Shown here: piece after piece, positions 1 to 34,471 of the stretch
Layout: each line of letters begins with the position of its first letter
Position numbering within the stretch: position 1 is the first letter of the stretch
Assembly (NCBI GenBank): GCA_012719535.1
Contig: JAAYAC010000032.1
Coordinates: 1 to 34,471 of the forward strand
Length of the DNA stretch: 34,471 bases
From: Syntrophomonadaceae bacterium
Lineage (GTDB): Bacteria; Bacillota; Syntrophomonadia; Syntrophomonadales; Syntrophothermaceae
Reading direction: 5' to 3'
Position numbers and translations under genes: made by a program
The notes under the pieces: generated by a model
What the model was told of the DNA's origin: nothing
Database searches by the model: none
Seen by the model: only the letters and a program-made list of their open reading frames with translations

Positions 1-794
1 CCCTGGCCTGGCCCGGAAGGGGGCTCAACAAGGGGATTGACTTTACCGGTGGTTCAATGTTGCACCTGAAATTCGCTCACACCGTCCAGGTGGAAGAGGT
101 CAGGAATGTACTGGGGGAGTTTGGGCTGGAAGGCAGCTTGATACAAAAGAGCGGTAACCGGGAGATATTTATTCGTACCCGGATGTTGAGCCAGAAGGAT
201 AGTGACAATGTAATCAAGGCGCTCGAGCGGAAGATGGGCGAACTCCAGATACTGCGCAACGAGGGAGTAGGACCGGCTATCGGTAAGGAACTTACCACAA
301 AAGCTATGCTATCCGTACTGATCGCAGTGGTGCTCATGCTGCTCTACATCTCTTTCCGGTTTGAATTCAGCTTTGGGGTGGGCGCCGTTGTGGCCCTGCT
401 CCATGATGTTTTGTTGGTATTGGGGTTGTTTTCGGTCTTTCGCCTGGAGGTTGATGGGGCTTTTGTAGCCGCCATGCTCACCATTTTGGGCTATTCCATC
501 AACGATACCATAGTGGTATTCGACCGTATCCGGGAAAACTTGAGTTTCAAGAAGAAGGGTGATCTGGCTGAGACTATCAATAAAAGCATCCTGCAGACTT
601 TAAACCGCTCCATCAACACGGTGGTGACCGTAGTGTTTGCCCTGGTAGCCCTGCTTATCTTTGGCGGGGATACCATCAAGGTGTTCAGCCTGGCCCTGCT
701 CATCGGGGTCATAACTGGATGCTATTCCTCCATATGTATGGCCAGCTCCATATTTTATGACCTTAAGATCAGGGGAATTGGCGGCAGGCTCTAG
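1..794 (+). CDS. secF: Protein translocase subunit SecF (5' end outside window)
   Basis: Membrane subunit of the SecD/SecF complex, which uses the proton gradient to help pull exported proteins across the cytoplasmic membrane after SecYEG/SecA. The frame is open from base 3; the first codons read GLNKGIDFTGG, the family's N-terminal signature after the first membrane helix. Then come a periplasmic-type soluble segment, a hydrophobic block with several membrane helices, and the conserved SINDTIVVFDRIREN motif of the RND-like core. The internal ATG at 57 is not the start because homology continues upstream of it. Only the first helix region is missing. secD is expected just upstream, outside the window. 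A strong terminator follows about 47 nt after the stop. Confidence 0.95.
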   Translation, partial: LAWPGRGLNKGIDFTGGSMLHLKFAHTVQVEEVRNVLGEFGLEGSLIQKSGNREIFIRTRMLSQKDSDNVIKALERKMGELQILRNEGVGPAIGKELTTKAMLSVLIAVVLMLLYISFRFEFSFGVGAVVALLHDVLLVLGLFSVFRLEVDGAFVAAMLTILGYSINDTIVVFDRIRENLSFKKKGDLAETINKSILQTLNRSINTVVTVVFALVALLIFGGDTIKVFSLALLIGVITGCYSSICMASSIFYDLKIRGIGGRL

Positions 795-840
795 GTAATC
801 TGCCACAATAGAGCAAAAGAGTCATAAACCGAGCTATAAG

Positions 841-890
841 GCGGGCACATATTCTTTCGCTAGAAAGATGAAGAATATGGCCCGCTTTTG
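841..890 (+). terminator. Intrinsic terminator after secF
   Basis: GCGGGC (841-846) pairs with GCCCGC (880-885), and CATATTCTT (848-856) pairs with AAGAATATG (871-879), with one bulged A at 847. TTTT follows at 886-889. The 15-bp stem separates the secF transcript from the carbohydrate island. Confidence 0.85.
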
Positions 891-894
891 TCGG

Positions 895-923
895 TTGTAC
901 ACACTTTTGTTTGTTGTTATAAT
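895..923 (+). promoter_or_regulatory. Candidate promoter for the glycosyltransferase operon
   Basis: A perfect TATAAT (918-923) lies 17 nt after a weak -35 TTGTAC (895-900), just beyond the secF terminator. Transcription from here would give a leader of about 280 nt before the GT4 gene. The -35 is poor, so this is moderate. Confidence 0.45.
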
Positions 924-1090
924 GAAATAAAATAAACCAATACCATTTGTTACCTTTAACTGTAAATCCAACCGGTTTGCTTCATATTTTGCACTAGAGG
1001 ACTTATGGTGCATCCTTTCGCTGTAGCAGGGTATCTGCTTGTCGTACTGTTCGTTATTTGAAACTAGCGGATTTGCATAGTTGTTTGCCG

Positions 1091-1162
1091 TTCCGGACTT
1101 TCCAGGGCGACTAGTATACTTTTCCCCAAACGGGATACCGTACCTGGAAATATTTGCCGGAA
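1091..1162 (+). promoter_or_regulatory. Nested hairpin in the leader of the GT4 gene
   Basis: TTCCGG (1091-1096) pairs with CCGGAA (1157-1162); inside it TTTCCAGG (1099-1106) pairs with CCTGGAAA (1143-1150); inside that CCC/GGG (1125-1127, 1132-1134) can close a small loop. The rest of 924-1090 shows no ORF and no RNA class I recognise. The element could be an RNA switch, an RNA-stability element or a protein-binding leader. There is no poly-T directly after it, so it is not a simple terminator. Confidence 0.4.
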
Positions 1163-1209
1163 TGGGGAGAAGCTTAGACGTCTATATTATCTAAAGGGGT
1201 GATGTAAGG

Positions 1210-2382
1210 ATGTCTATACTGAATTTGGGTACATATCCACCCAAACAATGCGGGATAGCCTCGTTCTCCAAAGACTTGCGAGATAACCTGGTTGAGGCAG
1301 GAAGGAAAGTCCATATAGCGGCCATATCCGATACGGAATACTCTTATGCCTACCCCCCCGAGGTGATGTGTGAAATCCATCAGGATAATGTGGAAGACTA
1401 TCTTAATGCAGCGCACCTGGTTAACAGTGCCGGGGATATTGATGTAGTCGTAGTTCAGCACGAGTATGGCATTTTTGGCGGTGCTGACGGCGAGTACGTT
1501 TTGGAATTCCTGTCACATCTGACCAAGCCGTATATGGTAGTGGCGCATACGGTTCTACCTCACCCGTCTCCGGGGCAGAAGAGAGTTTTGCGGGAAGTAA
1601 CCCGCAAGGCGTCTGCAGTTATTTGCATGACCGGGCGTTCGGCCCGGCTGATGGCCAAGGTGTATTCGGTGCAGCCGGAGAAAGTGTACATTATTCATCA
1701 CGGGGTACCGGTTTTCCAGGAAAAAGACAGGGGAGCGCTGAAACGGCAGTACGGATTTGAGGGACGTCAGGTTATAACGACCTTTGGCCTCATTGGCCCG
1801 GGCAAAGGGTTGGAAAATGGAATCAAAGCCCTGGCGCTGATAGTGGATAAACACCCAGATGCCCTGTACCTGATAGCCGGCGGTACCCATCCCATGTTAC
1901 TGAAGCGGGAAGGGGAAAAATACCGGGAGATGTTACTTGAGCTTACCGCTAGGTTGGGGCTCGAGAATCACGTCAAGTTTATTAACCGGTTCTTGGAATT
2001 GGACGAACTGGGGGATTTCCTGTATATGACCGATGTTTACCTGAGCCCTTACCCCAACCGCGATCAGGCAGTTAGCGGAACTCTGTCGTATGCCATAGGT
2101 TGTGGCAGGGCTATTGTCTCGACACCGTACGAATATGCCCTGGAAATGTTGAAGGAGGGGCACCGGGGACTGCTCGCCCCTAATGCGAGACCGGAGGCCA
2201 TCGCCGAACTTCTGGACCGGGTGTTGTCGAACCCTATACTAAAGATGAGACTGGAAAAAGTCGCTCACAGGCTGGGTAGAACCATAAAGTGGCCTTATGT
2301 AGCCAAGCAGTATGCTAACCTGGCGGAGAGGGTGGCCAAAACGAGCTTGTATGGCGTCAAGGGTCAAGAAACCGCTCGTTGA
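1210..2382 (+). CDS. GT4-type glycosyltransferase
   Basis: A 390-aa retaining glycosyltransferase of the GT-B fold, probably cytosolic. The N-terminal domain opens with LGTYPPKQCGIASFSKDL (about residues 6-23), the usual donor/acceptor glycine loop of this group. The C-terminal Rossmann domain holds GLIGPGKGLENGI and YPNRDQAVSGTLSYAIG followed by PYEYALEML, the E-x7-E-like donor-sugar motif. The ATG at 1210 has a good site (AAAGGGGTGATG, 1194-1205). The next gene begins 30 nt after its stop, so the two form an operon. The manC/manB neighbours suggest a GDP-mannose or related donor, but the sequence does not fix donor or acceptor. The GT4 assignment is firm; substrate is unknown. Confidence 0.85.
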   Translation: MSILNLGTYPPKQCGIASFSKDLRDNLVEAGRKVHIAAISDTEYSYAYPPEVMCEIHQDNVEDYLNAAHLVNSAGDIDVVVVQHEYGIFGGADGEYVLEFLSHLTKPYMVVAHTVLPHPSPGQKRVLREVTRKASAVICMTGRSARLMAKVYSVQPEKVYIIHHGVPVFQEKDRGALKRQYGFEGRQVITTFGLIGPGKGLENGIKALALIVDKHPDALYLIAGGTHPMLLKREGEKYREMLLELTARLGLENHVKFINRFLELDELGDFLYMTDVYLSPYPNRDQAVSGTLSYAIGCGRAIVSTPYEYALEMLKEGHRGLLAPNARPEAIAELLDRVLSNPILKMRLEKVAHRLGRTIKWPYVAKQYANLAERVAKTSLYGVKGQETAR

Positions 2383-2411
2383 GCTTCCGGCCAAAAGGGA
2401 GGGAATACTTA

Positions 2412-3470
2412 ATGAATGAAAGGTTGGATTGCCGGCACCTGCGAACTTTGACCGACGACACCGGTATGATCCAGTTTACCACCCTGGATAAACCGGACCC
2501 TGGCAGCGGATATACCACAGACGACAACGCCCGGGCCCTGTTAGTGGCTTTAAGACTTGACGGTGAAGAACGGCAGCGCTATGCCAGGATTTATGTAGAC
2601 TTTCTTCGCCACGCCCAGCGCCCGGATGGTGGCTGGTATAATCTGAAACTGTACCGACAGTATGTTTCCACGTTGGACTCGGAAGACAGCCTGGGCCGGG
2701 CTTTTCTGGCCTGCAGTGTCGCCGCTACTTGCGACGTGGAGGATGTCAGGTGCCTGTCACGACAGATGGCACTGAAAGCCATGCCGGTGGTACTGCGGGT
2801 GAAGAGCCCGCGGTCCATGGCTTATACCCTAATAGGGATGGTTAACATCACCGGCGCTTTTCAACAGAATCGCGATTTGCTGATAGGCGCTATTGCTAAG
2901 TTTGGACAGGCGCTGATAGAGTTCTACAACCGAAACAAGAACTCAAGCTGGCGTTGGTTTGAGGATAAGTTGACGTACTGCAACGGCATACTTCCCCATG
3001 CCCTGTTTGCTTACTACTCTTTTTCCGGTGACAAGAAGGCTCTGCAGGTGGCTCAGGATTCCATGAGATTCCTGGGCGATGCATTGTTCAAGGAAGGATA
3101 CTTGAATATCGTGGGTAACCGGGGATGGTGGTTGAAGGGGCATGAAATGCCCCTCTATGATCAGCAACCAGTTGATGCCTGTTCAACAGCACTGGCCTGT
3201 GCGGAAGGTTACCGCGCCACGGGGCACAAAGACTTCCTCGAAATGACACGGCTGGCCCATAACTGGTACTGGGGAAAGAACATAAACAATATTCCCCTGT
3301 ATAACCCGGAGACGGGCGGGTGTTATGACGCCCTGGTTCCCGGTGGCGTTAACCGGAACCAGGGTGCGGAAGCCATCCTTTCCCTGCTGCTGACCCGGCA
3401 GGCGATGATGGAGCTGGGACTGGACGTCGGTACTTACGAAAAATACCGGGAGGCCCGGGAAGCGGTTTAG
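2412..3470 (+). CDS. Predicted six-hairpin glycosidase-like protein of the mannosyl cluster
   Basis: A 352-aa protein rich in repeated amphipathic helices and aromatic/acidic patches (YTTDDNARALLVAL, RPDGGWYNLKL, DSLGRAFLA, SSWRWFEDKLTYCNGILPHAL, YDQQPVDACSTALAC, NQGAEAILSLL), the look of an (alpha/alpha)6-barrel sugar-active enzyme. No signal peptide, so it should be cytosolic. The frame is open from a TTG at 2379 that overlaps the previous stop, but the ATG at 2412 has the real site AAAAGGGAGGG (2393-2403) and is preferred. I recall relatives encoded beside GH130 and GT4 genes, annotated only as glycosidase- or glycosyltransferase-like. Catalytic residues cannot be assigned by eye. The stop overlaps the convergent fusion gene by 4 nt. 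Confidence 0.6.
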   Translation: MNERLDCRHLRTLTDDTGMIQFTTLDKPDPGSGYTTDDNARALLVALRLDGEERQRYARIYVDFLRHAQRPDGGWYNLKLYRQYVSTLDSEDSLGRAFLACSVAATCDVEDVRCLSRQMALKAMPVVLRVKSPRSMAYTLIGMVNITGAFQQNRDLLIGAIAKFGQALIEFYNRNKNSSWRWFEDKLTYCNGILPHALFAYYSFSGDKKALQVAQDSMRFLGDALFKEGYLNIVGNRGWWLKGHEMPLYDQQPVDACSTALACAEGYRATGHKDFLEMTRLAHNWYWGKNINNIPLYNPETGGCYDALVPGGVNRNQGAEAILSLLLTRQAMMELGLDVGTYEKYREAREAV

Positions 3471-6400
3471 GAACGACCGGTGTCCAGTGTGCGCCTTACC
3501 GCTTCTGGTATCAGGTCGCCTACCGTGGCGGTGGCCAGACAGATATAAGTGTCGGCAGCACCATAATATACGAGTATCTTATCATCGTCGTCAAGTATAT
3601 CTTTGTCTTCAGCCGGGACAGCGCCACAGGTGAATACTACGTTCGGCACCCAGCAGTCGTCGGTTCCAATCTCATGTTCGGTTTCCGGAGAAAGCACCGG
3701 GTTGGGGGAGCGATACAGAAGACGTTCGGGAGCGGAGAAATCAACCAGTATCACCCCGAGACGATAAACCCGGTTCCTATCCACACCGTGATAGACCATC
3801 AGCCAACCGTACCTGGTTTTTAGAGGCTGGGTGCCGGCCCCTATCTTTAAGGAATCCCACATGCGGCCCGCACGAGGACCGAAGATGATGGAGTGGTTCT
3901 CCTTGGGGACGGGGAACTCCAGGCTGTCCATGTATGATACCCATACGCTCGGTTCTATACGGTGGTAGATAACATACTTGTCCCTGATTTTCTCTGGAAA
4001 TAGGATAGCATCCTTATCCCAGATATCTTCAAAAGCGTGGCCTCTTCTCTTCCACCTGTCAAATCGCCGGTTCAGAAAGTCGTCAATTTTTATCGAGGCA
4101 GCCGATATCTGGGCTATACTCCCATCATAGGCGGTGTATAACATATACAGCTCATCATCAACTATTACCACCCGCGGGTCTTCACAGCCTTTCTTTTCCT
4201 TTTCGTTTTCCGGGACGAAAATAGGATCCGGTAGCCTTTCCAGCACGTTGTAGCCATCGGTTATGGCCAGCCCGATACGGGAAATCTCGTCGTCCCCAAA
4301 CGCCCGGTAAAGAAGGTAGACTCGGTCCTTGATCCTGACCGCCCCCGCATTGAGAACATACTTGCTTTCCCAGAAGTGTTCCTTTATGGGAAGCAATATG
4401 GGATTATTCGGGTGTCTCACCAGGGGCTGTGCCGGCGGGTAGTCCGCCGTGTCCTGCGGAACCACGATCACGTCTTTGGGTTTTGCCCCTAGAAGTACAT
4501 CAAGGAGATTCTCACCGGCCTTGCCCTCGCCGATAAACTGGCCGACCATGTGCATGATCTCATTCGGGTCGTATCCGAGGTAGGTGTGGATTTGTTCCAG
4601 CAGATCGTGGTTAAACCATTTCTCTTCCACGTGGCTTGACAAGGGAGTTGGAATGCCCTTGCCGCCCTTGTAGCTATAGCTGGCCCAGGTCCAGGCAGAA
4701 CAGGGGACAAAGGTCCCGTCATCCAGGATCTGGCTGAGTCCATAGCTGTCGGCCATCATGGTCAGCACTCTGGCCTGTTCAACCTGGCCGGTAGCTTCCA
4801 GCTGGCCGGCCAGAGATCTCACCAGGCGTATCAGCCCGCGGTGATGGAAGTTTTCGAAAATATTGTGGGCGCAAAAAGCATCAGTTTCATAACGGCCAAT
4901 AAGCGAGTTGCGAATCTTGCTGCCCAGGTTCTTTCTCTCCCTGGCATAGATCCTCCACAGGTTAGAGTAATCTTCGGCCAGCACTATGTGGCGCAGTATA
5001 TGGAGGCAGAAGTACAGCCTGGGGTACCGTCCTCCCACTCCTTTGCTCAGGGGGCTGATGGTTATACGGGTGGTGATTTTATTTAGATTGGACACTGAGC
5101 CTTGTTTCAGAGAGCCGTCCAGGACCTTGCTGCCCAGAACAATAGGCCGTATATCCAGTTCTTCCATTCCTTCCGGGCTGAGGTTATCCAGTACCCAGAG
5201 GAGCGTGCGGTCCACGTACTTCCTGTTTTCTGCCAGATTGGCCAGGCTGACGGCATCCCTGACATCCATTCTTTCGATAAGCTCTCGGGAATTCCTGCAG
5301 CCTGCCGGAATTATCACGTTGAGAGGCGGAAAACGCAGCAACAATTCTTTCAAAGTGTCAGTTTTAATGGAAAACATCCTGGGCAGGGAAAAGAGACGGA
5401 AAAGTCCTTCGACAACCTGGGTGGCCCCTTCCTCGGTGTATATGTCTCCCGGCAGGAGATATTCCAGGGTCTTTTCAAGGTTATCCATGAATTCTCTTAT
5501 GAACTGTGGTATTTCACGTGCACCGGTATTTCCGGGCGCTTGCAGCCGGTTATAAAGGAAGTCATTGAACGCCTCCTGGTAGTGAGATTGAACCTGGTTA
5601 AAAATCTCTTCCGTCCACACAACTTTCCCGGCTCTTCCCTCAATTCTCTTGGGTAAGACCACCGGAATTCCGGGAATAAACTCCAGATAATGCGCCGGGG
5701 TAAGAGGGGGTTTTACCTCCTGGGCCTTTTCTTGCCATTTCTTGACGAAGGTGTCTTTTTCATGCAGGAAGCTAGTAAGCTGTTCCTTCTTCAGCGCGGT
5801 GGCTGCAGCGGCCATAAGGTTGGTCCTCCCTACTGCGGGCAATCCTTCCAGCCTGTCTTGCGCAGCTTGCATTTGAGTGAAATAGCCGGCCAGTCTCCCG
5901 TTGAACGTGGAGGTAAGGGCATTGAGCAGGTCTTCTCTGCATACCCCCGGATTAAACCAGTAGTGGAACATGAAACCATATACCGACTGAGCCCAGGCCT
6001 CGGAATCCAGCAGGCCGGTCAGTCCGGTCCCGGACGGCTGTTCCCTCGAGGGCGCGGCTGTATTCTTGATCTGCTGGCGCACAGCCTCGGGTATAACCTG
6101 GTCGTACAGAAGGGCATACTGGTTATAGCCGCGCTTGAACATCTGTAGCAGATCATCAAGCGGAAAGTAAACATCGTTAGGAGTGTCTTCATAGCCTTCC
6201 CCGTAGGCGTCCGGGGTCCGTATAATAAGCCTGTCCCCAGGCCAGAAATCCTCATCCCGTTTAATGCACTCGAATATTGACCGGGTGGTTTCCTGAAACA
6301 CGTAGTCGAGCTTGGACAAAGACACGGCAGCAAGCTTGGCGCCCAGTTGTACTTCACATATTTTCTTGTTCCAGCGTATGGCCCGGGTGATAATCCACGG

Positions 6401-7060
6401 GTCGATGCCGTAACCCCGCGTAACGTCCACCCAGAACTTCATCTCGGTACAGTAGTCCTCTACCAGATCGTGAGCCATGGCATAGATGCCGCTCAGGGGA
6501 TCCTTCATCTGGTAACCGTAAAATGCCTCCAGTAGTGGGGCCAGAAAAAGGCTGCCTATCACATCTTCGTTGTGGTGGCGGGTAAAACTTGCCACCGCCA
6601 GATCATACTCATCCCTTATCGGTTCCAGGAGGCGGCTTATCCACCCGGGCTGTAAGCCTCTGGTACCTTCCTGTTTGAGGTCCGCCGCCAGGATAACCAC
6701 GTCGGATTCCAGGTGCTTGGCAATCTCTAATATAGCTCGTATACTTGCTCCCCGGCCCTGGCTGCCGACTTTCATAAGAAACCCCAGGTGGGGAAACTTG
6801 AGCTCCAGGAGGTTGATGGCCTCCAAGACTTCGGTTCCGGCCGGATCACCGACACACAGAATCAATGCCGCCCGCAGGGGGTGCAGTTGTTCCAATCCCT
6901 TTTCAACTATTTTCAGTACCCCGGGCAGGATGTCTTTTTCATTCAAAAAGGGAACACCGATGACCACATCAATATCTTTGAAACATTCAACCTGGCCGAT
7001 CGCAGTCTTTATGCTCTGGTCAAAAAGGGATTCTGCGCTAATTGTCTGCTCAAACCCCAT
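3467..7060 (-). CDS. Fusion protein: GT-A glycosyltransferase + unassigned middle + GH130 mannoside phosphorylase-like domain
   Basis: 1197 aa, about three times the length of either enzyme family. Residues about 28-290 are a GT-A glycosyltransferase (IDVVIGVPFLNEKD start, VILAADLKQEG with D127 at the metal/nucleotide position), most like GT2/GT81. Residues about 300-870 match nothing I recognise; they are soluble and helix-rich. Residues about 880-1197 are a GH130 domain: NAGAVRIKDRVYLLYRAFGDD, GCEDPRV (D961 at the family's catalytic acid position), GAGTQPLKTRYGWLMVYHG, and CWVPNVVF near the end. GH130 enzymes phosphorolyse beta-mannosides to mannose-1-phosphate or hydrolyse them. The ATG at 7060 has GGGGAGGGG about 6 nt upstream. 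It is transcribed away from manC and against the GT4 operon. Substrate is unknown; one protein may both make and recycle a mannoside (inference). Confidence 0.8.
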   Translation of the reverse strand: MGFEQTISAESLFDQSIKTAIGQVECFKDIDVVIGVPFLNEKDILPGVLKIVEKGLEQLHPLRAALILCVGDPAGTEVLEAINLLELKFPHLGFLMKVGSQGRGASIRAILEIAKHLESDVVILAADLKQEGTRGLQPGWISRLLEPIRDEYDLAVASFTRHHNEDVIGSLFLAPLLEAFYGYQMKDPLSGIYAMAHDLVEDYCTEMKFWVDVTRGYGIDPWIITRAIRWNKKICEVQLGAKLAAVSLSKLDYVFQETTRSIFECIKRDEDFWPGDRLIIRTPDAYGEGYEDTPNDVYFPLDDLLQMFKRGYNQYALLYDQVIPEAVRQQIKNTAAPSREQPSGTGLTGLLDSEAWAQSVYGFMFHYWFNPGVCREDLLNALTSTFNGRLAGYFTQMQAAQDRLEGLPAVGRTNLMAAAATALKKEQLTSFLHEKDTFVKKWQEKAQEVKPPLTPAHYLEFIPGIPVVLPKRIEGRAGKVVWTEEIFNQVQSHYQEAFNDFLYNRLQAPGNTGAREIPQFIREFMDNLEKTLEYLLPGDIYTEEGATQVVEGLFRLFSLPRMFSIKTDTLKELLLRFPPLNVIIPAGCRNSRELIERMDVRDAVSLANLAENRKYVDRTLLWVLDNLSPEGMEELDIRPIVLGSKVLDGSLKQGSVSNLNKITTRITISPLSKGVGGRYPRLYFCLHILRHIVLAEDYSNLWRIYARERKNLGSKIRNSLIGRYETDAFCAHNIFENFHHRGLIRLVRSLAGQLEATGQVEQARVLTMMADSYGLSQILDDGTFVPCSAWTWASYSYKGGKGIPTPLSSHVEEKWFNHDLLEQIHTYLGYDPNEIMHMVGQFIGEGKAGENLLDVLLGAKPKDVIVVPQDTADYPPAQPLVRHPNNPILLPIKEHFWESKYVLNAGAVRIKDRVYLLYRAFGDDEISRIGLAITDGYNVLERLPDPIFVPENEKEKKGCEDPRVVIVDDELYMLYTAYDGSIAQISAASIKIDDFLNRRFDRWKRRGHAFEDIWDKDAILFPEKIRDKYVIYHRIEPSVWVSYMDSLEFPVPKENHSIIFGPRAGRMWDSLKIGAGTQPLKTRYGWLMVYHGVDRNRVYRLGVILVDFSAPERLLYRSPNPVLSPETEHEIGTDDCWVPNVVFTCGAVPAEDKDILDDDDKILVYYGAADTYICLATATVGDLIPEAVRRTLDTGRS

Positions 7061-7120
7061 TTTTTCCCCTCCCCGGAATGAATACTAGGTTGGGGCGTAC
7101 AGCGGTACACCCTACGTTAC

Positions 7121-7126
7121 ATTATA
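7121..7126 (-). promoter_or_regulatory. -10 box for the GT-GH130 fusion gene
   Basis: On the minus strand TATAAT occurs about 60 nt upstream of the fusion start. The nearest -35-like hexamer is TTGCCC with a long 19-nt spacer, so only the -10 is convincing. Confidence 0.45.
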
Positions 7127-7214
7127 TGATAGTTTTAGGCCCAAAGGGCAAGGGAAAAAAGCCCCTGTGCAAGTTTTCACAACAATATTCAACAAAAATC
7201 CCCAGGCAAAAAAC

Positions 7215-7245
7215 TTGACGGGTATTTGGTAAAATATGATATAGT
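7215..7245 (+). promoter_or_regulatory. Promoter of manC-manB
   Basis: TTGACG (7215-7220) is followed by TATGATATAGT; GATATA (7238-7243, 17-nt spacer) or TATAGT (7240-7245, 19-nt spacer) can serve as -10. The site lies inside the longest open frame of manC, which supports the downstream TTG start of that gene. Confidence 0.6.
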
Positions 7246-7300
7246 GGGGAAAACCTCTAACTCCTTGGATGTTTTAGGAGCCAGTAAGGAGGGATGTGTT

Positions 7301-8347
7301 TTGATTTCAGTGATCCTGGCAGGAGGTAAAGGTGTGCGCCTGTGGCCGGAAAGCAGGGAGGCGAGGCCCAAGCAGCTCTGCCACTTCTTTGGCAACAAGT
7401 CCATGCTCGAGCATACCGTGGACCGGCTGGCGGCAGCGGGAAGTGAGGAAATTCTCATTATCACCAACCAGAGCCAGGTAGAACCAGTAGCCCGCGTACT
7501 GAGCGAAAACAAGTACCGGGATAAGATAGAAATAGTAGGAGAACCACTGGGAAGGAATACGGCTCCCGCTATTGGCCTGGCTCTGGCCAGGTACCTGCCG
7601 GGCAGGGGTGACGATGTGTTGGCCATATTTCCTTCGGACCACTACATAAGGGATACCCAGGCGTTTCGGGAAGTGATCCAAAAAGCGGTGCAGGTAGCCG
7701 GGGAAGGTTACCTGGTTACCGTGGGTATAACCCCAACCTATCCGGAGACCGGGTACGGGTATATCAAGAAAAGCGCCCGGGCCATTGGGACGGTTGAGGG
7801 TGCTTTCGAGGTGGAAGCTTTTAAGGAGAAGCCGGATCTGCAGTCCGCGGTGCGATATGTAGAAAGTGGGGAATATTTCTGGAATGCCGGTATATTTATC
7901 GGGAAAGTAAGTACGGTGGCCGAGGAATATGCCCGTTACCTTCCGGAGGTCTACCGGCTTATCGAGCAGGGCTATGAAATCTACCTGGCCAACTATGAAA
8001 ACTTGCCCAATATCAGTATGGACTATGGGATTATGGAAAAGAGCGACCGGGTGGGAGTGGTCTCCGGAGACTTGGGGTGGAGCGATGTGGGAAGTTGGAA
8101 GGCGCTGGCGGAGTTGCTGGAACCGGACCAGCACAACAACGTACTGGTCGGCGACGATATCCTAGCTGTAGACGTCAGGAATTGCCTGGTCAAACAAAGC
8201 GAAAAGACCCTGGCCCTGCTGGGAGTCAAGGACCTGGTAATAGTTGAAACCAGGGATGTAATCATGATCTGCCCCAAGGAAGAGTCGCAGAATGTCCGGA
8301 AAATAGTCGACTTGCTGGTCGAACAAGGGCGCGATGTTCTGTTGTAA
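7301..8347 (+). CDS. manC: Mannose-1-phosphate guanylyltransferase
   Basis: Makes GDP-mannose from mannose-1-phosphate and GTP in the cytosol. Sequence: the nucleotidyltransferase signature LAGGKGVRLWP...RPKQL (residues 6-26), RNTAPAIGLA (85-94), FPSDH (110-114), GYGYIK, EKPDL, WNAGIF, DYGIMEKS and GWSDVGSWKAL. At 348 aa it is the one-domain form, without the isomerase domain of the long bifunctional type. The frame is open from 7226, but that start lies within the promoter; TTG 7301 sits 7 nt after AAGGAGGG (7286-7293) and puts the signature at the expected N terminus. Its stop overlaps the manB ribosome binding site, so the two genes are one unit. The product would feed the cluster's glycosyltransferases. 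Confidence 0.92.
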   Translation: MISVILAGGKGVRLWPESREARPKQLCHFFGNKSMLEHTVDRLAAAGSEEILIITNQSQVEPVARVLSENKYRDKIEIVGEPLGRNTAPAIGLALARYLPGRGDDVLAIFPSDHYIRDTQAFREVIQKAVQVAGEGYLVTVGITPTYPETGYGYIKKSARAIGTVEGAFEVEAFKEKPDLQSAVRYVESGEYFWNAGIFIGKVSTVAEEYARYLPEVYRLIEQGYEIYLANYENLPNISMDYGIMEKSDRVGVVSGDLGWSDVGSWKALAELLEPDQHNNVLVGDDILAVDVRNCLVKQSEKTLALLGVKDLVIVETRDVIMICPKEESQNVRKIVDLLVEQGRDVLL

Positions 8348-8360
8348 AGGAGGAAAGGCC

Positions 8361-9725
8361 ATGATTTCTAGCCATATCTTCAGACAGTATGATATCCGGG
8401 GAGTGGTCGATCGGGAGTTGACCGACGCAACAGTGGGCAAAATAGCTCGAGCCTTCGCGACTTATGCTGTCCGGGCCGGGTATCGCAAGGTTCTCGTGGG
8501 AAGAGACAACCGGAAATCCTCCCCGCATTACCGGGACCTGGTGGTGGAGGCCTTGCGCGGCTCGGGGTGTGATGTGGTGGACCTGGGAGTAGTGGTGACG
8601 CCCATGTTCTACTTTGCCGCCCGTCACCTGGGAGTAAACGCCGGCTTGATGATCACGGCGAGCCATAATCCGGGTGACCATAACGGGTTCAAAGTCCTGG
8701 TGGGAGAATCGACTATATACGGAGAGCAGATCCAGGAGCTCCGACGGCTTGCCGAGAAGAATGAGTTTGTACAGGGACCGCGGGGGACTCTGGGAAAAAT
8801 AGACATTGCCAGGGATTACATGGAAATGATCAAATCTAAGGTGGTGCTGGGGCCCAGGCGGCTCAAAGTTGTTGTGGACTGTGGAAACGGGACTGCTTCC
8901 TTTTTTGCGCCGGGCCTGTTCAGGGAACTGGGCTGCGAAGTGGTCGAGCTATATTGTGAATCTGATCCGGATTTTCCCAACCATCACCCCGATCCGGTTA
9001 AGGCGGAGAATTGCCTGGATCTGATTCGTGTGGTCCAGAAGGAAGATGCCGACCTCGGGATCGGGTTCGATGGAGATGGCGACCGGTTGGGTGTGGTAGA
9101 TAAGGAAGGAAACATTATCTGGGGCGACATGCTAATGATTCTTTTCTGGAGGGAAATTCTGCCCAAGTATCCGGGTTGTGATTGTATTGTCGAGGTCAAG
9201 TGTTCACAGGGTCTCATCGATGAAATCAGAAGACTGGGAGGCAATCCCATCATCTTTAAGACAGGCCACTCCTTGATTAAAGCTAAGATGAAGGAGATAG
9301 GTGCGGTGTTCACCGGGGAGATGTCCGGGCACCTCTTCTTTGCCGACGAGTACTACGGGTACGATGATGCCCTGTATGCTGCCGCCAGGCTCCTGCGTAT
9401 ACTGTCCAACAGTGACCAAACCATTACTGCGATGCTATCCAGCGTTCCCCGGTATTACGCCACACCCGAGCTAAGGGTAAAAAGCAGTGATGAGGAGAAG
9501 TTCGCGGTGGTCAACAAAGTGCTGGAGCATTTCCGCGCGTCATACGATGTTATTGATGTTGACGGCGCCAGGATACTGTTCGAGAACGGGTGGGGGCTGG
9601 TGCGGGCCTCCAACACCGGACCGGAACTGATTGTGAGATGCGAGGGCAAGACCCCCGAAGCATTGGAGGATATTAAAAAGGAGTTGTTCGGCTACCTTCG
9701 GGGGCTGGGGCTGGAAATTGAGTAA
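8361..9725 (+). CDS. manB: Phosphomannomutase / phosphoglucomutase
   Basis: A 454-aa alpha-D-phosphohexomutase converting mannose-6-phosphate to mannose-1-phosphate (or the glucose equivalents). All four family motifs are present: the catalytic phosphoserine loop TASHNPGDHNGFK (Ser101), the metal loop GFDGDGDRLG, the sugar-binding GEMSGHLFF, and the phosphate-binding RASNTGPELIVRCEGKT near the C terminus. ATG 8361 follows AAAGGAGG (8346-8353), which overlaps the manC stop. Pairing with manC favours a mannose role, although many such enzymes accept both sugars. No separate terminator is visible; a new promoter begins within a few nt of the stop. Confidence 0.9.
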   Translation: MISSHIFRQYDIRGVVDRELTDATVGKIARAFATYAVRAGYRKVLVGRDNRKSSPHYRDLVVEALRGSGCDVVDLGVVVTPMFYFAARHLGVNAGLMITASHNPGDHNGFKVLVGESTIYGEQIQELRRLAEKNEFVQGPRGTLGKIDIARDYMEMIKSKVVLGPRRLKVVVDCGNGTASFFAPGLFRELGCEVVELYCESDPDFPNHHPDPVKAENCLDLIRVVQKEDADLGIGFDGDGDRLGVVDKEGNIIWGDMLMILFWREILPKYPGCDCIVEVKCSQGLIDEIRRLGGNPIIFKTGHSLIKAKMKEIGAVFTGEMSGHLFFADEYYGYDDALYAAARLLRILSNSDQTITAMLSSVPRYYATPELRVKSSDEEKFAVVNKVLEHFRASYDVIDVDGARILFENGWGLVRASNTGPELIVRCEGKTPEALEDIKKELFGYLRGLGLEIE

Positions 9726-9729
9726 CCGG

Positions 9730-9757
9730 TTGACGGCCTTCCGTAGTATGATATAAT
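9730..9757 (+). promoter_or_regulatory. Strong promoter upstream of the CDF gene
   Basis: TTGACG (9730-9735), 16-nt spacer, perfect TATAAT (9752-9757). Transcription would start near 9764 and run into a terminator ending at 9861, before the CDF start. Confidence 0.75.
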
Positions 9758-9763
9758 AGTTAG

Positions 9764-9861
9764 TAATTAACTCAATAGACTATGTCAGGCGTTAGCTGGG
9801 CCTTTTGCGGGCAGCGGGGTCGACATCCGCGGGACTTCATCCATATGGTGAAGTCCTTTTT
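9764..9861 (+). ncRNA. About 100-nt leader or small RNA ahead of the CDF exporter
   Basis: The stretch between the promoter and the terminator has no ORF. It contains a GGGCAG segment (9809-9814) and a GCGG/CCGC hairpin (9815-9831) directly before the terminator stem. A terminator between a promoter and a metal-exporter gene is the classical layout of a riboswitch or attenuator. I do not recognise the fold as yybP-ykoY (Mn) or another class I can recall well. It could instead be an independent small RNA. Confidence 0.45.
9832..9861 (+). terminator. Intrinsic terminator in the CDF leader
   Basis: GGACTTCA (9832-9839) pairs with TGAAGTCC (9849-9856), extended by T-G and C-G pairs. TTTTT follows (9857-9861). 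It sits only about 20 nt upstream of the CDF start codon, with no room for another promoter after it. Confidence 0.8.
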
Positions 9862-9880
9862 GATATGGGGGTGACAGAGC

Positions 9881-10774
9881 TTGGAAAGCCGGGAGAAAGC
9901 AGCGTGGTTATCTGTAGCCAGTAACATTACGCTAGTGGTAATGAAAACGATGGTTGGACTCATGATAGGGTCGGTGAGTGTTATTTCCGAGGCTATCCAC
10001 TCTGCCAATGACCTCCTGGCGTCCTTCATAGCGCTTTTTGCGGTGAAAACAGCGGCCAAACCGCCGGATGAAAAGCATAATTTCGGCCACGGCAAGATCG
10101 AGAACATCTCCGGCACTATCGAGGCCTTATTGATATTCATTGCCGCCCTGCTTATTATCAAGGAGGCTGCGGAGAAGATTATGCACGGGGGAGAACCGCT
10201 CACTCCGGGCTGGGGAATTGTCGTGATGGGGGTTTCTGCCGGGGTGAACCTGGTGGTTTCGGAGTATCTAATGCGGGTGGCCCGCCACACCAATTCCATA
10301 GCCCTGGAAGCGGATGCCATCCACCTGCGGACCGATGTTTATACTTCCTTGGGAGTTTTCATGGGGCTGGTGTTGATCCATATAACCGGTCTCAATATCA
10401 TTGACCCCATTGCTGCGATCGCGGTAGCCCTGCTTATTATCAGGGCGGCCTGGAATTTGACGGTGAAGTCTTTTGTTCCTCTTATCGATACCGCCTTGAC
10501 CGAGGAAGAGATTAATGAGATTAAAGCAGTGCTGGATGAACACCGGGACGAGTTCGTAGAATATCATGACCTCCGGACCAGGAGAGCCGGGCGGGAAGCC
10601 CATATTGACCTGCACCTGGTGGCTTACGCTGAGACCAGTGTGGGCAAGATACATGATCTGTGCGACCAGATCGAATTCCGTATTACGCAACAGATTCCGT
10701 ATTCCCATGTGCTCATTCATGTAGAGCCTTGTTCCCGGGATGAGGACCCTACCCCGGGGAACCGGCCAGGGTAA
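9881..10774 (+). CDS. Cation diffusion facilitator family metal exporter
   Basis: A 297-aa inner-membrane antiporter that exports divalent metal in exchange for protons. It has the CDF six-helix region (residues about 10-200) and a cytosolic C-terminal ferredoxin-like metal-sensing domain (about 205-290; EYHDLRTRRAGREAHIDLHL). The metal site reads HSAND in helix 2 (H40, D44) and HLRTD in helix 5 (H148, D152). From established CDF subgrouping, an HxxxD pair in both helices suggests Zn rather than the DxxxD of Mn exporters. TTG 9881 is preceded by GGGGGTGA. Expression is probably controlled by the upstream leader terminator. Confidence 0.88.
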   Translation: MESREKAAWLSVASNITLVVMKTMVGLMIGSVSVISEAIHSANDLLASFIALFAVKTAAKPPDEKHNFGHGKIENISGTIEALLIFIAALLIIKEAAEKIMHGGEPLTPGWGIVVMGVSAGVNLVVSEYLMRVARHTNSIALEADAIHLRTDVYTSLGVFMGLVLIHITGLNIIDPIAAIAVALLIIRAAWNLTVKSFVPLIDTALTEEEINEIKAVLDEHRDEFVEYHDLRTRRAGREAHIDLHLVAYAETSVGKIHDLCDQIEFRITQQIPYSHVLIHVEPCSRDEDPTPGNRPG

Positions 10775-10898
10775 GACTATCTCAGTTTATGTAACCGGAC
10801 GGCTCGAGTTGAGGGATTCCCTTTCTGGATGCCCGCTGCCATGGCCTGCCTGCCACCCGCTTCAGTCCCGTCTATGCCGTAAGCCAAAAAAATGCCAT

Positions 10899-10915
10899 AA
10901 TTGAATCAATCAATT
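10899..10915 (+). repeat. Short inverted repeat upstream of recJ
   Basis: AATTGA and TCAATT, separated by 5 nt, lie about 20 nt before the recJ start. It is a possible operator, but AT-rich and short. The remainder of 10775-10935 shows no gene or clear promoter. Confidence 0.25.
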
Positions 10916-10935
10916 AATGATGAGGTAATGTTCCA

Positions 10936-13782
10936 GTGAGAAAGTATCCAATTTGGCATTTCCGCAAGAGTAACGTCGACATCACGGGTAAGCTGCAAAA
11001 GGACCTGGGTCTTTCTCCGGTGCTGGCGCAGGTACTTTACCAACGCGGGATACGAGCTTCCCATGAGGCCCGCAAGTTCTTGTGGGGGGAAACCGGGGAT
11101 CTGGAGGATCCTTGCTTGATCCCGGGGATGGAGCAGGCGGTTAACCGCCTGGAGGAAGCGAGGCGGCGCGGGCAGCGGGTGCTGATTTACGGCGTCTACG
11201 ATGTGGACGGGATATGTAGCGTGATTCTCCTGAAAGAGTTCTTGGATTATCTGGGGATCGAGAATGACTACTACATTCCGAGCCGCTTTACCGAAGGGTA
11301 TGGCCTTAACCGGGAGGCGGTGATACTGGCGAGTGCCCAAAATTATGAGCTGCTGGTAACGGTTGATTGCGGGGTATCCTCCGTAGAGGAAGTCACCCTG
11401 GCCGGAGATATGGGTTTGGAAGTAGTCATAACCGACCACCACCAGCCGCCGGAACAGCTTCCCCCGGCTCTAGCTGTGGTAAACCCCAAGCTGGTCCCGG
11501 GGGAGGTATCCTACAGGGACCTGGCTGGTGCCGGAGTGGTCTACAAGCTGGTAGCTGCCCTGGTGAGCCGTTTGCAGGTTGACTACGACTTGTCCGGCAT
11601 GATGGACCTGGTGGCTCTGGCAACGGTGGCTGATATCGTTCCCCTGCTGGGGGAGAACCGTATCCTGGTAAAGGCCGGGCTAAAGTCGTTGGAATGTACC
11701 AGCCGGCCCGGGCTGCGGGCTTTGTTGGAGGAAACGGGCCTGAACGGGAAACAGCTCAGCACCTGGCATATAGGATTTGTTCTGGCGCCCCGGCTTAATG
11801 CCGCCGGCAGGATGGGTGAGGCAGCGGCTGCCGTCCAACTGTTAATGACTAGGGATAAGGAAGAGGCTGCGGGGCTTGCCCGTTTTCTTGATCAGCAGAA
11901 CCGCCGACGCCAGGAGATCGAGGCGGAGATACTTGAACAGGCCCGGCAGGAAGTGGCTGCCACCATCGACACCGACAGGGACAAAGTTATCCTGGTTGGC
12001 AGGGAGGGGTGGCATCAAGGTGTAGTGGGAATAGTGGCGTCCAGAATTGCCGAAGCCTTTCAACGTCCGGCTATTCTGGTGTCCTGGGAGAATGACCGGG
12101 GGCGCGGTTCCGGGCGAAGTATTGCCGGTTTTGACCTCTACCAGGCCCTGAACCGCTGCCAGCACCTGTTGTTGAAATTCGGCGGACACCGGCAGGCGGC
12201 GGGCTTGACCCTGGAAAAGAGTCAGTTTGCCCAGTTCAAAGAGGAACTCAACCGAGTGGCGGAAGAAATACTGGCCGGAGAAGAGATGCGTCCCCAGATT
12301 GATGTTGACGCTGAAGTAAGTATCGAGGCGATAGATGTTGCCTTGCTGAAAGAACTGGAACTCCTGGAACCGTACGGGGAGGGGAATCCGGTGCCGAACC
12401 TGGTCCTGCGGCGGGCCCAGGTGGTAAACCCCGGGGTGGTGGGAAAGAATGCGGAACATCTCAAGTTTTGGATTGAAGGGGAAGGAAAAAGGCTGGAGTC
12501 AATTGCCTTCGGAATGGGAGAATTCATTCAACTCAGTTATTCGACCAGCCTTTTCGACGTGGTGTTTCAACCGGTCCTGGATACATACAATGGGGAAAGC
12601 AAACTGGTGTTGAAGGTCAAGGATATAAAGCCCAGCCGTCTACCGGACGATCCCCGGAGCGGTGCCCAGGGTTTGGTGTTCATGTATCCCCGAGGCCTTG
12701 TCTCGATGGAGGAGGATATTAAGAGTGAGTTGCAGGGGTCTCATCCGGTGCTATTGGTTTATCCCACCATGCGCTGTATGGAAAGGCATTTGCTTTCGGT
12801 GAAGAACTCCTTCCCTCGTCGGATACTGACTCCCCTGAACGGGGGATTAAGCCCGACCCAGCAAGCCAGAGCGGCAAGGGAGCTGGCATGGGGAAAGCCC
12901 CGGTTGTTTTTGACAACCAACGCATTTTTAAAATATTATATAAAAAACTTCTCTTTACCGGGCAATCTTCGTACAGTCCATTTCCTCTGGCCGGAAGAGC
13001 CGGTGCCGGACCTGTCAAGGGCAGGAACAGGCAACAATATTAGAGTGGTAAGACATGCGCCCGTCAGTAGCCCTTTGGTGGAATCCAAGTTGCTGGACGA
13101 TTGGGACGGGCTGAAAGGTGCCTTCATCTATACCAACCGGGACAGGACGGTTCGCAACCTGTGTCAGCGTTGGGAAAAACCTGCCCTGGAAGCCGGGGTA
13201 ACCGATCTTACGCAGCGCCGGCAGGCCAGGCACCGGTTTTTAAGGGGGGAAAGCGAGGTACTGATCTCTGATGCCAGGTTCGGTGCCAATTTCCCACTGG
13301 TAGACCGTTTGGATAAACTGGTATTCGCCGATTCCCCTTATGGGCTTTATGAAGCGCACGCCCTGACCAGTCAGATTGGGAAGGGTGAAGTGGAGGTGCT
13401 GCTGGGTTTTAGCGGGACTGACCTGGAATTCAACCAGCATTACCTGGAAAAGAATTTCCCCGATATTGAAACGATTAGGGCTTTCCTGCAGTATTTAGGT
13501 AGGAGGGTGGGACGGGCTTGTCTCACTCTTGATAGGGCGCTGAAAGACGACCTGGTGGAATTTGTGGGCAGGAAGGTGGAAGATGCCGAACTGGGCGCCG
13601 TTTTGCGCATCCTGGTTGAGTTGCACTTGTGCCAGGTCCGGCGGCAAGGCGCCACGATGCAGTTGTTTTTTACCGGGGCCAAAACGGGCCGGGTGAATGT
13701 GCAGGATTCCCCGTATTTTCTCGAGGGGATGGCAGAAAAGGAGAGTTTCCGCAGGTGGCGCGAAGCATGTAAAATCGGTTAA
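10936..13782 (+). CDS. recJ: Single-stranded-DNA-specific exonuclease RecJ
   Basis: A 5'-3' ssDNA exonuclease for recombination and mismatch/base-excision repair. DHH phosphoesterase motifs: YDVDG (residues 88-92; more often YDADG), VTVDCGVSS (141-149), ITDHHQ (165-170), GAGVVYKL, LATVADIVPLLGENR and RLNAAGRMGEA. The DHHA1 part has GWHQGVVGIVASRIAE, GSGRSIAGFDLYQAL and FGGHRQAAGLTL. An OB-like region follows near 450-560. Residues about 570-948 form an extra C-terminal domain like that of Firmicute RecJ (YrvE) and make it longer than the E. coli enzyme. GTG 10936 has GAGG 10 nt upstream. relA begins 11 nt after the stop; apt, which sits between these genes in B. subtilis, is absent. Confidence 0.93.
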   Translation: MRKYPIWHFRKSNVDITGKLQKDLGLSPVLAQVLYQRGIRASHEARKFLWGETGDLEDPCLIPGMEQAVNRLEEARRRGQRVLIYGVYDVDGICSVILLKEFLDYLGIENDYYIPSRFTEGYGLNREAVILASAQNYELLVTVDCGVSSVEEVTLAGDMGLEVVITDHHQPPEQLPPALAVVNPKLVPGEVSYRDLAGAGVVYKLVAALVSRLQVDYDLSGMMDLVALATVADIVPLLGENRILVKAGLKSLECTSRPGLRALLEETGLNGKQLSTWHIGFVLAPRLNAAGRMGEAAAAVQLLMTRDKEEAAGLARFLDQQNRRRQEIEAEILEQARQEVAATIDTDRDKVILVGREGWHQGVVGIVASRIAEAFQRPAILVSWENDRGRGSGRSIAGFDLYQALNRCQHLLLKFGGHRQAAGLTLEKSQFAQFKEELNRVAEEILAGEEMRPQIDVDAEVSIEAIDVALLKELELLEPYGEGNPVPNLVLRRAQVVNPGVVGKNAEHLKFWIEGEGKRLESIAFGMGEFIQLSYSTSLFDVVFQPVLDTYNGESKLVLKVKDIKPSRLPDDPRSGAQGLVFMYPRGLVSMEEDIKSELQGSHPVLLVYPTMRCMERHLLSVKNSFPRRILTPLNGGLSPTQQARAARELAWGKPRLFLTTNAFLKYYIKNFSLPGNLRTVHFLWPEEPVPDLSRAGTGNNIRVVRHAPVSSPLVESKLLDDWDGLKGAFIYTNRDRTVRNLCQRWEKPALEAGVTDLTQRRQARHRFLRGESEVLISDARFGANFPLVDRLDKLVFADSPYGLYEAHALTSQIGKGEVEVLLGFSGTDLEFNQHYLEKNFPDIETIRAFLQYLGRRVGRACLTLDRALKDDLVEFVGRKVEDAELGAVLRILVELHLCQVRRQGATMQLFFTGAKTGRVNVQDSPYFLEGMAEKESFRRWREACKIG

Positions 13783-13793
13783 GTGGTGATGCT

Positions 13794-15965
13794 ATGGAGC
13801 CGGCACGACTTATCAGGCAAATACAGTGTTATAACCCGAATGAGGATATCGAACTGGTGAGAAAGGCTTACAGTTTTGCCGATATGGCCCATGCCGGTCA
13901 AACCCGGATTTCAGGGGAAGCCTATATTGTGCATCCCCTGGAGGTAGCCATCATACTTGCTGAATTGGAACTGGACACGGCCACCCTGGTAGCGGCCCTG
14001 CTTCACGATGTGGTTGAAGACACCGGGACAACCCTGGATGATATCAGGAGGCAATTCGGGGATGAAGTGGCCCTGTTGGTCGATGGTGTGACCAAGCTGG
14101 GCCGGCTGCAGTTTATGTCCAAAGAAGAAGCCCAGGCGGAGAACCTGCGTAAAATGTTTCTGGCCATGGCCCGAGACATCAGGGTGCTCCTGATAAAGCT
14201 GGCTGACCGTCTCCACAATATGAGGACCCTGGGCCATCACAGCCATGAAAAACAGAAGGAAATAGCTCAGGAGACCCTGGAGATATTTGCTCCCCTGGCC
14301 CACCGGCTGGGGATATTCAGATTTAAGTGGGAACTTGAAGATCTCTCCTTTCTTTACCTGGAACCCGAAACCTACCACGAACTATCCAAACGGCTCAAAG
14401 TTAAACGCAAGGAAAGAGAAGAATATGTACACCATCTCATTGATATGATTCGAGAGGGGCTGGACCAGGTAGGCATCGAAGCCGATATCGCGGGGCGCCC
14501 CAAGAACTTGTACAGCATTTATACCAAGATGTTGAAACAGGGCAAAGACCTGGATGAAATATATGACAAGATCGCCATCAGGGTGATAGTGAACTCGGTA
14601 CGTGACTGCTACGGGGTACTGGGAATAATCCACACCATGTGGAAGCCCCTGCCGGGAAGATTCAAGGATTATATTGCCATGCCCAAGCCGAACATGTACC
14701 AGTCACTCCACACCACCTTGATCGGCCGCGGGGGCGAACCCTTCGAAGTGCAAATAAGGACATGGGAAATGCACCGGACAGCAGAGTATGGCATTGCCGC
14801 GCACTGGCGTTACAAGGAGGGTAAGCCCGGGGACAAAGACCTGGACGAGAAGCTTTCCTGGCTGCGCCGGATCCTGGAATGGCAGCAGGATGTGAAGGAT
14901 ACCCGCGAGTTTATGGAGTCCCTGCGCATTGACCTTTTTGCCGATGCGGTCTTTGTGTTCACTCCCAAGGGCGATGTTATCGAACTTCCCCGGGGAGCCA
15001 CTCCGGTGGATTTTGCCTACCGGGTGCACACCGAGGTGGGCCACCGCTGTGTAGGAGCCACGGTGAACGGGCGCATAGTTCCCCTGGATCACCAGCTGGT
15101 CAACGGTGACATAGTAAGGATTATAACCTCCAAACAGTCTGCCGGGCCCAGCCGGGATTGGTTGAATTTTGTCAAGACTTCGCAGGCCAAGAGCCGTATC
15201 AAACAGTGGTTCAAAAAGGAAAAGCGGGAAGAAAACATCATCAGGGGCCGGGAGATACTGGAGGCCGAGCTGAAGAAGAACCACCTGGATGTCAAGGAAT
15301 TCCTGAAGGACGACTGCATACTCAAGATCGGGCAGAAATTCAGCCTGAGTAAGGTGGAAGATGTTTTCGCAGCGCTGGGAGACGGTGCTCTGACTACCAA
15401 CCAGGTCATCGGCAAAATGAAGGAAGATTTCTTCCGCCAAAAGAGACTGGACGACCTGTTGGCCAGGAGTGTGCAACAGAAGCCCCCTACCAGGAAACAG
15501 ACCGGATATGGGGTAAACGTCAAGGGAGTCCAGGACGTGGAGACCCGCCTGGCTCACTGCTGTAACCCGCTACCGGGAGATGAAATTATCGGCTACATTA
15601 CCCGGGGCAAAGGCGTGTCGGTGCACCGCCTGGATTGCCCCAATATCCAAGCTCATTTCCGGCATAAAACCGAAATTGACCGCCTGGTGGAGGTTGAATG
15701 GAACTACAGCAACCAGGGCGTCTACACAGTGGAGATTGAGGTTACCGCCGTGGACCGTCCCCGTCTTACCATGGATGTTATGGGGGTGATTGCCGAAGCC
15801 CATATCCCCATCAACTCCATCTTTTCCCGTGCGCTGAGAAACAGCAAGCTGGCCAGTATGAAGCTGAAACTCGAGATCAAAGATCCGCAACACCTCCAGG
15901 CCATCATGCAGCGGATCGCCAAGGTGAGGGACGTGATGGAGGTCAGGCGCATCACCCACTCATGA
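13794..15965 (+). CDS. relA: Bifunctional (p)ppGpp synthetase/hydrolase (Rel)
   Basis: A 723-aa stringent-response enzyme that makes and degrades (p)ppGpp on the ribosome and in the cytosol. Domains: HD hydrolase (H47; HDVVED at 71-76; [10 protein letters not shown]), synthetase ([51 protein letters not shown]), TGS (about 380-445; [25 protein letters not shown]), a helical region, the conserved-cysteine zinc-finger domain ([17 protein letters not shown] ... LDCPNI), and C-terminal ACT (about 648-721). Both active sites look intact, so it should be bifunctional rather than a dead-hydrolase RelA. ATG 13794 follows a GTGGTGAT site. It is co-transcribed with recJ and dtd. Confidence 0.95.
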
Positions 15966-16035
15966 GGCTTTCCGGATGCGGGTCTTCATGCGCCCGGCAG
16001 TCAGTTGGAAGTCTGTTTATTGGGGAGGAATTTGG

Positions 16036-16485
16036 TTGCGGGCGGTAGTACAAAGAGTTACTTCGGCAAGAGTATTGGTAAAAGGCGCCGAGGTTGGTAA
16101 AATAGATAACGGATTGGTGGTCCTCCTGGGTGTAAAAAAAGGGGATACCGGGTCGGCCGCCAGTTACCTGGCGGGCAAGTTGTGCAACCTGAGAATTTTC
16201 GAGGACGAGGAGGGCAAAATGAACCTTTCCCTGCTCGAAGTGGGCGGGAAGGTGCTGGTTGTTTCCCAGTTTACCCTGTACGGGGATGCTCGTAAGGGAA
16301 GGAGACCAGGGTTCAGCGATGCGGCGGTTGCCGAAGAGGCGGCGCCTTTGCTGGATACGTTTATCCGGGAGCTCAAAGAGAAAGGTGTTGGGGTGGAAAC
16401 CGGAGTATTCGGAGCAACCATGCTGGTTGAAATTCACAATCATGGCCCCTGTACCATACTTCTGGACAGTGAAAGGATTTTCTAA
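16036..16485 (+). CDS. dtd: D-aminoacyl-tRNA deacylase
   Basis: A 149-aa chiral-proofreading enzyme that hydrolyses D-aminoacyl-tRNA (and Gly-tRNAAla). It has [13 protein letters not shown] at the N terminus, the catalytic-region SQFTLYGD, and the Gly-cisPro region near the C terminus. That motif reads [11 protein letters not shown], where NxGPVT is usual; Gly and Pro are kept, but Val is Cys. TTG 16036 is chosen because GGGGAGGAA (16022-16030) precedes it and gives the family's normal length and start. An ATG at 15976 in the same frame has no such site. The operon relA-dtd-hydrolase matches Firmicute gene order. Confidence 0.92.
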
Positions 16486-16498
16486 GGAGGGGTACCCG

Positions 16499-17119
16499 TT
16501 GATTCTAAAATGGTTGGAAGTGGGAGCCATAGCAGCCAACTGCTATGTTATAGGCTGTGAAGAGACGCTTGAGGGAGTCGTCATAGATCCTGGTGGTTCA
16601 GCCCAGGCTATACTGCGGGTGATTAAAGACCTCAACCTGAATATTAAGTACATCATCAATACTCACGGGCATATTGATCACATTGGTGCCAACCGTCAAA
16701 TCAAAGAAGCCACGGGCGCCAAGATCCTGATCCATGAAGATGACGCCAAGATGCTTACCAACCCGGCTTCGAACTTCTCAATGTTCATGGGGCGCAATAT
16801 TACCAGTCCTGGGGCGGACGAGTTCCTCAGGGACGGGGATATCATCAAAATTGGGAACACTGTTGAGTTAGAGGTAATCCATACGCCCGGCCATTCGCGA
16901 GGCGGGGTCTGCCTGAAAACTGATAACATGATTTTTGCAGGTGACACGCTGTTTGCCGGTTCTATAGGACGTACCGATTTTCCCGGAGGCTCATATAAAA
17001 CCCTCATCGAATCCATTAAAGAAAAGATACTGTGCTATGACGACGATGTGGTAGTGTACCCCGGTCACGGACCGGCCACCACGGTTGGCTTTGAGCGCAA
17101 GCATAACCCATTTCTTTAG
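16499..17119 (+). CDS. Metallo-beta-lactamase-fold hydrolase (glyoxalase II-like)
   Basis: A 206-aa cytosolic hydrolase with the two-metal site THGHIDH (residues 55-61), HTPGHSRGG, FAGDTLFAGSIGRTD and VYPGHGPATT. This is the short YcbL/YqgX type, lacking the C-terminal glutathione-binding domain of classical glyoxalase II. Its substrate is probably a thioester or related ester, but is not fixed by sequence. The frame is open from 16259 inside dtd; TTG 16499 follows AAGGAGGGG (16485-16493), which overlaps the dtd stop, and gives the normal family N terminus. The downstream region changes to a new promoter and T-box, so this gene probably ends the recJ operon, although no clear terminator is seen. 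Confidence 0.88.
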   Translation: MILKWLEVGAIAANCYVIGCEETLEGVVIDPGGSAQAILRVIKDLNLNIKYIINTHGHIDHIGANRQIKEATGAKILIHEDDAKMLTNPASNFSMFMGRNITSPGADEFLRDGDIIKIGNTVELEVIHTPGHSRGGVCLKTDNMIFAGDTLFAGSIGRTDFPGGSYKTLIESIKEKILCYDDDVVVYPGHGPATTVGFERKHNPFL

Positions 17120-17185
17120 AAAGTAATGACGGAACCGGAAGCAGGAAAAAAGAAGCCGGCTGCGCCGGGTATATTCACAAAACAG

Positions 17186-17215
17186 TTTACAGGCGGGCAA
17201 GTCCTGTGATATATT
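17186..17215 (+). promoter_or_regulatory. Promoter of the T-box / aroF-pheA operon
   Basis: TTTACA (17186-17191), 18-nt spacer, TATATT (17210-17215). It is placed about 30 nt before the first recognisable T-box bases. Confidence 0.5.
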
Positions 17216-17229
17216 TTTCTTGTCCAGCA

Positions 17230-17507
17230 TAGCAGCAAAGGTGATGATGAAGGAAAGTAGCTCCGTGGAATCCTACAGGGAGGAGGCGTCGTGACTGGAA
17301 GCGCCTCCAGGAGGAAGCAGAGTGAAGTTCCCTTCTGAACTCCCGGCTGAAACCAGTTCAGGCAAGTAGGTCGAGGCGGAGACTTCCACCGTTAAAAGGA
17401 AGGGGATATCGGATGACAGATCCCGTATCCTGAACGAGCGGACCTTAGTCAAGTTGGGTGGTACCGCGGAAAGCCAGCTTTCCGTCCCAAGGGAGGGAAA
17501 GCTTTTT
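17230..17507 (+). promoter_or_regulatory. T-box riboswitch, tRNA-Phe specific by its specifier
   Basis: A leader that reads uncharged tRNA and lets transcription continue when it is scarce. Visible parts: AGTA (17256-17259) near the 5' side of stem I; an apical hairpin GAGGCG/CGCCTC; the specifier region GTGAA-6nt-TTC-T-GAACTC with TTC (Phe) at 17333-17335; stem III GGATA...TATCC (17404-17430); and the T-box TTGGGTGGTACCGCGG (17454-17469). The terminator follows. The Phe codon fits the downstream genes aroF and pheA. The base after the specifier is T, where a purine is more usual, so the codon call rests on spacing by analogy with B. subtilis tyrS plus gene context. Confidence 0.9.
17477..17507 (+). 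terminator. First T-box terminator
   Basis: GCTTTCC (17477-17483) pairs with GGAAAGC (17496-17502), a G-G mismatch follows, then TCCC pairs with GGGA around an AA loop. TTTTT at 17503-17507. Confidence 0.85.
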
Positions 17508-17525
17508 GTTTGGTTGGGGAACTGT

Positions 17526-17618
17526 ATCCCGTATCCTGCCGAGTGGGCTTTTAAGCCAAATTGGGTGGTACCGCGAGCAGGCATAACCTCTCGTCCCTTT
17601 GTCGGATGAGAGGTTTTT
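17526..17618 (+). promoter_or_regulatory. Second, partial T-box module (stem III-like, T-box, terminator)
   Basis: A second T-box sequence TTGGGTGGTACCGCG (17561-17575) follows the first terminator by about 50 nt. There is no room for another stem I or specifier. 17526-17575 aligns with 17420-17468 of the first module: both begin ATCCCGTATCCTG, share CGAG, and end in the identical T-box, so the segment looks like a tandem duplication of the 3' half of the riboswitch. It has its own terminator. Confidence 0.8.
17587..17618 (+). terminator. Second T-box terminator
   Basis: CCTCTCGTCC (17587-17596) pairs with GGATGAGAGG (17604-17613), including one G-T pair. TTTTT at 17614-17618. Its loop and stem differ from the first terminator, so the hairpin itself has diverged. 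Confidence 0.85.
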
Positions 17619-17639
17619 AATTTATAGGAGGTGGTGGCT

Positions 17640-17765
17640 ATGACCAGTGACTTTGACTTTATACCGCCAGGTTTTTATGGAGCGAATGGATACTTGCGAA
17701 GGGGGGAAAGGAATGCCGGTTCTATTAAAGGAAGAAGGAAGAGAGATAAAGGTAAAATAACATAA
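17640..17765 (+). CDS. Possible 41-aa peptide ORF between T-box and aroF
   Basis: ATG 17640 is preceded by an excellent site, AGGAGGTGGTGG (17627-17638). The peptide begins [18 protein letters not shown] and ends in a run of Lys/Arg. It has three Phe and two Tyr in its first 18 residues, with all three Phe coded TTT. I know no homologue. It could be a leader peptide, a small unknown protein, or a relic of an older aroF 5' end, although it does not resemble the N-terminal domain of DAHP synthases. Its stop lies 25 nt before the aroF GTG. Confidence 0.35.
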
Positions 17766-17790
17766 AGATAAGGTTAAGACGAGAGTCTCG

Positions 17791-18555
17791 GTGGGAGGTC
17801 GTGTTTTCGGCAGTGAAGAGGTGGTAATCATAGCCGGGCCGTGCGCCGTCGAGAGTGAGGAGATGTTGTGGGAAATTGCCGTCAGGATAAAAGAAGCAGG
17901 GGCGGCACTGCTGAGAGGTGGGGCGTATAAGCCCAGGACTTCCCCCTATAGCTTTCAGGGGCTTGGCGAACAAGGCCTGAAGGTACTGGCCCGGGTGGGT
18001 AAGGCACTGGATATGCCCGTAGTCACCGAAGTGGTGGACACCGGGGATGTTGAGACGGTGGCGGCTTATGCCGACGTTCTGCAGGTAGGCGCCAGGAACA
18101 TGCAGAATTATTCACTGCTCAAAAAGTTGGGGACCATCGACAAGCCGGTGATACTTAAAAGGGGTATATCGGCCACTGTTGAAGAATGGCTGATGGCGGC
18201 CGAGTATATCTTACTGGCCGGCAACGAGCAGGTAGTTTTGTGTGAGCGGGGGATTCGCACTTATGAGCCCTGGACCCGCAATACGCTGGATCTGTCAGCA
18301 GTTGCCCTGGTTAAACACCTGTCCCACCTGCCGGTGATAGCGGACCCGAGTCATGCCACCGGTCTTGCCCACCTGGTCGGGCCGATGGCCAGGGCGGCGG
18401 TGGCAGCTGGCGTTGACGGGCTCATGGTGGAGGTGCACATAGCCCCAGAGCGGGCTTTGTCGGATGGGGCACAGTCCTTGACTCCGGACCAGTTCGGCCA
18501 TCTGGTCCGTGAAGTCGACCTTCTGGCCGGCCTGATGGGAAGGAGGGTCCGGTAA
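17791..18555 (+). CDS. aroF: 3-deoxy-7-phosphoheptulonate (DAHP) synthase, short type I-beta
   Basis: First enzyme of aromatic amino-acid synthesis: phosphoenolpyruvate + erythrose-4-phosphate to DAHP. Motifs: [10 protein letters not shown] (residues 13-22), [56 protein letters not shown] and DPSHATG. At 254 aa it lacks the N-terminal regulatory ferredoxin-like domain of the Thermotoga form, as in the short archaeal enzymes. The start is uncertain. GTG 17791 has only a weak GAGAG site and cuts into the first beta strand; codons upstream (KTRVSV) still look homologous, but TAA at 17758 blocks the frame, beyond which an ATG at 17713 with GGGGGGAAAGGA lies in the same frame. Controlled by the Phe T-box; pheA follows by 1 nt. 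Confidence 0.85.
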
Positions 18556-18556
18556 G

Positions 18557-19429
18557 ATGGAGGTAACATGTGCAGTTCTCGGCCCCAGGGGTACCTTTTC
18601 CAGTGAAGCTGCCCACCGCTACTGGGGTGGGAACGTCAAACTGTTGGAGGTGGACAGCATTGCGGAGGTTTTCTACATGGTTACCCATGGTTCCGTAGAC
18701 GCGGGGATGGTACCGCTGGAAAACAGCTTGTCCGGAAGTATAGCCACGACCATGGACAAACTGGAAGAGAATCCGGTATTTATTGCCGGAGAAATACTCA
18801 TGTCTATCAACCACTGTCTCCTGGCTGCCGCCGCTCTATCTCTGCACGAGGTTGAACTGGTTATATCCCAGCCCCAGGTCCTGGTACAGTGTGAGAAGTT
18901 TCTCAAGACCTTTCTCCCTGAAGCCCGCCGGGAGATTGTCGAAAGCACGGCCCGTGCGGCCAGCATCATTAGAACGGAGACCCGGCGGGCGGCAGCCATA
19001 GGACCATACCAGGCTGCATCCATATACGGCCTCAAGGTCATACGGTCAGGGATACAGGACAATCCTAACAACAAGACCAGGTTTATTCACCTGAGCCGGA
19101 CCCTGAGCTACTCCGAAGGGGCCGACAAGAGCTCCCTGGTTTTTTCGCTACAGGATAGACCGGGGGCTCTCTACCGGGCTGTGGGTGCATTTGCCCGCCG
19201 GAACGTCAACATGGTCAAGATTGAATCACGCTCCCGGCAGCACCGGTCTGATGAATACCGATTTTTCGTAGATATCGAAGGTACGCCCCGCAACGCGCAG
19301 GTGGCAGAAGCTTTGCACGAGTTGCAGGAAGTCAGTATTGGCTATCGTTTTCTGGGTAGTTACCGGTCGGCCGAAAAGCGAGGGGAGGGAAATGCCAAAC
19401 GACAGGTTGTTGCACAGGTTGGGAAGTAA
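18557..19429 (+). CDS. pheA: Prephenate dehydratase
   Basis: Converts prephenate to phenylpyruvate in phenylalanine synthesis. A 290-aa stand-alone enzyme without a chorismate mutase domain. Catalytic part: LGPRGTFSSEAA (residues 7-18), PLENSLSGSIATTMD, and NKTRFIHLSR with the conserved TRF. C-terminal ACT domain (about 190-270): DRPGALYRAVGAFARRNVNMVKIESRS, whose GAL and ESR motifs bind phenylalanine for feedback inhibition. ATG 18557 is 1 nt after the aroF stop, with AGGAGGG (18541-18547) inside aroF, so the genes are translationally close. The T-box senses Phe-tRNA, giving transcriptional control in addition to feedback. Confidence 0.93.
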   Translation: MEVTCAVLGPRGTFSSEAAHRYWGGNVKLLEVDSIAEVFYMVTHGSVDAGMVPLENSLSGSIATTMDKLEENPVFIAGEILMSINHCLLAAAALSLHEVELVISQPQVLVQCEKFLKTFLPEARREIVESTARAASIIRTETRRAAAIGPYQAASIYGLKVIRSGIQDNPNNKTRFIHLSRTLSYSEGADKSSLVFSLQDRPGALYRAVGAFARRNVNMVKIESRSRQHRSDEYRFFVDIEGTPRNAQVAEALHELQEVSIGYRFLGSYRSAEKRGEGNAKRQVVAQVGK

Positions 19430-19457
19430 GGGAAACTGAGATAGGAGTGGACATGGA

Positions 19458-20954
19458 GTGATAATCCGGGTTGAAGCCGCACCCCCCGAGTTGATCAGCC
19501 GCCTGCACGATATTGTCAGGCTCTATTACCCGGGTTGCTGCCTGGTAACCGGGCAGGTGGCCGGGGTCGCCGCAAGCATTAGCATAAAGATGGCAAGAAA
19601 GAAAGAGGGTGAGGCTCTCCACCTGCAGGCTGAGGTAAGCAGCAATGGCCGGAAAACCGCTGCTGAAGAAGTGTTTCCCCTGCCGGGGAACGATAGGGAA
19701 AAAGAAGGGGAGGCCCGGCGGCTGGCACGGCTGTTTATCTACCGGCTTCTTTCACGGCATCATGGGGGAAAAACTTACCCCTATGGAATCCTTACGGGGG
19801 TCAGACCTACCAAGCTGGTGCACCGGTGGTTGGATGAGGGAATGGATGGTGCAGACATTGAACAGGTATTGCGGGAGAAGTACGCGTTACGCCATGACAA
19901 AGCACGGCTGCTGACCGGTATTGCCGGAAGGAACCGTGGCTACTTGCCGGTCCCGGAAGAGGCTGCCCGTCTTGTCAGTGTGTACATCGGTATCCCGTAT
20001 TGCCCGAGCCGGTGTCATTATTGCTCGTTTCCGGGTACGGTCCTCGAGGATTACTGCGGGCAATTGAAGCCATTCCTGGAAGCCCTCCGGAAGGAGGTGG
20101 AAGCCCTGGGACGAGCCCTGCATGAGTTGAAGCTGGCAGTGCAGTGTATATACGTCGGAGGGGGCACCCCCACGGTGCTGGCTGAAGATGACCTGAGCCG
20201 GATGTTTGACTGGTTACATCGTTACTACATCAGTGACCAGACGGTGGAAATAACGGTAGAGGCGGGACGACCCGACACCCTCAACCCGACCAAGCTCAGG
20301 ACCCTGGCCGGGCTCGGGGTAAGCCGGATTTCGGTTAACCCCCAGACCATGAACGACCCTACTTTGCGGCTCATAGGGAGGAATCATTCCGTCGAGGAGG
20401 TGGTGCGTTCGGTAGAATGGGCGCGAGAAGCGGGATTCAGACAAATCAATATGGACTTGATAGTGGGGCTACCCCACGAGGGGATAGCTGAAAACACGAA
20501 CACAGCAGAAATGGTCTTACAGTTAAGGCCGGAAAACATTACTGTTCACACGCTGGCCTTGAAGAGAGGTTCATTGCTGGCACAAACTCCGGTTAGCGAA
20601 TCTCTGCAGGAGCGGGTGGAAGAGGTAGAACAAGGGGTGAAACTCTTTCAGGACTTGTTGACCGCAGCCGGTTATGTTCCTTACTATCTTTACCGCCAGA
20701 AGTATATGCGGGCCAACCTGGAGAACCTGGGTTACGCATTTCCCGGCCAGTTCTGCATCTATAACATCCAGGTGATAGAAGAGCGGCAGACAATTCTCGG
20801 CCTGGGTTGTGGCGCCGCCAGCAAGTTTGTGAATCCCCGGGGCTGGACATTGAAGTCCCTTTACAACCCCAAAGACCCGGTGAGTTACCGGAATTCTGTG
20901 GACCGTCTGGCGGGGCGCAAAGTTGACAACCTGCTGGGGCTTGGCATAGAATAA
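19458..20954 (+). CDS. hemZ: HemZ-like radical SAM coproporphyrinogen III oxidase-family protein
   Basis: A 498-aa radical SAM protein. The 4Fe-4S site is YCPSRCHYC (C182, C186, C189), followed by YVGGGTPT, VEAGRPDTL and VSVNPQT-like (ISVNPQTMND) segments typical of the HemN superfamily. The first about 170 residues form an extra N-terminal region found in the Firmicute HemZ branch. The family is described as oxygen-independent coproporphyrinogen oxidase-like, but the true reaction of HemZ members is not certain. GTG 19458 follows AGGAG (19443-19447). It lies between pheA and hisS, a common Clostridia position. Confidence 0.85.
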   Translation: MIIRVEAAPPELISRLHDIVRLYYPGCCLVTGQVAGVAASISIKMARKKEGEALHLQAEVSSNGRKTAAEEVFPLPGNDREKEGEARRLARLFIYRLLSRHHGGKTYPYGILTGVRPTKLVHRWLDEGMDGADIEQVLREKYALRHDKARLLTGIAGRNRGYLPVPEEAARLVSVYIGIPYCPSRCHYCSFPGTVLEDYCGQLKPFLEALRKEVEALGRALHELKLAVQCIYVGGGTPTVLAEDDLSRMFDWLHRYYISDQTVEITVEAGRPDTLNPTKLRTLAGLGVSRISVNPQTMNDPTLRLIGRNHSVEEVVRSVEWAREAGFRQINMDLIVGLPHEGIAENTNTAEMVLQLRPENITVHTLALKRGSLLAQTPVSESLQERVEEVEQGVKLFQDLLTAAGYVPYYLYRQKYMRANLENLGYAFPGQFCIYNIQVIEERQTILGLGCGAASKFVNPRGWTLKSLYNPKDPVSYRNSVDRLAGRKVDNLLGLGIE

Positions 20955-20997
20955 GTTTTAGTATTTTAGGCAGTTTTGCCCGTTTTTTGGAGGAATC

Positions 20998-22263
20998 ATG
21001 GACATAACGGGGCCGCGTGGCACTTATGATATACTGCCGGATAAAGTCGGAAAATGGCACCGGCTGGAGCGGGTAATGAGGCAAACCGCAGAACTGTATG
21101 GGTATCAGGAGGTTAGAACCCCGCTCTTTGAGCATACCGAGCTCTTTGCCCGTGGTGTGGGAGATACGACGGATATCGTGCAGAAAGAAATGTACACCTT
21201 CCAGGATAAGGGCGGGCGCAGCTTGACCCTGCGACCGGAAGGTACCGCGCCATGTGCCCGGGCTTTTATCCAACACCGGGTTTACAGCCAACCGCAACCG
21301 ACCAAGTGGTATTACATTGGTCCCATGTTCCGCTATGACCGGCCGCAAGCCGGGCGTTACCGCCAGTTTCACCAGTTTGGGGCAGAAACCTTTGGGAGCC
21401 GTAGCCCGGCCGTGGACGCGGAAATCATCACCCTGATGGTGGATATTGTAACCCGGCTGGGTTTAAGAGATTATGAGGTTCATCTCAACAGCGTGGGATG
21501 TGGGAGATGCCGCCTGGAATACCGGCGGAAACTGGCGGAGTTTTTACAGCCCTTGCAAGCCGAACTCTGTGACGATTGCCGGAAAAGAGTAGATATAAAC
21601 CCGTTGAGGATTATCGATTGCAAGGAGCGGAGATGCCAGGAGGTTCTAACCGGATTGCCCGTATTGCGCGACTACCTCTGTGCGGAATGTGCTGGTCATT
21701 TTGCCGCTGTACGCAGGTATTTAGACCAGTACGCGATAGCTTACGTTCTGGACGACCGTTTGGTCAGGGGACTTGACTACTACACCAACACTGCTTTTGA
21801 ACTTCACGTTGCCGGGATCGGTGCGCAAAGCGCAGTGGGAGGTGGTGGCAGGTACGATGGCCTGGTGGCCGCATGCGGAGGTCCGGATGTCCCGGGCATT
21901 GGGTTTGCCATTGGCATGGAAAGGCTTCTGTTGGCTCTGGAGGAAAATCTGGTGGAAGCAGTGCTTCCTGAAGGATTGGAAGTGTTTGTGGCCTATACTG
22001 GTGAAGAGTGTGAAGTGGTAGCCCACCAGGTACTGCGGGAACTACGGCAGGCCGGCATCAGAACCGACCGCGACTATATGGGGCGTAGTCTTAAGGCTCA
22101 GATGAAACAGGCTGACCGGTTGCAGGTCGCTCTGGTCGTCCTGATTGGTGAGGAGGAAATGAAAAAGAGTTTTTACACATTACGAGACATGGATACCAAA
22201 GCGCAGTACCAAATTGAGCAAGCCATGCTAGTCACCGAAATAAAACGGATTTTGGGAAAGTAA
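20998..22263 (+). CDS. hisS: Histidyl-tRNA synthetase
   Basis: A class II aminoacyl-tRNA synthetase charging tRNA-His, cytosolic dimer, 421 aa (normal length). N terminus GPRGTYDILP; motif 1 region VRTPLFEHTELFARGVG; motif 2 GPMFRYDRPQAGRYRQFHQFGAE; His-specific RGLDYYTNTAFE and GGGGRYDGLV; motif 3 GFAIGMERLLLAL. The C-terminal about 90 residues are the anticodon-binding domain. ATG 20998 follows GGAGG with good spacing. aspS begins 17 nt downstream, the usual hisS-aspS pair. No T-box is seen in the 43-nt gap upstream; only a weak hairpin lies there. Confidence 0.96.
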   Translation: MDITGPRGTYDILPDKVGKWHRLERVMRQTAELYGYQEVRTPLFEHTELFARGVGDTTDIVQKEMYTFQDKGGRSLTLRPEGTAPCARAFIQHRVYSQPQPTKWYYIGPMFRYDRPQAGRYRQFHQFGAETFGSRSPAVDAEIITLMVDIVTRLGLRDYEVHLNSVGCGRCRLEYRRKLAEFLQPLQAELCDDCRKRVDINPLRIIDCKERRCQEVLTGLPVLRDYLCAECAGHFAAVRRYLDQYAIAYVLDDRLVRGLDYYTNTAFELHVAGIGAQSAVGGGGRYDGLVAACGGPDVPGIGFAIGMERLLLALEENLVEAVLPEGLEVFVAYTGEECEVVAHQVLRELRQAGIRTDRDYMGRSLKAQMKQADRLQVALVVLIGEEEMKKSFYTLRDMDTKAQYQIEQAMLVTEIKRILGK

Positions 22264-22279
22264 CAGGGAGGTAGCTAAG

Positions 22280-24043
22280 GTGTTGAAAAGGACCCACAGT
22301 GCTCGGGAGATCACTCCACTAATGGTTGGGCAAAAGGTGGTTCTAAACGGTTGGGTGGACACCCGCCGGGACCATGGGGGCTTGATATTTGTGGACTTGC
22401 GGGACCGTTCCGGCGTAATCCAACTGGTTTTCAGTCCCGACGTGGACGCGGAAGCTTTCCGGATAGGGGAACAGGTGCGCGGGGAGCATGTTATTGCTGT
22501 TGCCGGGCAGGTAAGGATGCGACCGGAGGGCACGGAAAACCTGAACCTGGAAACCGGGACGGTGGAGGTATATGTTGACCGGGCCGAGGTTTTCAACAAG
22601 GCGAAAACGCCTCCCTTTTACATTGAGGACAATGTGGACGTAGATGAGCTGCTCCGCCTGCGTTACCGCTACCTGGATCTCAGGCGGCCCGAAATGAAGA
22701 GGAACCTGGAATTGCGACACCGGATAACCAAAGCCCTACGGGACTTCTTGGACGACCGGGGCTTCCTGGAGATTGAGACGCCAATGCTTACCAAAAGTAC
22801 CCCGGAGGGTGCCCGGGACTACCTGGTCCCCAGCCGGGTGCATCCGGGAGAATTCTATGCCCTGCCGCAGTCACCGCAACTTTTCAAGCAGTTGCTGATG
22901 GTGGCCGGAATGGAAAAGTATTTTCAGGTCGCCAGGTGCTTCCGGGACGAGGATCTGCGGGCCGATCGCCAGCCCGAGTTTACCCAGCTGGACATGGAGA
23001 TGTCTTTTATTGACGAGGAAGACATTCTGGGGTTGGTGGAAGCAATGTTGGCCCATGTCTTTGCCCAGGGGCTCGGTCTTTCGATAACTACCCCCTTTCC
23101 CAGGTTGACCTACCGGGAGGCCATGCGGCGGTACGGGACCGACAAGCCTGATCTCCGTTTCGGTTGGGAATTGGTCGACCTGACCGACCTGGTGCGGGAA
23201 GTCGATTTTGCGGTATTTTCCACAGCCATTCAGGCGGGGGGAGTGGTCAGAGCACTTAATGCCAGAACCTGTGGTTCATTCTCCCGGAGGGAGATCGATG
23301 ACCTGACCCGCTCGGCGTTGAACTGGGGCGCCAAAGGGTTGGCCTGGATCAACGTAACCGCAGAAGGTCCGAAGTCCCCCATAGTCAAGTTTTTCAGCCA
23401 GGCGGTAATAGAGCAGATCCTGGAGGCCCTCGAGGCCCGGGTGGGAGATTTATTGCTGTTTTGTGCCGACCAGGAAGCAGTGGTGGCCAGGGTGCTGGGG
23501 GCGCTGCGGCTGGAACTGGCCGGTAAACTGAACCTGGTGAACCGGGATGATTTCAAATTTGTCTGGGTGGTCGATTTCCCCCTGCTCGAGTACGATGAAG
23601 AGGAAAAAAGGTATGTGGCCGTTCACCATCCGTTTACTTCGCCACGCGAAGATGACATTCCCTTGCTGGAGACCGAACCATTAAAGGCGCGGGCACGTGC
23701 CTACGACTTGGTACTCAATGGGGTCGAGATCGGAGGAGGCAGCATAAGAATCCACCAGCGAGAATTGCAGGAAAAGATGTTTTCCTTGTTGGGCCTGTCC
23801 GCGGAAGAAGCCCGGGATAAATTCGGCTTCATGCTGGAGGCTTTTGAATATGGCACACCTCCTCATGGAGGAATCGCCTTCGGCCTGGATCGGTTGTTAA
23901 TGCTCATGGCCCGCCGGGAGAGCATTCGTGATATGATTGCCTTCCCCAAAACCCAGAGTGCTTCCTGCCCCATGACCATGGCCCCGTCTCCGGTTTCCGA
24001 CAAACAGCTAAAGGAGCTGGGCATTAAGGTAAGAACCAGGTAG
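22280..24043 (+). CDS. aspS: Aspartyl-tRNA synthetase, probably non-discriminating
   Basis: A class II synthetase of 587 aa in the bacterial form with GAD insertion. N-terminal OB anticodon domain (GWVDTRRDHGGLIFVDLRD), motif 2 FRDEDLRADRQPEFTQLDMEMSF, GTDKPDLRFG, IGGGSIRIHQRE, and motif 3 GIAFGLDRLLML. Residues H32 and G84 match, at the same spacing, the H31/G83 pair that I recall as the mark of the non-discriminating P. aeruginosa enzyme (E. coli has Leu and Lys). That predicts it also charges tRNA-Asn with Asp, to be amidated by GatCAB. GTG 22280 has GGGAGGT (22266-22272) upstream; TTG 22283 is an alternative. Confidence 0.95.
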   Translation: MLKRTHSAREITPLMVGQKVVLNGWVDTRRDHGGLIFVDLRDRSGVIQLVFSPDVDAEAFRIGEQVRGEHVIAVAGQVRMRPEGTENLNLETGTVEVYVDRAEVFNKAKTPPFYIEDNVDVDELLRLRYRYLDLRRPEMKRNLELRHRITKALRDFLDDRGFLEIETPMLTKSTPEGARDYLVPSRVHPGEFYALPQSPQLFKQLLMVAGMEKYFQVARCFRDEDLRADRQPEFTQLDMEMSFIDEEDILGLVEAMLAHVFAQGLGLSITTPFPRLTYREAMRRYGTDKPDLRFGWELVDLTDLVREVDFAVFSTAIQAGGVVRALNARTCGSFSRREIDDLTRSALNWGAKGLAWINVTAEGPKSPIVKFFSQAVIEQILEALEARVGDLLLFCADQEAVVARVLGALRLELAGKLNLVNRDDFKFVWVVDFPLLEYDEEEKRYVAVHHPFTSPREDDIPLLETEPLKARARAYDLVLNGVEIGGGSIRIHQRELQEKMFSLLGLSAEEARDKFGFMLEAFEYGTPPHGGIAFGLDRLLMLMARRESIRDMIAFPKTQSASCPMTMAPSPVSDKQLKELGIKVRTR

Positions 24044-24052
24044 GTTCCTTTC

Positions 24053-24081
24053 TTGAAAACTCAGGTCGGCTGTGATATTAT
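24053..24081 (+). promoter_or_regulatory. Promoter of the 6S-like RNA locus
   Basis: TTGAAA (24053-24058), 17-nt spacer, TATTAT (24076-24081): 5/6 matches in each box. It starts 10 nt after the aspS stop. Confidence 0.7.
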
Positions 24082-24087
24082 TGAGGT

Positions 24088-24302
24088 GACACAGGAACCA
24101 TGTGTACAGAGGTCTGAAGTCCCTGCTGTGTTCGTGATAAGCCAGTTGATTTTGGCCCAACACCAAAATTAAGGGAGCCTGGACTCTGGGTGTAGCTTGC
24201 ATGCCCAAATAGTTGGGAAGCGAAAAACACTCAGGAGGGCACCCACCTGCTGGGGAAGCAGGTTCAAAATAACTGGCTCCACACGACTCGGTGGGGCTTT
24301 TT
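24088..24302 (+). ncRNA. ssrS: Structured RNA, candidate 6S RNA
   Basis: A promoter-RNA-terminator cassette of about 215 nt with no plausible ORF, between aspS and tcdA. I recall that B. subtilis 6S-1 RNA (bsrA) lies at exactly this place, between aspS and yrvM. Visible helices: GAACC (24095-24099) with GGTTC (24261-24265) bringing the ends together; ATTTTGG/CCAAAAT (24149-24155, 24163-24169); CTGGGTGT/ACACTCAG (24186-24193, 24227-24234) enclosing CCCAA/TTGGG; and ACCTGCT/AGCAGGT (24245-24251, 24257-24263). The last competes with the end-to-end pairing. I could not trace the single long rod with central bubble that defines 6S, so the name rests mainly on synteny and size. Confidence 0.55.
24276..24302 (+). 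terminator. Terminator of the 6S-like RNA
   Basis: GCTCCAC (24276-24282) pairs with GTGGGGC (24291-24297), with one T-G pair. TTTTT at 24298-24302. Confidence 0.75.
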
Positions 24303-24322
24303 CAGTTTATGGAGGCCGGCTG

Positions 24323-25054
24323 ATGGAAGAACAGTGGCTCAGAACAAGAGCACTAATTGGAGAAGAAGGATTACGCATTTTAGCCAATTCGTGGGTGGCG
24401 CTGTTCGGCCTGGGAGGGGTGGGGTCCTTCACTGCCGAGGTCCTGGCCCGGTGCGGAGTTGGCAGGTTAACCCTGGTGGATTATGATGTAGTAACCGCTT
24501 CCAACCTTAACCGCCAGTTGGTAGCCCTCCATTCCACGGTTGGCAAGCTAAAAGTTGAAGTGATGAAAGAGCGTATCCTGGACATAAATCCTTCTGCATA
24601 TGTTACCACTTTTCCCACAAGCTATAACCGGGAGACCACCGACCGGATAATATCGCAACCCTACGATTACGTAGTCGACGCCATCGACTCGGTAAACGAC
24701 AAGCTCTTGCTCCTGCAAACCTGCCGGGAAAAGGGGATTCCGGTGATCAGCTGCATGGGAACCGGTTACCGGATGAATCCAAGTCTGCTGGCAGTGGGAG
24801 ACATCCGGGAGACCAGTCGCTGTCCCCTGGCCCGCAAAATTCGTCGGGGTTTACGCCAGGCGGGAATTGAAGGTGGCATTAAGGTAGTATACTCCAGGGA
24901 GGATCCCCGGTCGGTGGAGAAGTACCCGGGTGTGGTGCCAAGTATGGCCCTGGTTCCCCCGGCGGCAGGTATAATGATGGCGGCCGAGGTAGTGCGGGAC
25001 CTGCTTACAGTAAAGGGTGGTGTAATTGAAGGTAGGCTACCGGGTCATCGGTGA
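24323..25054 (+). CDS. tcdA: tRNA threonylcarbamoyladenosine dehydratase (ThiF/E1-like)
   Basis: An ATP-dependent E1-like enzyme that cyclises t6A37 of tRNA to ct6A. 243 aa. N-terminal adenylation fold: LFGLGGVGSFTAEVLARCGVG (nucleotide loop about 29-35), DYDVVTASNLNRQL, DYVVDAIDSVNDK; then SCMGTGYRMNPS and RCPLARKIRRGLR, typical of the YgdL/YrvM branch. The frame is open upstream to 24197, but ATG 24323 follows GGAGG (24311-24315) and begins the family N terminus MEEQWLRTRALIGEEG. Its last 29 nt overlap the next gene, a ubiquitin-like sulfur carrier. Confidence 0.88.
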   Translation: MEEQWLRTRALIGEEGLRILANSWVALFGLGGVGSFTAEVLARCGVGRLTLVDYDVVTASNLNRQLVALHSTVGKLKVEVMKERILDINPSAYVTTFPTSYNRETTDRIISQPYDYVVDAIDSVNDKLLLLQTCREKGIPVISCMGTGYRMNPSLLAVGDIRETSRCPLARKIRRGLRQAGIEGGIKVVYSREDPRSVEKYPGVVPSMALVPPAAGIMMAAEVVRDLLTVKGGVIEGRLPGHR

Positions 25055-25253
25055 ACTGAAAAAAGTGGTGGAGCCGGACCGGGGACAACTGGAGTTGCCT
25101 GCCGGTTCTACGGTGGGAGACCTCATGACCAGGCTGGCAGTGCCGGAGGGCAAGCTGGTTATAGCAGTGGTCGAGGGACGGAGGAAGCACAAGAGGGACC
25201 TGTTGGAGGATGGAAAAGAGGTTGTTCTTATTCCCCCGGCGATAGGTGGTTAA
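25026..25253 (+). CDS. MoaD/ThiS-like ubiquitin-fold sulfur carrier protein
   Basis: A 75-aa beta-grasp protein ending in PPAIGG. The C-terminal Gly-Gly is the adenylation/thiocarboxylation site in MoaD, ThiS and similar carriers. Also seen: a beta strand VIGELKK, LPAGSTVGDLMTRL (family helix) and DGKEVVLIPPAIGG. TTG 25026 follows GGGTGGTG, and the gene starts inside tcdA, an E1-like gene, suggesting coupled translation. MoaD-like carriers also occur beside aldehyde:ferredoxin oxidoreductases and paaK, so a role in molybdenum/tungsten cofactor is an alternative. The exact pathway is unknown. Confidence 0.75.
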   Translation: MKVGYRVIGELKKVVEPDRGQLELPAGSTVGDLMTRLAVPEGKLVIAVVEGRRKHKRDLLEDGKEVVLIPPAIGG

Positions 25254-25303
25254 CCCGCAGCAGTTGGGACATGGATTGAATGATATATTGAGGAGGGTTT
25301 TAA

Positions 25304-26602
25304 GTGTATTGGGATAAAGAAATGGAATGTATGCCTCGCGAGAAGCTCGAAGAGCTTAAACTGAGGCGGATTAAGGAGACTGTCTTCCGGGTATACGCAT
25401 TTGTGCCCAGTTACCGCGAAAAGATGGATACTGCAGGCGTAAAGCCTCAAGACATACAGACACTGGAAGACATTCAATACCTGCCATTTACTACCAAGCA
25501 AGACCTGCGTGATAACTACCCCTTCGGCCTGTTTGCGGTGCCGATGTCGGAAGTAGTGCGTATCCAGTCTTCTTCCGGGACTACCGGAAAACCGACGGTA
25601 GCAGGCTACACCCGAAGGGACATTTTAACTTGGTCAGAGCTGGTGGCCAGGGCTCTTACCTGTGCCGGGGCCAGCCGGCACTCGATTGTTCAAGTAGCCT
25701 ACGGTTACGGTCTTTTCACCGGGGGGCTGGGAGCTCATTACGGTGCGGAGAGAATTGGAGCATCTGTCATACCTAGCTCGGGTGGAAACACTCAGCGTCA
25801 GGTGATGTTGATGCAGGATTTTGGAACAACGCATTTGGCTTGTACACCTTCTTATGCCCTCTTTATCTATGATGTAATGCGAAGTATGAATATATCTCCT
25901 GAGGATCTTAAACTCAGGGCGGGTATCTTTGGAGCGGAGCCCTGGACAGAGAACATGAGAAGCGAGATCGAAACCAAGCTTCGGATCAGTGCCCATGATA
26001 TCTATGGAATGACTGAGCTTATCGGGCCCGGGGTAGCCATTGACTGTTCCTGCAAAGAAGGCTTGCATATCTGGGAAGATCACTTTGTACCGGAAATCAT
26101 CGATCCTGATACCGGCAAAGTCCTACCCCCCGGTTCGGAGGGCGAACTGGTTATAACTACCATAACTAAGGAAGCCTTCCCACTCATCAGGTACCGAACG
26201 AGGGATCTGACTTCATTGAATTATGAACCTTGTAAGTGTGGACGCACCCACGTTAGAATGAAGAAAGTAAAAGGGCGCTCGGATGACATGATTATTGTAC
26301 GTGGGGTCAATGTTTTCCCCTCGATGGTGGAAAGTATACTCTTAAGAGTTCCCGGGGTCGAACCGCATTACCTTTTAATCGTTGAAAGGGATGGAACCTT
26401 GGATGAGTTAGAGATTTTGGTCGAAGTTTCGGAAAAGGTTTTTTCAGATGAAGTGAGGAAATTGGAGGAATTGAACAAGCTGATAAGGAAAGAATTAGAG
26501 AGTGGTTTGGGCATCGCCGTAAAGGTCCGCCTGGTTGAGCCCGGGTCTATCGAACGTAGTGAAGGCAAGGCCAAGAGAGTGGTTGATAAGCGCAATTTGT
26601 AA
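25304..26602 (+). CDS. paaK: Phenylacetate-CoA ligase (AMP-forming)
   Basis: Activates phenylacetate or other aryl acids with ATP and CoA; in anaerobes it commonly works backwards or in parallel with indolepyruvate:ferredoxin oxidoreductase in aromatic amino-acid fermentation. 432 aa, the normal length. The P-loop-like [10 protein letters not shown] lies at about residues 86-95; then [36 protein letters not shown] and the C-terminal [16 protein letters not shown] with the hinge. GTG 25304 has AGGAGGG (25291-25297) 6 nt upstream. The ACT-domain gene follows by 11 nt, a pair often found with iorAB, which is not in this window. Confidence 0.9.
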
Positions 26603-26613
26603 GGAGGGGTATC

Positions 26614-27042
26614 ATGGTTAAGCAGATCTCCGTTTTTCTGGAGAACAAGGCGGGAAGGTTGGCCAGTGTGCCCCGGGTACTGGGGAATGCTGGCATAAAC
26701 ATCCGTGCCTTGTCGATAGCCGACACTTCTGATTTCGGGATTCTACGCCTGATCGTAAATGACCCCCCTCGGGCTTACCAGATACTTAAAGAATCCGGTT
26801 ACACAGTGAGTGAAACGGAAGTAATGGCGGTCAGAGTCCCCGACTCCCCCGGGGGCCTCGCCGGGGTGTTGGAAGTCATGGCGGAGGCGGGGATCAATAT
26901 CGAGTACCTTTATGCTTTTATAGGCACCACGTCCGAAGATGCGCTGGTGATTTTCAAGGTCGAGAATGTGGATGAAGCCGCGAAGCTCTTTATCGCCAAG
27001 GGCATTCAATTCCTGGAAGATAAGGAGGTATACGCACTGTAG
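26614..27042 (+). CDS. Tandem ACT-domain protein
   Basis: A 142-aa cytosolic protein made of two ACT domains: residues 1-70 (VFLENKAGRLASVPRVLGNAGINIRALS) and 70-140 (VPDSPGGLAGVLEVMAEAGINIEYLYAF). ACT domains bind amino acids and usually regulate a neighbouring enzyme. The constant pairing with paaK suggests it senses an aromatic amino acid or controls the ligase, but this is inference. ATG 26614 follows AAGGAGGGG. A GTGAC/GTCAC hairpin lies just after the stop without a clear T run. Confidence 0.9.
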   Translation: MVKQISVFLENKAGRLASVPRVLGNAGINIRALSIADTSDFGILRLIVNDPPRAYQILKESGYTVSETEVMAVRVPDSPGGLAGVLEVMAEAGINIEYLYAFIGTTSEDALVIFKVENVDEAAKLFIAKGIQFLEDKEVYAL

Positions 27043-27150
27043 AAGCGTGACGGGAGACGGTTCTCTGTCACACCCATACCCTGGCGCGCCCGTACCAGCA
27101 GGAGAATGAAAACAGCATATTTGTTGGCGTGTGTTAACCGGCTCGCTCAC

Positions 27151-27248
27151 CCGGCACTCAGCCTCCGTTTGCCCATCCTTGAAGATGGCAATGTTGACCA
27201 CCAGTGTACGCTCGTTCTCTTGTCGGATCATAACCAGCTGAGTGCCGG
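27151..27248. repeat. 12-bp perfect inverted repeat enclosing a hairpin
   Basis: CCGGCACTCAGC (27151-27162) and GCTGAGTGCCGG (27237-27248) are exact reverse complements separated by 74 nt. Between them TTGC-CATC (27169-27177, one bulged C) pairs with GATGGCAA (27184-27191). It fills most of the 257-nt gap between the ACT and GyrI-like genes. It is not followed by a T run on the + strand. It could be a structured RNA, or the DNA could be a relic of a mobile element; the strand is undecided. Confidence 0.5.
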
Positions 27249-27299
27249 ATGCATCTGCGGTTTCAAACTATTTTCATAGCAGCAAAAGGGGGAATTGAT

Positions 27300-27761
27300 G
27301 TGGGTGGAAGCGTGGAGGTGGAGGTGCGCCACCAGGAAGAAATGACCGTGGCCACTATCCGGCGTCACATACCCGTTGGGAGTACGGGCGAACTTATCCG
27401 GGAGCTTAGGCAAGCCTGTGAGGCGAAGCGGGTTAACGTCATCGGGCCGCCTTTGGCTATTTACTATGACCGGGAATTTAACCCGGACAAGACTGATGTT
27501 GAGGTCTGCTTTCGGGTGACCATGGCTTTCGTCGGGGATGAAGAGGTGCGCTGCCGTATCCTGCCCAGGGGAAGGCTGGCGACCTGCCTTCACCGGGGCG
27601 GCTATGACACCATTGGCGAGAGTTACCGCAGAGTTATTGAATGGATAGACCGGGAAGGTTATCGTATTATCGGCCCTCCCCGTGAAATCTACCTGAAAGG
27701 GCCGGAATCCGGGGAAGCCCCTTCCGGTTACCAGACGGAAATCCAGTTCCCCATTTTGTAG
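27300..27761 (+). CDS. GyrI-like / AraC-effector-binding-domain protein
   Basis: A 153-aa protein of the SOUL/GyrI-like small-molecule-binding fold. Visible marks: EEMTVATIRRHIPVGSTGELIREL, VIGPPLAIYYD, DVEVCFRV, LPRGRLATCLHRGGYDTIGESYRRVIEWI and IIGPPREIYL, the two-fold repeat with the Y-D and GGY-x4-G signatures. There is no DNA-binding domain, so it is a stand-alone ligand-binding or possible hydrolase member. The frame is open from 27249 inside the inverted repeat; GTG 27300 is chosen because AAAAGGGGGAA (27284-27294) precedes it. Ligand unknown. Confidence 0.8.
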   Translation: MGGSVEVEVRHQEEMTVATIRRHIPVGSTGELIRELRQACEAKRVNVIGPPLAIYYDREFNPDKTDVEVCFRVTMAFVGDEEVRCRILPRGRLATCLHRGGYDTIGESYRRVIEWIDREGYRIIGPPREIYLKGPESGEAPSGYQTEIQFPIL

Positions 27762-27873
27762 CACTTATGACCAGCCGTTACCGAACGCCGGGCTTACCCA
27801 CTATCCGTATATGTCGAAACAGTTCTATTTCAGGAAGACTTTGTAGCAGGGTAAGGGTGTAAGGATCCTGCGG

Positions 27874-27920
27874 CCCGGTTGTATAATGTTAAAGAAATAT
27901 ACAACAAATATACAACCGGG
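27874..27920 (+). promoter_or_regulatory. Operator-like inverted repeat overlapping a -10 box
   Basis: CCCGGTTGTATA (27874-27885) is an exact reverse complement of TATACAACCGGG (27909-27920). A perfect TATAAT (27882-27887) straddles the first arm, with no good -35. A second copy of TATACAAC lies at 27898-27905, 11 nt before that in the right arm, so three half-sites are spaced for binding on one helix face. This fits a repressor or MerR-like activator site. The alternative is an RNA hairpin in the PHP leader. Nothing else is recognised in 27762-27873. Confidence 0.5.
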
Positions 27921-28025
27921 GCAGGCGAATATGACTTTTATTAGGGGCTGTATAGTAATAGAGGTAATAATCCTTTGCCTCTTGGCTATTTCTTCTATCA
28001 CAAGATAAGACGACCACCGCATGCA

Positions 28026-28052
28026 GCACTGTGGGGAGCAGTGTCTTTTTTT
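28026..28052 (+). terminator. Terminator-like hairpin in the PHP gene leader
   Basis: GCACTG (28026-28031) pairs with CAGTGT (28039-28044, one G-T pair). TTTTTTT runs 28046-28052. It lies 38 nt before the PHP start with no room for a further promoter, so the gene is attenuated or relies on read-through. Confidence 0.6.
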
Positions 28053-28089
28053 ATGTGGCGTGCAGGTCTTTTGCAAGGAGGATGTTTGC

Positions 28090-29139
28090 TTGGCCGGCCT
28101 GAACGAGTACGTTGGGAATATTCACATTCATACCACCTATTCGGATGGTTCCGGGTCTGTTGCTGTTGTTGCTACAGAGGCCCGGGCAGCCGGGCTGGAC
28201 TTTGCGATAATAACTGATCACGGCACCCTTGCAGGTAAGTATGAAGAGGGTTACCACGAGGGGGTTCTGATCTTGGTTGGCATGGAGATCAACGAAAAGT
28301 GCAACCATTACCTGGCCCTGAACCTGAGAGAGGAGGTGCTCAACTGTGATGCCCGCCCTCAGAAGGTGATTGACGAGGTAAGGAAACGGGGAGGGATAGG
28401 TTTCCTGGCCCACCCGATGGAGACAGGTTCGCCCTTGTACGAGCAAGGAACAGTTTATCCCTGGACCGATTGGGAGGTGTCGGGTTTTAACGGCATTGAA
28501 ATCTGGAACTTGCTCAGCCAGTGGAGGGACGGGATTACCAGCTTGTGGAGAGCTTTCTACTTGAGCTTCTGTAATCCCCATCGGGCCCTGACCGGACCTT
28601 ATCCGGAGCTGCTGGCCAGGTGGGATAAGCTACTGGAAGAGAGCCCGGTGGTGGGCATCGGAGGCTCTGATGCCCATGCCATCAAGGTTAAACTGGGTCC
28701 GCTTAAGTTTGCCCTGATGGATTACCGCCTGTCTTTCCGTTGTATCAACACCCATATCTTGACTGAGGATCCATTTACCGGAGAGGATCTCCACGATGCC
28801 CAGCAAGTCTATGACTGCCTATCAGGCGGCCGGTGTTTTGTAGCCTATGACTACTTTATGTCTTCCCGGGGGTTCCGCTTTTCTGCCAGTGACGATGGGC
28901 ACCAGGTGCAAATGGGGGAATCCGTTTCCTGGTCGCCCCGGCTGCTACTCCTGGCTGAAACACCGTTCCCTGCTTGGGTAAGACTTATCCGCAATGGCCA
29001 GCTGTACCGGACCGGTACGGGTTGTTCCCATACCTTCGCGGCTCTGGTTCCGGGTGTCTACCGCCTGGAAGCCTACCACCACCACCGCAAGTCACTCCGT
29101 CCCTGGATTTTTTCGAACCCCATCTATGTAACCGATTAA
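28090..29139 (+). CDS. PHP-domain metal-dependent phosphoesterase (CehA/McbA-like)
   Basis: A 349-aa hydrolase with a trinuclear PHP metal site: NIHIHTTYSDG (H12, H14, D19), ITDHG (D43, H44), GMEI, LAHPME and GGSDAHA. Residues about 250-349 form an additional beta-rich C-terminal domain (GFRFSASDDG ... YRLEAYHHHRKSLRPWIFSNPIYVTD), as in CehA/McbA-type proteins. No signal peptide is seen. Substrate unknown; a phosphoester or nucleotide is likely. TTG 28090 follows AAGGAGG (28075-28081); the open frame from ATG 28021 runs over the terminator and is rejected. Confidence 0.82.
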   Translation: MAGLNEYVGNIHIHTTYSDGSGSVAVVATEARAAGLDFAIITDHGTLAGKYEEGYHEGVLILVGMEINEKCNHYLALNLREEVLNCDARPQKVIDEVRKRGGIGFLAHPMETGSPLYEQGTVYPWTDWEVSGFNGIEIWNLLSQWRDGITSLWRAFYLSFCNPHRALTGPYPELLARWDKLLEESPVVGIGGSDAHAIKVKLGPLKFALMDYRLSFRCINTHILTEDPFTGEDLHDAQQVYDCLSGGRCFVAYDYFMSSRGFRFSASDDGHQVQMGESVSWSPRLLLLAETPFPAWVRLIRNGQLYRTGTGCSHTFAALVPGVYRLEAYHHHRKSLRPWIFSNPIYVTD

Positions 29140-29334
29140 GCTGTTTCTTGTCTGCCTTAGATGCGGTGCGTGATATTCGCTGTTTTGAGATGCCATAGGT
29201 CTCTGCTTTGCTCCGATAAACGACCGCAGTAATTTGACAAGAATAAGTGTCTGCCCGCACGAAATAGCGAGCTTCCCACCTCTATTTCTTTGTCCCACTT
29301 TCGTCCTCGGTTTGTCCTGTTTACCATAGTAAAA

Positions 29335-29435
29335 TGGTCCTGGCCGGCAAAACGATGAGAGGCCGCGATTCCCGGGTTTATGCGGCTTTTGCCGGCTGTG
29401 AAGCCCAGGCGGACCAGTAGCTTAACAAAAGCTAC
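29335..29435. repeat. Large nested inverted repeat upstream of mraZ
   Basis: TGGTCC (29335-29340) pairs with GGACCA (29411-29416); GCCGGCAAAA (29343-29352) pairs perfectly with TTTTGCCGGC (29387-29396); inside, GCCGC (29362-29366) pairs with GCGGC (29382-29386) around a CCCGGG palindrome. A separate hairpin GTAGCTT/AAGCTAC (29417-29423, 29429-29435) follows at once. The GCGGC-TTTT part can act as a terminator on +. The rest of 29140-29334 shows no gene, only an isolated TTGACA (29234-29239) without a matching -10. Confidence 0.55.
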
Positions 29436-29474
29436 CCTTATCACAAAGGAGGAAACCATTTGCCACAATAGAAT

Positions 29475-29501
29475 AAAGTGGTGTAAAGTGGAGTAAAGTG
29501 G
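29475..29501 (+). promoter_or_regulatory. Three MraZ boxes
   Basis: AAAGTGG occurs three times (29475-29481, 29485-29491, 29495-29501) with exact 10-nt spacing. This matches the direct AAAGTG(T/G)-type repeats, one helical turn apart, that MraZ binds in front of its own gene. It lies 40 nt before the mraZ start, so autoregulation of the cell-wall cluster is expected. A weak promoter TTGCCA-16-TGTAAA (29460-29487) overlaps the first boxes. Confidence 0.85.
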
Positions 29502-29540
29502 AGCATGATCCCTGTAAACTACGGAGATGAGGCAGAACAA

Positions 29541-29972
29541 ATGTTCTTAGGAGAATACCAGCATACCCTTGACGCCAAGGGCCGTATAACCATACCGGCC
29601 AAGTTGAGAGAAGGGCTCGGGGATAAGTTCATAGTCACCAAAGGTCTGGACAATTGCCTGTTTCTTTACCCGCTCGACGAGTGGAGGGTGCTGGAGGAAA
29701 AGCTGCGCACTTTGCCCTTCACGCGCAAGGATGTTAGGGCCTTTGTCCGCTTCTTCTTTTCCGGGGCTTCCGACTGCGAGGCGGATCGCCAGGGCAGGAT
29801 TGTTCTGCCGGCCGGGCTGCGGGAATATGCCCGGATCGATAAGGAGGTTATAATTGTCGGGGTTGGTTCCCGGGTTGAAGTTTGGGCCAAAGAGTTGTGG
29901 GAAAACTACCTCCAGGATGCCGGGGATTCGTACGTGGAGATAGCGGAGAAACTTGACGAACTCGGTTTCTAA
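29541..29972 (+). CDS. mraZ: Transcriptional regulator MraZ
   Basis: A 143-aa AbrB-like DNA-binding protein, first gene of the division and cell-wall (dcw) cluster, which it represses or tunes. It has two SpoVT/AbrB-type repeats: [26 protein letters not shown] (residues 1-26) and [21 protein letters not shown] (about 77-97), each with the DxxGR signature. The frame is open from 29505, but ATG 29541 gives the family N terminus and follows GAGG (29529-29532). Its binding repeats are visible directly upstream. Confidence 0.95.
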
Positions 29973-29989
29973 ACGAGGAGTTGAAAGAC

Positions 29990-30913
29990 TTGCACAAACC
30001 GGTATTGCTGGAGGAAACTGTTTCTTTACTGGTTACCGACCCCCGGGGTATCTATGTGGACTGTACGGTGGGTGGGGGCGGTCATCTGGCCCGCCTGGCG
30101 GAAAGGCTGGAAGCGGAGGCCACTCTGGTTGGAATTGACAAAGACCGGCGGGCACTACAGGAAACCAGCGCCAGAATGGTCGGGGCCGCACCGACCGTCA
30201 TTCTGGTTCACGGGGATTTTCGGTATCTCAAAGCCTTACTTCGGGGTAAAGGGATTACGCGGGTGCACGGAATCCTGTTAGACCTGGGAGTATCCTCTTT
30301 TCAACTTGATGAAGCGGAACGAGGGTTCAGCTATCACCTGGATGCCCCTCTTGATATGAGGATGAATCCCGACCAGAACCGGTCGGCCTGGAACCTGGTG
30401 AACGAGCTTCCAGAAGAAGAATTGGCCGGTATTATCTGGCGTTTTGGGGAAGAACGCTATTCCCGCCTCATCGCCCGCGAAATAGTCAAGCGGAGACAGG
30501 TGGCCCCCATTAACACCACTCTTGAGCTGGTCGAAGTTATTAGTAAGGCCATACCCTCGAGGAGTAAACGGGGAAAGCATCCGGCCCGCAGAACGTTCCA
30601 GGCCTTACGCATAGCTGTGAATGACGAGATGGGTGCCCTGGAGGAGGTCTTACCCCAGGCCGTTGATGTACTGGGTAGCGGGGGACGGATGGGTGTGATA
30701 ACTTTTCACTCCCTGGAGGACAGAGAGGTAAAGAACTTTATTAAGTTAGAATCCTCCGGCTGTTTATGTCCCAAACACCTTCCGGTGTGCGTTTGCCACC
30801 ACCAGGCCCGGCTACGGCCGGTTACGGTTAAGCCGGTAGTACCGGATGTTCATGAACAGACAGCAAACCGCCGGGCCCGCAGCGCCAAGTTGCGGGTGGC
30901 GGAGAGAATATAG
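29990..30913 (+). CDS. rsmH: 16S rRNA (cytosine1402-N4)-methyltransferase
   Basis: Methylates C1402 in the 30S P site using S-adenosylmethionine. 307 aa. SAM loop VDCTVGGGGH, acidic DKDRRAL, GDFRYL, LLDLGVSSFQLDEAERGFS, PLDMRMNP, FGEERYSRLIA, RRTFQALRIAVNDE, and GVITFHSLEDR, ending in NRRARSAKLRVAER. The frame is open from TTG 29981, but that codon touches the GAGGAG site (29975-29980); TTG 29990 has 9-nt spacing and gives MHKPVLLEE, as in the family. It begins 17 nt after the mraZ stop. Confidence 0.95.
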   Translation: MHKPVLLEETVSLLVTDPRGIYVDCTVGGGGHLARLAERLEAEATLVGIDKDRRALQETSARMVGAAPTVILVHGDFRYLKALLRGKGITRVHGILLDLGVSSFQLDEAERGFSYHLDAPLDMRMNPDQNRSAWNLVNELPEEELAGIIWRFGEERYSRLIAREIVKRRQVAPINTTLELVEVISKAIPSRSKRGKHPARRTFQALRIAVNDEMGALEEVLPQAVDVLGSGGRMGVITFHSLEDREVKNFIKLESSGCLCPKHLPVCVCHHQARLRPVTVKPVVPDVHEQTANRRARSAKLRVAERI

Positions 30914-30940
30914 TTCTAAAGGAACTGGAGGTTGAATAAT

Positions 30941-31447
30941 TTGATACAGGCCAGGCGTGAGATTTACCATATACCCGGCGAAGGTTATGCCCGGAACCGG
31001 GTTACCCCCCGTACCAGGAAGGTCAAGAAAGTCATACGCAAGCGCAGCCGCCTGCCGGGCAAGCTGGTGGGTGCGGTAACCGGGGCCTTTGTGGTTGGGA
31101 TTCTCGTAGTATATGTGTGTGCCCAGGTAGCCGCTTTTGGCTACCGCATCGTGGAGCTTAAAAAGGATATCGCCGACCTGGAGAGAAGCAATAAGAGGCT
31201 GGAGTTGAGTATTGCCCGCCTCAGTTCTCTGGATCGGGTCCAACGTATAGCCGAGTCAGAATTGGGTATGTGTAAACCAAGCGAAATGCAAATGCTGGCA
31301 ATGGTTGAAGATACCCAGAACGTACCGGTAATAAACATCCGGGCCGAGCAAAGACCTTTACAGGCGGAAAAGCGACCTCTCGAAGAAATATACAGGGTGA
31401 TTGCCAAACTGGTCGGCAGGAGTAGTGTCGTCGGAATGAACCAATAA
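30941..31447 (+). CDS. ftsL: Cell division protein FtsL-like
   Basis: A 168-aa bitopic membrane protein of the divisome. It has a very basic cytosolic N terminus (RTRKVKKVIRKRSR, about 24-37), one membrane helix (about 43-66) and a leucine/charged coiled coil outside (about 68-110; ELKKDIADLERSNKRLELSIARL). A tail of about 55 residues is unusually long for FtsL. Identity comes mainly from topology and position between rsmH and the PBP gene, because FtsL sequence is poorly conserved. TTG 30941 is chosen for its 9-nt spacing to GGAGG (30927-30931); TTG 30932 is too close to it. Confidence 0.8.
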   Translation: MIQARREIYHIPGEGYARNRVTPRTRKVKKVIRKRSRLPGKLVGAVTGAFVVGILVVYVCAQVAAFGYRIVELKKDIADLERSNKRLELSIARLSSLDRVQRIAESELGMCKPSEMQMLAMVEDTQNVPVINIRAEQRPLQAEKRPLEEIYRVIAKLVGRSSVVGMNQ

Positions 31448-31498
31448 CCACGTCCGACTTCCAGCTTCTCTTTTCCGGCGGGGAGAGGTGGAATCTTA

Positions 31499-33640
31499 TT
31501 GCAAACTACTAGTCTTATAATCAGAAAGCGTATTGCCACGCTTTTTTTCTTGTTTATATTGGGGCTGGGTTTTCTGCTGGGACGGGTCTTCTGGGTGCAG
31601 ATCATCCGGGGGGCGGAACTGTCTGAGCTGGCGATAAAGAACCGGATGCGGGATGTTCCGGTAGAAGCAAAACGGGGGGCGATCTGCGACCGAAACGGTC
31701 ATGAGTTGGCCATATCGATAAGCACGGATTCCGTCTATGCTATTCCGGCCGAGGTACGCAAGTCAGGAAGGGCCCGGGAAATTGCCCACCGGTTGTCCGA
31801 ATTGCTGCAGATGGACGAAGTCAAGGTATACCAGCGTATTACCAGGATGTCTTCTTTTGAATGGGTCAAACGGCAGGTGGACTTCGAGGTATCGGCACGT
31901 TTAAAGAAAATGGAGCTGCCGGGTATAGGTCTGGTAGAGGAAAGCCGCCGTTTTTATCCCAAGCAAACGCTGGCCTGTCATGTGCTGGGCATCAGCGGGC
32001 TCGACAACACCGGTTTGGAAGGAATCGACAAACAATACGACGACCTGGTGGGAGGAATACCCGGTCGTATAGTTATCGAAAAGGACGCAGTGGGCCGGGA
32101 TATTCCCGAAGCCACTCACCGCTATATTCCCCCGGTCGACGGGGCCAACCTGGTTCTTACCCTGGATGAGACCATTCAGTACATAACGGAAAGAGAGCTG
32201 GACAAGGTCTGGAAAGCCAGGCAGCCCAAGGGAGCCATAGCCATTGTTATGGACCCCCGGACCGGAGAGATTCTGGCGATGGCCAACCGCCCCAATTTCG
32301 ATCCCAACCAGTATGCGGAGTTTCCTGAAAAGAACCGCCGTAACCTGGCTATCTGGTATGCTTACGAACCAGGTTCTACGATGAAGATAACGACTGCCGC
32401 GGCCGCCCTGGAGGAAGGGGTGGTCCGGCCGGAAACCCGATTTTTCTGCCCGGGGTTCATCAAGGTAGGAAAAGAAAGCATTTCCTGTGACCAGCACCGG
32501 AGTCATGGTTCCCAGGATTTTGTGGAAGTAGTAAAACACTCATGCAATGTGGGCTTTGTCAGTACCGGGCTCGAACTCGGTTTGAACAAATACTACCAGT
32601 ATCTAAAGGCCTTCGGGTTCGGCCGTAAGACTGGTATCGATCTCCCGGGAGAGGCCACGGGGATAATAGTTCCCCAGAAAAGGGCCAAACAGATTGACCT
32701 GGCCACCATGTCGATGGGTCAGGCCAACGCTGTTACGGCTATTCAGCTTCTGACTGCGGTTTGTGCCGTGGCCAACGACGGGGTGATGATGAAGCCGCAC
32801 TTGCTCAAAGAGGTCGTGGACTCCCACGGCAAGGTGCTCAAAAGAATAGAACCGGAGAAGGTCAAACAGATTATATCTAAACAAACCGCCAAGGAGCTCA
32901 GTCTAATACTGGAGCAAGTGGTAAAGGACGGAACGGGTAGAAACGCTTATATAGAAGGATACCGGGTGGCCGGCAAAACAGGTACGGCCCAGAAGATATC
33001 TCCCTCAGGCGGGTACCTGCCCAGCGAGTACGTTGCCTCGTTTGTAGGGTTTGCTCCTGCCAACAACCCCCGCCTGGCCTGCATAGTTGTAATTGATGCT
33101 CCGACAGGGTATCCTTACTATGGAGGTACGGTAGCCGCTCCAGTGCTACGGGAGATCATGCGGGATGCCCTGCGCTACCTCGAGGTGCCCCTGCAGGGCA
33201 TGCCGGTCCAGGATGAAGGTGAGGAAAAGGAAAAGCTGGTGTCAGTTCCGGATGTGGTAAATCTTACCCTGGCTGAGGCCCTGGATTACATGCGCAAGCA
33301 GGGCCTGGAGGTTCAGGTGGAGGGCACCGGAAATGTAGTCTGGAGCCAGTCCCCCCGTGCCTACACCAGGGTAAAAAAGGGGACCCGGGCGGTCATCTAT
33401 CTTTCTCAGGTAAGGAACAACTCCGGGCAGGAAGAAGTGACCGTTCCGGATGTGCGTGGCAAGTCAATGCGGGAAGTCGCCAAGATGCTGTCTCGGATTG
33501 GCCTACACATGGAACCACAGGGATACGGGTTGGCAGTCAAGCAGAAGCCGGCCCCGGGAACCCGGGTCAAGTCCGGTTCGGTCGTTGTCATAGAATTCGC
33601 ACCGGCAAGCCAGAACGAGGTGCAGAATAATGCCGATTGA
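31499..33640 (+). CDS. Class B penicillin-binding protein with two PASTA domains (FtsI/SpoVD type)
   Basis: A 713-aa septal or spore-cortex peptidoglycan transpeptidase, anchored by one N-terminal helix (about 10-30). A PBP dimerisation domain follows (RGAICDRNGHELAIS start), then the transpeptidase domain with S293-T-M-K, S348-C-N and K493-T-G. Two PASTA domains end the protein (about 580-640 and 645-705), each starting VPDV. B. subtilis SpoVD has one PASTA and PBP2B two, so the architecture is closer to PBP2B. Only one such gene lies before murE here, so it may serve vegetative division; a spore role cannot be excluded. TTG 31499 follows GGAGAGGTGG. Confidence 0.92.
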   Translation: MQTTSLIIRKRIATLFFLFILGLGFLLGRVFWVQIIRGAELSELAIKNRMRDVPVEAKRGAICDRNGHELAISISTDSVYAIPAEVRKSGRAREIAHRLSELLQMDEVKVYQRITRMSSFEWVKRQVDFEVSARLKKMELPGIGLVEESRRFYPKQTLACHVLGISGLDNTGLEGIDKQYDDLVGGIPGRIVIEKDAVGRDIPEATHRYIPPVDGANLVLTLDETIQYITERELDKVWKARQPKGAIAIVMDPRTGEILAMANRPNFDPNQYAEFPEKNRRNLAIWYAYEPGSTMKITTAAAALEEGVVRPETRFFCPGFIKVGKESISCDQHRSHGSQDFVEVVKHSCNVGFVSTGLELGLNKYYQYLKAFGFGRKTGIDLPGEATGIIVPQKRAKQIDLATMSMGQANAVTAIQLLTAVCAVANDGVMMKPHLLKEVVDSHGKVLKRIEPEKVKQIISKQTAKELSLILEQVVKDGTGRNAYIEGYRVAGKTGTAQKISPSGGYLPSEYVASFVGFAPANNPRLACIVVIDAPTGYPYYGGTVAAPVLREIMRDALRYLEVPLQGMPVQDEGEEKEKLVSVPDVVNLTLAEALDYMRKQGLEVQVEGTGNVVWSQSPRAYTRVKKGTRAVIYLSQVRNNSGQEEVTVPDVRGKSMREVAKMLSRIGLHMEPQGYGLAVKQKPAPGTRVKSGSVVVIEFAPASQNEVQNNAD

Positions 33641-33707
33641 TGCTGTCGGCGGCCGGGGCGAGTACCGGGCGGCCCGGAGGTGGCATGAGAAACTGAAGGA
33701 GGAAAGT

Positions 33708-34471
33708 ATGCCGAGCCTACAAGAAGTATTGCGCGGCCTGCAACCGTTTGAGACCCGGGGGGATGTTCTCCGGGAAATTACGGGAATCCAGTATGATTCC
33801 CGACAGGTGGCGCCCGGGAATTTATTTGTCTGTATACCGGGTCTTAAAACCGACGGGCACAACTTTGTCCCGCAGGCGGTAGCCGCCGGGGCGGTGGCTC
33901 TCCTGGTGGAGCGGGATGTGGCCACGGACCAGGGTGTGGCCGTGGTGAAAGTTGCCGATACCAGAAAGGCCCTACCGGTGGTGGCGTCCAATTTCTACGG
34001 GGCACCTTCTCGTGACCTGCGGGTTATCGGGGTCACGGGTACCAACGGCAAGACCACTACCACGCACCTGGTTGCGGCTATTCTGGAGGAGGCCGGGTTT
34101 CCCGTTGGCTTGATAGGAACCTTGTACGCCCGCTGGGGGGGTGTGCAGGAGGCTATTGCCAACACCACTCCCGAATCTGTCGACCTGGAACGTTTTTTCC
34201 ACAAGGTCAGGCGCGAGGGGGGGAAGTATGTGGTGATGGAAGTCTCTTCCCATGCCCTGGACCTGGGAAGGGTGGACCAGATAGACTTTGACGTGGCCTT
34301 GTTCACCAACCTGACCCAGGACCACCTCGATTACCACCATACCCTGGAGGATTACCTGCGGGCCAAGCTCGTGCTGTTCAGGATGCTGGACGGTTCGCGG
34401 GGTAAGCTGGCAGTTATCAACGCGGATGATCCCCATAGCTCCGATTTTAGCCGGGCGGCCCGGTGTCGCAC
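33708..34471 (+). CDS. murE: UDP-MurNAc-tripeptide synthetase MurE (3' end outside window)
   Basis: Adds the third amino acid to UDP-MurNAc-L-Ala-D-Glu in peptidoglycan precursor synthesis. 254 codons are present. N-terminal UDP-binding part: YDSRQVAPGNLFVCIPG. ATP loop: GVTGTNGKTTTTHLV (about 108-122). Then NTTPES, MEVSSHAL and FTNLTQDHLDYHHTLEDY. The motif that separates diaminopimelate from lysine enzymes lies beyond the window. ATG 33708 follows AAGGAGGA (33696-33703). An in-frame ATG at 33630 would overlap the PBP gene and lacks a site, so it is rejected. No stop occurs before the window ends. Confidence 0.95.
   Translation, partial: MPSLQEVLRGLQPFETRGDVLREITGIQYDSRQVAPGNLFVCIPGLKTDGHNFVPQAVAAGAVALLVERDVATDQGVAVVKVADTRKALPVVASNFYGAPSRDLRVIGVTGTNGKTTTTHLVAAILEEAGFPVGLIGTLYARWGGVQEAIANTTPESVDLERFFHKVRREGGKYVVMEVSSHALDLGRVDQIDFDVALFTNLTQDHLDYHHTLEDYLRAKLVLFRMLDGSRGKLAVINADDPHSSDFSRAARCR

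Follow-up and report, generated by a model that had tools for sequence, protein, structure and literature searches.

Five neighboring genes in a 34,471-nucleotide stretch of DNA (here called the window) from an anaerobic Syntrophomonadaceae bacterium probably serve to synthesize and then reclaim an intracellular mannose compound. The more specific proposal, a cycle in the cytoplasm through which a beta-1,2-linked mannoside or a short mannan is made and reclaimed, has in our view about an even chance of being right. Support for the phosphorylase step of this cycle, predicted from sequence, is good; the synthesis step and the product are what we infer. The gene set is an unannotated variant of one known from Thermoanaerobacter, and what is new here is the fused enzyme, how widely it occurs, and the genes that accompany it.

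Organization of the mannose genes

All five open reading frames named in the preliminary description were found where it had placed them. The first encodes a GT4 glycosyltransferase of 390 aa (1210..2382, plus strand; PF00534 at 1.8e-18, and PF13439) and the second a six-hairpin (alpha/alpha)6 protein of 352-363 aa (2379..3470, plus strand), the likely start of which is ATG 2412, since homologues start near codon 12. The third, on the minus strand (3467..7060), encodes a 1,197-aa fusion of three parts: a GT78-like glycosyltransferase, a helical middle, and GH130. Then follow manC, for mannose-1-phosphate guanylyltransferase (7226..8347, plus strand; TIGR01479 with 319 bits over the GMP part, and PF22640, the ManC beta-helix), with a likely start at TTG 7301, preceded by AAGGAGGG, and manB, for phosphomannomutase/phosphoglucomutase (8334..9725, plus strand; PF02878-PF02880 and PF00408; NF046027 with 483 bits), which overlaps manC and by Pfam/NCBIfam is a four-domain phosphomannomutase. 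The enzyme classes originally proposed also held: Pfam/NCBIfam support GT4, GH130, the ManC-type nucleotidyltransferase with its beta-helix, and the phosphomannomutase, and, where neither the glycosyltransferase part of the fusion nor the six-hairpin protein gave a Pfam match over cut-off, both folds were confirmed by predicted structures. The fusion gene is convergent with the GT4/six-hairpin pair (4-bp overlap) and divergent from manC; being on the opposite strand, it means that the five genes are not one operon and constitute at least three transcription units. An Rfam search of the cluster returned no RNA.

The cytoplasmic location proposed for the enzymes is supported: none of the five proteins has a hydrophobic segment of the signal-peptide or membrane-helix type (19-residue maxima 1.0-1.6, compared with 2.2-2.4 for the flanking membrane proteins). 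The locus in the window has no sugar transporter, no linked ABC importer, and no secreted hydrolase; the sole transporter adjoining it is a CDF cation exporter.

A predicted phosphorylase fused to a GT78-like domain

The C-terminal domain of the fusion (residues about 880-1190; 3491..4423, minus strand) is a five-bladed GH130 propeller (PF04041, 174.9 bits) of the beta-1,2-mannoside phosphorylase type. It matches 7fip at 6e-56 and 9fj8 at 2e-51 in sequence and 9fj8 at 2.6e-24 in Foldseek, where the propeller fold is that of GH130, and by both measures its nearest relatives are Teth514_1788/1789, beta-1,2-mannobiose/oligomannan phosphorylases. Hence the domain is not of the TM1225 or BfMGP type first suggested, and that assignment is ruled out, but the proposal of a phosphorylase-type enzyme that would release mannose-1-phosphate, the substrate of ManC, stands on sequence grounds. 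The catalytic Asp961 (4178..4180, minus strand; Asp98 of Teth514_1789 by alignment) and, with it, the rest of the -1 subsite, Asn904 and Asp1170 (Asn28 and Asp287 of Teth514_1789), are invariant in 74/74 fusions, as is Lys1016 (4013..4015, minus strand), which aligns, through Teth514_1789, with Lys199 of BT3780, the linkage lysine for beta-1,2 (PMC4599007). Arg1034, Lys1072, and His1091, also invariant in all 74, align with Arg, Lys, and His of Teth514_1789 and would be the phosphate-binding trio, the exact residue assignment being inferred from that alignment. A GH130 hydrolase is ruled out by these basic phosphate-site residues, which stand in place of the hydrolase Glu pair. Against the NCBIfam equivalog the score is 244, short of the 450 at which the curated name would apply.

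Residues 1-870 of the fusion have no Pfam match at E<=5, and for the middle region (residues 441-870; 4451..5740, minus strand), mostly helical in the model, no family was found, Foldseek included. In the AlphaFold model of the fusion (pLDDT 87.7, pTM 0.77), residues about 28-440 (5741..6979, minus strand) form a GT-A plus helical part resembling GT78 mannosylglycerate synthase, with Foldseek matches to the 2bo4/2y4k-m family at E 2e-12 and TM(target) 0.73-0.77. The direct sequence tie of this part to solved glycosyltransferases is too weak (best A2 profile value 0.028), so the link came by way of the fold search and of solo relatives of 413-437 aa, which match GpgS at 4e-8 and MGS_GT at 5e-6. 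In fold and motif order, residues 28-440 are like GT78 mannosylglycerate synthase and GT81 GpgS, but the fusion carries two further modules and its metal site is degenerate. The DXD position, DSD in the solo relatives, is Ala125-Ala126-Asp127 here (6680..6688, minus strand; alignment with solo relatives) and xAD or of the SANM type in fusions generally, and the metal His is gone too. Given Ala-Ala-Asp and no aligned metal His, we do not file the fusion as a GT78 member. That the fusion itself builds a mannoside is thus favored by the GT78-like fold and made uncertain by the degenerate DXD and the missing metal His.

Alternatively, the fusion could be a phosphorylase only, with the GT78-like part a dead scaffold or a regulatory or glycan-binding module and GT4 the sole transferase. 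The first DXD Asp and the metal His are absent in nearly all fusions, and the position lacks any Asp in 24/73 (a 22-member paralogue clade and two deep members), all while the GH130 residues never vary. Yet the window clade retains Asp127, other glycosyltransferase residues such as Asp220 are kept in 64/74 fusions, the domain is whole in all lineages, and some GT-A enzymes are active without a canonical DXD; on balance, we consider this reading improbable.

Partners and distribution

The GT4 protein has MshA and the GDP-Man-dependent PimB' as its nearest solved relatives, and a GT4 homologue lies near the fusion in 52/80 loci. The six-hairpin protein (AlphaFold pLDDT 89.8, pTM 0.91) is, by its model, of a glycosidase- or epimerase-like fold: Foldseek returns YPO2471 (7tem) at 5e-10, followed by AGE, mannose isomerase and cellobiose epimerase, and GH76. 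The (alpha/alpha)6 barrel is common to YPO2471, AGE, and cellobiose epimerase, but identity to these folds is 10-16% and no activity is transferable. Across many families GT4 and six-hairpin genes stand beside the fusion, in 12 genomes at <=70 bp, and all that were read share one direction; in other loci (L151, L153, L154, L185-L189) the two are a single protein. In fusion-less genomes the pair is found beside a stand-alone GH130 and a nucleotidyltransferase, and in other lineages the fused GT4/six-hairpin protein occurs with a stand-alone GH130 (once GH94) in the fusion's place.

Of the 41 genomes of the order, nearly all carry the fusion, as do 55/399 of the phylum. The six-hairpin gene occurs in 50/55 fusion-bearing genomes versus 51/344 without the fusion, an association well beyond chance (Fisher p 2e-29, uncorrected for kinship); in 39 of those 50, both genes are on one contig within 14 kb. 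The two members of the order that lack the N-terminal fusion part (G004 and G017) also lack the six-hairpin gene. The neighborhood expected in relatives is kept as co-occurrence of fusion and six-hairpin genes, with a partner layout that differs. The term "island" does not suit it: the five-gene set is ancestral to the order, and its order-wide presence rules out a mobile or accessory island. PepF adjoins the paralogue, a consistent linkage that makes no functional sense.

A glycan of the cell surface or S-layer could in principle be what these genes make, GH130 then having an editing role; GT4 and ManB/ManC, families confirmed in the window, are frequent in surface glycan loci. We think this very unlikely, since the conserved partners include no flippase, polymerase, ligase, or membrane protein, and the cytoplasm is where phosphorylases of this type reside (PMC4599007).

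A proposed mannoside cycle and its alternatives

The proposed cycle would begin with PGI/PMI, ManB, and ManC, which by homology convert fructose-6-phosphate to GDP-mannose. A bifunctional PGI/PMI isomerase scores over cut-off in the genome and type I PMI is absent; with ManB and ManC, this makes the de novo route complete as judged by homology. GT4, possibly with the GT78-like domain, would then draw on GDP-mannose for the synthesis of an alpha-mannosyl primer or solute. The six-hairpin protein would act on the same product, as suggested by its fusion to GT4 in other bacteria, perhaps to trim it, perhaps to modify it. With phosphate, the GH130 domain would strip beta-1,2-linked mannose as alpha-mannose-1-phosphate, the chemistry and linkage being predicted from the invariant residues and the direction presumed; it may also extend chains by reverse phosphorolysis. 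Mannose-1-phosphate could return directly to GDP-mannose through ManC, or go to mannose-6-phosphate through ManB for energy. Several points count against the cycle. None of these enzymes is an evident beta-1,2-bond former except GH130 in reverse, GT4 and GT78 are retaining families from which alpha links are expected, the GT78 metal site of the fusion is degenerate, and the predicted product has not been observed in these bacteria. A simple glycogen replacement is unsupported, as the genome carries a true glycogen synthase, GlgA (6.9e-87), and a mannan reserve is thus not needed in it. Most sampled members of one family (f3) lack a strong GlgA match.

The closest known system is the Teth514_1785-1796 cluster of Thermoanaerobacter sp. 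X-514, which contains the GH130 enzymes Teth514_1788/1789 and for which ATP-sparing conversion of mannose-1-phosphate to GDP-mannose was proposed in 2014, as salvage of imported mannan (PMC4264767). The recycling envisaged for the window, in which mannose-1-phosphate would feed ManC, is tenable, but the idea is therefore not new. The likeness lies in ManC and GT4 beside GH130 beta-1,2-mannan phosphorylases; GH130, sugar-1-P nucleotidyltransferase, GT4, and six-hairpin genes stand together in the window and in loci such as L179, the gene order of which is that of the published cluster and identifies the six-hairpin protein with the hypothetical Teth514_1785. Thermoanaerobacter differs in that GH130 is free-standing and doubled, an ABC importer and GH5 are present, no GT78-like domain is found, and phosphomannomutase is encoded elsewhere in the genome. 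Salvage for the window, that is, degradation of imported or surface-derived beta-1,2-mannosides with GH130 mannose-1-phosphate passing to GDP-mannose and no stored product, draws on this homologous cluster and on a GH5/42-like protein in several fusion loci (e.g., L058, L067, L078), and the hydrolase and the Thermoanaerobacter importer do favor it in those relatives. In the window it is unlikely: importer and secreted hydrolase are missing from the locus, matches to sugar-binding proteins (SBP_bac_1) elsewhere in the genome are few and weak, and GT4, ManC, and ManB are biosynthetic. To our knowledge, mannan is not the normal food of syntrophs.

No description of a GT-GH130 fusion was found among openly available papers. 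Cyclic beta-1,2-glucan synthase (GT84-GH94) likewise joins a glycosyltransferase and an inverting phosphorylase in one long protein, but it is a membrane protein that handles glucose, with presumably unrelated domains. The Leishmania mannogen enzymes (GT108 MTPs) share the beta-1,2-mannan, the five-bladed propeller, and mannosyltransfer tied to phosphorolysis; there, a single propeller of a separate family does both, whereas the window's protein couples its GH130 domain to a distinct GT-A module. A bolder, doubtful extension is a bacterial "mannogen," an intracellular beta-1,2-mannan reserve in many anaerobic Firmicutes made and degraded by the three-part fusion, in which the GT78-derived transferase would prime, GH130 would extend, trim, and phosphorolyse, and the middle domain would hold or measure the chain.

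In any case, in many syntrophic and thermophilic anaerobes a mannan phosphorylase is preceded by an 870-residue stretch without a known family, and the hypothetical gene Teth514_1785 can be given a testable role. Should the product be a beta-1,2-mannan or mannoside of the cytoplasm, it would serve as a reserve or solute based on mannose, like that of trypanosomatids, and the glycosyltransferase-phosphorylase chimera would be useful for beta-mannoside production.

Layout of the gene set and architecture of the fusion

On rechecking of ORF positions, the five genes of the preliminary description stood where it had placed them: GT4 (1210-2382, plus strand), six-hairpin gene (2379-3470, plus), the 1,197-residue fusion (3467-7060, minus), manC (7226-8347, plus) and manB (8334-9725, plus). 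Its classes GT4, ManC and ManB are beyond doubt from Pfam and NCBIfam, ManB being the four-domain ManB/PGM type. The probable starts are ATG 2412 for the six-hairpin gene and TTG 7301 for ManC. The fusion gene and the six-hairpin gene are convergent, with overlapping 3' ends; the fusion gene and manC are divergent, and manC and manB overlap. Elsewhere in the window, there are a T-box leader (17235-17492; RF00230, 97 bits) upstream of a gene at 17791 and a 6S RNA (24117-24301; RF00013, 102 bits) that overlaps the beginning of an ORF predicted at 24197.

Pfam and NCBIfam assign only residues 896-1183 of the fusion to GH130, and for residues 1-870 a Pfam search relaxed to E 5 gives no hit. The AlphaFold model, built from 67 relatives (pLDDT 87.7, pTM 0.77), comprises an α/β GT-A domain, then an extended helical stretch and finally a β-propeller; the propeller best matches the β-1,2-mannan phosphorylases Teth514_1788 (9fj8, 2.6e-24) and Teth514_1789 (7fip, 4e-22) in Foldseek. 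The N-terminal part resembles GT78 mannosylglycerate synthase (2bo7/2y4l, 2e-12, target TM 0.75-0.77), and this reading is independently supported because solo relatives of residues 16-442 (413-437 residues long) hit both GpgS (4e-8) and, slightly below cut-off, the Pfam MGS_GT model (5e-6). These relatives place the C-terminal limit of the GT domain at about residue 440; for residues 441-870, Pfam to E 5 and Foldseek returned no relative. By sequence or structure, a phosphorylase-type β-1,2 GH130 is joined to a GT78-like fold. Solo GT78/GT81-like proteins at loci L145, L147 and L148 have an intact DSD motif, adjoin LacI-type regulators and are possibly active solute synthases.

A constant phosphorylase and a doubtful transferase

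By alignment, Asn904, Asp961 and Asp1170 of the fusion correspond to Asn28, Asp98 and Asp287 of Teth514_1789, which form its -1 subsite (PMC4264767), and Lys1016, aligned through the same enzyme, corresponds to the GH130 lysine that marks β-1,2 specificity (PMC4599007). The phosphate-site basic residues are also retained, and none of the eleven GH130 positions checked varies among the 74 fusions. Where the solo proteins carry DSD, the GT part of the window fusion reads Ala-Ala-Asp; 24 of 73 fusions have no Asp at this position (22 of them forming one clade, the Syntrophomonas-type paralogue, often beside pepF), and the metal-binding His is absent from all but one of the fusions shown in the alignment. 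With the checked GH130 positions invariant and the GT metal site degenerate, the phosphorylase is the constant part, and any transferase activity that the fusion may have is doubtful. At the Syntrophomonas-type loci (L096-L129), the paralogue with the metal site fully lost often directly follows pepF (oligoendopeptidase F), and PAS sensor kinases often lie between it and the six-hairpin gene.

Distribution and exchangeable partners

GT4, the six-hairpin protein and enzymes of GDP-mannose supply are conserved partners of the fusion. Of the order's 41 genomes, 40 have a match to the fusion, although in G017 it is a short GH130 stretch only; G017 and G004 lack both the N-terminal part and the six-hairpin gene. 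Among 399 genomes drawn from the phylum, 55 have a strong N-part match, and named carriers include Syntrophomonas, Pelotomaculum, Tepidanaerobacter, Thermosediminibacter, Fervidicola and Syntrophaceticus. The supposition that these genes form a set held up when the neighbourhood was sought in this phylum sample: the six-hairpin gene occurs in 50 of the 55 fusion genomes versus 51 of 344 others, within 14 kb of the fusion in 39 genomes and within 70 bp in 12; in those closest loci that were read, GT4, six-hairpin gene and fusion are codirectional. Of 80 loci, within whatever flank each offered, 52 have GT4 near the fusion, 42 the six-hairpin gene, 38 ManB and 35 ManC.

Partners are also found fused or substituted. 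GT4 and the six-hairpin protein form a single protein of 762-813 residues close to the fusion at three loci (L151, L153 and L154). Of 20 loci from fusion-less genomes, 10 have GT4 and six-hairpin, separate or fused, close to a free-standing GH130, and a nucleotidyltransferase is often there too; loci L186, L187 and L189 carry ManC-ManB-type fusions. At locus L174, a GH94 phosphorylase (L174:5896-8316) stands in GH130's place beside GT4, six-hairpin and ManB, which suggests that the module works with different beta-glycoside phosphorylases. The fused GT4-six-hairpin loci L186 and L187 also hold a 4-alpha-glucanotransferase, and L186 in addition GH57-type genes and an alpha-amylase, which places them in a storage-glycan context. 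Locus L179 (GH5, GH130, GH130, nucleotidyltransferase, GT4, six-hairpin), whose first GH130 is near-identical to Teth514_1789, has the order of the published Thermoanaerobacter cluster Teth514_1790-1785; the hypothetical Teth514_1785 is therefore, judged by position, very likely the six-hairpin protein. Neither the three-part fusion nor the GT4-six-hairpin link was found described in the open-access papers searched.

Metabolic setting

The window's genome encodes a bifunctional PGI/PMI, so that de novo GDP-mannose synthesis is possible, and also a glycogen synthase. It has a second GT4-GH130 pair (L033, G000:C101:12460-14451) adjoining proA/proB, a type found inside the fusion cluster at Pelotomaculum-type loci; since the position of Lys1016 is occupied in its GH130 not by Lys but apparently by Arg, its linkage may differ from that of the fusion. 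The shortcut from mannose 1-phosphate to GDP-mannose was already proposed in 2014 for Thermoanaerobacter (PMC4264767), and β-1,2-mannan turnover is known for Leishmania GT108 enzymes (PMC8950772). For the present set, we infer the direction of flow and an internal product, and the parts assigned to GT4, to the six-hairpin protein and to a transferase within the fusion are putative. GT4 and GT78 enzymes are retaining; therefore, the β-1,2 bonds are most likely made by GH130 in reverse or by an enzyme outside the set.

Follow-up and report, generated by a model that had tools for sequence, protein, structure and literature searches.

A shared anchor strand complementary to both terminator modules of a partially tandem phenylalanine T-box leader

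Genomic setting of the leader

The window, by which the whole analysed stretch of DNA is meant, comprises 34,471 nucleotides of contig JAAYAC010000032.1 (GenBank assembly GCA_012719535.1) from a Syntrophomonadaceae bacterium. The genes relA, dtd, and an MBL-fold gene are followed by an RNA leader at approximately 17222-17640 and then by aroF and pheA. An Rfam profile search returned a match to the T-box family RF00230 at 17235-17492 with 97.4 bits against a gathering cut-off of 93. The leader was assigned to this family on the basis of a score above the curated cut-off together with a stem I and the specifier UUC at 17328-17330. The initial annotation had already proposed phenylalanine specificity, and the UUC specifier agrees with it and fits the pathway of the downstream aroF and pheA genes. 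The GAAGUUC motif at the specifier was invariant in all 30 aligned leaders. The features of the locus are listed below; the name F-box was taken from the accessible part of PMC7583486.

17186-17215, + strand: promoter-like site, TTTACA-18-TATATT with TG (weak evidence)
17235-17340, + strand: T-box stem I, specifier UUC (Phe) at 17328-17330 (Rfam alignment; GAAGUUC conservation)
17341-17394, + strand: stem II and IIA/B pseudoknot region, with the F-box CCGTTA (17389-17394) as its 3' end (Rfam alignment)
17404-17414, + strand: anchor strand GGATATCGGAT, single copy (leader comparison, pairing counts)
17420-17430, + strand: copy 1 of the docking strand, ATCCCGTATCC, forming a local hairpin together with the anchor (repeat, pairing counts)
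17436-17452, + strand: stem III of module 1 (Rfam alignment, leader alignment)
17454-17490, + strand: antiterminator 1, T-box bulge UGGUACC, T-box at 17454-17468 (-14.0 kcal/mol)
17476-17507, + strand: terminator 1 and U tract (folding)
17526-17536, + strand: docking strand copy 2, ATCCCGTATCC, pairing with the anchor across module 1 (pairing counts, covariation, tree)
17541-17559, + strand: stem III of module 2, with GGC/GCC in place of the GAC/GUC of module 1 (sequence, leader alignment)
17563-17597, + strand: antiterminator 2, T-box bulge UGGUACC (-4.7 kcal/mol)
17585-17618, + strand: terminator 2 and U tract (folding)
17791-18555, + strand: aroF, 3-deoxy-7-phosphoheptulonate synthase, regulated gene, start codon uncertain
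18557-19429, + strand: pheA, prephenate dehydratase, regulated gene

The promoter-like site upstream of the leader was the only one found in the scanned stretch, where 0.5 were expected by chance, and the scan returned none between module 1 and module 2. Between the leader and aroF lies a 41-codon ORF (17641-17766, + strand) that is preceded by GGAGG and begins with a Phe/Tyr-rich segment; in many relatives, the aroF-like ORF begins at this position. Leader-peptide control through the short ORF was considered and rejected because neither its start nor its reading frame is conserved among the relatives. A 6S RNA (RF00013, 102.1 bits) was identified elsewhere in the window, at 24117-24301 on the + strand.

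Two modules behind one stem I

Module 2 spans 17526-17618 and contains a stem III, a T-box, an antiterminator, and a terminator, without a stem I. The initial annotation had described a single specifier domain and had named a profile-model search as the means of confirming that only one stem I exists. That search was run and confirmed one stem I: the match to module 2 (17541-17598, 30.9 bits, E-value of 4.4e-5 for the genome) is limited to model positions 159-216, and a hidden second stem I was rejected because, in addition, only about 33 nt separate terminator 1 from the second stem III. Ten T-box matches were obtained for the genome, among which only the Phe leader contributes two. The leader is therefore partially tandem, having a single stem I and two terminator/antiterminator modules, and is not fully tandem, there being no second stem I with its own specifier.

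The two antiterminator/terminator modules of the initial annotation, and the identical 15-nt T-box in each, were likewise recovered. The T-box TTGGGTGGTACCGCG occurs at 17454-17468 and again at 17561-17575, within a pattern of direct repeats of 22 nt (91% identical, starting at 17447 and 17554) and 13 nt (100% identical, starting at 17420 and 17526) that are offset by 107 and 106 nt, respectively. The double T-box pattern was found once in the window and in none of 100 shuffled sequences. Two terminators were folded (17476-17503 and 17585-17615), each with approximately -19 kcal/mol and with z-scores of -3.2 and -5.0, respectively. Stem III changes from GAC/GUC in module 1 to GGC/GCC in module 2, a compensatory difference by which pairing is retained. 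Competing antiterminator and terminator structures could be drawn and scored in silico for both modules, with energies in the window of -14.0 kcal/mol (antiterminator 1), -18.5 kcal/mol (terminator 1), -4.7 kcal/mol (antiterminator 2), and -19.0 kcal/mol (terminator 2). Since antiterminator 2 is the weaker of the two antiterminators, module 2 seems more reliant on help from the tRNA than module 1. The tRNA-Phe(GAA) of the genome ends in A-CCA and is complementary to the UGGU of both modules, so that in each the variable base of the UGGN bulge matches the discriminator base of the cognate tRNA.

A feature missed by the initial annotation is that each module opens with a docking strand of the form CCYGUAYCY, and that the complementary strand GGRUAUCGG, here termed the anchor, lies upstream next to the F-box, adjoining the tRNA-binding domain, and is present in one copy only. 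The anchor can either form a local hairpin with copy 1 or pair with copy 2 across module 1. An anchor hairpin was absent from the Rfam alignments of the other eight T-boxes of the genome.

Related leaders and conservation of the modules

Among 61 genomes related at the level of the order or more closely, the genome under study included, 24 contained the strict two-T-box pattern, and a DNA search with the leader gave matches at E<=1e-15 in 45 of 63 genomes. The set of relatives comprised 58 loci, reduced to 52 by removal of 6 duplicates, and the 46 leaders with all three strands were used for pairing and folding. The other six were L153, which lies at a contig end; L172, the second T-box of which escaped the script; L252, which is another leader without the anchor; and L253, L255, and L256, in which the F-box deviates from the script pattern. 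L228, L230, and L245-L251 were retained despite a degenerate first T-box.

Two modules were present in all 30 aligned leaders across the order. The last T-box found was GGTGGTACC(G/A)CG in 51 of the 52 leaders, a count that includes L153 and L172, in which the script saw the first T-box only (the second T-box of L172 is GGTGGTATC); the exception was L146, with GGTGGCACC. Retention of the last T-box in 51/52 leaders indicates that module 2 is under selection. The first T-box was degenerate in 12 leaders (L228, L230, L245-L251, L253, L255, and L256), with the last one kept or nearly so, which suggests that double checking is not always retained. In L228, L230, and L245-L251, the first T-box is degenerate (e.g., UGGUAUAGCG) and stem III is shortened, with docking strand 1 kept and a canonical second module. 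In three genomes (G006, G008, and G012), the leader with the degenerate first module is a second, paralogous one.

Pairing and covariation of the anchor

Across the 46 leaders, pairing of the anchor with copy 2 was scored over columns 3-8 and 10-13, where 449 of 460 cells were paired, a value above all of 2000 shuffles. For copy 1, 422/460 cells were paired in the same columns, which was also not reached in any of 2000 shuffles, and shifted registers gave at most 238 paired cells. The two copies differed in the columns that fall in the loop of hairpin 1: column 12 was paired in 44/46 leaders for copy 2 versus 21/46 for copy 1, and column 14 in 34/46 (0 of 20,000 shuffles) versus 14/46, the latter being at chance level. 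No excess pairing was found at column 15 in the 46 leaders. Because copy 2 pairs with positions of the hairpin 1 loop, a toehold would be available to it. For the same reason, copying of sequence from copy 1 to copy 2 was rejected as the source of the covariation, since copy 2 pairs with loop positions with which copy 1 does not.

A covariation counter applied to 30 sequences gave 97.0% paired for copy 2, with 5 pairs showing double changes (0/500 shuffles), and 90.8% paired for copy 1, with 2 pairs showing double changes, a number reached in 62 of 500 shuffles. On a tree built from stem I/II, 6 double changes from one Watson-Crick pair to another were counted for anchor and copy 2, versus 1 for anchor and copy 1. 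Taking relatedness into account in this way leaves few double changes, and the covariation support is real but not large. Among individual substitutions, nine leaders have an A to G change in the anchor. In eight of them both copies carry the matching U to C change, and the remaining one has C only in copy 1, its U in copy 2 forming a G-U pair; in L127, GG to AA in the anchor goes with CC to UU in copy 2. Pairing between anchor and copy 2 is, at the level of sequence comparison, well supported, and the same comparison shows a single strand that serves two modules, with copy 2 under selection to bind it.

Geometry and predicted folding

The docking strand was located 31-42 nt from the T-box in both modules, with a mean distance of 34.3 nt in module 1 (n = 35 leaders), a corresponding value for module 2 of 34.6 nt (n = 45 entries, including copy 1 of L153 and L172, where the script had seen one T-box), and a standard deviation of 2.0 nt in each case. 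The spacing from T-box 1 to copy 2 varied widely, from 65 to 194 nt.

Equilibrium folding was performed on stepwise longer transcripts, and predictions of a swap refer to these ensembles. Before copy 2 is made, the anchor was predicted to lie on copy 1 with a mean of 6.5 pairs. Just after copy 2 is made, 6.4 pairs were predicted between anchor and copy 2 versus 1.2 with copy 1, and at the second T-box the values were 5.0 and 2.4, respectively. A swap of the anchor from copy 1 to copy 2, with more than 4 pairs, was predicted in 38 of 46 leaders; in the other eight (L157, L162-L164, L167, L225, L229, and L233), copy 2 did not clearly win. As a predicted site for copy 2, the anchor ranked best in 35 of the 46 leaders, second in 9, and lower in 2.

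A second lineage and wider distribution

A pattern of two T-boxes 77-137 nt apart was searched in a collection of 84,980 genomes and matched 108 stretches. Likely false positives, judged by repeat context or by organism (archaeon), were left out: L032 and L074 (106 loci remaining) and then L095 (105 remaining). The 105 contig loci consisted of 96 with two modules, 6 with three, and 3 with four.

The anchor design was also found in all 20 Lactobacillaceae His loci of this set, with a sequence unrelated to that of the Phe type. The specifier of these 20 loci is CAC (His) as read by eye, and the next ORF, where examined, resembles by eye the permease of an amino-acid ABC transporter or, at a more distal position, the binding protein that goes with it. 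The anchor of this type is GAAGUUUA-like and forms a local hairpin, and copy 2 extends over the hairpin loop. Nine pairs with copy 2 were formed in 98.9% of cells over the 20 loci, with 24 double-change cells versus 6.0 in shuffles (0/500), and copy 1 was 92.9% paired. In a layout close to that of the Phe type, the start of the anchor precedes T-box 1 by 52-58 nt and the end of copy 2 precedes T-box 2 by 33-36 nt. In the accessible portion of PMC9413887, His T-boxes of Lactobacillales are described on hisYZX, most of them single, with tandem ones mentioned only in Enterococcus.

By type, the 105 loci comprised 31 of the Phe type (several from species that are also represented in the order set), 20 of the His type, and 54 that fit neither pattern, and a general rule by which partially tandem T-boxes would carry the anchor design was rejected on account of these 54. 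In a single-locus test by ungapped duplex scan, 18 of the 105 contig loci reached p<=0.05; these were mostly of the His type, and most Phe-type loci, taken one by one, did not differ significantly from shuffles. A looser duplex scan that allowed wide loops gave 13/106 loci, was uninformative, and was superseded by the ungapped scan.

Proposed mechanism and alternatives

The reading that we prefer, at a probability of roughly 0.55, is that a single tRNA, bound to a single stem I, undergoes two checks, with module 2 displacing module 1 on the anchor. In this transcriptional Phe T-box, a single tRNA-Phe would be held by the one stem I/II and interrogated twice. Folding predicts that the anchor pairs with copy 1 first and with copy 2 once the latter has been transcribed, and that pairing of copy 2 with part of the hairpin 1 loop would serve as the toehold for strand displacement. 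After RNA polymerase clears terminator 1, docking of copy 2 may loop out module 1 and bring module 2 to the position relative to the tRNA that module 1 had occupied, where the uncharged tRNA 3' end would then stabilise antiterminator 2. Two positive checks would be needed for read-through, leakage with charged tRNA would be the product of the two terminators, and the response would probably be AND-like or sharper. The hand-over of the tRNA from one module to the other is what we infer from this arrangement. The broader proposal of a T-box relay in at least two distant lineages, in which the anchor would be handed between modules by toehold-mediated displacement and one tRNA proofread twice, is more tentative and stands at somewhat less than even odds.

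The docking strands and the single anchor speak for a single tRNA held in cis rather than for a second one attached through its NCCA end alone. That second possibility, in which the first tRNA would stay on module 1 and another uncharged tRNA would bind antiterminator 2 in trans, accounts for the UGGU retained in module 2 and for the lack of a stem I there; however, it predicts neither the co-evolution of anchor and copy 2 nor the fixed docking distance, antiterminator 2 of the window has little stability by itself (-4.7 versus -19.0 kcal/mol for terminator 2), and we regard the trans model as unlikely. Terminator 2 might instead merely cut basal leakage, with antiterminator 2 forming without tRNA past module 1, and two serial terminators, both of which were found, would be expected to lower the leak whatever the sensor. 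Such a fail-safe is improbable given that the last T-box is kept in 51/52 leaders, more often than the first (degenerate in 12), and that terminator 2 is far more stable than antiterminator 2 in the window.

Folding and covariation demonstrate pairing and not function, so the helix of anchor and copy 2 could simply shorten or protect the leader with no part in tRNA movement; however, a positioning role is suggested by the use of one anchor twice and by the equal spacing of docking strand and T-box in the two modules, which leaves this explanation with a low probability. The near-identical 13-nt and 22-nt repeats would suit a recent duplication without function, but this is contradicted by the conservation of two modules in 30/30 aligned leaders across the order and by the compensatory stem III difference between the modules, and it is very improbable.

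If the hand-over of one tRNA between two modules is true, the leader would be a natural kinetic-proofreading device made of RNA and would offer a simple principle for placing successive decision modules under the control of one sensor.

Relation to known systems

In fully tandem T-boxes, the complete T-box, stem I included, occurs at least twice, so that two tRNAs are bound; the Phe leader differs in having one stem I. T-boxes with duplicated terminator-antiterminator elements were reportedly presented as a new structural class in the abstract of Vitreschak 2008.

The view of the initial annotation that partial T-box duplication belongs to a class already known was correct: 'partially tandem' T-boxes are treated in the accessible part of PMC7583486, where they are called unexplained. 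The Phe leader shares with them one specifier domain and a duplicated terminator/antiterminator, and differs by the shared anchor and strand swap, which that part of the source does not mention. With the fully tandem T-boxes described for trp, thrS, ilv, and leu in the accessible part of PMC12452182, it has in common serial terminators on one leader. Compared with the transcriptional long-stem-I T-box of RF00230, it has the same stem I and specifier, stem II and F-box, stem III, T-box bulge, and terminator, and likewise controls amino-acid biosynthesis genes, whereas the second discriminator module and the anchor/docking helix lie outside the family model. As in strand-exchange riboswitches, two mutually exclusive helices share one strand, here the anchor, with covariation that is weaker for copy 1, and the same arrangement was found in the His type. 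Such riboswitches use a toehold and strand displacement during transcription (accessible part of PMC10907184), as the Phe leader may also do according to equilibrium folding of stepwise longer transcripts; there the exchange is the on/off decision, whereas in the Phe leader its effect would be to shift the sensor from one decision module to the other.

Relative to the known class, what is new is the single anchor complementary to the docking strands of both modules. No description of a shared anchor was found in searches of the T-box literature on partial duplication, tandem modules, and toehold or strand displacement, which covered titles, the openings of abstracts, and the accessible parts of PMC7583486, PMC12452182, PMC7778990, PMC2494555, PMC9413887, PMC10907184, and PMC2965389. 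The anchor and its two docking strands make the open question of partially tandem T-boxes testable by a few compensatory mutations.

Other T-box arrangements

Four modules were seen in L082, L101, and L111, and three in L015, L050, L058, L061, L081, and L096; except in L081, the specifier of these loci is UUC and the next ORF looks by eye like an NSS-type transporter. Neither the Phe-type nor the His-type anchor was found in the loci with three or four modules. Two-module T-boxes precede trpE-like genes (by eye) in L016, L063 (specifier read as UGG), and L089, where a hairpin of the GGGUAU...GUACC type lies in module 1 and no clear docking copy 2 of that type was found.

A further T-box leader (L001:1501-1788, equivalent to G000:C103:10584-10871; 131 bits; specifier apparently CUC, Leu) has a complete tRNA-Ala(GGC) gene inside its stem III loop (L001:1664-1738), an arrangement for which a search of the literature found no description. 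Excision of the embedded tRNA-Ala would sever the riboswitch between stem I and antiterminator. In nine relatives (L236-L244), the next ORF looks by eye like a leucyl-tRNA synthetase. The pattern of a tRNA-Ala end plus T-box was present in 47/63 genomes of the class and in 14/398 of a phylum sample, 13 of these 14 being from the same order.
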